From Candidatus Accumulibacter sp. ACC003 (GTDB lineage Bacteria > Pseudomonadota > Gammaproteobacteria > Burkholderiales > Rhodocyclaceae): a stretch of 64,000 nucleotides of DNA. Shown piece by piece: positions 1 through 64,000 of this stretch. The stretch is from positions 62,001 to 126,000 of the forward strand of contig NZ_CAJQTX010000004.1 in the NCBI RefSeq assembly GCF_907163085.1, in the 5' to 3' direction. Under the pieces are notes generated by a model. The model saw nothing but the letters and a program-made list of their open reading frames with translations, made no database searches and was not told the DNA's origin. Positions within the stretch are counted from its first letter, which is position 1; each line of letters opens with the position of its first letter. A program made the position numbers and the translations under genes.

Positions 1-265
1 CGCCGAGGATTGGCAGGCGCATTTCGGGAAGCCGCTGTTACTGCTGGAGACCTTTGTGGACCCCTCGCGCTTCCAGGGGACCGTCTATCGCGCCGCGAAC
101 TGGACGCCTCTGGGGCTGACGCAAGGCTTTCGCCGCACCCGAGAAGGCTACAGCGCCCACCCGACGTCGCCCAAAGTTGTCTTTGTTCGCCCCTTGCAGG
201 CGGACGCTCGCGGCCAACTTTCCCGCTCGATACTCAACCCCCGCTATCGCACAGGAGCGCCCAGG
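1..265 (+). CDS. DUF4338/DruA-like protein, 3' fragment, reading into transposase
   Basis: C-terminal part of a DUF4338 (Druantia DruA-like) protein that starts upstream of the window. The motif LLLETFVDPSRFQGTVYRAA matches the ends of the two complete DUF4338 genes here (LLLETFVDPRHYTGTCYRAA near 2650 and LLETFVETPRHRGTCYQAA near 46670). The reading frame has no stop before the ATG at 266 and runs directly into the ISAs1-type transposase. It is therefore either an in-frame fusion or a gene that has lost its stop codon. Family membership is clear by internal comparison. The role is unknown. Confidence 0.75.
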
Positions 266-1446
266 ATGATGCTCACCGCCGAACAGATGCGCACGCTTCC
301 CGATTTCTTTGCCGGCATCGCCTACCCGCGGCGCGCGCAAGGAAGGCGTCACCCCCTTCCTGCCGTTCTGGCCATCGCCACGGCGGCGGTCTTGTGCGGA
401 ATGCGGGGCTACAAAGCCATCGCCGGGTGGGCCAAAGACCTCACACCGAAAGCACGCGAGCGTTTCCGCTGTCGTCGCGAGAAGGGCGTTTACCGCGTAC
501 CCAGCGAGTTCATCATTCGTGACGTCCTGATCCGTGTCGATCCCATGGCGCTCGATCAAGCGTGTCAGCAGTGGAACAAGGCCTATGCTCAAGACGACCC
601 CAGTCTGGCGGTCGACGGCAAGACCATGCGCAATGCCCATGACGAGCACGGTCAGCAAGCACACATCATGAGCGTGGTCGGGCATCAGACCGGCGTGTGT
701 CACACCCAAAAAAAGTCGGCACCTTGCCCGTAAATGGCGGGGACGAGCTCAAGCAGACCAATGAAATCGGGATGTTCATACCCCTGCTCGATGCGATCGA
801 TATTCAGGGCAAGGACATCACCGCCGACGCGCTACTGACACAGCGCAAGCTGGCGACCTACCTGGTGGAGCGCAAGGCGCACTATCACTTCACGGTCAAA
901 GGCAATCAGCCAACACTGCAAGCCGATATCGCGCTCCTCTTCCAGGATCGGAAGGGGGCAGACTTCGTGGCGGTTTCGCCACCTGACCATGGTCGGATCG
1001 AGACTCGGCGTATTTGGTGCAGCAATGCCCTCAACGCCTATCTCGACTTCCCGTATGTCGGCCAGGTGTTCTTGATCGAGCGCGAAGTGCTGCACAAGAA
1101 GAGCGGCAAGCGGACGCACGAAATCGCTCTCGGGATCACCAGTCGCCCTCCAGAACAGGCCAGCCCACAGCAAATCCTCGCCATCAATCGCGGCCATTGG
1201 TCGATAGAGAACCGCTGTCACTACGTCATCGACTGGAACTACGACGAGGACCGTAGCCGTATTCGGACTGGTTACGGACCCGAGAACATGTCACGCCTGC
1301 GCCGCTTTGCCGTCGGAATCCTGCACCACTTCTCCGACGGCAAAACCAGCATTTCCGAAAAAATGCGCCACCTCAACCGCAACATCCGATTGGTCTTCGA
1401 CTACCTGCGCATGACCAAAAATTCTACAGGCCACGTATCACCTTGA
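266..1446 (+). pseudogene. ISAs1-family transposase, two frames
   Basis: DDE transposase of the ISAs1 type, starting at ATG 266 (MMLTAEQMRTLPDFF). The first catalytic Asp is in SLAVDGKTMRN, the second in ITADALLTQRK and the Glu in GHWSIENRCHY. The frame changes at about 706-713. The upstream frame ends at a TAA at 731-733 and the rest is read in the -1 frame to 1446. The switch lies on seven A followed by G, where the codons CAA AAA AAG contain the heptamer A-AAA-AAG, a classic -1 slippery site. It could be a programmed frameshift, a mutation or a homopolymer sequencing error. ISAs1 transposases are usually a single ORF, so mutation or error is more likely. Confidence 0.8.
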
Positions 1447-1472
1447 TCCCGGCACGAGAACAAATTTACCGT

Positions 1473-1798
1473 GACTTCGAAGCTCAGAGCCTTGACTTCG
1501 AAGCTCAGAGCCTTGACTTCGAAGCTCAGAGCCTTGACTTCGAAGCTCAGAGCCTTGACTTCGAAGCTCGGAGCCTTGACTTCGAAGCTCGGAGCCTTGA
1601 CTTCGAAGCTCGGAGCCTTGACTTCGAAGCTCGGAGCCTTGACTTCGAAGCCCGGAGCCTTGACTTCGAAGCTCAGAGCCTTGACTTCGAAGCTCAGAGC
1701 CTTGACTTCGAAGCTCAGAGCCTTGACTTCGAAGCTCAGAGCCTTGACTTCGAAGCTCAGAGCCTTGACTTCGAAGCTCAGAGCCTTGACTTCGAAGC
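1473..1798. repeat. 21-bp tandem array, left part
   Basis: Fifteen full 21-bp units plus a partial one, with core CTTCGAAGCTCAGAGC. The unit contains the palindrome CTTCGAAG. Variation is almost limited to A/G in CTCAGAG versus CTCGGAG, with five consecutive G-variant copies in the middle, which suggests recent block duplication. The length is a multiple of 3 and no unit contains a stop in several frames on either strand, so spurious ORFs (FEAQSLD or SFEVKAL repeats) run through it. Nothing suggests that it is coding. Confidence 0.95.
1790..1798. repeat. 9-bp target duplication, left
   Basis: CTTCGAAGC directly precedes the left inverted repeat of the element at 1799 and is repeated at 4616-4624 after its right end. 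Removing the element and one copy restores the 21-bp array in perfect phase. Confidence 0.9.
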
Positions 1799-1922
1799 CA
1801 GCGCTGAAGCATGACTGCGCCAGCCCAGTACTGGCAAGGCGTTGCGGTGGGCAGGCAAAAAAGGTTTCGCACAAGGGAGCTAGACAGCCGGGGGGACTTC
1901 TGGCAGGATAGGTGGAGGGTCA

Positions 1923-2858
1923 TTGGTCCACGTTTCAGCCGGAGGTATCGTGGTGGTTGCAACGAGCGAAGGGGAGTGGGTGCACTGCGGTCGCGTATTC
2001 AGCGCCGCGGAGATCGCCGAGGTGTGCGGGACGGTGGCGTGGCTTCCGGGATTGGCGCGCAAGGAGTTGGCGGCGACGGTCTGCGAGCACCTGGGGTGGA
2101 CCACTCTGACAGGGACGGCGAAGATCAGCGCCTGCCTGGAGTTTCTGGAGCGTTTGCAGGCGGCCGGGCTGCTGACACTGCCGGCGATAAGGCCGTCGTC
2201 AGCACGCCGTTGCGCGCCGCCCGCGGCACCCGTAGATACGGTCACCGGGGAGCTTCCCGTGCACTGCGCCCTGTCGGCACTCGCACCGGTCTGCCTGGAA
2301 GTCGTTCGCGACGCGGCGTTGGTGGCGCAGTGGGATGCGCTGGTGGCGCGCTGGCACCCACTGGGTTTCCAGGGGGCCTTCGGCTACCGCCTGCGCTACT
2401 TCATCACGGCGGGCGACCGGCGGCTCGGCAGCGTCCTGCTGGCCGGCGCTGCCCGCGCGGTCGCCGTGCGCGACCGCTGGATCGGCTGGACGGCCCAGGC
2501 CCGCCGCGAGAACCTGGCGCGGGTGGTGAACAACAGCCGCTTCCTGATCTTTCCCCACGTCCGGGTGCCGCATCTGGCCAGTCATGTGCTCGGACAACTC
2601 GCGCGCCGCGCACGCGCGGACTGGCTCGATCACTGGGGCTTCGAGCCCCTGTTGCTGGAGACTTTCGTCGATCCTCGTCACTATACCGGCACCTGTTACC
2701 GCGCGGCCGGTTGGCAGTTGCTCGGGGCAACCAGCGGGCGCGGGCTGGCCCGCCCCGGCCAGTCGTATCGCAGCACGCCCCGCCAGGTGTGGCTCAAACC
2801 GCTGAGCGCCGATTGTCGCGACCGGCTGTGTGCCGCCCCTGGGAGCTCCCGGCCATGA
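1923..2858 (+). CDS. DUF4338/DruA-like protein
   Basis: 311-residue DUF4338 protein, the family of Druantia DruA. It has an N-terminal segment (CGRVFSAAEIAEVC), the central ENLARVVNNSRFLIFPHVRVP block and the C-terminal LLLETFVDPRHYTGTCYRAA block followed by RQVWLKPL. TTG 1923 is taken as the start because GGAGGG lies just upstream; the start is uncertain. The stop overlaps an ATG at 2855 (ATGA), which opens the frame of the transposase N-terminus, so translation is probably coupled. The gene lies inside the element's terminal repeats, so it is an element gene and not host cargo picked up later. Its biochemical activity is not established. Confidence 0.85.
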   Translation: MVHVSAGGIVVVATSEGEWVHCGRVFSAAEIAEVCGTVAWLPGLARKELAATVCEHLGWTTLTGTAKISACLEFLERLQAAGLLTLPAIRPSSARRCAPPAAPVDTVTGELPVHCALSALAPVCLEVVRDAALVAQWDALVARWHPLGFQGAFGYRLRYFITAGDRRLGSVLLAGAARAVAVRDRWIGWTAQARRENLARVVNNSRFLIFPHVRVPHLASHVLGQLARRARADWLDHWGFEPLLLETFVDPRHYTGTCYRAAGWQLLGATSGRGLARPGQSYRSTPRQVWLKPLSADCRDRLCAAPGSSRP

Positions 2859-3047
2859 GCAAACCCTGCCGTCGCCCGACACGCGCTGCCCTCAAGGAGC
2901 TGCGCTCAGAGAAGAAACGGCAGGAAAAGGCACTGAACGCGAAACGGCGCGCGATGTGGACAAGTCCTCCACTCCCCCACTTCTCTGCCCAACCGATGCT
3001 CAGCCTTCGCGACCGTCGGCGAGGAAAGGGAGGCCCGCGAGGACGCC
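2855..3047 (+). pseudogene. Transposase N-terminal segment, out of frame
   Basis: From ATG 2855 one frame reads MSKPCRRPTRAALKELRSEK and continues with a basic KKRQEKALNAKRRA helix. This resembles, from memory, the basic N-terminus of this transposase family. The frame joining the catalytic part is a different one (SAFATVGEEREAREDAVSKK just before 3048). A frameshift somewhere between about 2950 and 3000 therefore separates the two. Alternatively this is a small separate ORF ahead of the transposase. Confidence 0.5.
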
Positions 3048-4376
3048 GTGAGCAAAAAGACGCGTCTCCTGCGCAAAGAGCTACCCGCCTTGCTCGAGCA
3101 ACTGGAACAAATTCCCGACCCGAGAGACCCCAGGAAGCGCCGCCACAAGCTGACCGCGCTGCTGCTTTACGGTCTGCTGATGTTCGTCTTTCAGTTCTCC
3201 TCTCGGCGCGAGACCAACCGCGAAATATCCCGTCCCCAGTTCATGGCCAACCTCCACCTGCTGTTCCCGGAGATCGAGACCCTGCCACACGCCGACACCC
3301 TGTTTCGGCTGCTGCGCGACATCGACCTTGACCACCTTGAGCAGGCCCACGTCGATCTGGTGAAGCGGCTGATCCGCGGCAAGAGCTTCCGCCGCTATCT
3401 GATCAACCACTGCTACCCCATCGCCATCGACGGCTCGCAGAAGGTCGCCGGCGACACCCTCTGGGCGGAGGAACTCCTCCAGCGCACCGTCGGCAAGGAG
3501 GAAACCCGCCACACCCAGTACTTCGTCTACGTCCTCGAGGCCAGCCTGGCTTTCCACAACGGCCTGGTCGTCCCACTGCTCAGCGAGTTCCTCGAACACG
3601 CGCTGGGCGATACCGAAGCGCAAAAGCAGGACTGCGAGCTGCGCGGCTTTGTGCGCTTGAGCGACCGGCTCAAGACGCTGTTCCCCCGCCTGCCGATCCT
3701 GCTCCTGCTCGACGGCCTTTACGCCAACGGGCCGGTGATGCAGCGCTGCTTGCGCGCCCACTGGCAGTTCATGATCGTGCTTAAGGACAAGGATTTGTCC
3801 ACGGTCTGGCAGGAGTTCCGCGCACTCCACGCCCTGAAGCCACAAGCCGTGCAGCGCGCTTGGGGAAGGCGCCGACAACACTTCAGCTGGGTCAACGACA
3901 TCGACTACGCCTTCGCGGCCAACGGGCGTCAGCGTCTCAAGCTGAACCTGGTGGTCTGTGAGGAAAGCTGGGAAAAGATCGATGAACAGGCCAGGACCGT
4001 CACCGAAACATCGCGCCACGCCTGGCTCTCCAGCCAACCGCTCAGACAAGACAATGTCCATGAGCGCTGCAACCTCGGTGCCCGCCACCGTTGGGGCATC
4101 GAAGCGGGCTTCCTCGTCGAAAAACATCAGGGCTACCACTACGAGCATGCCTTTGCCCTCGACTGGAATGCCATGAAAGGCTATCACCTCCTCATGCGCC
4201 TGGCGCATGTGTTCAATACCCTGGCACGTTTCACCCGGCAGTTACGCAACCTCTATCAAGAACTCGGTGTGCGCGGCGCCATCGCCTTCATCCGTAATTC
4301 CTGTGCTGCGCCCTGGCTTGACCCAGCACGCCTGCGTCTGCTTCTCGCCGAACCGTTCCTGCTGCAACTCGAATAA
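3048..4376 (+). CDS. DDE transposase (ISNCY/IS4-like)
   Basis: 442-residue transposase read from GTG 3048. It has IPDPRDPRKRRHKLTALLLYG near the N-terminus. Likely catalytic residues are the Asp of YPIAIDGSQK, the Asp of ILLLLDGLYAN and the Glu of RHRWGIEAGFLVEKHQG. It follows the DUF4338 gene of the same element. It resembles large IS4/ISNCY-group transposases; the exact family was not checked. The true N-terminus may lie at 2855, with a frameshift in between. Confidence 0.85.
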   Translation: MSKKTRLLRKELPALLEQLEQIPDPRDPRKRRHKLTALLLYGLLMFVFQFSSRRETNREISRPQFMANLHLLFPEIETLPHADTLFRLLRDIDLDHLEQAHVDLVKRLIRGKSFRRYLINHCYPIAIDGSQKVAGDTLWAEELLQRTVGKEETRHTQYFVYVLEASLAFHNGLVVPLLSEFLEHALGDTEAQKQDCELRGFVRLSDRLKTLFPRLPILLLLDGLYANGPVMQRCLRAHWQFMIVLKDKDLSTVWQEFRALHALKPQAVQRAWGRRRQHFSWVNDIDYAFAANGRQRLKLNLVVCEESWEKIDEQARTVTETSRHAWLSSQPLRQDNVHERCNLGARHRWGIEAGFLVEKHQGYHYEHAFALDWNAMKGYHLLMRLAHVFNTLARFTRQLRNLYQELGVRGAIAFIRNSCAAPWLDPARLRLLLAEPFLLQLE

Positions 4377-4615
4377 CCTTGCCCAGGCCTGCCCAACACA
4401 TCTTCCCAAGCGCGGCGCACCCCGCGCCGGGAAAGGCTCGCCTGGCGATCGTAACGGAGCTCCCTCGACCTCTCCTGTCCCACTGACTGAACACCAAACC
4501 CCCGCGCCGCAAGCGCTCCCTTGCCGCTAGCCAACCCCCATCTGGCCGCCTCGGCGGCGAAAGTGGGCGTAACCGGCAAGTGCTGTCGATTCGGGGAGGT
4601 CATGCGTCAGGGCTG

Positions 4616-4770
4616 CTTCGAAGCTCAGAGCCTTGACTTCGAAGCTCAGAGCCTTGACTTCGAAGCTCGGAGCCTTGACTTCGAAGCTCAGAGCCTTGAC
4701 TTCGAAGCTCTGAGCCTTGACTTCAAAGCTCAGAGCCTTGACTTCAAAGCTCTGAACCTCGACTTCATAC
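4616..4770. repeat. 21-bp tandem array, right part
   Basis: About seven further copies of the same 21-bp unit, in the same orientation and phase as 1473-1798. They start with the second 9-bp duplication (4616-4624). Copies decay towards the outer edge, where CTTCGAAG becomes CTTCAAAG and the last units carry several changes. Such decay is typical of the ends of a tandem array. Confidence 0.92.
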
Positions 4771-4861
4771 CGCTGAACCGCCGCGCTGACTCGCAAAGAC
4801 TTAACCTCACGACTCCGACAGGAGTGGATACCCCTCGGACTGTCACGCGGCCATGCCGGCT

Positions 4862-4968
4862 CGTCATGGCGAACGGAGTGAAGCAATCCCGGGGGTAGCG
4901 ACCGACTCGGCGGGGTGATCGGAGGCGGCAACTGGACTGCCGCGTCGCTACGCTCCTGGCAGTGACGG
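4862..4968. repeat. Dispersed palindromic repeat, copy A
   Basis: It starts CGTCATGGCGAACGGAGTGA and ends CGCTACGCTCCTGGCAGTGACGG, so the two ends are imperfect inverted repeats about 107 bp apart. A second copy lies at 8963-9072. The layout resembles the CGTCATTGCGAG-type interspersed palindromes of other bacteria. The stretch 4771-4988 has no gene. Confidence 0.75.
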
Positions 4969-4988
4969 TGGCCAACGGTGTCCGGGTG

Positions 4989-7199
4989 TCAGGCCGGTCG
5001 GCCCGCGTCATTCCTCAGCGGCGTCGCATCGCCAGCGGCGACCTCGACAAAGAACACCGCGCCTTGCCCGGGCGTACTCGTGGCCCATACCCGTCCGCCC
5101 ATGCGCTGCATGGCTTTGCGGACCAGCGCCAGGCCGACGCCGGTGCCGGCGTAGGATTCGCTGCGCTGCAGTCGCTGGAAGATCTCGAAAATCCGGTCAT
5201 GGAAACGCATGTCGAAACCGATTCCCTTATCTTCGATGGCCAGCGTCAGCCGATCGCCGCTGCGCGTGCCGCGAATGCTGATCACCGCGGGCTGTCCATC
5301 GCCAGTGAACTTCAGGGCATTGTCGATCAGGTTGCGAATCACCACCGCCAGTCCCTCGGCATCGGCCTGGGCGACCAGATCGGCGAGTTCGACGGCCACC
5401 GTCGCGCCCTGACTCTCGATCACCCCCTGCAGTTCGGCGAGCACCGAGTCCACCAGTGGCCGCAAGGCGACCGCCGCGCAGCGCAGATTGCGCCGCTCCA
5501 GGCGGGCATACGACAGCAGGCCGTCGATCAATTCTCCCATCTGGGCGACGCCGTGGGCAATCTTGCCGATATAGCGCCGTCCGCCTTCGCCGACTTGCTC
5601 GCCATGATCCTCGACCAGCATGTGGCAGTAGCCGGCCATTCCCCGCAGCGGCGCCTTGAGGTCGTGGGCGACGGCATAGGCAAAGCTCTCCAGCTCCTGG
5701 TTGAGTTCGGCCAGCTGCCGGGTGCGTTCCTCGACGCGTTCCTCGAGCTCGTCGCGGGCGCGCGCCAGGTCGGCCTGGGCGGCTTTGAGCAGCGAGACGT
5801 CGCGCGCCATGCCGAAGACGCCGCGCACCTCGCCCTGAATGATCAGTGGCCCCTTGGTCGTCAGATAGGGCAGGCGCTCGCCGGTGGCGGCGATGACGAC
5901 GCTCTCCTCGTAGCTCTCGACCTTGCCCTGCGCCATGATGCGCTGGTCGTCGGCGCGAAAGCGCTCGGCCAGCGCCGACGGGAAGAGCGCGAAATCGTCG
6001 ACGCCGAGCACCTCTTCCGGCGACCTGTCTACCAGCGCCGCCAGCGCGCGGTTGCCGAGAACATAGTGTCCCTGCTCGTCCTTGACGAATATGGCGTCCG
6101 AACATCCCTCGACGAGCGCCGCCAGCATGCCGTGGATACGCTCCAGTTCAGCGGCCTTTTCGACGCGCTCGCTGACATCCTGCACCGTCCCCTGCGAGTG
6201 CAGTGGCGTGCCGTCGTCAGCCGCTATCGTCTCGCCGCGTTCTTCGACATGCTTGATCCGTCCATCCGGAAAACGCAGGCGATGAGCGCTGGCGTAGGGT
6301 CGCCGCGAGGCCAGCGACGCACGGCGAGCGGCATCGACCGCGGCGCGGTCGTCGGGATGGATGGCGCTGAGGAAAGCCGCGTGGGCGGCAGCGCTCGGCG
6401 ACGGGCCTATCTCGAACAGGCGGCAGGCCTCGGCCGAGCAATCGAGGCGGCCGGTTTGCAGGTCGAGCACCCAGCTGCCGATGTGCGCCAGCCGCTGCGC
6501 CTCGCGTAGCCGGCCCTCGCTTTCGCGCAGGGCGGCCTCGGTCTGTTGCTGGTCTTCGAGAACGCTGAGCAGCGCCCGCCGCGAGCGCGCCGACTCGACG
6601 AGCTGCTGGCGGCTGCCGGCGTCGCGTCGAAGCCGCTCGGCGCTGCGTTCGGGAAAGCGGCGGGCGCTTTCGGGATCTTCGTGCCGGAGCTGCGCGATCA
6701 GCCCCCTGCGCTCGCCGCGCAGCTCGATTTGCGTCATCACCTGCCGGGCGAGAACGCGCAGGGCGTTCTGCTGCTCGGCGCCCAGCCGGTGCGGTTGGCG
6801 ATCGATCACGGACAAGGTACCGATGGCATGTCCGTCCGCCGTCAGCAGCGGCGCGCCGGCATAGAAACGAATGTGCGGCGCAGCGGTCACCAGCGGATTA
6901 TCGGCAAAGCGCTGGTCGCTGGCGGCGTCGGCAACGATGAACAGCTCACGCTGCGCGATGGTGTGCGCACAGAAGGCGATAGCGCGGTCGATCTCGACGA
7001 CGTCGACGCCAAACCTGGCCTTGGTCCATATCCTGTCCTCGTCGACCAGCGAGATCAGCGCCATCGGCGCCGCGCAGATGCGCCCGGCGAGTTCGGCCAG
7101 ATCGTCGAATAGCGCCTCGGGCGGCGTGTCGAGCAGCTTGCAGGCGCGTAGCGCGGCCAGGCGCGCGCGCTCGTCGGCGGGCAGCGGCGCGGGCTTCAT
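4989..7199 (-). CDS. GAF-PAS-PAS sensor histidine kinase
   Basis: 736-residue cytoplasmic histidine kinase. A GAF domain (about 15-155, ERARLAALRACKLLDTPPE opening) is followed by coiled coil, two PAS domains (about 235-480), HisKA with the phospho-accepting His in AVAHDLKAPLRGM (about residue 514) and a HATPase domain (IRNLIDNALKFT, EDKGIGFD, GTGVGLALVRK). No transmembrane segment is present. ATG 7199 was chosen because it lies 4 bp after the stop of the upstream gene. Together with that gene's membrane-bound periplasmic sensor, which lacks a kinase, it probably forms one signalling unit. No response regulator is adjacent. Confidence 0.88.
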   Translation of the reverse strand: MKPAPLPADERARLAALRACKLLDTPPEALFDDLAELAGRICAAPMALISLVDEDRIWTKARFGVDVVEIDRAIAFCAHTIAQRELFIVADAASDQRFADNPLVTAAPHIRFYAGAPLLTADGHAIGTLSVIDRQPHRLGAEQQNALRVLARQVMTQIELRGERRGLIAQLRHEDPESARRFPERSAERLRRDAGSRQQLVESARSRRALLSVLEDQQQTEAALRESEGRLREAQRLAHIGSWVLDLQTGRLDCSAEACRLFEIGPSPSAAAHAAFLSAIHPDDRAAVDAARRASLASRRPYASAHRLRFPDGRIKHVEERGETIAADDGTPLHSQGTVQDVSERVEKAAELERIHGMLAALVEGCSDAIFVKDEQGHYVLGNRALAALVDRSPEEVLGVDDFALFPSALAERFRADDQRIMAQGKVESYEESVVIAATGERLPYLTTKGPLIIQGEVRGVFGMARDVSLLKAAQADLARARDELEERVEERTRQLAELNQELESFAYAVAHDLKAPLRGMAGYCHMLVEDHGEQVGEGGRRYIGKIAHGVAQMGELIDGLLSYARLERRNLRCAAVALRPLVDSVLAELQGVIESQGATVAVELADLVAQADAEGLAVVIRNLIDNALKFTGDGQPAVISIRGTRSGDRLTLAIEDKGIGFDMRFHDRIFEIFQRLQRSESYAGTGVGLALVRKAMQRMGGRVWATSTPGQGAVFFVEVAAGDATPLRNDAGRPA

Positions 7200-7203
7200 G
7201 CGC

Positions 7204-8703
7204 TCACGAGCGATCCGCCGCCGATGGCCCGAGCTGGCTCGGATAGCGCGCGGACTGTCCGTGCTGCGCAAGCAGGGCGTTGATTTCGCCTTTGAGTGCC
7301 TGCACGCGATCCTCGCGACCGAGCATCACCGCCTGCCAACGCGTCAGTTCGTCGAGTTGCGCCTGCAATTTTCGCTCCATGGCACGCCAGTCGGTGATGT
7401 CCTGAATGGCGCCGAACAGGCGGTTGGGGCTACCGTTCGCGTCGTATTCGATACTCACCCGGACGCTGGCTTCGCGCACGCTGCCATCGGGACGCCGCAG
7501 GCGATACCTGAACTCGTCGATGTCGTCGCCAGGCTTGCTCGCCAGCATCCGTCTCAGAAAGTCGTCATGGCGCTCGCGGTCGTCGGGGTGCGCCAGGGCG
7601 AGAACTTTCTCGTAGGTCATCTGCACTGATTGCGGTTCGAGGCCAAAGATGCGGTAGGTTTCATCGGCCCACGCGACATGCCGGTCGGCCGTCCGGAATT
7701 CCCAGTGGCCGAGGTGAGCAATGGCGACCGATGCCTTGAGCCGCGCGTCGCTCTCTGCAAGTTCGTGCTGGCGCCGGGCCAGCTCGCGTTTGAGCTGGCG
7801 ATTCCAGACCAGGATGACCAGATAGGCGACGAGCGCCAGGGCGAGGGCGCCGAGCAGCCAGGGAAACAGCCGGGCAATCAGTCGCGGTTCGCTCAGACGG
7901 ACGATTTCCTTGGCCTGCGGCAGCCAGCGCTGCAAGATCGCGTTGCGGCGCTGCGCGGGAATCGCGTCGAGCGCCTTGTCGAGCAGGAGCGCCAGTTGCG
8001 GCCAGTCCTTGCGCACGCCGAAGCGCTGATTGTTCTCCGCCATGTCGAAGGCGGCATTGACCCGCAGGTTGCTAATGCCGTTCTGCGCGGCCAGAAAGAT
8101 GTTCACGCCGATCACCCCGACGTAGGCATCGGCCGCGCCGGAGGCCACGGCGCGCAGGCCATCGAGCGGTGTGGCGAGCAGCAGCGGATGCAGCTTCGGG
8201 TACTGCTCCATGACCTTGCGGCTCGACGAATAACCCTCCACCAGCACCAGGCGCAGGTTTTCGAGGTCGTGCAGCGAGCGCAGTTGCGGCGTGTCGTAGC
8301 GGGTGACGATGACCAGCGGCGTAATGAGGTAGGGGACGCTGAAGTTGAGAAACTCCTCGCGTTCGGGCAACTGCGCCACCGTCGCGACGGCGTCGAGCCG
8401 GCGCTCGCGCACCGCGTCCATGAGTTGCGGCCAGCTGAGGTCGCTGACGAATTCGAAGCGGATTCCCAGGCGGGCCTCGATCTCGGCCATGAAATCAGCG
8501 GCCACGCCCTGCACGCGACCGTCCTTGTCAAGGAAGGTGTAGGGGCCATAAGCGGCGTCGATTCCCATCCGGATCACCGGGTGCTCGGCCAGCCAGGTGC
8601 GTTCGGCGGTGCTCAGCTCAAGTTCGGCAGCCACCAGCGCGCGGCTCGCGGCCAGCGCCAGCAGCAGCCAACAGACGATCAGCCAGCGAACAGGGAACCG
8701 CAT
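7204..8703 (-). CDS. Periplasmic-binding (SBP_bac_3)-TM-PAS sensor
   Basis: 499 residues. It has a signal peptide (about 1-24) and a family 3 solute-binding domain (about 28-255, VIRMGIDAAYGPYTFLDKDG, ERRLDAVATVAQLPER). One transmembrane helix (about 280-300, WLLGALALALVAYLVIL) precedes a cytoplasmic PAS/PAC domain (about 320-445, HLGHWEFRTADR to FGAIQDITDW) and a terminal coiled coil. There is no kinase, GGDEF or methyltransferase output. Start ATG 8703 has GGGAGG 6 bp upstream. The downstream kinase gene begins 4 bp after its stop, suggesting a split receptor and kinase pair. Confidence 0.87.
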   Translation of the reverse strand: MRFPVRWLIVCWLLLALAASRALVAAELELSTAERTWLAEHPVIRMGIDAAYGPYTFLDKDGRVQGVAADFMAEIEARLGIRFEFVSDLSWPQLMDAVRERRLDAVATVAQLPEREEFLNFSVPYLITPLVIVTRYDTPQLRSLHDLENLRLVLVEGYSSSRKVMEQYPKLHPLLLATPLDGLRAVASGAADAYVGVIGVNIFLAAQNGISNLRVNAAFDMAENNQRFGVRKDWPQLALLLDKALDAIPAQRRNAILQRWLPQAKEIVRLSEPRLIARLFPWLLGALALALVAYLVILVWNRQLKRELARRQHELAESDARLKASVAIAHLGHWEFRTADRHVAWADETYRIFGLEPQSVQMTYEKVLALAHPDDRERHDDFLRRMLASKPGDDIDEFRYRLRRPDGSVREASVRVSIEYDANGSPNRLFGAIQDITDWRAMERKLQAQLDELTRWQAVMLGREDRVQALKGEINALLAQHGQSARYPSQLGPSAADRS

Positions 8704-8962
8704 GCTTCCTCCCGGGGTCGGGTGGACTCGGGGCAGTTCGTTCGCGCCGGCACCCGCCATGCCGCACTCTACACCCGGCGGCCGGCAAGAAGGCGGGGGT
8801 GATCGCTGAAGTGCCCGTCTGGCGATGGCAAATCGAGGCGTCCGATCACTGGGTTTCTGCTCTCGCTCGGTCTGCGCCGCTGGCACTCCGGAACGCCACC
8901 ACGGCGCTCGCACGCAGGGCGGGCGCCTGACGTCAAGCGATTGACAATCGCCGGCGCCGGGT

Positions 8963-9072
8963 CGTCATGGCGAACGGAGTGAAGCCATTCAGGGGCTTGC
9001 CGCGGTGGACTCGGCGGGATGATCGGAGGCGGTAACTGGACTGCCGCGTCGCTACGCTCCTCGCAGTGACGG
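8963..9072. repeat. Dispersed palindromic repeat, copy B
   Basis: Second copy of the 4862-4968 repeat, in the same orientation with the same terminal inverted repeats (CGTCATGGCGAACGGAGTGA and CGCTACGCTCC...CAGTGACGG) and a slightly diverged centre. It occupies the 470-bp gap between 8704 and 9174, in which I see no gene. Confidence 0.75.
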
Positions 9073-9174
9073 TGCTCAGCCGGCAGCAAGCGGCATCAAC
9101 CGGGGACAGCCCACGCGGGTGCCCGGGAAAGCACTCAAAACAGCGGCTCCGCGCCCGCGCCGAGCGCCGTGCAC

Positions 9175-9627
9175 TTAGAGATTGCTGACCGCGCGCAGCA
9201 CGGTTTGCGTTTCGTCACGGCGGACGCGATTGCTGAACCACCAAATGCCGCTGCGCTTGATCGTCCAGTCGGCCTCGTGGCCCGCCAGCAGCAGCGCCGC
9301 CAGACGGCCAAGAGCGGGCTGATGACTGACCAGAATGATCGTGCCGTGGTAGTCCGGCCAGCCGGCGGCGGCGAGCAGGTCGGCCGCGTCGGCGCCGATC
9401 GCCAGCTGCGACTTGACGTCGAAGGGCAGACCGAGGGCCGCTGCGGTTTGCCGGGCGCGTCGCGCCGGGCTCGCGAGCACCTGCACCTTGCGCAGATGTT
9501 GCTTCTTCAGCCACTCGGCCATGTGCTCGGCGTGCTTCATGCCGCGCCCCGAAAGCTTCCGCTTGCTGTCGGTGATCTTGGCCGTTGGCGCTTCCGCTTC
9601 GGCATTGCGCCATAAAATCAGATCCAT
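9175..9627 (-). CDS. sixA: SixA-like phosphohistidine phosphatase, catalytic His replaced
   Basis: 150-residue histidine-phosphatase-superfamily protein matching SixA in length and layout. It has the N-terminal motif, ASPARRARQTA, and ILVSHQPALGRL with the second catalytic His. The N-terminal motif that normally reads LxRHAxA is LWRNAEAE here: the codon for the nucleophilic His is AAT (Asn). SixA dephosphorylates phosphohistidine, and loss of the nucleophile should abolish this, so the protein may be inactive or have changed role. ATG 9627 is the start because it yields the standard MDLILWR beginning. Confidence 0.82.
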   Translation of the reverse strand: MDLILWRNAEAEAPTAKITDSKRKLSGRGMKHAEHMAEWLKKQHLRKVQVLASPARRARQTAAALGLPFDVKSQLAIGADAADLLAAAGWPDYHGTIILVSHQPALGRLAALLLAGHEADWTIKRSGIWWFSNRVRRDETQTVLRAVSNL

Positions 9628-9878
9628 CTCGGTTCGCTTTCTTGATTGAATTAGAAGAAGCTTGGCGTCAGGGTATGTCGCGGCGATCAAAGACTCGGCC
9701 ACGGCACGCCGCCGGCGTGGTCAAAAGTTGCTTTGCCGCCATGCCGGCCGGCGCCGTCAAGTAGTTCATCGACTCGAATGTGGCGGGCAGGGCTTCTCCT
9801 GCGTGGCAGTCGGCCCGGAGGCTTCGCTCATGACGCCTTCTGGCTGGCGATCAAGTGCGCTACGAAGAGTGCATTGGC

Positions 9879-10649
9879 TCACGCCGAGCGCGGCAGCGCT
9901 TGCCGGTTGTGGCGCCGCGTAAAGCGTGCCAGCGGCAACATCAACATCAGCTCTGCGGTATTGAAGTCAGAGTTCCACGCCGGTTCGCCACAGACCCACG
10001 CGCCGGCGCCGAGATACTCCTCGATCAATGGCGGCATCGCGACGCGTCGCTCGTCGGCCAGGTCTTCGAATGGCAGTCGATGCAGGGGGAACACCCGGTA
10101 GTCGATCGGCGCCATCTGCTGCGGGCGGATTTGCCGGAAGACGCTGGCTGCATGCCGTCCGCCGTCGGCGATGCCGATCGAGGCGCAGCCGATCATGATT
10201 TGCTGATCGTCGATCAGCAGGTGCTCGACCAGCTTTGCCCATAGCAGGGTGCTGACGCCAGCGCTGCGGTAGTTGGGATGAATACAGCAGCGGCCGACTT
10301 CGGCCATGCGCGGACGCAGCTTCCGCAGGCGGTCAATGTCGAAAACGTTCTCGGCGTGGTAGCTGCCGACGCGGCTCGCGGCGCCGGGTGAAAGAATACG
10401 AAAGGAGCCGACGAGTTTGTTCGATTCTGTTTCCCGTGCCAGCAGGTGCCGGCAGTAGGGGTCGAAGAAATCGCTGTCATGGCCGGGAATATTGCCTTGC
10501 ACACGGGCGTCGAGTTCGCCGCCAAAGACCTGGTAGCGCAAAGCTTGTATTTCGCGGACTTCGTCCGTGCGGCGGGCGAGGGTGACGCAAAAATTCCGGT
10601 TGCTGGTCGCTGGGCTGGTGCGGGGGCGCTCCCGCAGCTCCTGATTCAT
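9879..10649 (-). CDS. GNAT acyltransferase (OlsB/hemolysin-like)
   Basis: 256-residue protein of the Acetyltransf_5 group, which includes ornithine-acyl-ACP N-acyltransferases (OlsB) and PEP-CTERM-associated acyltransferases. It shows ALRYQVFGGELDAR near residue 40, FDPYCRHLLA, VGSFRIL, and RMAEVGRCCIHPNYRSAGVSTLLW with the acyl-donor loop. It may make an ornithine-type lipid or acylate another amine. It is monocistronic between SixA and the transglutaminase-like gene. The 250-bp stretch 9628-9878 shows no gene. Confidence 0.75.
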   Translation of the reverse strand: MNQELRERPRTSPATSNRNFCVTLARRTDEVREIQALRYQVFGGELDARVQGNIPGHDSDFFDPYCRHLLARETESNKLVGSFRILSPGAASRVGSYHAENVFDIDRLRKLRPRMAEVGRCCIHPNYRSAGVSTLLWAKLVEHLLIDDQQIMIGCASIGIADGGRHAASVFRQIRPQQMAPIDYRVFPLHRLPFEDLADERRVAMPPLIEEYLGAGAWVCGEPAWNSDFNTAELMLMLPLARFTRRHNRQALPRSA

Positions 10650-10715
10650 GCCGCACTCCGTTGGTGACTTGAGAAGCGCCGATTTTCGCGAGCCGCTGTG
10701 ACGGCCGAATGACGT

Positions 10716-11528
10716 TTATCCTTCGAGCACCTCGTCGGTTCGCACTTCGAAACGCTGCAGGGTATTGGGGCCGAAGGTGCTGCTGATGGCGACGTCGGCG
10801 GCGTCGCGGCCGCGGGCGATGAGGACGCGTCCGATACGGGGAATGTTGTTGCGGGCGTCGAAGGTATACCAGTGGCCGTCGAGATAGGCCTCGAACCAGC
10901 CCGCGAAATCCATCGTGCCATACGGTGGCGGCGTGCCGATATCGCCGAGGTAGCCGGTGCAGTAGCGGGCGGGGATGTTCATGCAGCGGCAGAAGGCAAT
11001 CGCCAGGTGCGCATAGTCGCGGCAGACGCCGGCGCGCTCGTACCACGCCTCCCAGGCCGACTTGCTCGAGCGTGCGTATTCGTAGCCGAAGCGAATGTGC
11101 TGATGCACGTAGTCGCAGATCGCCTGCACGCGTCCCCAGCCGGTCGGCGAATTGCCGAAGAGTTGCCAGGCGGTTTCGGACAGGCGATCGGTCTCGCAGT
11201 AGCGGCTGCCGAGCAGGAACACCAGGGCTTCGTCTGGCAGCTCCTGTACCGGCGTCTGTCGTGCGCTGCTGACGACGGCGTCGGCAAGCCCGCTATCGCG
11301 CAGCACGGCGTCGGTGGACAATTTGAGCCGCCCGCTGGGCGCGACGATCCGGCTGCACCAGTTGCCAAAGCCGTCGCGATACGCCGTGATCGGCACCGGT
11401 GGATCGGCGACCAGGTGATCAGGAACGATCATGTCCGAGACTCGCGTGTAGTGCACGCTCAAGGCCAGGATCATCGGGGTCGGTTGCGGGCAGTCGTAGA
11501 TCAGTTCGTAGCCAACGCGGATTTTCAT
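10716..11528 (-). CDS. Transglutaminase-like protein
   Basis: 270-residue protein with the bacterial transglutaminase N-terminal region followed by the papain-like core. The likely catalytic Cys is in RAGVCRDYAHLAIAFCR, with GTMDFAGWFEAYLDGHWYTFDARNN downstream. Where related proteins, as I recall them, have His next to Trp (HAW) or DARHN, this one has AGW and DARNN, so the catalytic His is not obvious; HWYTFDA is a candidate. ATG 11528 has GGAG 9 bp upstream. No secretion signal is present. Confidence 0.78.
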   Translation of the reverse strand: MKIRVGYELIYDCPQPTPMILALSVHYTRVSDMIVPDHLVADPPVPITAYRDGFGNWCSRIVAPSGRLKLSTDAVLRDSGLADAVVSSARQTPVQELPDEALVFLLGSRYCETDRLSETAWQLFGNSPTGWGRVQAICDYVHQHIRFGYEYARSSKSAWEAWYERAGVCRDYAHLAIAFCRCMNIPARYCTGYLGDIGTPPPYGTMDFAGWFEAYLDGHWYTFDARNNIPRIGRVLIARGRDAADVAISSTFGPNTLQRFEVRTDEVLEG

Positions 11529-12026
11529 GCGGGTACTCCGGTTAAATGCGCCGACGGGCAAGCGCTGGCAGCGTCGGAATGGATGGGAAACATGTCTCGC
11601 CAGTCGCCGGCCTGGCGTGGGAGTCGTTTTCGTGATTGACAAATGCGGGCAAGGGACACAAGCCGAATGCTCCGCTGGGCCGCCGAGTAAGCATCCGCCA
11701 GGCGCCTCGGGGCAGGCAGACCGGCGGCAGCAACTGGAAGCGAGCAGCCAACAGACGACGAACACGACCGTACTCACTCTGGCCGCGCGGATCGCCGTAC
11801 CTGTGGCCCATTGCCATCCCGTCGCGGCGGGGGAGCATGCCCTGGATCATCGGCGCCACTTCGGGCGGCAACGACCTGAGCGCTGAGGACGTGTAGCCAA
11901 AGGGCATGAGCGCAAAACTGTCACGGCTGCTGATTCCTGGCCGCGGCAACGCGAAAACGAAAAAACTGCAAAATTTAGGGCGTTCTTCAAGCATTCGCCG
12001 GGCCAAAGGAATCGCTCATGGCGCGA
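11529..12026. other. Gap without recognisable gene
   Basis: About 500 bp between the transglutaminase-like gene and the end of the ynb-like operon. A 154-codon minus-strand frame crosses it (11542-12006) but matches nothing I recognise, has no good ribosome-binding site and has poor codon character, so I do not call it. Confidence 0.5.
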
Positions 12027-13475
12027 TTAGCGGAGTTTGATTTCTTCATCGCCGCTCTGCCCTTTCACCAACTGTTGGCCGATTTCTGCCGCGCGTGACA
12101 TCGGCGGTTTCAATGTTGGATCCTGTGACCGGTCCACCCGCATGCTCTCGGCCGAAGCCGCCCGGAGAGCCGCCTGTTGTGCGGCGCCAATGACAACTTG
12201 CGGTCGTCGGGACGCAATCATTGCGCAGGCCTCTTCGACGGTGGCGGCACGACCGCTGAGCAGCAGCCAGGCGGCCACGGCACTTGCTCCACGAGAATAG
12301 CCCAGTGCGCAACAGACGAGCAGTTTGCCATCGGGACGAGCCGATTCGATGTATTCAGCCGCGCGCCGGAGGCTTTTCCCATCTACGGGGAGCAAATCCA
12401 GGCACGGCAGGCTTGCCGTCTTCCAATGGCCATGCGGGGATGGCAACTCTGCGGTGAGATCGCACAGGCTGGCGAAACCGTTCTTACGCATTTCCCTACG
12501 GCTCGGCATCCGGCCCAGCCAGACATCGTCCACAATCGCGTCGGCTTGATGGCGTCGCCATGTCCACAGCCGCGAATTAATCCAGGCGGCAGCAATATAG
12601 GGCGCCAATAGCCAGCGGCTGCCGACGCTGAGTCTGCCATCGCGCTTCTGGAAGACATCGGCGCCGAGTCCGAAGTAAGCCAGCGCAACAAATAGAAATG
12701 ACGTCGCCGGCCATAGCATCCACAGAAGCAAACCTCCAGGGCTTGCCGCGACAGCGAAAAGTGTGGCGCCAGCCAGGTAGTAGCCGGCCAATCGTCGCCG
12801 GGCCGGTTCACTGCTGAAACGCCAGGCGGCGAATGGCGTCTCGCCTTGATCGGGCCACAGCCAAAGGCATAAAACGCCGAGCAGGGCGCCCGTCGGTACG
12901 TCGATGAAGTGGTGTTGAAAAGTCGTCAGCACCGAAATCCCAATGAGGATGGCCCATGCATGCACGACAAGTCGCAAGAAACCTGAGCAAGCCGCCGCAT
13001 AGCGCACCCAGAGAATGACGAGCAGGGCGATATGCAGCGATGGTGCCTGATTGAAGGGTTGGTCGAAGCCGGCAAGGGCGGCGAAGAAGACGCCGAAAAT
13101 ACCTTCGGCGGGTGGCTGTGCGAAACTGAATCGCAAGGGAAAGACGATAAAGCAGGTGATCGCGACCAGTTGAGCGCTAAGGAGACGCAGGGCGTGGCGG
13201 TCGACCTCGCGGCGCTCGCGGCAGAGCAGGAAAGATAGTCCGTAGAGCAGGTCGATCGACCAGTACGGCACAATCGTCCATGGCAGGAACGGGATCTGCC
13301 TCTCCCACGGATAGACCAGTGTTCCTGGGCTGGCGTGAGTGCCGGCCCACCAGTTGGCAAACCCGTAGGAAAGAAAGAAAAATGGGCCGAGGAAGAGCAG
13401 CCAGGCAACACCGCGTTGCCACGGCCGCGAATGGACCACATCGACGCCTGGCGACGACGAAGTGCCGGCAGTCAT
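12027..13475 (-). CDS. ynbD: PAP2 and dual-specificity phosphatase fusion (YnbD-like)
   Basis: 482 residues. The N-terminal half (about 1-290) is a polytopic membrane region with the PAP2 motifs NQAPSLHIALLVILW and HHFIDVPTGALLG. The C-terminal part (about 330-450) is a cytoplasmic dual-specificity phosphatase fold with a Cys-x5-Arg loop in VCCALGYSRGAS; the usual His before the Cys is Cys here. This combination is the E. coli YnbD architecture. ATG 13475 overlaps the previous stop (ATGA), so translation is coupled to the ynbC-like gene. It presumably dephosphorylates a lipid phosphate in the operon's pathway. Confidence 0.88.
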   Translation of the reverse strand: MTAGTSSSPGVDVVHSRPWQRGVAWLLFLGPFFFLSYGFANWWAGTHASPGTLVYPWERQIPFLPWTIVPYWSIDLLYGLSFLLCRERREVDRHALRLLSAQLVAITCFIVFPLRFSFAQPPAEGIFGVFFAALAGFDQPFNQAPSLHIALLVILWVRYAAACSGFLRLVVHAWAILIGISVLTTFQHHFIDVPTGALLGVLCLWLWPDQGETPFAAWRFSSEPARRRLAGYYLAGATLFAVAASPGGLLLWMLWPATSFLFVALAYFGLGADVFQKRDGRLSVGSRWLLAPYIAAAWINSRLWTWRRHQADAIVDDVWLGRMPSRREMRKNGFASLCDLTAELPSPHGHWKTASLPCLDLLPVDGKSLRRAAEYIESARPDGKLLVCCALGYSRGASAVAAWLLLSGRAATVEEACAMIASRRPQVVIGAAQQAALRAASAESMRVDRSQDPTLKPPMSRAAEIGQQLVKGQSGDEEIKLR

Positions 13476-15241
13476 GCGGCGGGCAGGCGCCTGGCCAGTG
13501 ACACGGTGAATATGCCCCATTCGTCGATTCGTTGCGCAATCTTCACGAACCCGGCGGCGGCAACCAGTTGGTCGAGTTCGGCCTGTGTTCGGCGGCGCAT
13601 CACCCATGCTGATCCGCCACGATGAGTGGTGAGAGTGCGGGCGATCAGCTCGAGTTGCGGGTGCCAGGGCTGCCCCGTATAGATCAGGTAGCCGCCGGCT
13701 TCGATGGCCCGCGCCAGTCCGGCGAGCGATCGACAGACGGGCTCGTTTTCGGGAAAGAGTTCATAGAGTCCGGAAACGATGCCGATCGTTGGCGGCGGCG
13801 CGGTTGCCGCCAGCGACGAAGCATCGAAGGCGTCGCCGTGGATGGCGCACGCGATATCGGCGAGTTCCCGTTCGCGGAGCAGCGAGTTGAGGATCCGCAC
13901 ATTGTTCTCGTCATAGTCGCGAAAGACGATCGATTTCGGCCTCCGGGGACATTGTCGCAAGGCGTCGAGCACATACCGTCCGCCGCCCGCGGCAACGTCG
14001 AGGACGTTTACCGAACGGCCGTCGCGGTGCAGATCATCCATGCTCTGACGCAGCAACTCTTCGATGTGCAGTTTGCGCAGGCGGACGCCGCGCCAACCGA
14101 TCGCGTCGAGGTAGGTGCGGTCAATAAGTCGTCCAAGTATTCCGCGGCCGTTCGCCATATTGCGGTACACGTAGTCGAGCGAACTGCCCGAATCAAAGCC
14201 CGTGTCATGGCCAAGGCGAATTCCGGCCGACAGGTGACCGCCAAGCTTGATGTTCAATCGCGCCAGCCACCAATAGAATCCGCGCGGCGTCAGAGCTGAC
14301 AGTGGCTTCGCCAGTGCGCTGGCCTCGGCATGGGTTACGCCCTGTCGATCGGCATTGCGAAAGTCCGGGCGAGATGGTGTTTCGGCGAATCGCCGGAGAA
14401 TGAATTCGCGACTCTTGTCTACGGCGAGGCGGCGATCGCGCTCGCCGAAGGTATCGTGCAGAAACCCCTTGAGGACGTGCTTTTCTTTTATTGTGCTACC
14501 CAGCCGCTCGAAGAATTCGTGCTGCGGCGCATTGTGCACGACCCAATCGGTATCCGAGACAAGCAACTGCGTTGGAGTGGTAATGGCATGCGCATCGGCG
14601 ACGACGCGGCTTGCAGCTTCGTAGAGCGCCAGCAGAATGTTCACGGAGATCGCCCGGCTGATCAACGGGTCGCTGTCGTAGCTGGCCTGGCGCTGCGGGT
14701 CACTGGTCAGGAATTTCGCCTTGACGTAACTGGTAACGAAGAAGTTGCCACGCAGTCGTTGCAGCAGGCGCAGACCTGATCTTGCGAAGGGAACGTAGAG
14801 CTTGACCTTGAACGCCGGTGACGCAAGCACCAGGCAACGGACCTGCGGAGCATAGTCGTGCACCCACGTACACACGAGGACGGCGCCGACGCTTTGCGCG
14901 AGGATTGCCAGTTCCTCATTGGGAATGCCGTGATGCGACCGGATGTGCTCGGCGAAGGTCTGCACGTCGCGTACCGAATCCGCGAAACCTGGGGAAAAGC
15001 CTCGGGCGCCGGGAGAGTGGCCATGACCACGTGCGTCCCATGCGAAAAAATCGAAGTTGGCAAGGTCCAGTTCATCGACGAGGTGTGCCATCCTTGCCGA
15101 ATGCTCGTGGCCGCGATGGAACATGACGACGGCACCACGCCGCGGACTGCGGACCGCCGGCCAGTGGCGGTAAAAGAGTGAAACACCGTCGTGCGTTTTG
15201 AAGCGGCCCTCAAGGACGGTCCGTGATTCGGCGATATTCAT
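13472..15241 (-). CDS. ynbC: Alpha/beta hydrolase-methyltransferase fusion (YnbC-like)
   Basis: 589 residues with two enzymes. The N-terminal (about 1-290) is a monoglyceride-lipase-type hydrolase (VVMFHRGHEHSARM, AWDARGHGHSPGARG, ILAQSVGAVL). The nucleophile motif reads AQSVGA where GxSxG is usual. The C-terminal half (about 380-580) is a class I SAM methyltransferase (VNVLDVAAGGGRYVLDAL as motif I, IGIVSGLYELFPEN). The fusion and order match E. coli YnbC. Both ends overlap neighbours by 4 bp (ATGA), so it sits in a tightly coupled operon. The substrate is unknown, likely a phospholipid product of the operon. Confidence 0.88.
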   Translation of the reverse strand: MNIAESRTVLEGRFKTHDGVSLFYRHWPAVRSPRRGAVVMFHRGHEHSARMAHLVDELDLANFDFFAWDARGHGHSPGARGFSPGFADSVRDVQTFAEHIRSHHGIPNEELAILAQSVGAVLVCTWVHDYAPQVRCLVLASPAFKVKLYVPFARSGLRLLQRLRGNFFVTSYVKAKFLTSDPQRQASYDSDPLISRAISVNILLALYEAASRVVADAHAITTPTQLLVSDTDWVVHNAPQHEFFERLGSTIKEKHVLKGFLHDTFGERDRRLAVDKSREFILRRFAETPSRPDFRNADRQGVTHAEASALAKPLSALTPRGFYWWLARLNIKLGGHLSAGIRLGHDTGFDSGSSLDYVYRNMANGRGILGRLIDRTYLDAIGWRGVRLRKLHIEELLRQSMDDLHRDGRSVNVLDVAAGGGRYVLDALRQCPRRPKSIVFRDYDENNVRILNSLLRERELADIACAIHGDAFDASSLAATAPPPTIGIVSGLYELFPENEPVCRSLAGLARAIEAGGYLIYTGQPWHPQLELIARTLTTHRGGSAWVMRRRTQAELDQLVAAAGFVKIAQRIDEWGIFTVSLARRLPAA

Positions 15242-15867
15242 CGTGAGCGTTCGGCAATTGTGGTGTTCGACAGTCCGCCGCGAACCCGGTTGATGATATT
15301 GAGGGCAATGAGTACGGCGACCAAGGGCATGATCCAGAAGCTCCAGTCCGGCAGCGTTCCTTGCAGACCGAGAGCGAGGCCGAGTCCACCAAAAACCGCT
15401 GCCCTGTCGCTCTTGCCCATCGGACCGTCATAGCGGCGAGCGTTGCCGATCGAGGTTCCCAGCGCGCCGGCCATTTCCGAAATGGTGGCCAGGAAAATTA
15501 CGCTCGCAATGCTGCCCCAGCCGAAGGGCGGCACACACACGAACGGTAGGTACAAGGCGGCGTCGGAGATCAGGTCGCAGAGTTCGTTGAGATAGGCCCC
15601 GAGGCGTGATTGTTGCCCGTGTTCGCGCGCGAGCATGCCGTCGATGGCGTTTAGCGCCATCCGCAGAAACATCCAGAGTGGCAGCAGCAGAAATACCTCC
15701 GTTTGGCCAGCGACCAGGAGGAGCACGCCGAGCAGGCATGAGGCGAGCATTGTCGACAGCGTCACCGTATTGGCGGTAATGCCGACGGCAGCACAACGAA
15801 CAACGATCGGTCGAAGCAGCCGTTGAAAGGCCGGCTTCAGCGCGTAGATGCTGAGCTTGGGGAGCAT
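15238..15867 (-). CDS. ynbA: CDP-alcohol phosphatidyltransferase (YnbA-like)
   Basis: 209-residue membrane protein of the CDP-alcohol phosphotransferase family. The signature reads NAIDGMLAREHGQQSRLGAY followed by LNELCD. Two of the canonical acidic positions are therefore Asn (DxxDG is NxxDG, and the third Asp is Asn). I recall similar substitutions in E. coli YnbA, so this appears typical of the subfamily and does not imply inactivation. It would transfer a phosphatidyl group from CDP-diacylglycerol to an unknown alcohol. The stop overlaps the ynbC-like start. Confidence 0.87.
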   Translation of the reverse strand: MLPKLSIYALKPAFQRLLRPIVVRCAAVGITANTVTLSTMLASCLLGVLLLVAGQTEVFLLLPLWMFLRMALNAIDGMLAREHGQQSRLGAYLNELCDLISDAALYLPFVCVPPFGWGSIASVIFLATISEMAGALGTSIGNARRYDGPMGKSDRAAVFGGLGLALGLQGTLPDWSFWIMPLVAVLIALNIINRVRGGLSNTTIAERSR

Positions 15868-15916
15868 CGCGTAGCGACTTGTCGTCGCGGACTTCACGGT
15901 GCCAGCTGCGCGTGCG

Positions 15917-16564
15917 TCAATGACGACGTCTGCGCAGCAGCAAGAAGACGAGAAGGCCGCCGCTGCAGGCGCCAGCAACGCCTGCGTACCAGATCCAGCG
16001 AGTGGCCTCGGCCATCAGTGGGTTGGTGAACACGTTTGTCGACAAGTGCAGCGTTGCGATCCGCCATTGGCCGTCGACCTTGCGCATCGTCGAACTCCAG
16101 CGCGAATCGAGACGGAAGGCGTCGCGGGCACGCGGAAAGAACTCGTCTGCAGCCGTGCCTTCGGCAACAGCGACTTCGCCGTAAAACCGAGCAGGAGCAG
16201 CGAGCGTTACCTTGGTCAAATATTTGTCGAGAATGGCCTTCTCGCCACCGACCATTCGCCCGTAATAGGCCTTGACCTCATCCTTGCCACGTGAGACCTC
16301 GGCATTGAGCCAGGTGACCGTAACGTCGTCCGACATCAACGCGGTAAGGCGGTCGGCACTCTGGGCGTTGATTCCAGCCTCCACTTCTGTCATCAGGGCG
16401 CGTAACTGCTTGCGATCTTCGCTGTGCTCACCGGGATCGGCCCCGGCGCTTGCCGCGCAGGTGGACAGAGCCATGATGGCCAGCCACATCCGCCAGGCCG
16501 AAGGCCTGAAGAAGATCGGCGATGGTCCCTGGCGGGTGCTCCGACAGCCACAAAGTGGGTTCAT
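15917..16564 (-). CDS. NTF2/DUF4440-like protein with C-terminal membrane anchor
   Basis: 215 residues: an N-terminal signal-like segment (MWLAIMALSTCAASAGA), an NTF2-like domain (about 60-175, EAGINAQSADRLTALMSDDVTVTW to VDGQWRIATLHLS) and a C-terminal transmembrane helix followed by RRRRH (GVAGACSGGLLVFLLL). It probably sits in the periplasm, anchored by the helix. GGAGGA stands 6 bp before ATG 16564. It is inserted between ynbB- and ynbA-like genes with gaps under 50 bp. The E. coli ynb operon has no such gene as I recall it. Confidence 0.78.
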   Translation of the reverse strand: MNPLCGCRSTRQGPSPIFFRPSAWRMWLAIMALSTCAASAGADPGEHSEDRKQLRALMTEVEAGINAQSADRLTALMSDDVTVTWLNAEVSRGKDEVKAYYGRMVGGEKAILDKYLTKVTLAAPARFYGEVAVAEGTAADEFFPRARDAFRLDSRWSSTMRKVDGQWRIATLHLSTNVFTNPLMAEATRWIWYAGVAGACSGGLLVFLLLRRRRH

Positions 16565-16610
16565 GGTTCCTCCAGTAAATTTACGCTTGGCGTTGTTCGC
16601 AACATGATGC

Positions 16611-17561
16611 CTAGAGGGTGCCACCCCAGGCGCGCGTGCCATAGAAAAATAGCGGTGCCGCATATATCAGGCTGTCGACGCGGTCCAGCAGGCCACCGTG
16701 GCCGGGCAGTAGCTTACCAGCATCCTTGACGCCCGAGTCGCGCTTTATTGCCGACACGGTCAAGTCGCCGGCCACTCCAGAGCTGGCCAGCAAGATGCCG
16801 GATAGCGCCCCGGAGAGAGGGTCGAAGTGTGCCAGCAAGGGACCGAGTGCGGCGCCCAGGAGTGCCGAAGTAATGATTCCCCCGAGCATGCCCTCGCGGG
16901 TCTTGTTCGGACTCAGGGTTGGTGCAAGAGCTGTCCTGCCAAGCAACTTGCCCCACACGTACTGCGCTACATCGTTCAGTTGCGTGATCATCAACAGAAA
17001 AATCACCAGGCCGGTACCCTCAGCCAGAGTACCGAGGCGGGCAATGTAGCTCAGGCTGAAGACCGTCAGCAACAGACCGAAGCAGAGAACGCCGGCCGTG
17101 CGCAGGAATCCGATGCTGTTTGCGCTGGCGACAAGAACGCCAACAATAACCAGGCACCATAGCGGAAAGGCTGCCGCATGCCCGTGATCATTGCCACCGT
17201 ATGCCAGCAGGTACTGAATTGGAATCGCACAATAAGCGGCGGCGGCCACAAGTCCTGGTAGTGGACGATCGCAGGCGAGGACAATGAATTCGCGTAAGGC
17301 AAGCACGCTGACCAGAGAAAACAAGGTCGCCAACGCCGCCGAACCGAGCGACAGCGCAACAATAAGCGGCGGCACGATGAGCCACCAGGTTCTTACGCGC
17401 AAGCACAGATCCGAGTAGTCCCGCCGCGGGAAAGCTCGGCTTAAATAACCGGTGACGCCAGTGCCAGCCAGCAGCACAGCAACTATGCAGCCGTAGGCAA
17501 TCCATATATTCGAGTTGAGCGACACTGACGTATTCACAGCCTTCGTTGATAAGCTAGCCAT
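16611..17561 (-). CDS. ynbB: CDP-diglyceride synthase (CdsA family, YnbB-like)
   Basis: 316-residue polytopic membrane protein of the phosphatidate cytidylyltransferase family. It carries the C-terminal signature (GVAGDLTVSAIKRDSGVKDAG, LLPGHGGLLDRVDSLIYAAP) and LNDVAQYVWGKLLG. It makes CDP-diacylglycerol from CTP and phosphatidate and would feed the YnbA-like enzyme. ATG 17561 gives MASLSTKAVN. It is the first gene of the operon ynbB - NTF2-like - ynbA - ynbC - ynbD. The chromosomal housekeeping cdsA is not in this window. Confidence 0.87.
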   Translation of the reverse strand: MASLSTKAVNTSVSLNSNIWIAYGCIVAVLLAGTGVTGYLSRAFPRRDYSDLCLRVRTWWLIVPPLIVALSLGSAALATLFSLVSVLALREFIVLACDRPLPGLVAAAAYCAIPIQYLLAYGGNDHGHAAAFPLWCLVIVGVLVASANSIGFLRTAGVLCFGLLLTVFSLSYIARLGTLAEGTGLVIFLLMITQLNDVAQYVWGKLLGRTALAPTLSPNKTREGMLGGIITSALLGAALGPLLAHFDPLSGALSGILLASSGVAGDLTVSAIKRDSGVKDAGKLLPGHGGLLDRVDSLIYAAPLFFYGTRAWGGTL

Positions 17562-18063
17562 GGCAGGCGGTCGTCGAATCCGGAGCCCGATGTTCCTGCG
17601 GCTCTGGATGATTGCCAGTGGCGGCTTTCCGGTGGTTTCCCGACGGGCCGCTGGCGGGCCGATTGTACGCATCCAGCAGTTGCACCGAAAGCAGCCGCTG
17701 GCCGGGCATGAAAACAAGCAGACGTCCATCGACCATGAAGGACTCTGGCATGGAAGGGAGTGCGACTCGGGAACCCTGCAGCAAAGGCAAGCCGATCGGG
17801 TAGAAGCCACCGCTCAAGCCGAAAGACATCTGGGCGATGCGGATTCAGCATTCAGAACGCGCATCAGGTTCGAGACCTGACGCTGTTCAAGCCAGCGATC
17901 GACAACACGCCAGGCGCTTGCGATCTCGTCAAGCTGCTCGTGCGCGACGTGACGCATGCCAACCAGGTCCTGGCGCGGCCGATGGCCATGCAGCGAAAGA
18001 CACAAGCAGCAGGTCGATGATGGCAAGGATTGCGGACCCGGATGGGTATCGGCGGGCCTCCTC
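17562..18063. other. Gap without recognisable gene
   Basis: About 500 bp upstream of the ynb-like operon. A 91-codon minus-strand frame (17554-17829) reads SFMVDGRLLVFMPGQRLLSV but matches nothing I know and may be a remnant. The operon promoter should lie here; I saw no clear -35/-10 pair. Confidence 0.4.
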
Positions 18064-18957
18064 TCACGAGCGGCGAAGTCTGGACAAGTCCTGCGCCTCG
18101 AGGACGTCGTCGTCGGCCACGAGGGCCTGGCGCAGCGCTTCGACGATCGCCGCCCGCAGCGCGGGCCAATGCCGCCCACCGCGGAAGGCATGCTTCTGGT
18201 TGATCTCGACCTCGATGCCGACATAGACGTCGGCCGCGAGGCGCCGCCGAAACCAGGACGTGAGGCCATCGTCCTTGCCGTTATAGGGGTAGTTGCGGCG
18301 AATAGTGAGATTCGTGAGATCCGTGCGACCCGTCGCGCAAGACTGCAGCGATGCTTTCCAGCGTTGGCATAGCGCCGCTTCACCTGGGCGCGACGGGTCG
18401 TAGAGCAGGCCGATGTCGGCGTTGCGCCGCTTGCCGTCGAGTTCCGGGGTAAAGCTGTGCGCCGACACGTGCAGCACCCGGCCGTGCGCCGCGACCGCCT
18501 GCCGGATGAGGTCTTCCGTGTGCGCCCGATGCGGCTGGTAGTAGCGCTTCACGATCTCCTGGCGCAGTTCTGCCGACTCCTTGCGCAGGGTCTCGGAATG
18601 GAGACGCGGATGGCCGATCGAACGGTTCAGGTCTACCAGCAAGCGGCTGACCGTGGACAGCACCAGCGGCGCCGCGAACGCTGCCGCGAGGTCTCTGGCC
18701 AGCAGCAAGGCCCCCGGGTCGAAGCCCCGGTGGCTGTCCAGAGTCGCTTGCTGTCCCTGGAAAAAGTGGCGATAGCGCGCCGGCAGCCGATTGCCGCCAT
18801 GCTCGCAAGTGATCACCATGCCGGCGCTCAGCGGGCCGAGAGGGCCAGGAGGGCGCTGGCCCGGCCGCTCGCTCAATGACTCGAGGCCGTTGCGCCGGCC
18901 AAGGTCGCTGACCAGGCCTGCACCGTCGGGAATCACCGCTGGTTGCGATTCGATCAT
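18064..18957 (-). CDS. N-formylglutamate amidohydrolase family protein
   Basis: 297 residues of the FGase family. It shows VITCEHGGNRLP (metal-ligand and Glu/His region), DSHRGFDPGALLLARDLA, DLNRSIGHPRLHSE, VLHVSAHSFTPELDGKRRNADIGLLYDP and VGIEVEINQKHA. These zinc-dependent hydrolases release glutamate from N-formylglutamate in histidine breakdown. Many family members outside hut clusters have unknown substrates, and no hut genes are near. It is divergent from the SIR2-like gene. Confidence 0.82.
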   Translation of the reverse strand: MIESQPAVIPDGAGLVSDLGRRNGLESLSERPGQRPPGPLGPLSAGMVITCEHGGNRLPARYRHFFQGQQATLDSHRGFDPGALLLARDLAAAFAAPLVLSTVSRLLVDLNRSIGHPRLHSETLRKESAELRQEIVKRYYQPHRAHTEDLIRQAVAAHGRVLHVSAHSFTPELDGKRRNADIGLLYDPSRPGEAALCQRWKASLQSCATGRTDLTNLTIRRNYPYNGKDDGLTSWFRRRLAADVYVGIEVEINQKHAFRGGRHWPALRAAIVEALRQALVADDDVLEAQDLSRLRRS

Positions 18958-19150
18958 CGGGGGCTGTCCTTTTCGTGGGCGTGAGCGGCGGCTGGTCGTT
19001 GCCTACGCAATATTGTGCCCGCTGGTGATTGTAAGCGCTGGCTGATCGCCGTGCCGGCGATCGCCCGCTGGGTGAGGCTGAACGATCGACAAAGCCGGCC
19101 GCCTGGCCAGGGCGACGCTGCCGACTTTGTCGGGCCAGCGCCGTGGCGCG

Positions 19151-19166
19151 TGTAGCAAAGGCGACA
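19151..19166. promoter_or_regulatory. NifA upstream activator site
   Basis: Perfect TGT-N10-ACA (TGTAGCAAAGGCGACA), about 50 bp before the -24 element at 19218. Same arrangement as the sites at 25656 and 58232. Confidence 0.8.
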
Positions 19167-19216
19167 ATGCCGCGCGCCGGCGCTCGACGAAGCCCGCCGG
19201 AACGTGTTTTCGTCGC

Positions 19217-19232
19217 CGGCCCGGAACTTGCT
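19217..19232 (+). promoter_or_regulatory. sigma54 promoter for the SIR2-like gene
   Basis: CGGCCCGGAACTTGCT: GG at 19218-19219, ten bases, GC at 19230-19231, close to the consensus TGGCACG-N4-TTGCA. The transcription start would be near 19243, leaving a 26-nt leader before ATG 19269. Confidence 0.75.
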
Positions 19233-19268
19233 GGGAGTGTTGTGCATTCCCACTTCCGAGCACCTGCC

Positions 19269-20126
19269 ATGACCCCAGAACTGCACCAAAGACTGCTTGC
19301 CGGCCTCCGGGACGGTAGCATCGTTCCCTATCTTGGCCCCGGCGTGCTGGCCGGCGTGACCGACCTTGCCGGCACTGCTTCGATTCCTGCCGACAGCGAT
19401 TCGCTGATCCTGGCAATGAACGGTGGCCGGCCGATGGCGGCCAAGCTGATGTACGAATTCGCGCGCGCGGCGATGAATGTGGAACTCAAGCGCGGCCGCA
19501 GCGCGGTCAGCAAATTTCTCACTCGCACCTACGGCGAGACGGCATGGACGCGCTCGGCGGTGCACGACTGGCTCAAGGAGATCAGCCCGCCATACGTGGT
19601 CGACATCAACCGCGACACGCAACTGCAGGATTCTTACGCCGAGCGCCCCCATCATCTGATCGCCGGCATGGCGCGTCTGGGCGGCAGCGATTTTCGCTAC
19701 CGGCTCTATTTCTGGGATGGCGCCAGCTACCGGCAATGCGCGGCGCTTGACCCGGCGCTGCCGATCCTCTTCAAGCCGATGGGTACGCCGAAACCCGAGC
19801 CGACCTACATTGCCTCGGATGCCGACTACGTCGACTACATCACCGAACTGATGGGCGGTTTCGCCATCCCGCCAGCGGTCAAGGAACTGCGCCGGGGCAA
19901 GCAGTACCTGCTGCTGGGCCTGCGTCTGAATCGTGATACCGAGCGGATGGTGATGGCCGACATCATCTACGCGGCGGCGCAGCCAGCGGGCTGGGCGCTG
20001 ATTGGCGAAGCGACCGACAAGGAACGCCGCTTCTGCGCCAGGCTCGGGCTGCAGCTGGTCGACGCCGATCTCGGCGAACTGACGGGTACTGGCCTGTTGC
20101 CTCGGCGTCAAGGCGCCCCTGCCTGA
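19269..20126 (+). CDS. SIR2-like NAD-fold protein in nif regulon
   Basis: 285 residues. The N-terminus has a SIR2_2-type nucleotide-binding motif (GSIVPYLGPGVL), followed by a segment with conserved-looking VVDINRDTQLQDSYAERPHHLI and LPILFKPMGTPKPEP, and a C-terminal YLLLGLRLNRDTERMVMADI strand typical of SIR2-like folds. Sirtuin-type catalytic His and zinc cysteines are not evident, so deacylase activity should not be assumed; NAD binding or cleavage is possible. A NifA site and a sigma54 promoter precede it, and its 3' end overlaps convergent draG by 19 bp. ATG 19269 fits the promoter; GTG 19242 would lie at the transcription start. Confidence 0.75.
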   Translation: MTPELHQRLLAGLRDGSIVPYLGPGVLAGVTDLAGTASIPADSDSLILAMNGGRPMAAKLMYEFARAAMNVELKRGRSAVSKFLTRTYGETAWTRSAVHDWLKEISPPYVVDINRDTQLQDSYAERPHHLIAGMARLGGSDFRYRLYFWDGASYRQCAALDPALPILFKPMGTPKPEPTYIASDADYVDYITELMGGFAIPPAVKELRRGKQYLLLGLRLNRDTERMVMADIIYAAAQPAGWALIGEATDKERRFCARLGLQLVDADLGELTGTGLLPRRQGAPA

Positions 20127-21100
20127 CTGAGGGCAAGCAGCGCCGCCGCCTGGCGCGTGCAGTGCTGACGGATGGCCGGATCGAGCGCGCCGAGCCAGCG
20201 CTCCGGGATCGCTTGCAGGCCGTAGCGGGCACCGGCCAGCATGCCGGCAATGGCGCCCGTCGTATCGGCGTCGCCACCGCGATTGACGACCTCGAGCAGG
20301 CATTCCTCGAAGCTGCTGGTGGCGAAGAAAGCCTGCAGCACGGCCTGCATGGTTTCGACGATGTAGCCACTCGGATTGTCGCGGCGCTTGCGCGCAAAGG
20401 CGAACAGCGGCTGTTCGCGGAGCAGCGTGGCGACGTGTTGCTCGCGCACCCAGCCGGCATCGTGCCCGGCCAGGAAATCCTGCACCATGAAGATCAGCGT
20501 CTCGCAAGCGGCGTCCGAAAGCGCGTTGTGATGCGTCACGTGCGCCTGCGCGCGGCTGCCGAGGATCGTCGTCGCCGCTGCCTGTCCGTAGCTGGCGAGC
20601 GCCACCGGCAGGGTCCGCATCGCCGCGCCGTTGCCGGCGTCGTGCTCGCAGGCGACGGCTTCCGGATTGCCGGTGTCGCGGAAGTGGATCAGGTTGCGGC
20701 GAACGGTGTGGCCGATATCGACCGGCTTGCTGCGCATCCAGGCGTCCAGCGCTGCGGCCACCGCTTGGGCGTCAACGCCGCCGCTGGCCAGGATCGCCTC
20801 GCCGAGCGCCAGCGACATCGTCGTGTCGTCGGTGACCCGACCCGCTTGCAGGTGTAGCCAGCCGCCGCCGCTCAGCTCGCGGTGCACGCCGTGCTGTTGG
20901 CGAATCTCGTTTGGCGTCAGGAATTCGACGGTGGCGCCGAGGGCGTCGCCGATGGCCAGGCCGAGGTAGGCGGCAGTGGCCTTGTCGAGCAAGGGCGCGG
21001 TGCGGGCATTGGTGCGCGATTTGCTGTGTGACTCGGCGGGCAAATCGGCGCGGCGGCCCGCTGTTTCGGCGGCCGTGCTCAGTGCTCCGGTGCGAAGCAT
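20108..21100 (-). CDS. draG: ADP-ribosyl-[dinitrogen reductase] hydrolase DraG
   Basis: 330-residue ADP-ribosylglycohydrolase. Metal-site motifs are clear: GLAIGDALGATVEF, AGRVTDDTTMSLALGEAI and VNRGGDADTTGAIAGMLAGARYG. DraG removes ADP-ribose from the Fe protein of nitrogenase and reactivates it. ATG 21100 overlaps the end of nifQ by 22 bp; the domain itself begins about 45 residues in, so a later start is possible. It is the last gene of the nifB operon. Its partner transferase draT is not in this window. The convergent gene at its 3' end is the SIR2-like gene. Confidence 0.9.
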   Translation of the reverse strand: MLRTGALSTAAETAGRRADLPAESHSKSRTNARTAPLLDKATAAYLGLAIGDALGATVEFLTPNEIRQQHGVHRELSGGGWLHLQAGRVTDDTTMSLALGEAILASGGVDAQAVAAALDAWMRSKPVDIGHTVRRNLIHFRDTGNPEAVACEHDAGNGAAMRTLPVALASYGQAAATTILGSRAQAHVTHHNALSDAACETLIFMVQDFLAGHDAGWVREQHVATLLREQPLFAFARKRRDNPSGYIVETMQAVLQAFFATSSFEECLLEVVNRGGDADTTGAIAGMLAGARYGLQAIPERWLGALDPAIRQHCTRQAAALLALSQAGAP

Positions 21101-21654
21101 TTCGCGTAATCCTGGCATTCGCCGCACGATGGCGCGGGGCAAACGTAGATGCCTTCGCGCGCACAGAACTGCCGGTAGAGGAATTTCTTCCACTTCATGT
21201 CGCCGCTGTTGGCGCGCGCGAGTTCGGGGAAGTTGACCCACATCAGCGCCGTCAGCTCGTCGCGGTCGATCAGTCCCAGGTCCTGCCAGAGGTGGTCGCT
21301 GCCAGCGCAGGCGCTGGCGACGATCGCCGCGACCAGGGCTTCGGAATGACGCTCGCCAGCGCGATGGTCGAGCAGCAGTTGGTGCAGATCGCGCCATTCC
21401 GGAACACGTTCCAGCGCCGGGCTGGCGGCGCCGATGCTCGCTCGGCAGCCGGGGAAATACTCGGCAAGAAGCTGCCGGTAGCCATCGCTGCCGAGGCCAA
21501 GATCGGCCGCCAGGCAGCCGGCACCGGCTGCCTGCGCGGCAATCATCCTGGCGAACAGGAAGCGGTTGGCGTCGCCGGCGACAGCGGCGGCCGGCACGGC
21601 GAGCAGGTCGGCGAGCAGGATGGCTCGCCAGGGCAGGCGATCCGCAGCGTTCAT
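21079..21654 (-). CDS. nifQ: NifQ, molybdenum donor for FeMo-co
   Basis: 191-residue NifQ. The family hallmark Cys-x4-Cys-x2-Cys-x5-Cys is present near the C-terminus (VCPAPSCGECQDYAKCF), preceded by RENSGDMKWKKF-type sequence (NSGDMKWKKFLYRQFCAREG). NifQ carries an Mo-Fe-S cluster and supplies Mo to the NifEN/NifH assembly step. ATG 21654 is 11 bp after the stop of the upstream ferredoxin gene. Its presence with modABC in the same regulon indicates Mo-nitrogenase. Confidence 0.92.
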   Translation of the reverse strand: MNAADRLPWRAILLADLLAVPAAAVAGDANRFLFARMIAAQAAGAGCLAADLGLGSDGYRQLLAEYFPGCRASIGAASPALERVPEWRDLHQLLLDHRAGERHSEALVAAIVASACAGSDHLWQDLGLIDRDELTALMWVNFPELARANSGDMKWKKFLYRQFCAREGIYVCPAPSCGECQDYAKCFAPEH

Positions 21655-21665
21655 GATGACCTCGT

Positions 21666-22028
21666 CTATTTGCTGGGATACTCGACCAGGATGTCTTCGT
21701 CGCGGACGACCATCTGACACGCCAGCCGCCATTGCGTCGGCGGAATGTCGTCGACGTACATTTTCTCGATCTCGGCTTTGCTGACGTGGCCGAGGTTGCT
21801 GAGCGCCGCCACCTCGCGGACGTTCAGTGGCCCGCCCATCGGCCGGCGTTTGTCGTCGACCGAGGAAACCTTGACCAGGCAGGTGCCGCAGTCGCCTTCC
21901 TGGCAACCGAAGTCGATCGGAATGCGATTCTCCTTGGCCAGCGCGAGGATCGTCTGGGTGTGGCTGCCGGCGACGGCATAGACCGTTTTGTCCTTGTGCA
22001 AGTGGCTGCTGAAAGTGATGAGGGCCAT
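21666..22028 (-). CDS. 2Fe-2S ferredoxin, nif-associated
   Basis: 120 residues with the plant-type cluster motif CQEGDCGTC and a distant fourth Cys in WRLACQMVV. A 25-residue insertion (DDKRRPMGGPLNVREVAALSNLG) lies between the third and fourth ligands, as in ferredoxins found in nif clusters. Likely electron donor for nitrogenase or cofactor assembly. It lies between the shorter ferredoxin and nifQ. Confidence 0.85.
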   Translation of the reverse strand: MALITFSSHLHKDKTVYAVAGSHTQTILALAKENRIPIDFGCQEGDCGTCLVKVSSVDDKRRPMGGPLNVREVAALSNLGHVSKAEIEKMYVDDIPPTQWRLACQMVVRDEDILVEYPSK

Positions 22029-22123
22029 TTGTGCTTCTCCTGTAGGGCGTTGCTTGGAAAGTCAGAATGAGGTTTGCCAGGCGGCAGGCGTTCGCGGGTT
22101 TCGCGAAAACGTCGCGCTTCGGC

Positions 22124-22411
22124 TCATGCCGGCACGACGACGATCTCGCCACCGAGGATCTGTGCCTGGCACGCCAGTCGGTGGCGGCGCGGCGCCAGGT
22201 TGTCCTTGAGCACCTGCTCTTCGAGGATGCTCGGTGGGGCGAAATTTTCGGCGCCGGAAATGATCCTGGTCAGGCACGTGCAGCACTCGCCCTCGCGACA
22301 GCCGTAGACGATGCCGGCGCCGACTTTCTCGGAGACTTCGATCAGGCGCGTTCCTGCCGGAACGGTGACCGAAACGTCGACGTCCTGAAAGGTGACTTTG
22401 GCTCGTGGCAT
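22124..22411 (-). CDS. 2Fe-2S ferredoxin (short)
   Basis: 95-residue ferredoxin with CREGECCTC and fourth ligand in RLACQAQ. It is short, close to the adrenodoxin/plant-type length, and paralogous in layout to its downstream neighbour. It lies in the nifB operon 22 bp after the flavodiiron gene. A role in electron supply to nitrogenase maturation is inferred from context. Confidence 0.85.
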   Translation of the reverse strand: MPRAKVTFQDVDVSVTVPAGTRLIEVSEKVGAGIVYGCREGECCTCLTRIISGAENFAPPSILEEQVLKDNLAPRRHRLACQAQILGGEIVVVPA

Positions 22412-22433
22412 GTTTCTCTCCCTGTGGTTTGGG

Positions 22434-23711
22434 TCAGGCGAGAGCCGCCAGATCCAGTTCGCGGTGTTCGATCTCGCCGGTCAGGTGACGCGCCAGGTTT
22501 TCGCCCAGCCGGCCGCACTGCTCGAGTTCGCCGGCGTCGGGGACCAGCTTGATGCGCAAGCCCTCGACCGGCACGCGCAGCTTCAGGCCGCGCAGGCGGT
22601 CCTCGATCATGCGTACCGCTTCGCCGCTCCAGCCGTAGGAGCCGAAGGCGGCGCCGAGCTTGCCTTTGATATTGACGCTGGTCAGCGACGACAGCAGGTC
22701 CCAGATCGGCTTGACCGCGTCGGCATTGATCGTCGGGCTGCCGAAGGCGAGGCCATCGGCTTCCTCGACGAAGTCGGTGAAGATTGCCGCGTCGCCGCCC
22801 TCGAGGTCGTAGAGCGAGACCCGCACGCCAGCAATGCGCTCGGCGCCAGCGGCGATGGCTTCGGCCATTTGTCGGGTGTTGCCGTAGGCCGACAGGTAGA
22901 AGACGACCAGCGTCTTTTCGCTGCGCGCCTCGTTGAACAGGCGCGGCATCGCCAGCTCGCGGTAACGGCGCACGTAGTCGCGCGGCAGGTGGCGCAGGAG
23001 CGGGCCGTGCGCCGGCGCGATCAACTGCAGGTCGAGCGCTTCGATCAGCTCGAGCGCGTCGAGCACGTGTTCGCGGAAGGGCCGCATGATCTGCGCGTAG
23101 TAGTACTCGAACGAGAAGCGGAAGTCGCCGACGCGGTCGTTGAACAGGCGCTCGTCGCAGAAGTGGCAGCCGAAGATGTCGCCGGTGAACAGCAGGCCGT
23201 CTTCTTCGAGATAGGTGCACTGCGTGTCTGGCCAATGCAGGTAGGGCGTGTGCAGGAAGCGCAGCGTGCGACCGCCGAGTGCTACCGTATCGCCGGTGCT
23301 CACCGGCACGTATTCCGGCGCCTGCTCGCCGCCCGGTTTGAGCAAGGCCTTGAGCATCATCTGGGCGCGGCTGGAGAGGTAAACCGTCGCCTGCGGTGCG
23401 CGCCGCAAGAGCTCGGGCAAGGCGCCGCTATGGTCGGGTTCGAGATGATTGAGGACGATGCTCGTGATTTCGTCGTAGCGCGCCACCGATTCCAGGCGGG
23501 CGAAGAAGTCGTCGGCGAAATTTTCCTTTACCGTATCGATCACCGCGACGCCGCTCTCGCCACGCACGACAAAAGCGTTGTAGCTGGTGCCGTTGGCGGT
23601 CTTCAGGATGATGTCGAAGCGGCGCAGTTGCGGATCGAGCGCGCCGACCCAATGGACGCCCGGCGCAATTTCGACGGCGCGCTTGCTCGACGTCGTGGCG
23701 AGCATGGCCAT
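22434..23711 (-). CDS. A-type flavoprotein (flavodiiron protein)
   Basis: 425 residues. A beta-lactamase-like diiron domain (about 1-255) has the ligands HLEPDHSGALPEL, WPDTQCTYLEEDGLLFTGDIFGCH and IAPAHGPLLR. A C-terminal flavodoxin domain follows (about 265-405, VVFYLSAYGNTRQMAEAIAAG, FGSPTINADAVKPIW). Flavodiiron proteins reduce O2 or NO with electrons from a redox partner. Its start ATG 23711 overlaps the ferredoxin stop by one base. Placement among ferredoxins in the nifB operon suggests O2 (or NO) scavenging near nitrogenase, with the neighbouring ferredoxins as possible donors. Confidence 0.9.
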   Translation of the reverse strand: MAMLATTSSKRAVEIAPGVHWVGALDPQLRRFDIILKTANGTSYNAFVVRGESGVAVIDTVKENFADDFFARLESVARYDEITSIVLNHLEPDHSGALPELLRRAPQATVYLSSRAQMMLKALLKPGGEQAPEYVPVSTGDTVALGGRTLRFLHTPYLHWPDTQCTYLEEDGLLFTGDIFGCHFCDERLFNDRVGDFRFSFEYYYAQIMRPFREHVLDALELIEALDLQLIAPAHGPLLRHLPRDYVRRYRELAMPRLFNEARSEKTLVVFYLSAYGNTRQMAEAIAAGAERIAGVRVSLYDLEGGDAAIFTDFVEEADGLAFGSPTINADAVKPIWDLLSSLTSVNIKGKLGAAFGSYGWSGEAVRMIEDRLRGLKLRVPVEGLRIKLVPDAGELEQCGRLGENLARHLTGEIEHRELDLAALA

Positions 23712-23989
23712 CAGTCGGCCCCGTGCCACAGGCCGAAGTCGATCAGCCTGGCGAGCGGGATGCCGGTCAGCGATCCGGGCGGGTTCAGGTAAGCGCCGAG
23801 GCTATCGACGATGGCCGCTTCGATCGGACAGATCGAAGCGCACTGCGGGTCGTCGTGGACGCCCAGGCATTCGTTGCACTGCTCGGCCTTGATCACGAAA
23901 TGCGGGCTCGCCTCGACGATCGCCTGCTGCGGACAGACGTCGATGCAGGCCCAGCAATTGCGACACGCAGAGGTGATTTTCAGAGCCAT
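23711..23989 (-). CDS. 4Fe-4S ferredoxin (FdxN-like)
   Basis: 92-residue bacterial two-cluster ferredoxin with CRNCWACIDVCP and a second set CNECLGVHDDPQCASICP that has an insertion between the second and third ligands, typical of nifB-associated ferredoxins. It starts 2 bp after the nifB stop. Probably the electron donor to NifB or nitrogenase. Confidence 0.9.
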   Translation of the reverse strand: MALKITSACRNCWACIDVCPQQAIVEASPHFVIKAEQCNECLGVHDDPQCASICPIEAAIVDSLGAYLNPPGSLTGIPLARLIDFGLWHGAD

Positions 23990-23991
23990 TC

Positions 23992-25542
23992 TCAGGCCGC
24001 CTTTCTGCTGGGCGCCGGCAGCGCGAGCCGGCCACTGGCCGCCATTTCCCGGTATACGGCGAGTACGGCGGCGTCGATCGGTTCAAGCGCGTGCTCACTG
24101 TTGGGCATGATGCCGGCCGCCTCAAGCTGACCCCAGGGCTCGAAACCGATTTTCGAGCAGAGCACGACTTCGCAGCCGGCGAGCGCGGCGATGGTCGTCT
24201 CGAGCACCGATTGCGGCTCGGCTTCTACGGCCGCCTCACCGTCGCCACAGCTCGCCGGACCGCTGCAGTAGAGCTCGGTCTTGCGATGACCGACGAAACG
24301 CACGCCGTCTGGCGACGCCTCGTAGATCAGGAACTCGCGGGCGTGGCCGAAGTGCTCGCCGACGACGCCGTTCCTGGCGGCAACGGCGATCAGGACGCTG
24401 CGCAGACTCGCCGTCGGCAGCGTCGGATGGTCGTCGCCGGCAGGCGCTGGCAGAAGCGCTGGCAGAAGCGCCGGCGAGGCGTGTCTGGCGGCGCGTTTCT
24501 GCGCCAGTTGCGCGATGATCTCGTCGTGCACCACCTGGCGGCGCTGCCTGGCCGTTGCGTAATCGATTTCGCTCAGCTCGAGCGCGTCGAGCTTGTCCAT
24601 GGTGAATTCCGAGCCGCGGTCCTCGCCGAGTAGCCCGACGGCGTCGGCGCGGCATTGCCGGCAGTGGCGCATCATCGCCATATCGCCGGCACACGCATCC
24701 TGCAGCTCCTGCAGCTGCGCCGGCGTCGGGCTGGCCTGGCCGCTTAGTCCATAGTAGGTACCGTGTTCGGCTGCGGCGATCAGCGGCATGACGTTGTGCA
24801 GGAACGCGCCCTTGGCCTTGACGGCGCGCGAGACTTCCTTGAGATGCTGGTCATTGACGCCCGGAATGAGGACCGAGTTCACCTTCACCAGGATGCCGCG
24901 CGCGATCAGCATCTCGAGGCCCTGCTGCTGCTGCTCGATGAGGATCCGGGCGCCCTTGGCGCCGCGGATGCGTCGATTGTTCCAGAAGATCCACGGGTAG
25001 ATGCGGGCGCCGATCTCGGGGTCCAGGCAGTTGATGGTGATCGTCACGTGGTCGATGTTGTGCCTGGCGATCTCGTCCACGTAGTGCGGCAGCTTGAGGC
25101 CGTTGGTCGACAAGCAGAGCTTGAGGTCCGGGGCACGGGCCGACAGTTGCCGGAAGGTTTCGAAGGTGCGCGCCGGGTTGGCCAGCGGATCGCCCGGTCC
25201 GGCGATGCCAAGAACGGTCATCTGCGGGATGCGGGCAGCGACCGCGAGCACCTTGCGGATCGCCTGGTCGGGCGACAGCAGTTCCGAAACGACGCCCGGG
25301 CGCGACTCGTTGGCGCAGTCGTACTTGCGATTGCAGTAGTTGCACTGGATGTTGCACGCCGGCGCCACGGCGACGTGCATGCGCGCAAAGTAGTGGTGTG
25401 CGTCTTCCGAAAAGCAGGGGTGGTCCTGGACCTTGGCGCGGATCGCGTCCGACAGGCGATCCTCGGTGCTCGCTGGCGTTCCGCAGCCGCTGCTGGCGCA
25501 GGCGGCAGGGGAGGCGGTGTTGCCAATAACGGGTAGTTCCAC
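23992..25542 (-). CDS. nifB: NifB, FeMo cofactor precursor synthase
   Basis: 516 residues. The radical-SAM core begins with CNIQCNYC (Cys-x3-Cys-x2-Cys) followed by NRKYDCANESRPGV, then GIAGPGDPLANP. The C-terminus (about 390-505) is a NifX/NafY-like domain (VLIAVAARNGVVGEHFGHAREFLIYE). It fuses Fe-S units and inserts carbide to make NifB-co. GTG 25542 is chosen because GAGGAG lies 8 bp upstream. First gene of the operon nifB - fdx - flavodiiron - fdx - fdx - nifQ - draG. Confidence 0.95.
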   Translation of the reverse strand: MELPVIGNTASPAACASSGCGTPASTEDRLSDAIRAKVQDHPCFSEDAHHYFARMHVAVAPACNIQCNYCNRKYDCANESRPGVVSELLSPDQAIRKVLAVAARIPQMTVLGIAGPGDPLANPARTFETFRQLSARAPDLKLCLSTNGLKLPHYVDEIARHNIDHVTITINCLDPEIGARIYPWIFWNNRRIRGAKGARILIEQQQQGLEMLIARGILVKVNSVLIPGVNDQHLKEVSRAVKAKGAFLHNVMPLIAAAEHGTYYGLSGQASPTPAQLQELQDACAGDMAMMRHCRQCRADAVGLLGEDRGSEFTMDKLDALELSEIDYATARQRRQVVHDEIIAQLAQKRAARHASPALLPALLPAPAGDDHPTLPTASLRSVLIAVAARNGVVGEHFGHAREFLIYEASPDGVRFVGHRKTELYCSGPASCGDGEAAVEAEPQSVLETTIAALAGCEVVLCSKIGFEPWGQLEAAGIMPNSEHALEPIDAAVLAVYREMAASGRLALPAPSRKAA

Positions 25543-25576
25543 GATGGACGCTCCTCGAATGCGGTTGAGCGAATTG

Positions 25577-25593
25577 AGCAAGCCGCGTGCCAG
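25577..25593 (-). promoter_or_regulatory. sigma54 promoter of nifB operon
   Basis: On the minus strand CTGGCACGCGGCTTGCT, with GG and GC separated by ten bases, an excellent -24/-12 match. Transcription would start near 25566, 24 nt before the GTG start. Confidence 0.88.
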
Positions 25594-25655
25594 AGTGGAA
25601 AAGTTCGTTGAAACAGGGTGTTGTCGGCTACCGGCGGTGGCGCTTGTTGGCCATT

Positions 25656-25671
25656 TGTCGGAAAGGCGACA
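25656..25671. promoter_or_regulatory. NifA upstream activator site of nifB operon
   Basis: Perfect TGT-N10-ACA (TGTCGGAAAGGCGACA), about 65 bp upstream of the -24 element. The arms CGGAAAGGCG between the triplets resemble those of the site at 19151 (GCAAAGGCG), as expected for one activator. Confidence 0.85.
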
Positions 25672-25873
25672 CGCGTGCAAGCAAGCTGCTGCGCTGGAAT
25701 GTCACCACCGCCGCCCAGCTATTCAATGTACGCTTCCCATATGCGCAGCATTGGATTGACCGCCGCTGGAAATCGGCGCAAGGTTCGAGCGGGGTGTGGC
25801 AACTGGCTGTGGTGCGAGCCGCCCAGGATAGGCCACCGCTTTTCTTTTGCACCGCCAGCCGGAAGGAGAGTTC

Positions 25874-26494
25874 ATGCCGATCGAACCGACAATGGTGTCT
25901 CTTGGTTTCACGAAGCAGGCTTTTCCGGCAGGAGTACATATCTGCCAGGTGTTCAACAACGACCATGAGCGGCTCGACTCGCTGCTCAAGTTCCTGCAGA
26001 GCGGCTTGCTGGCGGGGGAGCGAACCGCCTGCTTTACCGAACAGCCCTATGAAACCCTGCTCGCCGCACGCCTGGCGGAGGACGGGCGAGCCCTGGATGC
26101 GTTCAAGGCAGCTGGTGCCTTGATCAGTGCGCCGCCGCGTGAGGTCTATTTTCAGGACGGCAATTTTGACCCGGAGCGCATCCTGGCGCGACTGCGGCGC
26201 TATCATCAGGACGCGCTTGCCGACGGCTTTTCGGCCGCGCGCCTGATCGGCGAGATGAGCTCTGACGTGTTGGCTATGCCCGGTGGCTCGCGGCTGATGG
26301 AGTACGAGGCGCGCGTCAGTTTACTGTTGAGGACGCATCCGCTTACGGCGGTTTGCCAGTACGATGCCAATTCGTTTGACGGGGCAACGATCATGGAGAT
26401 CCTCAAGGTTCATCCTCTGATGGTCCTCCGCGGCAACGTCGTGCATAACCCGTTCTTTGTCTCGCCCGAGGCGTACCTGGCGGGCCACTGCTGA
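25874..26494 (+). CDS. MEDS-domain sensory protein
   Basis: 206-residue MEDS (methanogen/methylotroph, DcmR-like sensory) domain protein: AGVHICQVFNNDHERLDSLLKFLQSGL, the family's opening, then FDPERILARLRRYHQDALADGF, RLIGEMSSDV and the NPFF terminus. These domains usually regulate a linked kinase or regulator. ATG 25874 has GGAGAG upstream. It is 20 bp from the downstream histidine kinase gene and divergent from nifB. Confidence 0.82.
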   Translation: MPIEPTMVSLGFTKQAFPAGVHICQVFNNDHERLDSLLKFLQSGLLAGERTACFTEQPYETLLAARLAEDGRALDAFKAAGALISAPPREVYFQDGNFDPERILARLRRYHQDALADGFSAARLIGEMSSDVLAMPGGSRLMEYEARVSLLLRTHPLTAVCQYDANSFDGATIMEILKVHPLMVLRGNVVHNPFFVSPEAYLAGHC

Positions 26495-26514
26495 CGGTCA
26501 GAGAAGGAAGTTCG

Positions 26515-28521
26515 TTGGAAAATTCCGAGCTCGATGGGCGGGTTCTCGGGCAGCTCATGCTCATGCAGGGCGTCGCCGCCTCGCTTCCCGATCAGGCAAT
26601 CAGGTCCTTCGTGACGGCCGGCTTGGGCGATATTCCGGGCGTCGGAAAAGTCGAGTTCAGGGCCCGGGTCGGCGCCGCGGAGAGTTCCACCAGGAACTTC
26701 GTGGTGGCCACCGACTCGACCAGCTTTGGCGAACTGGTCTTCAGCGTGAGCGACGCACGGGTCTTCGCGCTCTACGCAGACCATATCGAGAACTTCGCGT
26801 TCATCCTGGCGCTTACCATGGACGAGCGCCAGCAGCGACGGAAGATCGAACGCTACGGGCGCGATCTCGAGCAGCAGGTGGCGGAACGCACCCGGCAATT
26901 GTCGGAATCCGAGCGGCGTTTCCAGGGGCTGCTGGCGAACGTTCGTATGCTGGCGGTGATGCTCGACGTGCGCGGCAAGGTCACCTTCTGCAACGACTTT
27001 CTCCTGGAATTGACTGGCTGGCAGCGCTCCGAGGTGATCGGGCAAGACTGGTTCGAAATCTTTCTTCCCGAGCCCTTTCGTGTACGCGTGCGGGCCGTAT
27101 TCTCGGCTGCCATGGCAAGCGGCAGCATGCCCGAGCGTTTTGAGAATGAGCTGCTGACGCGGCAAGGCGAGAGGCGCCTGGTCGTCTGGGACAACACCGT
27201 GATGCGCGACGGCCAGGGCCAGATCATCGGTACGGCCAGTCTCGGTGTCGACGCGACCGAGCGCATCGAGGCCGAGGAGTCGCTGGCGGTGAGCGAGGAA
27301 AGATATCGCAGCATCTTCCAGAATGCGTCGATGGGTATCTTCAATTCCACCGTGCAGGGGCAATTTCTCAGGGTCAATCCGGCGCTGGCACGAAGCCTGG
27401 GTTACGCCTCGCCCGAAGAGCTGCTTGCCGCGGTGGCGGATATCGGCACACAACTGTATGTGGACCCCGCTGGCCGTCGGCCACTCGTCGAGGCGGCCAT
27501 AGAGAAGCGCGGTGAGTGGGCACATGCCGAAAACCGCTACCGTCGAAAGGACGGCAGTATTCTGATCGGTGATCTGATGCAGCGAACGGTCATGAACAAG
27601 GATGGCACGCTGGCCTACCTGGAAGGTTTTGTCCAGGACATTACCGAACGCAAGGTGGCGGAGTTCGAGAAGGCGGAGCAGATGCTTCGCCTGCAGGAAC
27701 TGAACAGCAAACTCGAGGATGTGCAATACCAGTTGCTGCAATCGGAGAAGATGGCGTCGATCGGCCAGCTGGCCGCCGGGGTGGCGCACGAGATCAACAA
27801 TCCGGTGGCCTTCGTCGATGCCAATCTCCGCTCGCTGGAAGGCTATCTGTACGATGTCTTCCAGTTCGTCGACGCCTGCCAGGCCGCGGTGAGCACTCCT
27901 GAAAGTCGCACGCGTCTTAACACGCTCAAAGTGGCGATGGACTACGACTACCTGAAGACCGACGCTTTCCTGCTGATGACGGAATCCAGGGACGGCCTCG
28001 CCCGGGTTGCCAAGATAGTGCGCGATATGAAGGATTTCGCGCGTCCCGGCGAAGGCGAATGGCAACTGGCCAGCGTGCACGAAGGTTTGAACTCGACGCT
28101 CAACATCATCTGGAACGAAATCAAGTATCACTGCACCTTGACCAAACGTTACGCGCCTGACCTGCCGCTGATCCGATGCCTGCCCGCACAGCTCAATCAG
28201 GTATTCCTGAACCTGCTGGTCAATGCTGCGCACGCCATCGATGGCAAGGGGGAGATCACCATCTCCACCGAGCGCATCGGGGACGACAGTGTCGGCATCC
28301 GTATTCACGATACCGGCCAGGGGATCAAGGCGGAACATCTCAAGCGCATCTTCGAGCCTTTCTTTACCACCAAGCCCGTCGGCAAGGGCACGGGTCTGGG
28401 CCTGTCGATCGTCTGGGGGATTGTTGGCAAGCACACGGGGAGCATCGACGTAATAAGCGTCGCGGGACAAGGAACGACCTTTCTTCTCAGGCTGCCAATT
28501 GACGCACGCTCGGCGAAGTAG
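26515..28521 (+). CDS. PAS-containing histidine kinase
   Basis: 668-residue soluble histidine kinase. An N-terminal region of unknown fold (1-110), a coiled coil, two PAS domains (about 130-380), HisKA with GQLAAGVAHEINNPVAF and HATPase with LVNAAHAIDGKGEI, HDTGQGI and GTGLGLSIVWGI. TTG 26515 with GAAGGAAG upstream is the start. It resembles NtrB/hybrid-type kinases in its catalytic part. The MEDS gene just upstream is its likely sensory partner. No cognate response regulator is adjacent. Confidence 0.87.
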   Translation: MENSELDGRVLGQLMLMQGVAASLPDQAIRSFVTAGLGDIPGVGKVEFRARVGAAESSTRNFVVATDSTSFGELVFSVSDARVFALYADHIENFAFILALTMDERQQRRKIERYGRDLEQQVAERTRQLSESERRFQGLLANVRMLAVMLDVRGKVTFCNDFLLELTGWQRSEVIGQDWFEIFLPEPFRVRVRAVFSAAMASGSMPERFENELLTRQGERRLVVWDNTVMRDGQGQIIGTASLGVDATERIEAEESLAVSEERYRSIFQNASMGIFNSTVQGQFLRVNPALARSLGYASPEELLAAVADIGTQLYVDPAGRRPLVEAAIEKRGEWAHAENRYRRKDGSILIGDLMQRTVMNKDGTLAYLEGFVQDITERKVAEFEKAEQMLRLQELNSKLEDVQYQLLQSEKMASIGQLAAGVAHEINNPVAFVDANLRSLEGYLYDVFQFVDACQAAVSTPESRTRLNTLKVAMDYDYLKTDAFLLMTESRDGLARVAKIVRDMKDFARPGEGEWQLASVHEGLNSTLNIIWNEIKYHCTLTKRYAPDLPLIRCLPAQLNQVFLNLLVNAAHAIDGKGEITISTERIGDDSVGIRIHDTGQGIKAEHLKRIFEPFFTTKPVGKGTGLGLSIVWGIVGKHTGSIDVISVAGQGTTFLLRLPIDARSAK

Positions 28522-28540
28522 GGCGGAGCGAAGGCGATGG

Positions 28541-28577
28541 TCTGTGCCACCAGGCGGCTGCTGCCTGGTGGCACAGA
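28541..28577. terminator. Strong hairpin after the kinase gene
   Basis: A perfect 15-bp stem (TCTGTGCCACCAGGC) with a 7-nt loop lies 20 bp after the kinase stop. There is no U-tract on either side, so it may end or protect transcripts without being a canonical intrinsic terminator. The rest of 28522-28760 has no gene. Confidence 0.55.
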
Positions 28578-28760
28578 GCGCCGGGAAAGACCGGGCAGGT
28601 CGGTGCGGCAGCGCCCGTCTTCGCTGGTCGTGCGAAGTGGCAGCCGCCAAACGGCAACGGACTGAAGCCGGAGGACATCGGCGGCGCCGGCATTTTGACG
28701 CGTCGTGTTGTCACTGTTCGAGCTGCGCGGCGGGCTGATCTGGCGCGGCTGCGCAGGAAA

Positions 28761-30308
28761 TCATCGCCTCTCGGGAAGCGCCGGCGGCACGATGCGCAGA
28801 TGCGTCGGGTCGGTGCTGGTGTCGTCCTCGATCACTTCGAAACGCGCCGGGCGGCCGCTTGCCGGGATTTGCTGGCGCAGGTTTTCAAGCCAGCGATCGA
28901 GTTCAGGCCGGCGCGCGTGCGTGCTGTAGACCGCCCACACCGCACCCGCCGGGCGCGCCGGCAGGCGGCTGGCGACTCTGGCCGGGTCATCGGCGAGCGT
29001 CACGCTCAGGCTGCTTTCGGTCGTCCGCTGGCGGGGCATCGCTGCTGGCGCTGCGGCTGCGCCCGGCGCCGCGGCGAGTATTGGCTGGCGCGGCTCGCCT
29101 GGCGTCGTGGCCAAGGCTGCTGCGGCGCGAACGCTGTGCTGCAGCTGTTTGGCTTCGCGCCGAGCGACGTCGTCGATGGCGCGTGCGCGTGGCGGCGCTT
29201 CTTCTTTCAGGGCGCCAGAAAAGGCGCTGGCAGCTGCCTTCTCGGGGGGCTCGGCGGCGGCCGACATCGCCGGCGCGGCCGGCGGATCAGGCGCCGCGGC
29301 ACGGGTGTCGGCGGGCGTTTCATCCGCCGTATCGCGGCTGCGAATGCCTGGCCTGGCGGTCTTGCTGGCGGGCAGCTGTGCGGCTGCCGGGAGCGTGGCG
29401 GCGACTGCTGCGCGGTCTGCTGGCGCCACGGTCGCCAGGGGGGGCGAGGCGCTGGCGGGTCGCGGGCCGTCCGCCGCGTCGGCCAGCAGTGCGTGCGGCG
29501 CCGCAGCGCCGGCCGCGCTCTTCTTGAGCGCCACGGATGCGGCCGCGGCTTCTCGTGTGGCGAGCCTTAGCTCGTCTTGCCGCTCTGGCGACGTGGCGGC
29601 AGGCGTTTGCTTCAGCGCGGCTGGCGCTTCGCCGAGTGAGCGCTCGGCATTCCCGGCCGGGTTGATTCGCTTCGCCGCTTCGGCCGGCGCCAATGCCGTC
29701 TGGAAAGAATCTTGCTCGGCGAGCTGCGGCGCATCGGGGCGGTCGATGAGCAGCAGCGCGAGCTGCGTGCCGACGACGGCGAGGATGCCGGCGACGGCGG
29801 CCAGACGCAGGTCGAAGCAGCGAAAGCCGAGGAAGCTGCGTTGCCGGTCCGGGGACGCTGGCGTGGCGGCCGGGGTCGGCGACGCGGTGAGTGCTTGCGC
29901 GCGCAGCCACTCCTCGGTGGCAGGCTGAATCGCCGCGCCGAGCATGGCTTGCGGGCTATCTCCATGGCCGATGCCGGCCAGGAGGGCCGCGCGCCGGGGA
30001 GCCTGTGCCGACTCAATCCTGGCGGCCAATTTCAGGAAATTGGCTTCCAGACTGGCCGGCGGTTCAAAAGCCGACGGAGCGGCGGCGATTCGCGCGGCGG
30101 CCAGCGCAAGCGGCCCGGGCGAGACTGTTGGCGCTGCCGCAGATGCAGACTGGATGGCGCCTGGTGCCACTCGTGCGGCCTGTGCGGCGTGTGCCGCGCG
30201 CGCAAAAGCCGCGTCGAATTCGGCCGATGGCGTATAGGCGGGCAGCGCGCACAGCAGGCGGGCCAGGCGGTCTTCGCCCTGCAGAAATCTTTCGAAGGCC
30301 TCGCTCAC
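28761..30308 (-). CDS. Anti-sigma-like membrane protein, Ala/Pro-rich
   Basis: 515 residues. One transmembrane helix (LAAVAGILAVVGTQLALLLI) separates a short cytoplasmic N-terminus (about 1-190) from a long, low-complexity Ala/Pro-rich segment. The C-terminus is a compact domain of about 75 residues (AVWAVYSTHARRPELDRWLENL). GTG 30308 overlaps the sigma-factor stop (GTGA), so the two are coupled. Position and topology indicate the sigma factor's regulator, but I recognise no ZAS zinc motif. The long extracytoplasmic part could sense envelope state. Confidence 0.65.
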   Translation of the reverse strand: MSEAFERFLQGEDRLARLLCALPAYTPSAEFDAAFARAAHAAQAARVAPGAIQSASAAAPTVSPGPLALAAARIAAAPSAFEPPASLEANFLKLAARIESAQAPRRAALLAGIGHGDSPQAMLGAAIQPATEEWLRAQALTASPTPAATPASPDRQRSFLGFRCFDLRLAAVAGILAVVGTQLALLLIDRPDAPQLAEQDSFQTALAPAEAAKRINPAGNAERSLGEAPAALKQTPAATSPERQDELRLATREAAAASVALKKSAAGAAAPHALLADAADGPRPASASPPLATVAPADRAAVAATLPAAAQLPASKTARPGIRSRDTADETPADTRAAAPDPPAAPAMSAAAEPPEKAAASAFSGALKEEAPPRARAIDDVARREAKQLQHSVRAAAALATTPGEPRQPILAAAPGAAAAPAAMPRQRTTESSLSVTLADDPARVASRLPARPAGAVWAVYSTHARRPELDRWLENLRQQIPASGRPARFEVIEDDTSTDPTHLRIVPPALPERR

Positions 30309-30877
30309 GACGGCGCCTCGAGTTCGCGGCGCAGGCGCGCGAAAGCGTAGCGCAAGCGGCTCTTGACGGTTTCGAAACCTTCGCCGACGGTGTGGGCGAT
30401 TTCCTCCAGGCTCATTTCGCCGAAAAAGCGCAGGACGACCACTTCGCGCTGGTTTTCTGGCAGGGCGAGCAAGGCCTGGTGCACCTGCGCCAGATTCTGG
30501 CGCAGGGCGAGTTCGGCTTCCGGAGTGAGATCGTCGGTGGGCGTTTCGGGCCGGGTTTCGTCGAGTTCGGCACGCCGGCTTTCGGCCGGCGAGCGGCGCA
30601 AGTCGAGCCACTGGTTACGCGCAATCTGGAACAGGAAGCTGCGGAAGGCCGCTTGCGGTTGGTAATCGGCGCACCGGGTCATGAGCTTCTCCCAGGTGCG
30701 CTGGGCGATGTCTTCGGCCTGCGCGGTATCGCCCTGGCACTGCCAGGCGATGAAGTTGAAGAGCGCCCGGTTGTGGCGGCGAAAGAGCTCGCTGGCGGGT
30801 TTCTCGACGAGGCCATTGGCGACCAGCAGCATCAGGTCTTCGTCCGGCAGCGCGGCAAGTTCGGCGGCGGTTTCCAT
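30305..30877 (-). CDS. ECF sigma factor
   Basis: 190 residues with region 2 (FNFIAWQCQGDTAQAEDIAQRTWEKL, FRSFLFQIARNQWLDLRR) and region 4 (LPENQREVVVLRFFGEMSLEEIAHTVGEGFETVKSRLRYA). It directs RNA polymerase to an unknown regulon, probably including this gene pair and perhaps the VWA lipoprotein 110 bp further on. Confidence 0.9.
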   Translation of the reverse strand: METAAELAALPDEDLMLLVANGLVEKPASELFRRHNRALFNFIAWQCQGDTAQAEDIAQRTWEKLMTRCADYQPQAAFRSFLFQIARNQWLDLRRSPAESRRAELDETRPETPTDDLTPEAELALRQNLAQVHQALLALPENQREVVVLRFFGEMSLEEIAHTVGEGFETVKSRLRYAFARLRRELEAPS

Positions 30878-30986
30878 GCCGCGCAGTATAGACTGGCCGC
30901 GCCGTCGGGGTGCGCTTGCCGCCGGCTGTTGCCACCTTCTCGCTTACAGAAGAGGCGACGGCAAGACGCCGGGAGCGCGCCGTCGA

Positions 30987-32798
30987 TCAGTTCGCAGGCT
31001 TCGTCCCGAGGGCTGCCGCCAGATCGATCAGGCGCAGGAACTCGCCACGGTAGCCGTACTTGTCGTGGCCGATGTTGGCCGCTGCCAGCTGGCGGACGTC
31101 AGCGTAGTTCCAGGTGCCGGTGTATTTGCCGCCGCGCAGGATCTGGCCGTAGGCCGCGACGGCGGCGGCGAAGCGGAATTCGCTGCTGGCGGCGGCGAGG
31201 GGCTTGATCGCATTGCGTTGCAGAGTGAACTCGAGCAACTGGCTGTCGTTCGCCGCGGGCTCTTTGTAGCGCAGTTTGAGGTAGCCGAGTTCGTTGGCCA
31301 GCGGGCCTTCGCCGCCGGCTTTGGAGGTATAGCGCAGCGGCGCCACGCTGCTCTTGCTGCCGGTCAGCGTCAGCTCGTAGAGCGCGGTGACGGTGTGGCC
31401 GGCGCCGATATCGCCGGCATCGACGCGATCGTTGTTGAAATCCTCGCGCGCCAGTTGGCGATTCTCGTAGCCGATCTGGCGATACTCGCTGACCACCGCC
31501 GGATTGAATTCGATCTGCACCTTGACGTCGCGGGCGATCGTTGCCAGCGTCGATGTCATCTCATTGACCAGCACCTTGTGACCTTCCATCAGGCTGTCGA
31601 TGTAGGAATACGCGCCGTCGCCGACATCGGCAATCTGCTCCATCATCGCTTCGTTGTAGTTGCCGCTGCCGAAGCCGAGCGTCGACAGCGAGATTCCCGA
31701 TTTGCGCTTCTCCTCGACCATGCTCTTGAGCTGGCGCGTGTCGGCGATGCCGACGTTGAAGTCGCCATCGGTGGCGAGCACGATGCGGTTGATGCCGCCC
31801 TTGATGAAGCTTTGTTGAGCGGCCGCGTAGGCGAGTTGAATTCCCGAGGCGCCGGCAGTGCTGCCGCCGGCCTGCAGGCCATCGATGGCGGCGCCGATCG
31901 TGGCCTTTTCGGTGCCTGCCGTGGGCGGCAGGATGACCTGTGTTCCGGAGGCGTAGGTCACCAGCGAGATGCGATCCTGGGCGCGCATTTCACCGACCAG
32001 CAACTTGAGCGAGGACTTGAGCAGCGGTAGCTTGTCGGCGCTGTTCATCGACCCGGAGACGTCGACCAGGAAGACCAGGTTGGCCGGCGGCAGCGCTTGC
32101 TTGGCAACGTCCTGCCCCTTGATGGCGATACGCAGCAGTACGCGCTCGGCATTCCACGGCGCGGGCGCCATTTCGCTATGCACGGCAAACGGCCGCCCAT
32201 CCTTCGGCAGCGCGTAGTCGTACGGGAAGTAGTTGATCAACTCCTCGACACGCACGGCGTCGGCGGGCGGCAAATTGCCGGAATTCAGAAGGCGTCGCAC
32301 ATTGCTGTAGCTGCCGGTGTCGACGTCGATGCTGAAGGTCGATACCGGCGCCTCGGCGACCTGCTTGACCGGATTGTCGGTGAGTGGCGTGTAGCGCTCG
32401 CGCGCCTCCTGCGGCAGCACGGCGACCGACATCTGGTCGGCGACCATCCCGGCGGCCCCCCGGACATCGGCTGCCCGTTGCGCCTCTTTCTTTTCGATCG
32501 CTTTGCCGGGCGGGACGTTTGCGCCGATCGTCGCGGCGAGCTGTGGCGCCGGCCTGGCCTGCGTTTGCCGCACGGTCGGAGCCGCTGGCGCGGCTTGCGC
32601 GGTCGGGCGAGTTTCGTTCTCGGCTACCCGTCCGAGCACCGCTTGGTCGCTGCGTGGCTGTGCGTGTTGGCCGCGACTGCCGTCGTATTGTGCCGGTGCG
32701 CAGGCGGCGAGCAGGCCCGCCAGCATGATTGTTGGCAGGATTGTTGGCAAGTTCGCTGGCAGGTTCGCGAGCAGGCGGGATGGGGTGCGATGTTTCAT
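30987..32798 (-). CDS. VWA-domain lipoprotein (YfbK-like)
   Basis: 603 residues. Lipoprotein signal (IMLAGLLAACAP, lipobox Cys), a variable linker, then a YfbK-type N-terminal region (VSTFSIDVDTGSYSNVRRLL) and a VWA domain with a complete MIDAS start DVSGSMNSADKLPL. A C-terminal DUF3520-like part ends in RLIDLAAALG. ATG 32798 has AGGAG upstream. It is transcribed in the same direction and upstream of the sigma/anti-sigma pair. Function is unknown; such proteins are thought to bind metals or partner ATPases. Confidence 0.85.
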   Translation of the reverse strand: MKHRTPSRLLANLPANLPTILPTIMLAGLLAACAPAQYDGSRGQHAQPRSDQAVLGRVAENETRPTAQAAPAAPTVRQTQARPAPQLAATIGANVPPGKAIEKKEAQRAADVRGAAGMVADQMSVAVLPQEARERYTPLTDNPVKQVAEAPVSTFSIDVDTGSYSNVRRLLNSGNLPPADAVRVEELINYFPYDYALPKDGRPFAVHSEMAPAPWNAERVLLRIAIKGQDVAKQALPPANLVFLVDVSGSMNSADKLPLLKSSLKLLVGEMRAQDRISLVTYASGTQVILPPTAGTEKATIGAAIDGLQAGGSTAGASGIQLAYAAAQQSFIKGGINRIVLATDGDFNVGIADTRQLKSMVEEKRKSGISLSTLGFGSGNYNEAMMEQIADVGDGAYSYIDSLMEGHKVLVNEMTSTLATIARDVKVQIEFNPAVVSEYRQIGYENRQLAREDFNNDRVDAGDIGAGHTVTALYELTLTGSKSSVAPLRYTSKAGGEGPLANELGYLKLRYKEPAANDSQLLEFTLQRNAIKPLAAASSEFRFAAAVAAYGQILRGGKYTGTWNYADVRQLAAANIGHDKYGYRGEFLRLIDLAAALGTKPAN

Positions 32799-33442
32799 GA
32801 TCAGGCTCCTGTTTCCGGGTTCAATTTTCGGTGCGCGTCGAGGCGCGATCTCTTGACGCTCTTTCCGCATGCACGGGCGATGAATGGCTGAATGCGGATG
32901 CGTGCGAGTGAAACGGACGAGAACGGCAAACGGGGTCAAGTTGAGCTCGATTTTCTTTTCGGTCGAGAAGCTGGCGGCGGCTTGGGCTGGAGAGGAGAAA
33001 GCCCGGTTGGCATTTACTTGTTTCGGGAGGCCAGTTGTGGGCCAAGGCGAGCAGAGGACGAGGCAACGCTCGCAGGCGGTGGATTTGCAGAGGGCGCGCC
33101 GGGATTCTGCGCACGTACCGGGTGAGCGCCTCGCGAGCGCCGAGGATCTGGTCGATCGGCTAGCTACGGTGCATGACGATGCATCGACTTCGGGAACTCG
33201 AAGGATGAGCTCTTCGAGTTGTATCATGGCCGGCAAGTAGGCGTCTGGGCATAATTAGATCAGGTGATTTCGGAGGGTGGAATCCTGATTTTGGCGATAC
33301 GGCGCCGTAAGACATGAGGGCGGCTATATCGGTGGGCGCTGGCGCATGAACTGCAGCTGAAATTTGCGTGATCGATTGCTGCGGGAGGTGGCAGTAAAGC
33401 CAACGCCGCCGCGCCGGGAAAATAACCAACAACAAGGCGAGC
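32799..33442. other. Gap at edge of defence-like island
   Basis: About 640 bp without a supportable gene. Several short frames on both strands have no recognisable content. The stretch marks the change from chromosomal genes to the defence-like island at 33443. Confidence 0.5.
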
Positions 33443-34486
33443 ATGAACGTTTTCCAGTTCAGGGAGAGACTGGTCGGTGAATGCGGTCAGTTCACCCGCA
33501 GCTTCACGCGCATCAAGACTAACGACATCGCGACCTGTGTAGATACAGCCTACGCGTCGCAGCGTTATTGGCCGACGCCGCTGGTTCAAGTCAACTCCAA
33601 CTTCAAGTCGGGACACTCGGTTGAAGAGCTTGTCGGGGAAGGCGGTCATCACCCCGAATGTGCACGGATCTTCCGGGCGAGTAAGAGTGCCGCTTCGCCC
33701 GGCGTATCCCTGAGACCCTTCAAGCACCAGGAAAAGGCGATCAGCTTCGCTCAGACGGTGAGCAGCTACGTCCTGACCACCGGTACCGGCTCGGTCAAGT
33801 CGCTCGCCTATTTCATTCCCATAGTCGACGCCATCCTCAAGGCGCGGGTGGGTGAGCTGGCACCGCGAACACGCGCCATCTTCATGTGCCCGATGAATGC
33901 TCTGGCCAACAGCCAGCTCGCGGAACTCGGCAAGTTCCTTGGCGGCTACGGCGATCATCCGCCGGTGACCGTCGGTCGCTATACAGATCAGGAACACGAC
34001 GAGGAGCGACAGCGTTTGGCAGCGAACCGGCCGGACATCCTGCTCACCAACTTCATGATGCTCCAGCTCCTGATGACTCGTCAGGACGACAAGGACAAGG
34101 CAGTGATCCGCAACGCCAGGGGCTTGCGTTTCCTAGTCCTCGACGAATTGCACGCCTACCGTGGACGCCAGGCTGCCGACGTTGCCCTGCCGGTGCTGCG
34201 CGTCCGCGAACTGACCTACACCGCCCACGACCTCCAGCACTGGGCAGCCGATCTCGGCTACAGCGGACCGTACTTCGCCTGGGACCCGGACCGTCGCGCC
34301 CGCCTCTACGGCCTGACCCGCGACGAATTACGCTACACGCTCGACCCCGCCGACGTCATGGGCGGCGACTACTTCTCCGAGACCTTCCGCGTCCTCAAAA
34401 ACAACGATATCAGCCATTTCGGCGAATATCGTACGCGCCGTCTGGTCCACGATGCGTGGGACCAGCTGGCTGCAGGGGGAGCCTGA
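33443..34486 (+). pseudogene. Fused remnants: DEAD-box helicase and Eco57I-type methylase
   Basis: A 347-codon frame made of two pieces. Residues 1 to about 248 are the front of a large DEAD/DEAH helicase (LRPFKHQEKAISFAQTV, VLTTGTGSVKSLAYF, FMCPMNALANSQLAEL, LLTNFMMLQLLMTR, LDELHAYRGRQAADVA). From about 250 it is the tail of an Eco57I-like DNA methylase (VRELTYTAHDLQHWAADLGY to HFGEYRTRRLVHDAWDQ). The Walker A motif reads GSVKS where GSGKS is required. The likely origin is one or more internal deletions joining two genes of a restriction or defence cluster. The protein should not work as a helicase. Confidence 0.75.
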
Positions 34487-34559
34487 CGCCTATGTTGCCG
34501 TACCCATTTTTCGTAGCACAATCAGCAATGAATCCATTGATCAGAAGAGGATGACCATC

Positions 34560-37500
34560 ATGCCTTGTGAAGAATCGCAGGACGCTATCGTCGGTCTACC
34601 CGATGACGTGCTGGAACGGGATGGCAACACCATTGTCCTGCTCAAGCAATTGCAGGCGAAGGGCCTGAACCGCGACCTCAAGCGTAGTCTGAGCGAGTTG
34701 CCAAAAGGCGCCACCTGTTTCGACGCGATCATCACCAAGTGGCTGGGTGACAGAGTCGCGCACCTTGCGGAAAAGGACAAGCAACTCATCCGCCGTTGGT
34801 CGAATCCCACAGCCCGTATGGGTTATTTTTGGGGCGCGCGCCAGGCCGGACGGCGCACGGCAATCGATTATGCGTACTCCGTTGATCTGTTTTTCCTCGA
34901 TGAATTCGACAACGACTGGATCAAGCTCTCGTTCGACGAGGAGTTGCTGCTCGCCAGTTGCACGGCATGGCCCAAGATCAGGGCTGGTGTAGAAAAACAC
35001 CTGGCCCTGTTAGGTACGAAACCGTCGCTAAACGTCTTCATGCTCTGGCCAAAGATCGTCGACGAACTCGCGCACTGGCCAGAACGCGACGAAGCGCGAC
35101 GGGGGGCAGTGAGTCACGCGGTTTTCGCTCTGTGCTCGGCATCGGGGAGCGCGTGGTTCGTACGACGAGCGGTCGAACTGTGCAGTGATTTTCAGCCGAG
35201 CTACGCGGAGGCTGAGCCTGAGGAATTCGGGCGGTCGACCAGTACCCAGGAGTTGACCCCAGTTGGGTTACAGGCGGATTGGGATGCCCTACTGGAAAGG
35301 CTTGACGGCCTGCGTGACGAGCTGCGGAGTCGACCGTCTCGGCAGTCCGTCGCCGACTTGGTGAGCCTTGGCGAAGAATTCGGGTTGATGGTAGAGCACT
35401 TGCCTGCAGCGGAGGAGAGCTTGCGCGAGGCGATCGAGGCGAACGTTGGCGCGCTGATTGCACTCTGCCGTGAGTGGAGCGGCAAGTCAGAAGAGTTTGC
35501 CTGGTTAGACGTCACCATGCTGCGGGCCCTCGAAAAGCGTTGGGAGGAAGCGCTGGGCGAACCACCGGAGGCCGATCTGGAAGCGCTGTCCACCGACGCC
35601 GACGCCGCTTGTGGGAGGACGGCGCTTGCCGGCATCGCCTTCGAGTCCGAGGCGGGCGGGCGTCAGGCCCTGCAGGACAAGCTCGATACTCTGGGTCGGC
35701 AGCTACAGGCGGCGAAATCGTCTATCGAGCGCAAGCCTTTCGAAAGAAAGCGCCGCCAGCGAGAGAGGGCGCTGCTGGATCTGGAGGAGAAGCTCGAGTC
35801 TCTGCAAGATGCCTTCCTGGCGGCTGCCAGCCCCTTTTGCCGATTATTCGAAACGGGGGCTGATGACTCTCGGGAGGTTGAGCCGGAAGCGAGTGCTCTT
35901 GGGATGGATGCACAATCGATGGAGCCAACACTCGCGGTAGGCCCGGCACAGCCTGATGCAGTACTCCCGCTGTCCGTCGCCGAGCCGGTACAAGAGGCTG
36001 CGGCGGAAGCCGAGATCCTGCCTGCCCCCGCGCCGGAGCCTGAGGCGGTGTCTGAGCTTGCGTCTGACCTGATGCCAGAGTCAGCCACTACGGCCTTGGC
36101 TGAGCACGCCATACCAACTCGTGAGGAAACCAGCCCCTGCATTCCGATTGCCGGTGGAGCGGCGGAAAGAACGCGAGAGGAGATTTACTCCCCCGCCGCC
36201 GGCGACGCATGCGGCCCGATCTGGGCGCTTCTAGCACGGGGGAACCTGTCGATGGCCTGCCAGTTCGCCAGAGCCCTGGGCACAGAGGATGATCGGATCC
36301 GAACACCGCCTCTCGACTTGCTGGAGGCGGTCGCGCTGGCGCATTCTCTGGTGTTTCCTGATGGTGGCTTGCGCGAATCGGTGGCTGCCAGGCTCCAGAA
36401 TTTTTCCGAGAAGTGGTTTCATGAGGACGGCCCACAAACGTGGCATACGGCGTTGAACCTGCTGCTCGTGGCAGCGACGTTGCGACCGATGGTACTTTGT
36501 CCGGAGAGCGGCGCCTCGGCCATAGCCGGTTACCTGCATCTCGAGAGTCAGGGGCGCTACAAGTCGCTCTACTCGCTCGTCCAGTCTCTGCGGGAATCCA
36601 GTGACCGCTTGCTGGGCTTTCGGATAGAGCTGGCATCGATTCGCCAGGCACGTTCCGAGGCGGCTATCGACAACGATTTTTTGGTACTGCAGGCCGAAGC
36701 TGGGGACTGGTTGAGAATTCAAGCGCCGGCCATGACGATCAAGTTTGCGGCGGCGACAAAGGTTTGGCACGCGTGGTTGAAGCCGGATGGCTTGATCACG
36801 AGGCTGGTGTCTCCGGTGGCGTCGAACAGGACCTCTGAATTGGCCGAGGTAAGGGACTCGATTCGTTTGCTGTCTGATCACTCGGAACTGCGCAAGCTGA
36901 TCCGCAAGACGGACCGGACGGAGAACCAACGGGTCAGGGGCGAAGATATCCATTCGGGTGCGCTGGATCACCTCGCGCGATGCACGCGGGAGGCCATCGG
37001 ACTCGCCAGGCGCTGGGTGGCGCTGCGCGAAAGCCAGAGTCCGTCGAACGACCAGATGCGCAAGCTCCTGATGAACATCCGCGAGAAACTGGAGCAATTG
37101 CGCGAACCTATTCGGGCGGAACTGACTGCGACCGACAGCGACTCGTGGGGACTTGTGGCGAGTTCGCAGAAGACTGCATTGCGAGAGCTTCAGGCACTTC
37201 AGGCTCTTTTCGATCCCGAATCGCCCCCGTTGCCGGCAAGCGAGCCGCCAGCAGACGAAGTGATTGGGCGAGACATGCTATGGGTTCCATCGATCAGGAT
37301 TGGCGCCGATTGGTCGATCGAGACGCCAGAGGTAGAACTTCTCTTGTCGATCCGGCAGTGGCTTGCTGAGCCGGTCTCATTCATGGACGCCTTCGATGCG
37401 CGACTTGAACGTGGTGACGTGTTCGGTGCTCGGTTGTTGTTGATGTGTTCCGGCGACGAGCATTCAACGCTGGATCTTGAAGACAGTCTCCGCCGCGAAC

Positions 37501-40500
37501 GTGACAGCTGGCGCGCAAAGCTGAAATCCGCACTACAGGAGGCACGCCGCAACATCGAGATTGGTTCGGCCTACGGCTACATTTCGGATCCGGAGCGTGG
37601 TGCCTGGGAGAGCGATCTTGTCGTTGTCGAGGCGCAGACGGCCGAACATGGGCATTTCGATTTGGCGCTTCGTTCAATTACCGGTATTTCAGCATCCATC
37701 TGCAGGAATCGCGACGACAGGGCCGGGGAAGTCCATGGCGCTATTACAGAGCTGGCGCGATCCGGCAGGAATGCAGGTGACCTGGCGGAAGTGGAGAGGG
37801 TGGTCAACGAGGGAGACATTGCAACCGCCAACGAGTTGCTGCAACGGGTTCGCAACGGTCTGTCGCCCTGGCCAGAGGACTTGCTCATCGCTGATCCTTT
37901 CCGCTCTTTCGTGTCGTGTGTTGCCGCATTGGAAGATTGGCTGAGCAGTCGGAAAGCGAGGGAACCCGTCGAACTGACCATCAGGAAGCGTGAGGCGATA
38001 CCCGGCCTGGAACTCGGAAAGGTGGATGGCGCACAATTGGATCAGGCGGCGAAGATGTTTTCAGATTGGTCGATGCTGAAATCACGTCGCGAAACCGACG
38101 CGGCGAAACTTCAATCGTTCTTCAGCGGCATAGGCTTCGTCCTGCCCAAGCCGCCCTCCCGGGAAGAGAAGACTCAGGGGATGGAAGTCTGGAAAATGAC
38201 GACCACGACCGTTGAAGATCGCTCCGTTTGTCCGATACCGCATTTTGGATCAGGTGCAAAAGGCAACTATCGAGTGATCTGCCGGTGGGAACGGCCGACG
38301 GAAGACGACATCGTTCAGATGATCGGTGATTCCAGCCTGCACCGGGCGACTATCGTTCTCTACTTTGGCCGCATGTCTGAGCGCAAGTGGCGTGATATCA
38401 GCCGAAAGACGAAGGTGGCTCACAAGAGCTTTGTTCTGGTGGACGAGGTGATGCTCTTGTTTCTGGCGGGGCAGAGCGGCTCCCGGCTGGCGGCATTCTT
38501 CTCGACCGCCTTGCCTTTCGCGTATTCCGACCCATACGACGCAACGGCCGGCCTCGTGCCGCCCGAAATGTTTTTTGGCCGCGCGGCAGAACTCAACGCC
38601 ATCCAGGGGGTGAATGGTCGCTGTTTCATCTATGGCGGACGTCAGTTGGGCAAAACTGCCTTGATGCGCCGTGCCGAGCAGGCTTTTCACGCGCCAGGAA
38701 AGCTGCGGTATTCGACGTGGATCGATCTCCGTGCCGAGGGTGTCGGCGTCAATCGTGAGGCATCCGAGGTCTGGCTCCCGCTGGCTGCCAGGCTGAAAGA
38801 AGCTGGCGTGCTTGGCGAGGCATTTGGTTTTGCATCCCTGGCAAAACGAGGTGGCGTGGATGCGCTGCTCCAGGAGGTGCGCAGGTTTCTCGATGACAAC
38901 GCCGAACGGCGCATCCTTCTGCTTCTCGACGAAGCTGACCGCTTTTTCGAGCAGGATGGACGGCGTGACTTTGCCGAAACCCGGCGCCTCAAGCAGTTGA
39001 TGGACGTGACGCAGCGGCGTTTCAAAGTCGTCTTCGCCGGCTTGCACAATGTCTTGCGGATGACCGAGCGTGCCAACCACCCGCTGGCGCATTTCGGCGA
39101 GCCGATAAAGATCGGTCCCTTCATTGATGAGCACGAGATCCGTGAGGCGCAGGATCTCGTGCGGAAGCCGCTGCTGGCGGCAGGATTTGAATTCGATGCC
39201 CCAAGCCTCGTGATTCGCATCCTGGCTCAGACCAACTATTACCCAAGCCTCATCCAGCTCTACTGTCACCACCTGTTGCGTCACATGCTGGCGAAGGTGG
39301 GCACCGCACAGCGCCCGCCGGGGCCACGCTACCGAATCACCAACCAGGATATCGAAGCGGTCTACTCGAGCGGGGATCTTCGCGATGAGATTCGCAACAA
39401 GTTCCGGCTGACCCTGCAACTGGATCTGCGTTACGAGGTAGTCGCGTATGCCATGGCTCTTGAGTCTCTGGCCGGTCGATGCCCCCACAACGAGGGGATG
39501 GACTGGCGGAGTATCTGGCAAAGGGGCGCGATGCAGTGGTGGTCTGAGGGGTTTCACGATACCAGCGAGTTGGATTTTCGCGTGCTGCTTGATGAAATGG
39601 TGGAGTTGGGTGTCCTTTCGCGAAACCCGGAGCGGCGCTACAGCTTGCGCAATCCGAACATCTTCCTGCTGCTCGGCAATCAGGAAGAGATAGAGACCGT
39701 TCTCGTCAAATCCCGGCAGCCGACCGGGGAGTTCGACTCGGCTGCGTTTCGGGCGCATCTCAGGGATCAGCCGAACAGCCCGCATCGAAATCCTCTGACC
39801 TACCAGCAATTGAGTGAACTTCTCAGCCAAGAGAACTCAATCCTGGCCCTGGCGGGATCGGTTGCCGCCGGCTCGGATGGCCTCGTCCCCGCGCTCAAGG
39901 ACTACCTCGCACTCACCAGCAGCGGGACGCTGCTCGAGATCAATGGGTGTGGTGACCATGTGGCGTTTGCCAGTGCTCTCGAGAACATCACCAAGAAAAA
40001 CCAGTATGACGGACTGACGCTCGTCGTTGTCCCCGATACGGTCCCCTGGAGCGGGATCTGGGTTCGAGATGCTAAGCGTCTCCTGGCCCGCTTGCGCTCG
40101 CCAAGCCGCTTTGTTTCTGTCGTTTTCGTCGCCGATCCCGTGATGATGTGGGGAGTGCTCGGCGATGAGGCGTTACGTGAACTCGAAATCCCCTGGATGT
40201 CTATGCTTCCCTGGCGGGAGAGCTTCGTCCGCCAATGGCTCGAGGACTTGAAGCTGCCCAACGTGAGTGAGCGCCTTGGGGCGGCAACCGGTTTCTGGCC
40301 ATCCCTGCTTTATTCGATGGTCGAGAAGCGCAGCATTGGCAACGAATTTGAACGCCGGATCGACGCAGCGGTGCACAGGTGGACCGATCCCCAGGAAGTG
40401 AGCAAGTGCCTTGCAGAATTCGGACTCAATCTCCCTTTACCGCAGCAGATACTGGGCATCCTGGCTGAATGGGGTCCGCCCGCCGAGCCGAGCGAGTTAG

Positions 40501-40643
40501 CCGAGCTATCGGAATGCTCTAGGGATGTCGTGGATCGCGCTTTGCGATGGGGGGAACTGCTTGGTCTTGCGAGGCGGGAGGGAGGCGACTTGTGGACTCT
40601 CGACCCGATCGTCAAACAGGTTCTACAGGCGGCCAGGACTTGA
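34560..40643 (+). CDS. Giant P-loop ATPase, defence-like
   Basis: 2027 residues of unrecognised family. A long N-terminal part contains a coiled coil (about 380-440) and an acidic Pro/Ala/Glu linker (about 440-550), then an alpha-helical region. The ATPase core (about 1335-1600) has MFFGRAAELNAI, Walker A YGGRQLGKTAL and Walker B ILLLLDEADRFF, in the style of STAND/AAA NTPases that start with FxGR. A further NTPase-like segment and a C-terminal winged-helix (PSELAELSECSRDVVDRALRW to LWTLDPIVKQVL) follow. ATG 34560 has AGAGGA 8 bp upstream. The stop overlaps the next start (TGATG). A defence role is inferred from size, architecture and neighbours only. Confidence 0.7.
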   Translation: MPCEESQDAIVGLPDDVLERDGNTIVLLKQLQAKGLNRDLKRSLSELPKGATCFDAIITKWLGDRVAHLAEKDKQLIRRWSNPTARMGYFWGARQAGRRTAIDYAYSVDLFFLDEFDNDWIKLSFDEELLLASCTAWPKIRAGVEKHLALLGTKPSLNVFMLWPKIVDELAHWPERDEARRGAVSHAVFALCSASGSAWFVRRAVELCSDFQPSYAEAEPEEFGRSTSTQELTPVGLQADWDALLERLDGLRDELRSRPSRQSVADLVSLGEEFGLMVEHLPAAEESLREAIEANVGALIALCREWSGKSEEFAWLDVTMLRALEKRWEEALGEPPEADLEALSTDADAACGRTALAGIAFESEAGGRQALQDKLDTLGRQLQAAKSSIERKPFERKRRQRERALLDLEEKLESLQDAFLAAASPFCRLFETGADDSREVEPEASALGMDAQSMEPTLAVGPAQPDAVLPLSVAEPVQEAAAEAEILPAPAPEPEAVSELASDLMPESATTALAEHAIPTREETSPCIPIAGGAAERTREEIYSPAAGDACGPIWALLARGNLSMACQFARALGTEDDRIRTPPLDLLEAVALAHSLVFPDGGLRESVAARLQNFSEKWFHEDGPQTWHTALNLLLVAATLRPMVLCPESGASAIAGYLHLESQGRYKSLYSLVQSLRESSDRLLGFRIELASIRQARSEAAIDNDFLVLQAEAGDWLRIQAPAMTIKFAAATKVWHAWLKPDGLITRLVSPVASNRTSELAEVRDSIRLLSDHSELRKLIRKTDRTENQRVRGEDIHSGALDHLARCTREAIGLARRWVALRESQSPSNDQMRKLLMNIREKLEQLREPIRAELTATDSDSWGLVASSQKTALRELQALQALFDPESPPLPASEPPADEVIGRDMLWVPSIRIGADWSIETPEVELLLSIRQWLAEPVSFMDAFDARLERGDVFGARLLLMCSGDEHSTLDLEDSLRRERDSWRAKLKSALQEARRNIEIGSAYGYISDPERGAWESDLVVVEAQTAEHGHFDLALRSITGISASICRNRDDRAGEVHGAITELARSGRNAGDLAEVERVVNEGDIATANELLQRVRNGLSPWPEDLLIADPFRSFVSCVAALEDWLSSRKAREPVELTIRKREAIPGLELGKVDGAQLDQAAKMFSDWSMLKSRRETDAAKLQSFFSGIGFVLPKPPSREEKTQGMEVWKMTTTTVEDRSVCPIPHFGSGAKGNYRVICRWERPTEDDIVQMIGDSSLHRATIVLYFGRMSERKWRDISRKTKVAHKSFVLVDEVMLLFLAGQSGSRLAAFFSTALPFAYSDPYDATAGLVPPEMFFGRAAELNAIQGVNGRCFIYGGRQLGKTALMRRAEQAFHAPGKLRYSTWIDLRAEGVGVNREASEVWLPLAARLKEAGVLGEAFGFASLAKRGGVDALLQEVRRFLDDNAERRILLLLDEADRFFEQDGRRDFAETRRLKQLMDVTQRRFKVVFAGLHNVLRMTERANHPLAHFGEPIKIGPFIDEHEIREAQDLVRKPLLAAGFEFDAPSLVIRILAQTNYYPSLIQLYCHHLLRHMLAKVGTAQRPPGPRYRITNQDIEAVYSSGDLRDEIRNKFRLTLQLDLRYEVVAYAMALESLAGRCPHNEGMDWRSIWQRGAMQWWSEGFHDTSELDFRVLLDEMVELGVLSRNPERRYSLRNPNIFLLLGNQEEIETVLVKSRQPTGEFDSAAFRAHLRDQPNSPHRNPLTYQQLSELLSQENSILALAGSVAAGSDGLVPALKDYLALTSSGTLLEINGCGDHVAFASALENITKKNQYDGLTLVVVPDTVPWSGIWVRDAKRLLARLRSPSRFVSVVFVADPVMMWGVLGDEALRELEIPWMSMLPWRESFVRQWLEDLKLPNVSERLGAATGFWPSLLYSMVEKRSIGNEFERRIDAAVHRWTDPQEVSKCLAEFGLNLPLPQQILGILAEWGPPAEPSELAELSECSRDVVDRALRWGELLGLARREGGDLWTLDPIVKQVLQAART

Positions 40644-41737
40644 TGGACTGGTGGGCATTGCCTGGTCCGGCGCATTTTGTTGCCAAGGCCGTGGAGAACC
40701 TTCGGGATGGAAACAACCTCATCCTGCCGACACCGGCGCGCGGTGTCTCCGAATTGGCCGAGACGTTACGGCGTAGCTTGGAGGATGAGGGATGGCGGGT
40801 CGTTGGCCCATTTGATGACGAAGAGGAGAACCCGATCGATCAGCTCTATGGCTGGGTCGAAATTTGCGATTCGGAGGATATGCGGCGTTCGGTCGGGCAT
40901 TTGCGAGGACGACTTGAGCCCGGCCAGGTCATCATCGTGCAAGGTGTCCGCGGCGATCGCTGGGGGGCTTGGTGGCACTTCATGACTGAGTACGAGGTGG
41001 CGAGTCGAGTCGTGGCAAAGCTTGTCAGGCCGCTGATCGTTATTGTCGTTGCAGGGGTTCCGCTGGCCAGCTTTCCCGAACGTTCGGTGGCGTTGCTGAC
41101 GGCCCCATGGCAAGACGTAGTGGGAGAACTCGATATCTTGCTGCATGTGCGGGAGACGATGCGCATCAAACGTTACGACGGCGGGAAGGAGAAACTGTTG
41201 TCGCGCATTGTCGCCAAGCTAGCGCTGTGGGACTTTGAATTGGCCGAATATCTGGCCGGTATCGACGAGCGACGGCTTTTCGATCCGGTTGTGGCCTTGA
41301 GTGATGCTGCCAAGGCGCTAGGACGAACCGATGAGTTGGCAGCAACCTGGGAATCGGGGGGCAAGATCAAGTTCGACGGCATAGAGCTCGAGCATCCGAT
41401 GTTGCTGCTGCGTCACGCCGCAGGGCATGGAATGTTGGTTGAGCGCCTGTGGCAGGCTCAGGCTGGCGAACTTCTGCCATTGCTGGAAATTGGGCGGCGT
41501 TATTGGGTGCAACGCATGCGGCCGATGGTGAGATTGCCAATTTGCTTGAATGGTGCGAACTGTAGCGACCTCGACGAATTGGAAATCGGCCAGCTGGCAT
41601 ACGTTGCACGCAGTCAAGGGATGAAAAACACGATTCAACAGGCGACCGAGAAGCTTCGACGCTATCGAAACAAATTGGCACACATGGAGGTGCTCGAACA
41701 TTCAGCAGCCTTCGATCCGGACCTGCGCGGACGTTGA
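40643..41737 (+). CDS. Partner protein coupled to the giant ATPase
   Basis: 364 residues, no family recognised. The N-terminus (AKAVENLRDGNNLILPTPARGVSELAETLRRSLEDEGW) reads like the opening strand-loop-helix of a degenerate NTPase fold without a P-loop. VIIVQGVRGDRWGAWWHFMTEYE and LIVIVVAGVPLASFPERSVALL follow, and a helical C-terminus ends in RYRNKLAHMEVLEH, a phrase common in HEPN-like and Apea-type C-termini. Its start overlaps the ATPase stop by one base, so the two are produced together and probably form a complex. Confidence 0.65.
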   Translation: MDWWALPGPAHFVAKAVENLRDGNNLILPTPARGVSELAETLRRSLEDEGWRVVGPFDDEEENPIDQLYGWVEICDSEDMRRSVGHLRGRLEPGQVIIVQGVRGDRWGAWWHFMTEYEVASRVVAKLVRPLIVIVVAGVPLASFPERSVALLTAPWQDVVGELDILLHVRETMRIKRYDGGKEKLLSRIVAKLALWDFELAEYLAGIDERRLFDPVVALSDAAKALGRTDELAATWESGGKIKFDGIELEHPMLLLRHAAGHGMLVERLWQAQAGELLPLLEIGRRYWVQRMRPMVRLPICLNGANCSDLDELEIGQLAYVARSQGMKNTIQQATEKLRRYRNKLAHMEVLEHSAAFDPDLRGR

Positions 41738-41782
41738 TCCTACTGATAGGACATTATGAAACCCGAAAGAACCTCGTCTGAC

Positions 41783-41902
41783 TACCGCACTCTACGCCTT
41801 GTGGGACAGCTTCCTGACCAAGTATCCATTGGCCGACCTGGCGGCAATGGCGTTGGCCAGCTACACGCTGGTGGGCGATCCGAATGCCTTTCGGGCGTGA
41901 GG
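41783..41902 (+). pseudogene. Remnant 5' segment of a lost gene (McrB-like start?)
   Basis: One frame reads TALYALWDSFLTKYPLADLA and then AMALASYTLVGDPNAFRA before a stop. It resembles the beginning of McrB-like restriction ATPases (LWDxFLxxWPLxxLxxMTLxxY), from memory. No ATG is in frame. It lies in the 224-bp gap between the ATPase pair and the HNH gene. Confidence 0.35.
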
Positions 41903-41961
41903 AGGCGGCTGGTGGACTTGTTGGCCGAGGCAAGCATGGAGGTGGCTGACGAGGTGCGTGT

Positions 41962-43104
41962 ATGAGTAGTGAATATGAAGAGATGCTGCGTAAGGGTTTT
42001 TCGGGCCTTGGGAGTTACTCGAAGCTGAGCAATGGTTTCAGGCTGCGGGCACCGAGCGGTCAGACCTGCGCCGTGTATTTTTCTGGCAACGCGTCGGGCA
42101 ACGCCGTGGAAATCAGCCTTGCGCCGAAGGTGCTGGCGCCGCTGCTCGGGCGGACGGAGCGCGAACTGGCGGAATGGCTGGGCCGCCACGACGCCGCCCG
42201 GCGCGAGCGTACCCGGTCGGGGATGCGGGGCAGCTACCCAGTCGGGTTGGCCTTCAAGTCGCACAGCGACCTGGAGGCCTTCATCGTCGCCTGGGACGAT
42301 TTCCGGCGGGGTGATGGCGGGACGTCCACAGCGAAAGATGCCGCCCCCGGCGCGCTGGTAGCGACTCGCATCGAGAAGGCGGCGCAGGACGCGGGTTTCG
42401 ACCACACGCCAGCACGCGATGGAAACTGGCTGGTTTGCCGGTCGTCGGCTTTTCCTCATTGGCTGGGCGTCGTGGCGCAGGTGGGTGACGAGTATCGTGT
42501 CGGCTTCTCTGATGCCGTCTGGGGAAAGAAGGTGGCCCAGGACTGCGGCGCGCAAGCGTGGCCCGAAGCCGAGCAGTGGCCAGCCGTCGTCGATCCGGTC
42601 GGCAGCTACGAGGACTTGCATGCCATGCTCCAGCGCGCCGGGCGGCTCGCGCACTTGCTGGCGGGCGAGGCGGCCAGTAAGTTTGCGGGCGAGGCAGAAT
42701 GTCTGAGGGCGACAACCGAGGCCGAGCGGCTGGTCGTCCAGCGCGTCGGTCAGGAGACCTTCCGCCGGTCGCTGATCGACTACTGGCAAGGGCGTTGCGC
42801 GGTCACCGGGCTTGATGTGGTGGCGCTGCTGCGTGCTTCGCACATCAAGCCGTGGGTGCAGTGCGCGACCGATGCGGAACGCCTAGATGTCTTCAACGGC
42901 CTGCTCCTGGCGCCGCATCTGGACGCGCTGTTCGATGGCGGCTGGATCAGTTTTGATGACAAGGGTGATCTCCTGGTCTGTTCGCAGCTATCCCCTGACC
43001 AGCAGAGACTCCTTGGCGTTCAGCCGATGTGGCGCGTTGCGGAATTGGCCGAAGCGCATCGCAACTACCTGATTTGGCATCGTAGAGAGGTCTTCCGCAG
43101 ATGA
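41962..43104 (+). CDS. HNH endonuclease
   Basis: 380 residues. The C-terminal HNH_2-type nuclease motif is GRCAVTGLDVVALLRASHIKPW followed by FNGLLLAPHLDALFDGGWISF. The N-terminal 250 residues are unassigned and may read DNA (SYPVGLAFKSHSDLEAF, GNWLVCRSSAFPHWLGVVAQ). Such proteins occur in restriction and anti-phage islands. The stop overlaps the start of the HD-domain gene (ATGA). Confidence 0.83.
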   Translation: MSSEYEEMLRKGFSGLGSYSKLSNGFRLRAPSGQTCAVYFSGNASGNAVEISLAPKVLAPLLGRTERELAEWLGRHDAARRERTRSGMRGSYPVGLAFKSHSDLEAFIVAWDDFRRGDGGTSTAKDAAPGALVATRIEKAAQDAGFDHTPARDGNWLVCRSSAFPHWLGVVAQVGDEYRVGFSDAVWGKKVAQDCGAQAWPEAEQWPAVVDPVGSYEDLHAMLQRAGRLAHLLAGEAASKFAGEAECLRATTEAERLVVQRVGQETFRRSLIDYWQGRCAVTGLDVVALLRASHIKPWVQCATDAERLDVFNGLLLAPHLDALFDGGWISFDDKGDLLVCSQLSPDQQRLLGVQPMWRVAELAEAHRNYLIWHRREVFRR

Positions 43105-43619
43105 AACAACTGATCGCCGCCATCGCCTTCGCCGCCGACAAGCACCGCCAGCAGCGGCGCAAGGACGCCGAAAAATCACCCTATATCAACCATCCGATTG
43201 CGCTGGCCAACGTGCTCGCCAACGAAGCGGGCATCGAGGAGCCGGTGGTTCTCCTGGCGGCCATCCTGCACGACACGATCGAGGATACCGAGACCACGGA
43301 AGAGGAACTCGTTCGCCATTTCGGCAGGGATGTGGCCGATGTCGTTCTCGAGGTCACGGACGACAAGAGCCTGCCCAAGGCCGAGCGTAAGCGGCTGCAG
43401 GTCAAGCATGCGCCGAGCGCCGGCCGGCACGCTCGGCTGGTCAAGCTGGCGGACAAGATCTGCAACGTGCGCGACCTTGCCGCTTCGCCACCGGCCGACT
43501 GGTCGTTCGCGCGCAAGCAGGAATACTTTGCTTGGGCGAAAGCGGTGGTCGATGGCCTGCGCGGTACTCATCCTGGCCTCGAACAGCTGTTCGATGATGC
43601 CTACGAGGCCAGGCGGTGA
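43101..43619 (+). CDS. Small HD-domain (p)ppGpp hydrolase-like protein
   Basis: 172 residues resembling MESH1/SpoT-type small alarmone hydrolases: AFAADKHRQQRRKDAEKSPYINHPI, LLAAILHDTIEDTETTEEEL (HD motif plus the ED pair), RHARLVKLADKICNVRDL. It should hydrolyse (p)ppGpp or a similar nucleotide with Mn. It lacks synthetase, TGS and ACT domains. It is translationally coupled to the HNH nuclease, which suggests a joint role, possibly detoxification or immunity, but this is inference. Confidence 0.83.
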   Translation: MKQLIAAIAFAADKHRQQRRKDAEKSPYINHPIALANVLANEAGIEEPVVLLAAILHDTIEDTETTEEELVRHFGRDVADVVLEVTDDKSLPKAERKRLQVKHAPSAGRHARLVKLADKICNVRDLAASPPADWSFARKQEYFAWAKAVVDGLRGTHPGLEQLFDDAYEARR

Positions 43620-44166
43620 CGGTCGCCTAGCCGACCGCCGGCGGCTTGCGCATGGCCGTGGTCGGCCACCCCGATCCGCCTGTTTCTGCGCATCGTCCGG
43701 CTGCTCGAACGGCGCCTTGCCCGGCGCCGTCTTGCGCCGCAGGAAGCTCCGCGCAGCTGCTTCCACGCTCAGGCTGGCGAGCGATTTCTCCTGCGCCGAA
43801 AGCTGCGAGCTCATCTTGCGCGATGAACATGCGACAGCGCCAGGTGCAGTGGCTTGTGGCCACCGACCACACGCGCCGGGACGCGGATGCGGCCCGGCAG
43901 CGCCAGCGATGCGGGTCGTCTGGATTGCCACGTCGGCTGCGCCTCCTCGCCATGACGGTCGGGCCAGGCGCAGCGACACGAAATCGCTGGCGCTCGGTGG
44001 CCTCGTATGCTTCAAACGGCTTGCACTGGCTAACGTCGCGTTGTACGTTGCCCGCAGCGTGGCGCGTGGCGCGTGGCGTGATTTCGCCGCGCCAGAAGAG
44101 AATCCTGCCGATGGGCCGCGCCGGTTTCACGGCGTGCATCACCATCCTGGCTGGCCGTGTCAGCAA
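43620..44166. other. Degraded region before IS66 element
   Basis: About 550 bp with no supportable gene. A minus-strand frame with MSSQLSAQEKSLASLSVEA near 43810 may be a remnant. It ends at the target duplication of the IS66 element. Confidence 0.4.
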
Positions 44167-44174
44167 GACCTGCC
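44167..44174. repeat. 8-bp target duplication, left (IS66 element)
   Basis: GACCTGCC, repeated exactly at 46903-46910 after the right inverted repeat. 8 bp is the known duplication length for IS66-family elements. Confidence 0.93.
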
Positions 44175-44286
44175 GTAAGTATTCGGTGAACCCGTAGCCC
44201 CGGTTTTTTTGGTGGGCGAGCTTCCGTCAGCGATTGGCGGGCAGCCCGGAGATCTGAACTGGACACAGCAGCGGAAATCCGGCACC

Positions 44287-45999
44287 ATGCGGCGCATGGG
44301 CACGGCTACGGACATTATCTGCGGAGGATCGGCGGCAAGTCACCGCCAAGTGGCGCCGTTCGCCGAGGTGTTGGTGACGTTGACCAAGGAGCAGGAAATC
44401 AAGCTCCGTTGGGAGGCCAACTTCTGGCGCAGCCAACATCGGCAAGCGCTGGTCCGTTTGGCGGAATCGGAGGCCGCTCATCGGGTGGAAATGGCGCGTG
44501 CGGCGGAGCAAGCGGCGGCGCGTGAGGCGGCCTTGCGTAGCGAGCTCGAGCAGGCCCAGGGCCGGATCCGCGATCTGCAAAAACGCCTGTTTGGTCGCAA
44601 GTCAGAACGCTCTTCGGGAGCCGAGAAGAACCCGGCAGCAGACCAGAAGTCGTCGCGGGGTCGAGGTCATCAACCGGGAGCAACGGGTCACGGGCGGAAT
44701 CCGGAAAGCCACTTGCCGACGCAGATCGAGGTCATCGACATCGACTGCCCGCATTGCCCGGACTGTGGTCTGAGCTACGTCGACTTTCCCGGCACAGAAG
44801 ACAGTGAAGTTCTCGAGATCGAGGTCAAAGCCTACCGCCGGAAGATCTGCCGGCGGCGCTACCGGCGGACCTGTCAGTGCCCGGGCGCCCGCGGCATTCT
44901 GACCGCGCCACCGCCGGCACGATTGATCCCGCGTGGAAAGTACGGCGTGTCGATCTGGGTGCACTTGCTGCTGTCGAAGTTCTTGTACGGTCAGCCGACG
45001 CATCGGCTTCTACGAGACTGGTCCGACCACCAACTGAGGCTTTCGGCAGGAACGGTGGCCGGCGGACTTCGTGCCTTGGCGCCGCTGTTCGAGCCGCTTG
45101 AAGAAGCACTGCTTGGCCGACTGCGCTGCGAGAAACAGTGGCACGCGGACGAGACTCGCTGGCGGGTTTTTGCCGAGACCGAAGGGAAGGTCGGACATCG
45201 CTGGTATTTCTGGGTGTTCCACGGCCCATCGGTCATCCACTTCGTGCTCGACCCGAGCCGCTCGGCGGCGGTGCCGATCCGGGAACTCTCCGGTAGCGCC
45301 GGAGGCGTCATCATCTGTGATCGCTACGCGGGCTACAAGAAACTCGCGCGAGTCCTTGACCACTTCGTTCTGGCCTTCTGCTGGGCACATCAGCGGCGTG
45401 ACTTCCTGGAGCTGGCCAACGCCCATCCGGAACTCGCGGACTGGGCACTGGCCTGGGTCGAGCAGATCGCTCAGCTCTACCACTTGAATGGACGGCGCCT
45501 GGAAGTCCGTAACGACCCGGCACAGTGGGCCGAACGCGACCGCCTCTTGCGGCAGGCGATCGTGCAGATGGCCAGTCAGCGCGAACGCGAACTGGCAAAC
45601 CCGGCGCTCAAAATGCCGGCGAGCAAGGTGCTGCGAAGCATGCACAAGCATTGGTCCGGCTTGACCGTGTTTGTCGACCGCCCCGAGGTGGCGATGGACA
45701 ATAATGCCGCCGAACGCGCCCAGCGTACGCCGGTGGTCGCACGCAAGAACTTCTATGGGTCGGGTAGTCACTGGTCCGGCGCTCTCGCCGCGACGATGTT
45801 CAGCCTGCTGCTGACGCTGCGCTTGTGGAAAATCAACCCGCGCATCTGGCTGACGGCTTATCTGGAAGCCTGCGCCGCCAACGGCAACCAGCCGCCAGCG
45901 GACTTGAGCGCCTTTCTGCCCTGGGCGATGGCGACCGATCGTCTGGCCCAGATGCGTGCCATCCCGGTCAATCAGACACCTTCCATCGATAGCTCGTGA
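44287..45999 (+). CDS. IS66-family transposase (TnpC-type)
   Basis: About 570 residues. N-terminal coiled coil and zinc-finger-like region (IDCPHCPDCG), then the DDE core with Asp in KQWHADETRWRV, Asp in IICDRYAGYKK and Glu in MDNNAAERAQRTPVV, and the IS66 C-terminal tail (NQPPADLSAFLPWAM). The start is uncertain; ATG 44287 and an upstream TTG at 44209 are both open. The stop overlaps the GTG of the DUF4338 gene. Confidence 0.93.
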   Translation: MRRMGTATDIICGGSAASHRQVAPFAEVLVTLTKEQEIKLRWEANFWRSQHRQALVRLAESEAAHRVEMARAAEQAAAREAALRSELEQAQGRIRDLQKRLFGRKSERSSGAEKNPAADQKSSRGRGHQPGATGHGRNPESHLPTQIEVIDIDCPHCPDCGLSYVDFPGTEDSEVLEIEVKAYRRKICRRRYRRTCQCPGARGILTAPPPARLIPRGKYGVSIWVHLLLSKFLYGQPTHRLLRDWSDHQLRLSAGTVAGGLRALAPLFEPLEEALLGRLRCEKQWHADETRWRVFAETEGKVGHRWYFWVFHGPSVIHFVLDPSRSAAVPIRELSGSAGGVIICDRYAGYKKLARVLDHFVLAFCWAHQRRDFLELANAHPELADWALAWVEQIAQLYHLNGRRLEVRNDPAQWAERDRLLRQAIVQMASQRERELANPALKMPASKVLRSMHKHWSGLTVFVDRPEVAMDNNAAERAQRTPVVARKNFYGSGSHWSGALAATMFSLLLTLRLWKINPRIWLTAYLEACAANGNQPPADLSAFLPWAMATDRLAQMRAIPVNQTPSIDSS

Positions 46000-46853
46000 A
46001 GCCTTATTGCGGGCGCCACTTTACCGCCGACGAACTGCAGACGATCCGCGGCCTGATCGAGGCCCCTCCTGGCGCCAGCCGCGCACAACTCTCGCGTCAG
46101 GTGTGCGAGCTCTTCGACTGGCGCAAGCCCAATGGTGATCTGAAGGATATGACCTGCCGGGTGGCCATGCTGCGCATGCAAGCCGACGGCCTGCTCACCC
46201 TGCCGGCTGCACGACGGACCGCTCCTCGCCAACCCGAGTATCGGCCCACGCACGCCACCGATCCACAACCCTTGCTCACTCAGCCGGTGCATGAACTGCC
46301 GCCTCTCTCGGTGCGACAGGTCGTCGGTTCGGCGAACTCGCGTCTGTGGAACGAGTACATCGCTCGTTACCACTATCTCGGCCACACGCCCATGGCCGGC
46401 AGTCAGAGCCGATACTTCGTCTTCGCCGGCGAGACACTCGTCGCCTTGCTCAGCTTCGCCGCCAGCGCCTGGAAACTCGCCGCGCGCGAGCAATTCATCG
46501 GTTGGCACGATGACCAGCGACAAAGGAACCTGCAACTGGTGGTGAACAATGCCCGCTTTCTGATCCTGCCCTGGATCCAGTGCAAGGGCCTGGCCTCCAA
46601 GATCCTCTCGCTCATGCAGCGGCAACTGCCCAAGGACTGGCTGGCGCGCTACGGTTACCGCCCCGTGCTGCTCGAAACCTTCGTCGAGACCCCCCGCCAT
46701 CGCGGCACCTGCTACCAGGCCGCCAACTGGATCAAGGTCGGCCAAACCGCCGGCCGAGGCAAGAAGTGCCCCACCCGCAAGTCGATCCTCCCGATCAAGG
46801 ATATCTGGCTCTATCCCCTTCACCGATCCTTCCGATCAGTCCTCTGCCGCTAA
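45996..46853 (+). CDS. DUF4338/DruA-like protein in IS66 element
   Basis: 285-residue DUF4338 protein. YCGRHFTADELQTIRGLIEA opens it, followed by LWNEYIARYHYLGH, QLVVNNARFLILPWIQCKGLASKIL, LLETFVETPRHRGTCYQAA and KDIWLYPL. GTG 45996 overlaps the transposase TGA (GTGA). It ends 26 bp before the right inverted repeat, so it is an integral gene of the element. It is the best-defined case of the three, since the element has intact ends and target duplication. Confidence 0.9.
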   Translation: MKPYCGRHFTADELQTIRGLIEAPPGASRAQLSRQVCELFDWRKPNGDLKDMTCRVAMLRMQADGLLTLPAARRTAPRQPEYRPTHATDPQPLLTQPVHELPPLSVRQVVGSANSRLWNEYIARYHYLGHTPMAGSQSRYFVFAGETLVALLSFAASAWKLAAREQFIGWHDDQRQRNLQLVVNNARFLILPWIQCKGLASKILSLMQRQLPKDWLARYGYRPVLLETFVETPRHRGTCYQAANWIKVGQTAGRGKKCPTRKSILPIKDIWLYPLHRSFRSVLCR

Positions 46854-46902
46854 CCGGCTTCGCCAACGGCGCTGGCTCACTACGGGTTGGCCGAATACTT
46901 AC

Positions 46903-46910
46903 GACCTGCC
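46903..46910. repeat. 8-bp target duplication, right (IS66 element)
   Basis: Second copy of GACCTGCC. Confidence 0.93.
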
Positions 46911-47012
46911 CGGGGCTGGCGAACGAGCAGCCCTGATTGGAGAAGAAATGGCTGCATACCTGGTCGTCGATACGGACCTGACCAAGCCGGAGATGTACGA
47001 GAGCTACAAGTT

Positions 47013-49388
47013 CAGATTTCCTGATCTCGGAGGAAACCGGGTTGGCACTTCAGACAAGAGTGAAGGTCATTCTTGCCCCGGTTTCCGGATGCGGAAAATC
47101 TTGCAGGGTGAGTTCCTCGAGGAGCGCGGCGATAGCGCGATCATGAGCTGGGCTGGCCATCCGGTGAATTTTGATGGTCAGGGTGTTGGCTAGCGCGTTC
47201 GGTTCGATGTCAGCGGAAGAAACGAACAATTCGCGAATGAGCGCACGTGCGTCGTCCTCCTTCTTCAAGTGGCGGCGCAATAGCGCCACCATGGCGGTCT
47301 CGGCCCGGTAGGCGACCATTTTCACGGTATCGCAGAGCATCTTGTTCAGCGGCGGCAGTTGGGTCGGTCGCTCGGCCTCGGGCAGACTGTCGATCGTCAT
47401 CTTTCGGGGGCTTGCCTTGCGCGCCGCGCAAAGTCGCTTGAGCTCCTCCTGAACGGCCTGCAGTGCTTCGACAGACTCGGCGTTTTTCTGGATTTCGCCG
47501 CCGTCGTTCAAGGCCGTCCTGGCGATTGCGGCCTGCAGTTTTCTTTCGCTCTGGCGGGTTTGCCTGACGGCCTTGTCGAGTTCCCGCCAGCGGGGGTTAA
47601 CGACCTGGTGAGTGCCGGGAAGAGATTCGTCTCCGTACTCGATAAGCCCATCAATATCATAATGTTCCATCATGTACGCGAAGTAGTTTTCCTGGCACCA
47701 ACGGGCGAACATCCGCCCAGCGATGGTGGTGTTTCCGAGTTGCCGGGCGGTCGTGATCACGGCTGTTTGATGTCCCGTCTGGGTCAGCCGACGAACTTCG
47801 CTCACGGCCAGGCTGCCATCGCCTGTGCCGAGTCGGGTTTCGCGCATGGCGAGTTTCATCCCGGTGCTGCCGCCTGCCGGCAGATGGACTTCCTGTTCCT
47901 GAAACACCTCTTCGGACCAGAGGTCCTTGACGTTCTTGCGGTAGGTCAGTGCGCCGATGCGCTGTTTCCAGAGTCTGCCGAGGAGACTCTGGGTGGCCCC
48001 TTCCCGATCGAAGACCATGACAAACCGGTGCAGGGTCGGGTCGGCGTCCAGTTCGGCCGGCGTCGGCTGTCCCGGGACAATCTCCAGCAGTTGGGGGACG
48101 ATGTCCTTGAGCAGGGTCTCGGCGAGTCCGTCATTGAGCGGCTGCGAAACCACAAAGAACGGGCGACCCAGGGCATCGTTAACCCAGTAGTCGGTGGTGC
48201 CCCGCAGGCACAGGCGTTCGCGCGAGACGTAGCGCTTCGACAGCCTGGCCTGCTCGCCGTGATACACCCGAACATGACCATCGACATACAGGTAACCCGC
48301 TTCTTCTGGCTCGCTTTCCATCCAGAGCTTCGCGAGATCCCGCATCCAGGCTGCCGGGTCACCCGTCTTGGCCAGCAGATGGACCTTTTCCCGCAGGGTG
48401 CGGACTTCCGGTACCCGGTCCAGGCCGATGACTTTGCCGAGTTCTCCGGGCGAGGTTTGTCGCAGATGTTCCGGCCGCTTGATTCGCCCCAGGGCCATGA
48501 AGCCGAGGACGAGAAGGATGTGCAAGGCGCTGTAGAATCCCCGGGGCAGCTTGAGATGGCGATCCAGGCCGGTCAGTAGCCCGTTCGCGCACAAGGCCGG
48601 CAAGCCGGCCAACAGCCCCCCCATCGCCACATCGTGGCTCGCTTCGAAGCGCGTCGTCGCACCGGTCGCCAATCCCAGCGCCGTTTGGATCCGCTCGTCG
48701 GCGCGCGTGCAGGCGGTGCCCATCCCCGCGGCGGCTTCCGCATCCGCCCGGCTGCGCTCACTCTTGGTGCTCGCCGCTTCCAACTCCCCTGCCTCTTGCG
48801 GCAAGGCGGCCAACTGCGGCACGCCCTGGCGCCGGATCGCCTTGCGCAGCGTCGACTCCTGGACGCCCACCTGCCGTGCCACTTCGGCAGGACGCTTTCC
48901 CTCGCTCAACAGCCGCGCGCATTCGGCACTCTTGTCCGGCGTCATGATCCGCGGCCGGCTCGCCGCCGCCGGTCGAAAGAAAGACGATGGCCCGGCTTTG
49001 CGGCTTTGTCCCACCCAGTTCATCAGCGTGCGGTGCGGGATGCACAGCGGTGGCCTTTCCAGTTCGACCGCCTTGACGTGCCCGTTCTCCATCAGGCTGG
49101 TCAGAGCGAACCTGCGGCCAGCGTCGTCTCCTACGGGGTGCGAGAAGTAATTGTCTCCCCCAACAAAGTAGATCGCTTGGCCATCCTTCTCCAGAATCGC
49201 CAACCCTTCTCCCACTTTCTGCGCACCATCCGGAAACCCTGGAAGCCACGATTGCCTCAACGTCTGCTCCTCCTTGCACTCCTAGCGAAGCTTGGTTTAT
49301 GCCATAAGAAAATCATGGCCGTCAAAATAAAGTGCCACGTGCAATTCCGGAATTCTACCTACATTCCCGGCCGGGATCAGGAAATCTG
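47013..49388 (-). mobile_element. IS with large transposase, 5-bp duplication
   Basis: A 2376-bp element with terminal repeats CAGATTTCCTGATC at the left (47013-47026) and its complement at the right (49375-49388), flanked by AAGTT (47008-47012 and 49389-49393). Removal restores the DUF1330 frame exactly. One gene on the minus strand. Confidence 0.92.
47050..49260 (-). CDS. Large transposase, unassigned family
   Basis: 736 residues. An N-terminal helix-turn-helix region (LSEGKRPAEVARQVGVQESTLRKAI) precedes a DDE-like core (GYLYVDGHVRVYHGEQARLSKRY with DGH, FVMVFDREGATQSLLGRLW, MFARWCQENYFAYMMEHYDIDGL with a candidate Glu), then a coiled coil. Defined by its place inside the 5-bp-duplication element. 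I cannot name the IS family; it resembles putative transposases common in Burkholderiales and Rhodocyclales. Confidence 0.82.
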   Translation of the reverse strand: MRQSWLPGFPDGAQKVGEGLAILEKDGQAIYFVGGDNYFSHPVGDDAGRRFALTSLMENGHVKAVELERPPLCIPHRTLMNWVGQSRKAGPSSFFRPAAASRPRIMTPDKSAECARLLSEGKRPAEVARQVGVQESTLRKAIRRQGVPQLAALPQEAGELEAASTKSERSRADAEAAAGMGTACTRADERIQTALGLATGATTRFEASHDVAMGGLLAGLPALCANGLLTGLDRHLKLPRGFYSALHILLVLGFMALGRIKRPEHLRQTSPGELGKVIGLDRVPEVRTLREKVHLLAKTGDPAAWMRDLAKLWMESEPEEAGYLYVDGHVRVYHGEQARLSKRYVSRERLCLRGTTDYWVNDALGRPFFVVSQPLNDGLAETLLKDIVPQLLEIVPGQPTPAELDADPTLHRFVMVFDREGATQSLLGRLWKQRIGALTYRKNVKDLWSEEVFQEQEVHLPAGGSTGMKLAMRETRLGTGDGSLAVSEVRRLTQTGHQTAVITTARQLGNTTIAGRMFARWCQENYFAYMMEHYDIDGLIEYGDESLPGTHQVVNPRWRELDKAVRQTRQSERKLQAAIARTALNDGGEIQKNAESVEALQAVQEELKRLCAARKASPRKMTIDSLPEAERPTQLPPLNKMLCDTVKMVAYRAETAMVALLRRHLKKEDDARALIRELFVSSADIEPNALANTLTIKIHRMASPAHDRAIAALLEELTLQDFPHPETGARMTFTLV

Positions 49389-49599
49389 AAGTTGCAGGCC
49401 AAGCCGCTGGTCGAGAAATATGGCGGTGAATACCTGGCGCGCGGTGGGCAACTGACCGTCAAGGAGAGCAAGCTCTGGGCGCCGACGCGGATGGTGTTGA
49501 TCAGGTTTCCTTCAGTCGCCGACGCGGAAAATTTCTACCACTCCGACGAGTACCAGGAGGTTTTGCAGATCGGCTTGCAATCGGCGAACAGGACGCTGT

Positions 49600-49701
49600 T
49601 CATCCTCGAAGGGCTCTGACGGCGGCAGCCTGCTTGACGGGGTCGGCGTCCCAGGTCGCGGCACGGACGTCGAAATGATTGGCCGGGGGCGTGTCGGCCA
49701 T
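49600..49701 (-). pseudogene. Truncated 5' copy of the methyltransferase gene
   Basis: Frame MADTPPANHFDVRAATWDAD is near-identical to the start of the methyltransferase at 52200 (TDTPSANHFDVHAATWDADP). It then runs into the DUF1330 3' end and stops after 33 codons. The similarity continues upstream into the leader to about 49800, matching 52200-52300. It is a partial duplication of about 170 bp containing the start and 5' region. Confidence 0.85.
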
Positions 49702-49830
49702 GTGTTCTCCGGCATCTGTGGATGGCCAAAATGCCGCTTCTCGGGCGTTCCAGGCAAGTCCGGCGGCAGGTGCTCATTCCGCCGGGTCGGTGCAGCCTGC
49801 AGTTGGTCGACCCGGTCGAATGCGGCGGCT

Positions 49831-50421
49831 TCAGTCTTTCTGTTGCTGCGCCAGTTCGTCGGCGGTGTTGATGTTGGCGAAGGCCTCTGGGCAGCCGTCG
49901 AAGTCCACCAGCACGTGTTGCTGCGCCAGCACCCAACGGTCGATCTTGCGCTCGCCGCGCGCCAGATACGCCGCCAGCGAAGCGGCGCAGCGCGTATGCG
50001 CCAGCAGGAACACCGGCTGCAGCCGCCCGTCGGCACGGGCCATGGCGACGTCTGCCGCGGCGGTCAGCAGCGCGGCGTGCAGACGGGCCACCAGGTCGAG
50101 CGGCACGGCCGGCGAATCGCAGGGGCAGGTGAGCAGCCAGGCGTCGCGCTCGCCAAGGTGGTGCAGGCCGGCATCGAGCCCGGCCAGCGGGCCGACGAAG
50201 CCGGCATGGCGGTCGGCGACGACCGGCGCGCCGAGAGCAGCGTAGGCGTCGGCGTTGCGGTTGGCGTTGATCAGCAGGGAATCGACCTGCGGGCGCAGGC
50301 GGGCGATGACCTGCGCAACCATCGGTCCGCCGTCGAGTTCGACCAGCCCTTTGTCGGTGCCGCCCATGCGGCGGCCTTGTCCGCCAGCGAGTATCAGGCC
50401 GGTGATGTTGGCGCGGCTCAT
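49831..50421 (-). CDS. mobA: MobA, molybdenum cofactor guanylyltransferase
   Basis: 196 residues. Nucleotidyltransferase motif GLILAGGQGRRMGGTDKGLVEL, then LLTCPCDSPAVPLDLV. MobA adds GMP to Mo-molybdopterin to form MGD for formate dehydrogenase, nitrate reductase and similar enzymes. Its start overlaps the fdhD stop (ATGA), fitting a two-gene Mo-enzyme maturation operon. Confidence 0.93.
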   Translation of the reverse strand: MSRANITGLILAGGQGRRMGGTDKGLVELDGGPMVAQVIARLRPQVDSLLINANRNADAYAALGAPVVADRHAGFVGPLAGLDAGLHHLGERDAWLLTCPCDSPAVPLDLVARLHAALLTAAADVAMARADGRLQPVFLLAHTRCAASLAAYLARGERKIDRWVLAQQHVLVDFDGCPEAFANINTADELAQQQKD

Positions 50422-51290
50422 GCGCCGCCCCGCGTAATGCGTTCGCCATGCGAGTAAACAAGATGGCGGCCGACGCGCGCGCGGCACACCAGGGTGATCC
50501 CCATCGCCTGCGCCATCGACAGCCCCATCTGCGTCAGACCCGAGCGCGAGATCAGGAAGGGAACGCCCATTTGCACCGTTTTCATCACCATCTCCGAGGT
50601 CAGCCTGCCGGTGGTGTAGAAGATCTTGTCGGCGCCGGACTCTTCGTCCAGCCACATCAGACCGGTGATCGCATCGACCGCGTTGTGCCGCCCGACGTCC
50701 TCGACGTGATAGACCAGCGGCGCCTCGGGCGTGTTGCGCAGCAGCGCGCAGGCATGCACCGAGCCGGCGCGTTTGTAGACGGTGTCCAGCGCCAGAATGC
50801 GTGCCAGCGCCGCGTCGAGCGTGCTGACCGCCAGCGTGGCGTCGCTGTGCAGGCGCTGCAAGGCGTCGAGCCAGTCGCCGAACATCGTCCCCTGGCCGCA
50901 GCCGGTGGTCACCGTTCGTTTGGCCATGCGCGCGGCAAGGTCGCTGCCGTGGCCCTTGCGGGTGTGCACGACGCCGGCCCCAACCTCCCAATCGACGTGC
51001 ACGCTGCGCAGATCGGCGAGCGATGCGACCAGTCGCTGGTTGCGCAGATAGCCCATGATCAAGGCCTCCGGCGCCTGCCCGAGGGTCATCAGGGTGACGA
51101 TTTCCTGCTTGTCGAGGTACACCGTCAGGGCGTTCTCGCCGGGTACCTCGACGGTGCGCGACTGGCCCTGGTGATTGACGACCGTGGCGCTGGCCGTCGC
51201 CGGCCGCTGCGCACGGGTGAGCGACAGCCGCGGCGCGTCCGGCGCATCGCTGAGCGGAATTTCGAAAACAGCGTCGCTTGTGGCGCACAT
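50418..51290 (-). CDS. fdhD: FdhD, formate dehydrogenase sulfurtransferase
   Basis: 290 residues. It has LTVYLDKQEIVTLMTLGQAPEALIMGYLRNQ, TVTTGCGQGTMFGD in place of the Cys-x2-Cys loop of E. coli FdhD, YHVEDVGRHNAVDAITGLM and ISRSGLTQMGL. It transfers sulfur to the Mo cofactor of formate dehydrogenase. ATG 51290 was chosen over an upstream GTG at 51335. No formate dehydrogenase structural gene is in the window. Confidence 0.9.
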   Translation of the reverse strand: MCATSDAVFEIPLSDAPDAPRLSLTRAQRPATASATVVNHQGQSRTVEVPGENALTVYLDKQEIVTLMTLGQAPEALIMGYLRNQRLVASLADLRSVHVDWEVGAGVVHTRKGHGSDLAARMAKRTVTTGCGQGTMFGDWLDALQRLHSDATLAVSTLDAALARILALDTVYKRAGSVHACALLRNTPEAPLVYHVEDVGRHNAVDAITGLMWLDEESGADKIFYTTGRLTSEMVMKTVQMGVPFLISRSGLTQMGLSMAQAMGITLVCRARVGRHLVYSHGERITRGGA

Positions 51291-51570
51291 GGCAGAAGCC
51301 TGTCGAGGCGAAGTGCCCTTGGCTTTGGCGGGCACGCGGTGGATTGAAGCCGTATCTTAGCCCGGATGGCACGGTGAATCCGGCGGCGAGTGAAATGGAA
51401 GAAGCGCTGCAACAAGCGACGAAACAGGCCTTGACCCGGGCCTCCAGGCACGAGACAGGCGACGATGCCGAGCCGTTCCGCGAACGCGCCTGGCGTTGCC
51501 GGGCGGCTCGGGCCAGCAAGGCCCGTTTGCTGGCGGCTGGTCCTGCCCGTTCGATGCAGCCTGGACGACC

Positions 51571-52200
51571 TTACTTCTGCGCCACCATCAGGAAGACCGG
51601 GTACTCGGCTTGCGCTGCACCGTCGCCCTTGCGCATGCTGAAAGCGGTCGTGAACTCAACCTGGCGGAAACCGGCCGCTGCGGCTTTCGCCGCCAGCGCG
51701 CGACGATCGAAGCCGTTGTGGCCGTCGAATCCCGGCCCGTGAAAAGATCCGTCCTCGGCGTCGAGGTCGGCGACACACAGATAGCCGGGCGAAGCGAGCA
51801 AGGTGTAGAGGCTCCGCAGTAGCTCGTCGGTGTCGCTGATGTGATGAAGCGTCATCAGGGTGTAGATCAGATCGTAGCGGTCGTCTGGCAGCGCGTCGGT
51901 GACCAGGTCGAGGCGCGTGGCACGCATGTTGGTGATGGCGTTGGCGGCGATCTTCTCGTTCAGCACGGCGAGCATGCCGTCCGAGCTGTCGGCAAGCGCC
52001 ACGTTCCCGAGCTGCGCTTGCAGGGCGAAGCTCAGCAAGCCCGTCCCACAGCCGTATTCCAGTGCCCGCATCCGCGGTGAGAGCGGCACGCGCGTCTGCA
52101 TCGCCTCGGCGACGGCCAGCGCGCGCGCCTGCTTGACGGGGTCGGCGTCCCAGGTGGCGGCATGGACGTCGAAGTGATTGGCTGATGGCGTGTCGGTCAT
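51571..52200 (-). CDS. Class I SAM-dependent methyltransferase
   Basis: 209 residues. Motif I is MRALEYGCGTGLLSFALQAQLG, then VALADSSDGMLAVLNEK and DLIYTLMTLHHISDTDELLRSLY. Substrate unknown. A truncated copy of its 5' end lies at 49600-49701. The 130 bp between it and the SQR-like gene hold no gene. Confidence 0.88.
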   Translation of the reverse strand: MTDTPSANHFDVHAATWDADPVKQARALAVAEAMQTRVPLSPRMRALEYGCGTGLLSFALQAQLGNVALADSSDGMLAVLNEKIAANAITNMRATRLDLVTDALPDDRYDLIYTLMTLHHISDTDELLRSLYTLLASPGYLCVADLDAEDGSFHGPGFDGHNGFDRRALAAKAAAAGFRQVEFTTAFSMRKGDGAAQAEYPVFLMVAQK

Positions 52201-52329
52201 GTGATCTCCTGCGGCGGTCGATGGCGATAATGCCGCTTGTCGGGCGGTCCGGGAAAGCCCGGTGGCTGGCGTGAATTCCGCGGCGGCTTCATCGCGGTGC
52301 GTGCGATTGCGTGATTGGCTCGGGCCATT

Positions 52330-53731
<1,402 letters not shown>

Positions 53732-54036
53732 GCGCGATGCTGTGTCCATCGCTTGTGCAGAACCTGCGGCGGCGATCCCGGCGGGCGTGTTGAGCGACAG
53801 CGTCGGGCGCTTTCGCCGAGCGGGCCAGCGATACCGGCTGCGGTCGCGCCAGACGGCTGGGCTTTACGAGGCGGTCAGGGAGAGCGCACTGGGCGATTGC
53901 CAGCGGCCGGGCGCCGGGCTGGGCGTTTGCTTGGCCGGGCGACGCGGTAAGCCAACGACCTCGTGGCGAGATCGATCGGGCGTCGATGATCTCGCCGATC
54001 GACTACTCGGCGTACGGAGGAGACAGCAGGCGCGGC

Positions 54037-55023
54037 TCAGGCCGGCAGCGTCGCCGGTATGAAGGGAACTCGGCCGCTTGCCAGGTAGGCCTCGCAGCGT
54101 TCGATGTATTCGCCTGTGCTCTTTGGCATTGGCGTGCGTGCGCGCACGATGTAGAAGATCAGGTCGCGGCCCTTGCGCAGCAGCTGCACGCCGTCCGAGA
54201 CGCTGTGCGCGCGGCTGCCCGGTCTCTTTTCGCCGGCATCGAGCGAATCTACCGCCGCTTGCGGCGTAAAGTCGGCGAGTCGCTCGCCAGCGGTTACCAG
54301 ATGCGACCAGACGTCGAAAATGTCGGCATCGGTGCGCAGTGTTTCGACCTTGGTCCTGGCGGCGTTGGCGAGTTCGCGAATCGGTGCTTCGACACTCTCG
54401 AAGGTCGGGATGCGGCCGAAGTTGCTGACCATCGCATCGGCGATTCGGTCGATGGCGCGCATGCTCTGGCCGATCTTGATGTAGCGGTTTTCGTAAAAAT
54501 CCTCGATCGGTATCGAGAACGCGCGGAAGGGCTCGCCCCACAGTTCGTCGATGCCTTCCTCGCCGCTACGGTGGAGGACGAAGCGACCGAGGTCCATGGC
54601 TTCGAGCAGGCATTGGCCGCATTCGCGCATCAGGGCGTTGTCAGTGCGAATCTCGACGCCGTCGGCCTGCAACTCGACCAGCCTCCTGAAGATGTCGGTC
54701 GCCCGGTTGAAGAGGGCGCCGGCCAGCATGCCGGCCTTGACCCGCCGCCGCGCCGCGTTGGTCTCCGCCTGGTAACTCTGTCGCGCGTCGCCCAGTCGGC
54801 AGCCCGGAATATTGAGACCGTGCTCGGTGTGATTGAACAGCCGCCGAGCCAGCGCTTCGATCAGCGACTTCTTGCCCAGCAGGGAATCGGCCGGAACCGG
54901 ATAGGTCTTGATCCAGTAGTTGTCGTAGAGCACGCGTTCTTGATTGTCGATGACTCGTCGGGTTCCTTCGGGCGGCAGCTCGTCACACGCTGCGGACGCT
55001 TCGATGCGGTAAACGTTGCTCAT
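54037..55023 (-). CDS. Conserved-looking protein of unknown function
   Basis: 328 residues, largely alpha-helical with no transmembrane segment or signal. Notable stretches are YDNYWIKTYPVPADSLLGKKSLIEALARRLFNH, MRECGQCLLEAMDLGRF (CxxC) and IEDFYENRYIKIGQSMRAIDRIADAM. AGGAG stands before ATG 55023. It lies between the SQR-like gene and modC, but no NifA or sigma54 site was seen upstream. I do not recognise a family. Confidence 0.7.
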   Translation of the reverse strand: MSNVYRIEASAACDELPPEGTRRVIDNQERVLYDNYWIKTYPVPADSLLGKKSLIEALARRLFNHTEHGLNIPGCRLGDARQSYQAETNAARRRVKAGMLAGALFNRATDIFRRLVELQADGVEIRTDNALMRECGQCLLEAMDLGRFVLHRSGEEGIDELWGEPFRAFSIPIEDFYENRYIKIGQSMRAIDRIADAMVSNFGRIPTFESVEAPIRELANAARTKVETLRTDADIFDVWSHLVTAGERLADFTPQAAVDSLDAGEKRPGSRAHSVSDGVQLLRKGRDLIFYIVRARTPMPKSTGEYIERCEAYLASGRVPFIPATLPA

Positions 55024-55243
55024 CGGGTAACTCCTGCCAAAAAGGGATGTCTTGCCGCAGCAAGAATCATGCTCGTTTGCAGGGGTTTTTAGTCCGCTGC
55101 TTTATAAGAAAAAGTTTTCTGGAGCGTCAGCGTGTGCCGTTTCGCGCGCTCCCTGACGGTGCATGGGGGCGTGCGCAAAGGTCTCTGTTGCACCGCCCTG
55201 GCGCGTCGGCGCCGGGCCGTCCGGCGCGTCCCGGAGTGTGCTC

Positions 55244-56317
55244 TCAGGCGAGCAGGGCGACGGCCTTGATCTGCGCTTTCAGAGCCAGCCCGGGCCGGAT
55301 TTGCATCTTGTCGGCAGAGCGCCCGGTGATGCGGGCGAGTAGCGCTGCGCCGGCGACATCGAGGCGAACCAGCACGTGCCCCGGGGTATCGGTGGGCGCC
55401 AGCGCGACGACCGTCGCGTCAACGCTGTTGAGGATGCTGCTGTGCAGTTGCGGCACCAGGGCCAGGCTGACATTGCGTGCATGGATGCGGCAGCGGACCA
55501 GCGCGCCGATTGGCTCGTCGCGGCGCGAAACATAAATCTCGCCGCCGGCGAATTCGAGTCGGCTCAGGCCATCATCGTCCTGGGCCGCGATGCGCGCTTC
55601 GATGACCACCCCGGCGTCGTCGGCAAAGGCAGCCGGCAGGTCGATGCGGCTCAAGACGTCCTTGAGCGGGCCGCTGGCGACGAGTTTCCCCTGGTCGAGC
55701 AGCACCAGATGGTCGGCCAGACGGGCGACCTCGTCGGGCGAGTGGCTGACGTAGATGATCGGCAACGCGAACTCGCGTTGCAGACGTTCCAGGTAGGGCA
55801 GGATTTCCAGCTTGCGCTTCAGATCGAGCGCGGCCAGCGGTTCGTCCATCAGCAGGATTTGCGGTGAGGTGAGCACGGCGCGGGCGAGTGCCACGCGTTG
55901 CCGCTCGCCGCCGGACAGTTCGGCGGGCGAGCGATCGAGCAGGGGCGCGATGCCGAGCAGTTCGGCGATGACCGGCAACGAGAAGCGCCGATCGCCGGCC
56001 GGCGAGCGCTTCTGGCCAAAGGCCATGTTGCCGCGCACCGAGAGGTGCGCGAACAGGCTGGCTTCCTGGAAGACGTAACCCAGCGCCCGCTGATGCGGCG
56101 GCACGAAATACGCTCGCGACTCGTCCTGCCAGACTTGCCTGCCGATCGCGAAGTAGCCGTTGCTGGCTCGTTCCAGGCCGGCCATGGCGCGCAGGCAGGT
56201 GGTTTTTCCCGAACCGGAATGGCCGAACAGCGCGGTGATTCCCTGGCCCGGCAAGCACAGGTCGACGTCCAGCGTGAAGCTGCCGCGGTCGATGCGAAAG
56301 CGGGCTTCGATGTTCAT
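55244..56317 (-). CDS. modC: ModC, molybdate ABC transporter ATPase
   Basis: 357 residues. Walker [17 protein letters not shown], signature [16 protein letters not shown], Walker [15 protein letters not shown], and a C-terminal molybdate-binding TOBE domain ([15 protein letters not shown] region to [13 protein letters not shown]). Powers molybdate import through ModB. Starts in overlap with the modB stop (ATGA). Last gene of nifZ-modABC. Confidence 0.94.
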
Positions 56318-56994
56318 GTTCCGACCGCCTTGCGCGGTCCCGGATTGAAGGTGTATAGCGCCAGCAGGACCACGAAGCTGAACAGCACCATGCCGCCGGC
56401 CAGGGCATGCGCCTGGCCGTATTCGAGCGCTTCGACGTGGTCGTAAATCTGGACCGAAATGAGCCGGGTACTTCCCGGGATGTTGCCGCCGATCATCAGC
56501 ACGATGCCGAACTCGCCGACGGTGTGCGCGAAGCCGAGAATGGCGCCGCTGATGAAGCCGGGTCGGGCGAGGGGAACGGCAACCGACCAGAAGGCGTCGC
56601 GCGGGCTGGCGCGCAAGGTTGCAGCGACCTCCAGCGGGCGCTCGCCGATCGCTTCGAAGGCGTTCTGGATGGGCTGCACGACAAAGGGCAGCGAGTAGAA
56701 CACCGAGGCGACGACCAGCCCGGGGAAAGTGAAGGGCAAAAGGCCGAGGCCGATCGCCTGCGTGAAGTGGCCAAGTGGTCCGTTCGGGCCCATGGCGACC
56801 AGCAGGTAGAAGCCGAGGACGGTCGGCGGCAGTACCAGCGGCAGGGCGACCAGCGCGCCGACGACGCCCTTGAGTGGCGAGCGCGTGTGCGCCAGCCACC
56901 AGGCGATGCGCGTGCCGACGATCAGCAAGACGACGGTGACTACCGTGGCCAGGCGCAGCGTCAGCCAGACGGCGGCGAGGTCGGCGCTGTCCAT
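56314..56994 (-). CDS. modB: ModB, molybdate ABC transporter permease
   Basis: 226-residue membrane permease with five or more helices and the EAA-type loop [42 protein letters not shown] (cytoplasmic coupling helix for ModC). The start ATG 56994 gives [15 protein letters not shown]. Couples ModA-delivered molybdate to ModC. Confidence 0.93.
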
Positions 56995-57076
56995 GCCCAG
57001 CTTCCCCGGCGCGGGGCGCGGCCTGCCTTGCCGCCGCCACCGCGGCGCTTCGCTGCGGTGGCGCCGTTGACAAGGT

Positions 57077-57868
57077 TCACAGCGCGTATCCGTAGGACTT
57101 GATGATCGCCCGGGCGGTGTCGCCCTTGAGGTAGGCGAGCAGGGCGCCGGCCGCCGCTTTGTCGCGACCCGCTTCGAGCAGCACGGCATCCTGGCGGACC
57201 GCCTGGTGCAGGGTGGCCGGAACGATCCACGCCGAGCCGCTGCTGATCCTGCCTTCTTGCCAGATTTGCGAGAGCGCCACAAAGGCCAGGTCGGCGTTGC
57301 CGGTGGCCGCGAACTGGTAGGTCTGGGCGACGTTTTCGCCCTGCACGAGCTTCGCTTGCAGGCTGCCCAGGACACCCAGCTTCTTCATCACCTCGATCGC
57401 CGCGGCGCCGTAGGGAGCGGTTTTCGGGTTGGCCAGCGCGAGGTGGCCAAAGGCGTTTTTCCGCAACACATCGCCGTGGCTATCGACCGTGTTCGGCTGC
57501 GCAGACCATAGCGCCAGGCGGCCAGTGGCGTAGGTGAAACGGCTGCCGCCGAGCGCATGACCGTCCCTTTCCAGTTGTGCCGGAATTGCCTCGTCCGCCG
57601 CCAGCAATACTTCGAAGGGCGCGCCATTGACGATCTGCGCGAAGAGTTTGCCGCTAGAGCCAAATGCCAGCATCGCCTTGTGGCCGGTCGCGCGTTCGAA
57701 TTCGACGGCAATCTTCTGCATCGGCGCGGCGAAGTTGGCGGCGACCGCGACCATCACCTCGTCCGCGTACGAGGGCGTCGCCAGGAGTGGCGCAAGCAGC
57801 AAGGCAAGCAGCCCGGCTCGCCCGATTTCGTTGCCGAAGAAGAGGACGATCGTTGCCATCGTTGCCAT
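57077..57868 (-). CDS. modA: ModA, molybdate-binding periplasmic protein
   Basis: 263 residues. Signal peptide ends near PSYADE. The mature part opens with [41 protein letters not shown] and has [15 protein letters not shown] and ANPKTAPYG, typical of ModA. ATG 57868 was chosen; GTG 57877, which overlaps the nifZ stop (GTGA), would add three residues and couple the genes. Confidence 0.93.
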
Positions 57869-57873
57869 CGTTC

Positions 57874-58140
57874 TCACGCCGCCGCCGGTTGAACTTGCGT
57901 CAGCTCTTCGGGCAGGCAAGCGACGGGTTTCCCGAGCATGGCCTCGGGGCCTTCTTCGAAACGCACCAGATAGACGGCGCGCTTTACGTCGAGCGCGGCA
58001 AAGCCGCAGTCGACGACGACGCCGCGCGACCCGGCAGCGGCGATCACGGCTTCTTCGCCGACGTCGGGAATGCCGCCATCGTTGACGATATCCTCGACGG
58101 CGAAAACCAGATCGCCGATCTGATAGTGACTGCTTGCCAT
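57874..58140 (-). CDS. nifZ: NifZ, nitrogenase MoFe-protein maturation
   Basis: 88 residues. YQIGDLVFAVEDIVNDGGIPDVGEEAVI, GSRGVVVDCG and VYLVRFEEG with the end CLPEELTQ are diagnostic of NifZ. It helps convert the second P-cluster of the MoFe protein. ATG 58140 has AGGAG upstream; an earlier ATG (58161) falls at the predicted transcription start. First gene of a NifA-controlled operon with modABC. Confidence 0.9.
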   Translation of the reverse strand: MASSHYQIGDLVFAVEDIVNDGGIPDVGEEAVIAAAGSRGVVVDCGFAALDVKRAVYLVRFEEGPEAMLGKPVACLPEELTQVQPAAA

Positions 58141-58172
58141 GGTCAGCTCCTGTTTTTCCATAGCTCTTTTGC

Positions 58173-58188
58173 AGCAAGGAGCGTGCCA
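58173..58188 (-). promoter_or_regulatory. sigma54 promoter of nifZ-modABC
   Basis: On the minus strand TGGCACGCTCCTTGCT, matching TGGCACG-N4-TTGCA at every position except the last. GG and GC are ten bases apart. Transcription start near 58162, a 22-nt leader. Confidence 0.9.
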
Positions 58189-58231
58189 TTGCTTAGGGCA
58201 GATAATTCAGCGGCTTGCGCGTTTTCAGAGC

Positions 58232-58247
58232 TGTCGGGTTTCCGACA
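58232..58247. promoter_or_regulatory. NifA upstream activator site of nifZ-modABC
   Basis: Perfect TGT-N10-ACA (TGTCGGGTTTCCGACA), itself a near-palindrome, about 45 bp upstream of the -24 element. Confidence 0.87.
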
Positions 58248-58339
58248 ATGTCGGCATCCTGGTGCTCGCTGCCGTTTGCCGGCTACGGAACGACGAGGAC
58301 ATCGCGTTCTATCAGGACGGCGGCGTGATCGTTTTGCCC

Positions 58340-58499
58340 GGCAGGGCAGCCACGGCTCGGCGCGGGCGCCGGATGCGTTCTCACGCTTGACACCGGCGAC
58401 GTAGTAAGCGGCCGCCCGGGTGCTGCGCTCGATCTGGGATTGGCGGGTGAAGTCCTGTTCATCGGTGCTGACGCGGAGATCGATGTGGGCGACTTGCAT
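58340..58499 (-). pseudogene. Serine recombinase N-terminal remnant
   Basis: From ATG 58499 the frame reads MQVAHIDLRVSTDEQDFTRQ and later ENASGA, which resembles the start of resolvase/invertase proteins (LRxSTxEQD with the catalytic Ser, and ENESGA). No catalytic domain follows. It sits just upstream of the nifZ promoter region, so it may be debris left by an insertion or excision. Confidence 0.45.
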
Positions 58500-58624
58500 G
58501 GAGCCTGGCCAAGATGGGTAAGTTGGCCGGTGTCTATTTGACCATCCCAATTGGCCAGGAACGAGGAAAGCCTGCCCTGCTTCGGTAGGTTGTATATACT
58601 TTACGCCGCATCAGGGAGAGCCAT

Positions 58625-58990
58625 GATGATAAAGACACGTATTGCAAGCTGTTCAAGAACGGCGCCAGTCAGGCGGTGCGTCTCCCCTCGGACTTCCGCT
58701 TTGAAGGGGACGAGCTCTATGTCACGCGCGACGATGCAACCGGCGATGTCGTGCTGTCCAAGCGGCTGGGGGCCAAAACCTGGAACGAATTTTTCGAGTT
58801 GCTGCATGAAGTCGATGTTCCCGCAGGTTTTAAGGCCAAGCGCCCGCTGAATGTCCTACCGCAAGAACGATGCATCTTCGACGGCGGTCTCTCCACGATC
58901 ACGTCTACCGTGAAACGCCCAATGCCATCCCTGTTTGATCTTGGTTCTGACGCCTTGGTCCAGGATCGGGATCTCCTCACTTCCGCCTAG
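58625..58990 (+). pseudogene. AbrB/VapB-type antitoxin, frameshifted start
   Basis: The frame reads DKDTYCKLFKNGASQAVRLP and continues SDFRFEGDELYVTRD, the SpoVT-AbrB fold used by VapB antitoxins. The expected ATG-ATG-ATA-AAG start at 58623 is in another frame. One missing base near 58634 would explain this. The tail after LNVLPQERCIFDGG looks abnormal. No toxin gene follows, as the next gene is a methyltransferase. Confidence 0.6.
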
Positions 58991-59002
58991 CAAACACATT
59001 CG

Positions 59003-59842
59003 ATGGGAAACAAAGAAATGTCTTCAAGCACTCCGGAAACACAGAGCCGAGAATCTTGGGATCATTCCACCGCCCCGGATTTCCTCGACCACTACACTCG
59101 TGAGAGCCTTTCTCCCGCAACCATCGGACGGTTTACCCGGGTGCGCGACAAAGCCATAGGGCTCGTCGCCCAGCGACAAGGTCGCGCGGACAGGCTGGCA
59201 GTGGTGGACATCGGCTGCGGCGCAGGCACCCAGTCCCGTCTTTGGGCGCAACTGGGCCACCGGGTGCATGGCCTGGATGTAAGTGCGCCCTTGATCGAAG
59301 TGGCCCGGCAACGAGCGCGGGAAGAGAAACTTGATGTCGCCTTCGAGGTCGGGTCAGCCACTTCCTTGCCATACGCCGACGGATCAATGGATGTCAGCCT
59401 GCTGCCGGAACTTCTCGAACATGTCGCCGACTGGAAAAGCTGCCTGAATGAAGCTGCGCGTGTTCTCAAACCAGGTGGGGTGCTCTATCTCAGCACCACC
59501 AACTGGTTATGCCCGCTGCAGGAGGAGTACAACCTGCCCATGTACAGTTGGTACCCAGGCTTCGTCAAGCGCAGATACGAGCAGCTGGCGGTCACCACAA
59601 GGCCAGAGATCGCGAACCACGCCAGGTACCCGGCAGTGAATTGGTTCAGCTTCTACTCTCTGGCCGCCTACCTCGAGGGACGGGGCTTTAACTGCCTGGA
59701 TCGCTTCGATGTAATTGACACCGACCATCTGGGAACCCTGCAGAAGTTGGCCATCGGCATGGCGCGAACCATACCGCCGCTACGCTTTGTGGGACATGTG
59801 CTAACCTCCTACACGATTTTGTTCGCGCTCAAGAGGAGCTGA
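59003..59842 (+). CDS. Class I SAM-dependent methyltransferase (UbiE/COQ5-like)
   Basis: 279 residues. Motif I VVDIGCGAGTQSRLWAQLGH, VHGLDVSAPLIEVARQRA, and FEVGSATSLPYADGSMDVSLLPELLEHVADW. Substrate is unknown; Trp/Tyr-rich C-terminal part (NLPMYSWYPGFVKRRYEQL) suggests a small hydrophobic or sugar substrate. Internal ATG at 59018 is an alternative start. It lies among toxin-antitoxin remnants and may be acquired DNA. Confidence 0.85.
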   Translation: MGNKEMSSSTPETQSRESWDHSTAPDFLDHYTRESLSPATIGRFTRVRDKAIGLVAQRQGRADRLAVVDIGCGAGTQSRLWAQLGHRVHGLDVSAPLIEVARQRAREEKLDVAFEVGSATSLPYADGSMDVSLLPELLEHVADWKSCLNEAARVLKPGGVLYLSTTNWLCPLQEEYNLPMYSWYPGFVKRRYEQLAVTTRPEIANHARYPAVNWFSFYSLAAYLEGRGFNCLDRFDVIDTDHLGTLQKLAIGMARTIPPLRFVGHVLTSYTILFALKRS

Positions 59843-60509
59843 TGCGAAGCAGCAGGGAGCAAGAATCCGTTTCCCGAAACTCCTTTCGCGCAATTCCACA
59901 CGGACCGCGATGCAGACAAGCACCACCGTAGACCAGCCTCTGCAGTGGCAAGGCGCCCCGATGGGCCGAGGTGCAGCTCGCCATAGCGTCGTGCCGCATT
60001 GATGTCGAATGGCAGCACCCGATCTCTGAACAGTCCCATCAGACGGTCAAGGGTCTGCGTCAACATGTCCTTGCGTTTGCCGGCTGGGACGCCCCGATAC
60101 CAAACAAAAGCTCTGCCAGCGTCACGCTGGACAGATACAGCGTTTCGGCGACTTGATTATTCAGCCAGGCCCTCAACGCTCACGAAAACTGACCCTTTTT
60201 CGCTCACGGAAATTGACCCACCGTTGGCGCGCGCCAACACCCAGGTTTTCGCCTCGGAGCGGGGTCAAGGGCGGGCTGCGGTTTTTGCAGCCCGGCGCAG
60301 CGTACCCTTGACGCCGTGTAGAGGCGAGTACGCTCGGGAATGGCTGTGTGCGCGGCATTTTCGCGCGCAAAGCCATGACTACTAGGCGGGTCCGGTTTTG
60401 TGAGCAAAAGTGGGTCAATTCCTGAGAGCGTCAAGGGCCAGGCCCGCACAGTCGGATGCGGCTCTGGTTTCATCGCCTCGGAGACGACATTGGTATCGAG
60501 AACGATCAT
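59843..60509 (-). pseudogene. vapC: vapC toxin broken by a MITE and frameshifts
   Basis: PIN-domain toxin starting at ATG 60509 (MIVLDTNVVSEAMKPEPHPT, then VRAW). It is interrupted at 60437 by a 268-bp insertion. Removing that and one CCAGG copy continues in frame with LNNQVAETLYLSSVTLAELLFGIGA. A further frameshift near 60095 separates AGKRKDMLTQTLDRLMGLFRDRVLPFDINAARRYGEL, and the end is degraded. The start overlaps the vapB stop (ATGA). Confidence 0.85.
60170..60437. mobile_element. 268-bp MITE (IS21-like ends) in vapC
   Basis: Left end CCCTCAACGCTCACG and right end, read inward, CCCTTGACGCTCTCAG, form an inverted repeat of about 26 bp ending in TGACCC. A 5-bp duplication CCAGG flanks it (60165-60169 and 60438-60442). 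The sites TTCGCTCACGGAAATTGACCC near the left end repeat the terminal motif, as in IS21-type ends. It has no transposase, so it is a deletion derivative moved in trans. Confidence 0.85.
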
Positions 60510-60760
60510 TCAAACCTCAGCGGCTCGGCCGGCGTCTTGTCTCTCTCTTGGTTGAAGGCCTCGAAATCCTCGTTCGTGAGGCCGATCTTGCGGCCCAATG
60601 CCGCGAGGGCTTCGCCCAGGCGAACGCGCGTCTCTGGCTTGACCGCGATCGCCAGAATCTCGCGGACCTCGGCCTCAGTGCTATGGCCATGTTGAGCGGC
60701 CCGCACCCGCAATGCGCGGTGTACATCGTCGGGCAAATTGCGGACTGTCAGCATGGCCAT
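60506..60760 (-). CDS. vapB: VapB/FitA-type antitoxin
   Basis: 84 residues, ribbon-helix-helix antitoxin: MLTVRNLPDDVHRALRVRAAQHGHSTEAEVREIL, then the C-terminal toxin-binding tail RDKTPAEPLRFE. GGGAGG lies 7 bp before ATG 60760. The open reading frame is intact while its partner vapC is broken, so it would be an orphan antitoxin. Confidence 0.87.
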   Translation of the reverse strand: MAMLTVRNLPDDVHRALRVRAAQHGHSTEAEVREILAIAVKPETRVRLGEALAALGRKIGLTNEDFEAFNQERDKTPAEPLRFE

Positions 60761-60919
60761 GGCAGTACCTCCCAAGAATGCATTCGATGCATCTATTTTA
60801 CGAAAATGGATGCAGGCCTTCGAGGCTGAGTGAGAGCGTTAGCCATGGCGTTGAACACATGTTTTCCGACATCAACTCGATTGCTATCGCGCTGCCCCGG
60901 TTACCGGAACAGGGATACG

Positions 60920-61203
60920 CTGCCGCCTGAGCTGCGCAGGCGCTTAGCTTACGTACTGGCGTTGGCGCAGATGGGCGACCAGGACGATGCGGCAAAGGTG
61001 CTCAAGGGCTTCGGCGGTGCCGGCGTGCTGGAGCTTGTCGAGGGCGATGCCGGCGGGCACCTACCGGGCCGCCTACACGGTGAAGTACGCGGAAGCGGTG
61101 TTCGTCCTGCACGGCCTCGAGAAGAAGAGCAAGAGGGGGATCGCCACAGCGAAGTCAGAATATGGACATCATTCGCGCTCGGCTGCAAGGGGCCGACGCA
61201 TGA
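60920..61203 (+). pseudogene. higB: HigB-like toxin, frameshifted
   Basis: Three frames together give a Gp49/HigB-type toxin: LRRRLAYVLALAQMGDQDDA and KVLKGFGGAGVLELVEGDAGG, then after a shift near 61060 TYRAAYTVKYAEAVFVLHGLEKKSKRGIATAKSE, then after another shift near 61155 MDIIRARLQGADA. At least two frameshifts inactivate it. The stop overlaps the ATG of the higA remnant (ATGA), the native arrangement. Confidence 0.75.
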
Positions 61204-61364
61204 GCATCCCGCAACCGAAGGTGTCGGGCAATATGCGTGGTGACTTCACGAACCTGTCCGAGCGCAAGCTGATGGACTGCTTGAACTGCCTCGGCTACGC
61301 CATCGAGATCATAGTGCGGCCGGCCGCCGAGCCGGTCGGATATCTGACGCTCGCGGTCGCTTGA
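61200..61364 (+). pseudogene. higA: HigA-like antitoxin remnant
   Basis: A 54-codon frame reads MSIPQPKVSGNMRGDFTNLS and continues ERKLMDCLNCLGYAIEIIVRPA. These are the recognition helix and C-terminal end of HigA/XRE antitoxins (SQPKVSxMLRGDF). The N-terminal half of the protein is missing. 61365-61461 has no recognisable gene. Confidence 0.7.
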
Positions 61365-61461
61365 CCGATGAGCAGCTGCGAAGGAAGCCGGCGCGGCTTG
61401 CCGAGGACTTGATCTGCGAGCTGACTCCCGAGGAGTTCCCTGTCTGGCGAACTCGGAATGC

Positions 61462-63093
61462 TCAGAACTGCTTGACGTCGATGGCCAGCGTCTGGATGCG
61501 GTAGGCGATCTGGCGCGGCGTCATTCCCAGGATGCGCGCCGCCTTGGCCTGCACCCAGCCGGCCTGCTGGAGGGCGGCGATGACACGTTCCTTCTCGGAG
61601 AGATCGGCGTCGTCCATGTCGATCGCAGGGCCCGCGCCGGAGGTTGCGCCCGAGTTGCCGTTGAACGCGCTGCTGCCCGGGCTGCGCTGCGGTCTCGCTG
61701 GTGGGCGTTCACGGGCGCTCGGAAAGCGGATCAGGTCGACGTCGATACGGCCGGTTTCGGAGAGCACGGCGGCGCGTTCGAGACAGTTCTCAAGTTCGCG
61801 CACGTTGCCGGGCCAGTCATGATTGGCGAGCCGGCGCTGCGCCATGTCGGTGAGGCTGAGCGGGCGATTCTGCGCATGGCCAATCTTGCCGAGGAGGTGC
61901 CGGACGATTTCCGGGATGTCTTCGATACGCTCGCGCAGCGGCGGCAGAAAAATCGGCATGACGTTCAGCCGGTAGAACAAGTCCTCGCGGAAATCGCCAC
62001 TGTCTACGGCGGTTTCCAGGTCGCGGTGGGTGGCGGCGATGATCCGCACGTCGACCTTGATCGTCCGGCAGCCACCGACGCGCTCGAACTCGCCTTCCTG
62101 CAGGATGCGCAGGAGCTTGGCCTGGAAAGGCCCCGAGACGTCGCCGATTTCGTCGAGAAAAAGCGTACCGCCGTGCGCCTGCTCGAAGCGCCCCTTGCGC
62201 GCTTCGACGGCGCCGGTGAAGGCGCCGCGTTCGTGACCGAACAGTTCCGACTCGAGCAGCGTTTCCGGCAAGGCCGCGCAGTTGAGGCGGATCATGGCAT
62301 TGCGCGAGCGCGGCGAGTTGTAGTGGATGGCGTTGGCGATCAGCTCCTTGCCGGTACCCGTTTCACCGCGAATCAGCACCGTCGTGTTCCACTTGGCGAC
62401 CAGCCGTGCCTGCTCGAAGACGCGGCGCATGGCCGCCGACCGTCCGACCATGCTGTCGAAGCCGAACTGATGGCGGACGGTACGGCGCAGCAGGTCGCGT
62501 TCCTCGAGCAGCGTCGATTTGTCGTTCTGGACCTCCAGCGACAGGCGCAGGCTCTGGCCGATCAGGTTGGCAACCATTTCGACGAACTGCGCGCGTTCCT
62601 CGAGCAGACCGTCGTCGGGCTCGGCCGGCTGCACCGCGAGAACGCCCTGCAGCTGGCCGCCAACCCGGATCGGCACGGCAATGAACGGCAGTTCGCGCTG
62701 GTAGATGCCGAGCCGGTTGAGAAAGCGCGGCTCGTCGGCGACGCGGCCGAGCATTACCGTTCGCGGTTTCTCGAGCATCACCCCGAGGATCCCTTCGCCG
62801 GGCTGGTACTGCACGTTCTGAACGTCGGCGACGCCGGCCGGGTGGTGCAGCTCGTGCGCCTTGAGGTTGCCGGATTGCGGGTCGAGGACGCTGATCATGC
62901 CGCAAGTCAGTCCGGCCTCCTCGTGCAGGATGCGCAGGACGTCGCGCTGCGTTTCCTTGAACGCCAGCGAGCGGCTGAGGACGCGACTGACGGCGTAGAA
63001 GGCGGCGAGCAGGACGATGTTCAACTCGTGCGTTCGGCAATAGCCGTTGGCTGGCGGCGAGTCTGCGGCGCGATGGATGGCGTGGTCGTGCAT
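61462..63093 (-). CDS. nifA: NifA, sigma54 activator of nitrogen fixation
   Basis: 543 residues: GAF domain (about 35-185), AAA+ domain with the Walker A GETGTGKELIANAIH, GAFTGA loop ERGAFTGAVEARKG, Walker B GGTLFLDEIGD and the Fis-type helix-turn-helix at the end (VQAKAARILGMTPRQIAYRIQ). The linker between AAA+ and DNA-binding domain contains no Cys, so it is the NifL-controlled, oxygen-insensitive type. 23 bp separate it from nifL. Confidence 0.95.
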   Translation of the reverse strand: MHDHAIHRAADSPPANGYCRTHELNIVLLAAFYAVSRVLSRSLAFKETQRDVLRILHEEAGLTCGMISVLDPQSGNLKAHELHHPAGVADVQNVQYQPGEGILGVMLEKPRTVMLGRVADEPRFLNRLGIYQRELPFIAVPIRVGGQLQGVLAVQPAEPDDGLLEERAQFVEMVANLIGQSLRLSLEVQNDKSTLLEERDLLRRTVRHQFGFDSMVGRSAAMRRVFEQARLVAKWNTTVLIRGETGTGKELIANAIHYNSPRSRNAMIRLNCAALPETLLESELFGHERGAFTGAVEARKGRFEQAHGGTLFLDEIGDVSGPFQAKLLRILQEGEFERVGGCRTIKVDVRIIAATHRDLETAVDSGDFREDLFYRLNVMPIFLPPLRERIEDIPEIVRHLLGKIGHAQNRPLSLTDMAQRRLANHDWPGNVRELENCLERAAVLSETGRIDVDLIRFPSARERPPARPQRSPGSSAFNGNSGATSGAGPAIDMDDADLSEKERVIAALQQAGWVQAKAARILGMTPRQIAYRIQTLAIDVKQF

Positions 63094-63116
63094 TCTTTTT
63101 CCTGATCGTCCGGCGC

Positions 63117-64000
63117 TCAGATCGGGCCGCCGTCGAGGCGAAATTCGACGATCACCGCACAGCCACCGCTGTCGCTTTCCTCGATGTCGATGATGCCCGC
63201 GTGGTCGGCCATCACCTGCTGGGCGCGTGACAGGCCGGTGCCGATGTGGCCGGTATTCCTGTGCTTGCCGGTGAAGAACGGCTCAAACGCCTTGTGCCGC
63301 TGCTCGGCAGGAATTCCGGGGCCGCTGTCGCTGACGGTCACGACCAGGCAGTCGTTGCCGCGCGCACTGCTCAGGCTCAGTTCGCGTCGCCGCCAGCCTT
63401 TGCCACTCATCGCTTCGATGGCGTTGTCGACCAGCGCCTTGAACAGCATGCGCAGTTGCAGCGGCCGGCCGATGACCGGCGGCAGCGTCGCCGTCGGCCG
63501 CCAGTCGACGACGATCCCGGCACCGAGCAGGCGCGGCGTGCAAATCTCCAGCACGTCGCGCAGGATCTCGTTGAGGTTGACCGGGACGATGATGTCCTGT
63601 GGCGCTTGCGGTATCACCTGGCGCAGCAATTCCAGGTGTTCGCGGCTGGCGGCCAGCGCTTGCTGCAGCGCACTGGCGCTGGCCGGGTCGCGTCTTTGCA
63701 GGACGGCGGCCGCCGAGGCCATGACGTTCAGCGGTTCTTCCAGACGGAAGATGGCGGCGGTCAGTCCCTCGCGCATGGCGGCGGTGCGTTCCTCGTCGGC
63801 GAGAACGGCCTGCATGGCGGCGGTGCGGGCGCGTTCCTGTTCTTCGCGCAGGCTGGTGATGTCGGCGATAACCAGCAGCAGACCGGCCTGACAGCCGCCG
63901 CAGAAGTAGCTGTCGGCGCAGTCGCTGTGCATTTCCAGTTGCGAAGTGGTGATCGACAGCCAGTGGGCGCGCCCGGCTCCGCGGTCGACGCGCGCCTCGC
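63117..64000 (-). CDS. nifL: NifL, anti-activator (partial, 5' end beyond window)
   Basis: 294 residues seen, open at the window's edge. The visible part is the end of a PAS region (HWLSITTSQLE, GLLLVIADITSLREEQERAR), a coiled-coil/H-domain with REGLTAAIFRLEEPLNVMASAA, and a GHKL ATP-binding domain (LFKALVDNAIEAM, VSDSGPGI, GTGLSRAQQVM). NifL binds and inhibits NifA in response to redox and nitrogen status. The typical kinase His motif is absent, as in NifL. Confidence 0.88.
   Translation of the reverse strand, partial: EARVDRGAGRAHWLSITTSQLEMHSDCADSYFCGGCQAGLLLVIADITSLREEQERARTAAMQAVLADEERTAAMREGLTAAIFRLEEPLNVMASAAAVLQRRDPASASALQQALAASREHLELLRQVIPQAPQDIIVPVNLNEILRDVLEICTPRLLGAGIVVDWRPTATLPPVIGRPLQLRMLFKALVDNAIEAMSGKGWRRRELSLSSARGNDCLVVTVSDSGPGIPAEQRHKAFEPFFTGKHRNTGHIGTGLSRAQQVMADHAGIIDIEESDSGGCAVIVEFRLDGGPI

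Follow-up and report, generated by a model that had tools for sequence, protein, structure and literature searches.

DUF4338 genes carried by insertion sequences of several transposase families are very probably kin of phage Mu Mom and may encode DNA-modifying enzymes

The Mom protein of phage Mu, itself a transposing element, shields Mu DNA from restriction, and Dam methylation tunes the action of the IS10 and IS50 transposases. Accessory TnpA/TnpB orfs are found in IS66 elements, and ISAs1 elements produce target duplications of 8-10 bp. Druantia type I DruA (PF14236, PADLOC DruA1) has a domain homologous to that of the transposon proteins described here and belongs to the same Pfam family. 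A 2024 paper (PMC10853773) briefly refers to DUF4338 as a GNAT domain and has the same domain at the N-terminus of DndF, fused there to a restriction component and not to a transposase. In the CC-licensed PubMed Central papers searched no description of a biochemical role for DUF4338/DruA was found, and no link to insertion sequences was found in the titles and abstract starts listed.

The window (the whole stretch of DNA that was analysed, 64,000 nucleotides, C4:62001-126000) opens within an ISAs1-type insertion sequence and contains three DUF4338 genes, each with a DDE transposase. The first-pass annotation described these genes as paired with three different transposases, and sequence and Pfam matches recovered all three pairs. 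This observation holds and is larger than first noted: the 5.39-Mb genome has 83 DUF4338 (Pfam DruA, PF14236) matches and, when the stretches around all 83 were compared, 75 of them fell into three multicopy insertion-sequence classes (A, B and C). The remaining eight comprise fragments, disrupted copies and DUF4338-IS4 (Tn5-like) fusions; of these fusions, one has 764 aa, two have 741 aa and one is a shortened copy. The features of the window, with positions counted from its first nucleotide, are:

1..1473, plus strand: right 1473 bp of the class B insertion sequence (ISAs1 type with fused DUF4338, 1908 bp in all)
1..244, plus strand: C-terminal part of the class B Mom-like predicted GNAT (DUF4338) domain, protein P0001
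302..574, plus strand: DDE_Tnp_1_assoc domain (PF13808, P0001 residues 230-320), in frame with the GNAT domain
697..1446, plus strand: catalytic half of the ISAs1 transposase (NCBIfam NF033564, above cut-off; PF01609)
707..715, plus strand: probable -1 frameshift site CAAAAAAAG (A AAA AAG), joining the two halves
1471..1785, continuing at 4633-4758, plus strand: 21-bp tandem array with repeat unit TTGACTTCGAAGCTCAGAGCC
1799..4615, plus strand: class C insertion sequence, 2817 bp, 19 copies
1923..2858, plus strand: class C DUF4338/Mom-like predicted GNAT gene with a TTG start (PF14236, E 2.4e-25)
2855..4376, plus strand: class C DDE_Tnp_1_assoc transposase gene, starting in the ATGA overlap (2855-2858)
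44175..46902, plus strand: class A insertion sequence (IS66 type), 2728 bp, 31 copies
44209..45999 (start may be later, e.g. 44287), plus strand: class A IS66 transposase gene (NCBIfam)
45996..46853, plus strand: class A DUF4338/Mom-like predicted GNAT gene (PF14236, E 4.7e-40)

The class B element of the window begins at C4:61566, 435 bp before the window, and ends at window position 1473; its PF14236 match (C4:61681-62130) also begins before the window. There are 25 copies in the genome, with common ends at -115/+1793 relative to the DUF4338 match. Positions 1-1446 had been read as one in-frame ISAs1 fusion. The fusion to an ISAs1-type transposase was confirmed, but the single frame to 1446 was not. 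DUF4338 shares its frame, 372 codons ending at 733, with the N-terminal DDE_Tnp_1_assoc part alone; the catalytic half (697-1446) is in the -1 frame behind CAAAAAAAG, and the fusion therefore spans a probable programmed frameshift. This site is present in 24 of the 25 class B copies and is one A shorter in one copy.

The class C element has the TIR CAGCNCTGANGCATGAC and, in the window copy, the 9-bp target duplication CTTCGAAGC. Its transposase is intact (506 aa) in 16 of the 19 copies; the frame is broken in the window copy, where the open part is 3048-4376. The ATGA coupling previously described for 1923-4376 was upheld by the 506-aa transposase of these 16 copies, but the assignment to an IS4/ISNCY-like family was not: NCBIfam gave the class C transposase no IS4/ISNCY assignment, its sole match being to IS1380 and sub-threshold (19.3 of 180 bits). 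The class B and class C elements of the window were both inserted into the 21-bp tandem array, which has 21 units with at most 3 mismatches in the two stretches together (none expected by chance).

The order is IS66 transposase followed by DUF4338 in the class A element, with a GTGA overlap at the transposase stop. Its TIR begins GTAAGTATTCGG, and the window copy is flanked by the 8-bp target duplication GACCTGCC. The reading of 44287-46853 as an IS66-type transposase GTGA-coupled to DUF4338 was borne out by the match of the transposase to NCBIfam NF033517 (E 1.4e-87, above cut-off) and by the element ends at 44175 and 46902. The class A DUF4338 protein matches phrog_1384, Mom-like, at E 6e-6. 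Between the two class A subtypes, dN/dS was 0.17 for DUF4338 and 0.21 for the transposase, so that purifying selection keeps the DUF4338 gene as strictly as its transposase. Among 72,556 plasmid records, just 2 contained a close relative of the class A protein (E 1e-5), and phage records yielded none (E 0.01), which leaves few named, annotated examples. On a Thiodictyon plasmid, an integrase, an IS91 and an IS4 transposase come, in this order, after a DUF4338 gene.

For 72 of the 75 copies of classes A-C both ends could be mapped: the copies cease to be identical at matching inverted repeats, which enclose DUF4338. Exact target duplications were found in 27 of 31 class A copies (8 bp), 23 of 25 class B copies (10 bp) and 17 of 19 class C copies (9 bp), and one further class B copy has a 9-bp duplication; three of the 75 copies lack one end and four lack an exact duplication. 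The 10-bp duplication and the NF033564 match of class B fit ISAs1, and the 8-bp duplication and the NF033517 match of class A fit IS66. The first-pass annotation had placed two of the three window genes within elements with terminal repeats and target duplications; such elements exist, but the count was too low, as all three genes are in them. The position of DUF4338 inside the terminal repeats, which it had left to be checked, was true of all 72 end-mapped copies and of the four classes of a second genome (see below). IS66 and ISAs1 transposases without DUF4338 are also multicopy in the same genome, and DUF4338 is thus dispensable for those families in general.

The transposon DUF4338 protein has a predicted GNAT fold, a fold common to Mom, and is very probably kin of Mom. 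An hhalign comparison of transposon DUF4338 with 13 Mom proteins gave 96.9% (E 1.9e-10, 159 columns); the control GNAT alignments were poor and failed to recognise each other. A profile of six DUF4338 sequences matched Mom alone only weakly, and it was the deeper alignments that settled the kinship. Among 52 members, phrog_1384 ('Mom-like DNA modification protein') matched 52 at E<=1, with every other PHROG matching at most 4, and PF25680 (Mom) matched 35 at E<=1 (best E 1.8e-5). The 13 families listed in the Pfam scan of these 52 include no further GNAT family; weak matches to unrelated families were to PaaX (4 members) and DUF3734 (2 members, best E 0.0034), among others. When two Mom profiles were run against the whole genome at E<=1, all of their matches (59 of 59 and 82 of 82) fell in DUF4338 genes; the genome also has 13 PF00583 and 5 PF13302 matches. 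All of these Mom-profile scores are under the Pfam gathering score (best 17.9 vs. 27.1 bits), and the proteins are therefore called Mom-like here and are not filed in PF25680. BLASTP of one DUF4338 protein against Mom gave no significant match, and when solved structures were searched by sequence with the DUF4338 profile, no more than two hits were returned, both at chance level.

AlphaFold (AF2) models were consistent with this kinship (pLDDT 91 for class A and 86 for class C). In Foldseek searches, the class C model had Mom (8bv8) first among solved structures (E 1.3e-5), and the class A model had FeeM and Mom 8bv8 tied at E 1.1e-5, with Mom second; TM-scores were moderate (0.58 by target), with other GNATs close behind. 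Compared with phage Mu Mom (PDB 8bv8; PF25680; phrog_1384), the transposon proteins have 14-18% identity, lie beside or inside the DDE transposases of IS elements and, in classes A and C, have an extra N-terminal domain, which is helical and winged-helix-like in the models.

Mom residues H48, S114, D139 and G146 align with DUF4338 H126, S201, D/E231 and G237, and Mom Y149, A151, N153 and G158 align with Y240, A242, N244 and G249. We take H48, Y49, D139 and Y149 of Mom to have active-site roles. Across 95 non-redundant DUF4338 domains, H126 is conserved in all 86 domains covering this position, S201 in 95 of 95, D/E231 in 88 of 95 and Y240 in 94 of 95. The position of Mom Y49 is kept in 75 of 86 and is Pro in 9 of 86, including class C. 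DUF4338 R187 is invariant; it is one residue out of register with Mom R101 by eye and is left unaligned with it by MAFFT. The substitution in the inactive 8bv8 protein (S124A) falls on Mom S114, by a ten-residue numbering offset that we infer.

These results suggest, short of proof, that some mobile elements modify DNA themselves. Our proposal, with about an even chance of being right, is that the insertion sequences have a transposon-encoded, Mom-like GNAT enzyme that modifies DNA as a core component; that DNA is the substrate of this enzyme is roughly as probable as that it is not. The enzyme, coupled to the transposase as a neighbour gene or fused to it, would be a core part of the element, and either a winged-helix-like domain at its own N-terminus (classes A and C) or the attached transposase (class B) would bring it to the DNA. 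There the enzyme would attach a small group to bases (probably adenine), and the modified DNA may be the ends of the element, the transposition intermediate or the target. The likeliest purpose would be the tuning of transposase action at modified ends, comparable to Dam methylation with IS10 and IS50, and next in rank the shielding of the mobile DNA from restriction, comparable to Mom with phage Mu. Both uses are drawn from these analogies, and either one would be less probable than DNA modification as such. If correct, these would be the first insertion sequences known to encode a DNA modification of their own. The Mom-like identity makes the function of transposon DUF4338 directly testable.

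The GNAT domain might instead modify a protein, such as the transposase or a host DNA-binding protein, and control transposition in that way. Many of its structural neighbours, among them RimI, SpeG and FeeM, have amines on proteins or small molecules as their substrates, and stable coupling or fusion to a transposase would suit a modifier acting in cis on its partner. However, Mom is the sole GNAT family that the sequence profiles recover, and it is the residues of Mom that are conserved. Protein modification is an unlikely reading.

Rather unlikely too is a catalytically idle GNAT fold that serves as a binding module for element ends, target choice or regulation, roles of the kind that the first-pass annotation had proposed. 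The winged-helix-like N-terminal domain in the class A and class C models would be in keeping with binding, as would the fusion to transposases with DNA-binding domains. The putative catalytic residues are nearly invariant in the 95 non-redundant domains, however, and class B, which is without the N-terminal helical domain, nevertheless retains the Mom-like residues. We favour the DNA-modifying enzyme over both of these readings.

The first-pass annotation had related the transposon proteins to DruA of the Druantia system, and this identity was not supported: the proteins are close to Mom, and the class A protein (P0005) had no match to the PADLOC models at E 0.001. Five Druantia-type proteins, taken as full-length PF14236 matches, were used for comparison; the two that were run (L103 and L104) match PADLOC DruA and so are confirmed by it. 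By hhalign, the five reach 97% with the transposon type and 0.6% with Mom. They have W, V and G at the positions of H126, R187 and S201 (2, 4 and 4 sequences covered there, respectively), WSxP and LLxGK motifs in 5 of 5 and the GTxYxA motif in 0 of 5; their C-terminal positions did not align with those of the transposon type. Given these differences at the comparable positions, the link of transposon DUF4338 to defence is distant. The name DruA is misleading, and caution is advised against annotating such transposon genes as Druantia defence.

That DUF4338 is a passenger, a Druantia-like anti-phage gene carried by transposons as defence cargo, is very unlikely. It is true that both types are filed under DruA in Pfam and are homologous, and that relatives of DUF4338 occur in defence settings. 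Nevertheless, elements of 1.9-2.8 kb are too small for a helicase or another Druantia gene; the mapped elements of the window contain no DruB-E or helicase and have transposase and DUF4338 as their only open frames. The fusion to and overlap with transposases also argue for a shared function.

DUF4338-like proteins of other kinds were also observed. At L199, L207, L224, L227, L237 and related loci, a DUF4338-like protein (about 400-490 aa) that has the Mom-like residues adjoins a protein of about 600-730 aa; that of L224 weakly matches the PtuA ATPase (PADLOC), and the L199 protein pair was without any PADLOC match. This group is possibly a separate modification or defence system. In the proteins of L113, L114 and L120, 680 to more than 1100 aa long, the PF14236 match is split; one of the three also has weak AAA ATPase hits.

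The arrangement of DUF4338 with transposases is real and general. A contig scan found at least 530 DUF4338 relatives, and the best 80 come from many phyla. There were 285 domain hits; without the 32 shorter than 120 aa, the other 253 formed 95 clusters at 85% identity, a sample that leans to class A relatives. In 72 of the 95 clusters, one or more members had a transposase profile either fused to the domain or no more than 1.5 kb away on its strand; three of the 72 rest on one group, whose tested members gave a sub-threshold IS1182 match and a DDE_Tnp_1 match. Six clusters are in another gene setting and 17 are without a transposase profile nearby, and one of these 17 was later found to adjoin an ISKra4 transposase (NCBIfam). 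Within the genus, 20 of 28 genomes had a match, and those other than the genome of the window had at most 5 matches each among those listed; most genus genomes are drafts, where repeats collapse.

A second genome (Arenicellales, OY282380), reached via locus L165, has 50 DUF4338 matches among those listed. Four classes were distinguished there by our own transposase profiles: IS66, a one-frame ISAs1 fusion, a Tn5-like fusion of 791 aa and an IS4_1-like fusion of 774 aa, the last matching the profile of L206 (IS4_1 by NCBIfam). All four have inverted repeats at common ends, and a duplication of at least 8 bp is retained in 12 of the 24 copies examined.

At the curated NCBIfam cut-off, the partner families are IS66, ISAs1, IS4 (IS4_3 and IS4_1), IS1634 and ISKra4; transposases of at least five curated families therefore carry or adjoin a DUF4338 gene. 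These elements have the same curated transposases as ordinary IS66, ISAs1, IS4, IS1634 and ISKra4 elements, with TIRs and 8-10 bp duplications where mapped, and differ from them in carrying or adjoining the Mom-like gene. The earlier interpretation is in part supported, by the association with several unrelated families, by the retention of the gene inside the element and, in class A, by the purifying selection on it.

Whether DUF4338 subclades follow transposase families had been put forward as a check, and a tree of 93 divergent domains showed that they largely do. The tree (a quick method, unrooted, with 39 of 90 branches open) needs 11 changes for 7 transposase families, the least possible being 6, and shuffled labels needed a mean of 32.9 (lowest 29 of 200 shuffles); subclades thus largely follow the families, with some repeated captures or swaps. 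When the arrangement was included, 20 changes were needed for 13 labels.

DUF4338 was also found next to transposases beyond chance, another point to be checked. A transposase profile was present at 21 of 28 DUF4338 loci in the genus sample and at 21 of 30 in 33 genomes chosen through such loci, compared to 0 of 60 ordinary GNAT loci, made in the same way, from the genome of the window and related genomes, where any of our transposase profiles within the locus was counted. This control is lopsided, because the profiles were seeded on DUF4338 partners and other transposons near the controls went uncounted. The phylum-wide sample, which includes Druantia-type proteins (L103-L105), the larger split-match proteins and short fragments, had a transposase profile at only 6 of 24 DUF4338 loci. 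The mapped ends and duplications, copy by copy, are stronger proof than the GNAT-locus control. Coincidental adjacency inflated by copy number, which could draw on the fact that most copies in the genome come from three expansions, has practically no chance of being right: we judge it refuted by the mapped ends and target duplications, and the clustering of partner families on the tree, the four classes of the second genome and, with the bias just given, the control all stand against it.

In its widest form, the proposal of a DNA-modifying enzyme is that insertion sequences mark themselves: at least five unrelated transposase families would have taken up a Mom-like base-modifying enzyme for transposition, Mom of phage Mu would be the part so far known of a general connection of transposition with DNA modification, and Druantia DruA would be a diverged branch without these active-site residues. 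We regard this as possible, its chances being somewhat below even.

Further features were seen in and around the window. An open frame of 2063 codons lies at 34452-40643 (plus strand), for which a search by sequence at E 0.001 found no relative among solved structures. A Transposase_29 (PF21804) element adjoins the class A element at 47050-49260 (minus strand), and this transposase is beside or inside other DUF4338 element copies too (e.g. C1:790774 and C11:122776), which indicates that the elements are nested. Tandem pairs were observed for class B (L049, C5:160.7-163.1 kb) and class A (L093, C1:246.4-249.7 kb); the nested and tandem copies spoke neither for nor against a role in self-immunity, and each pair apparently has one target duplication, located between its two members and common to both.
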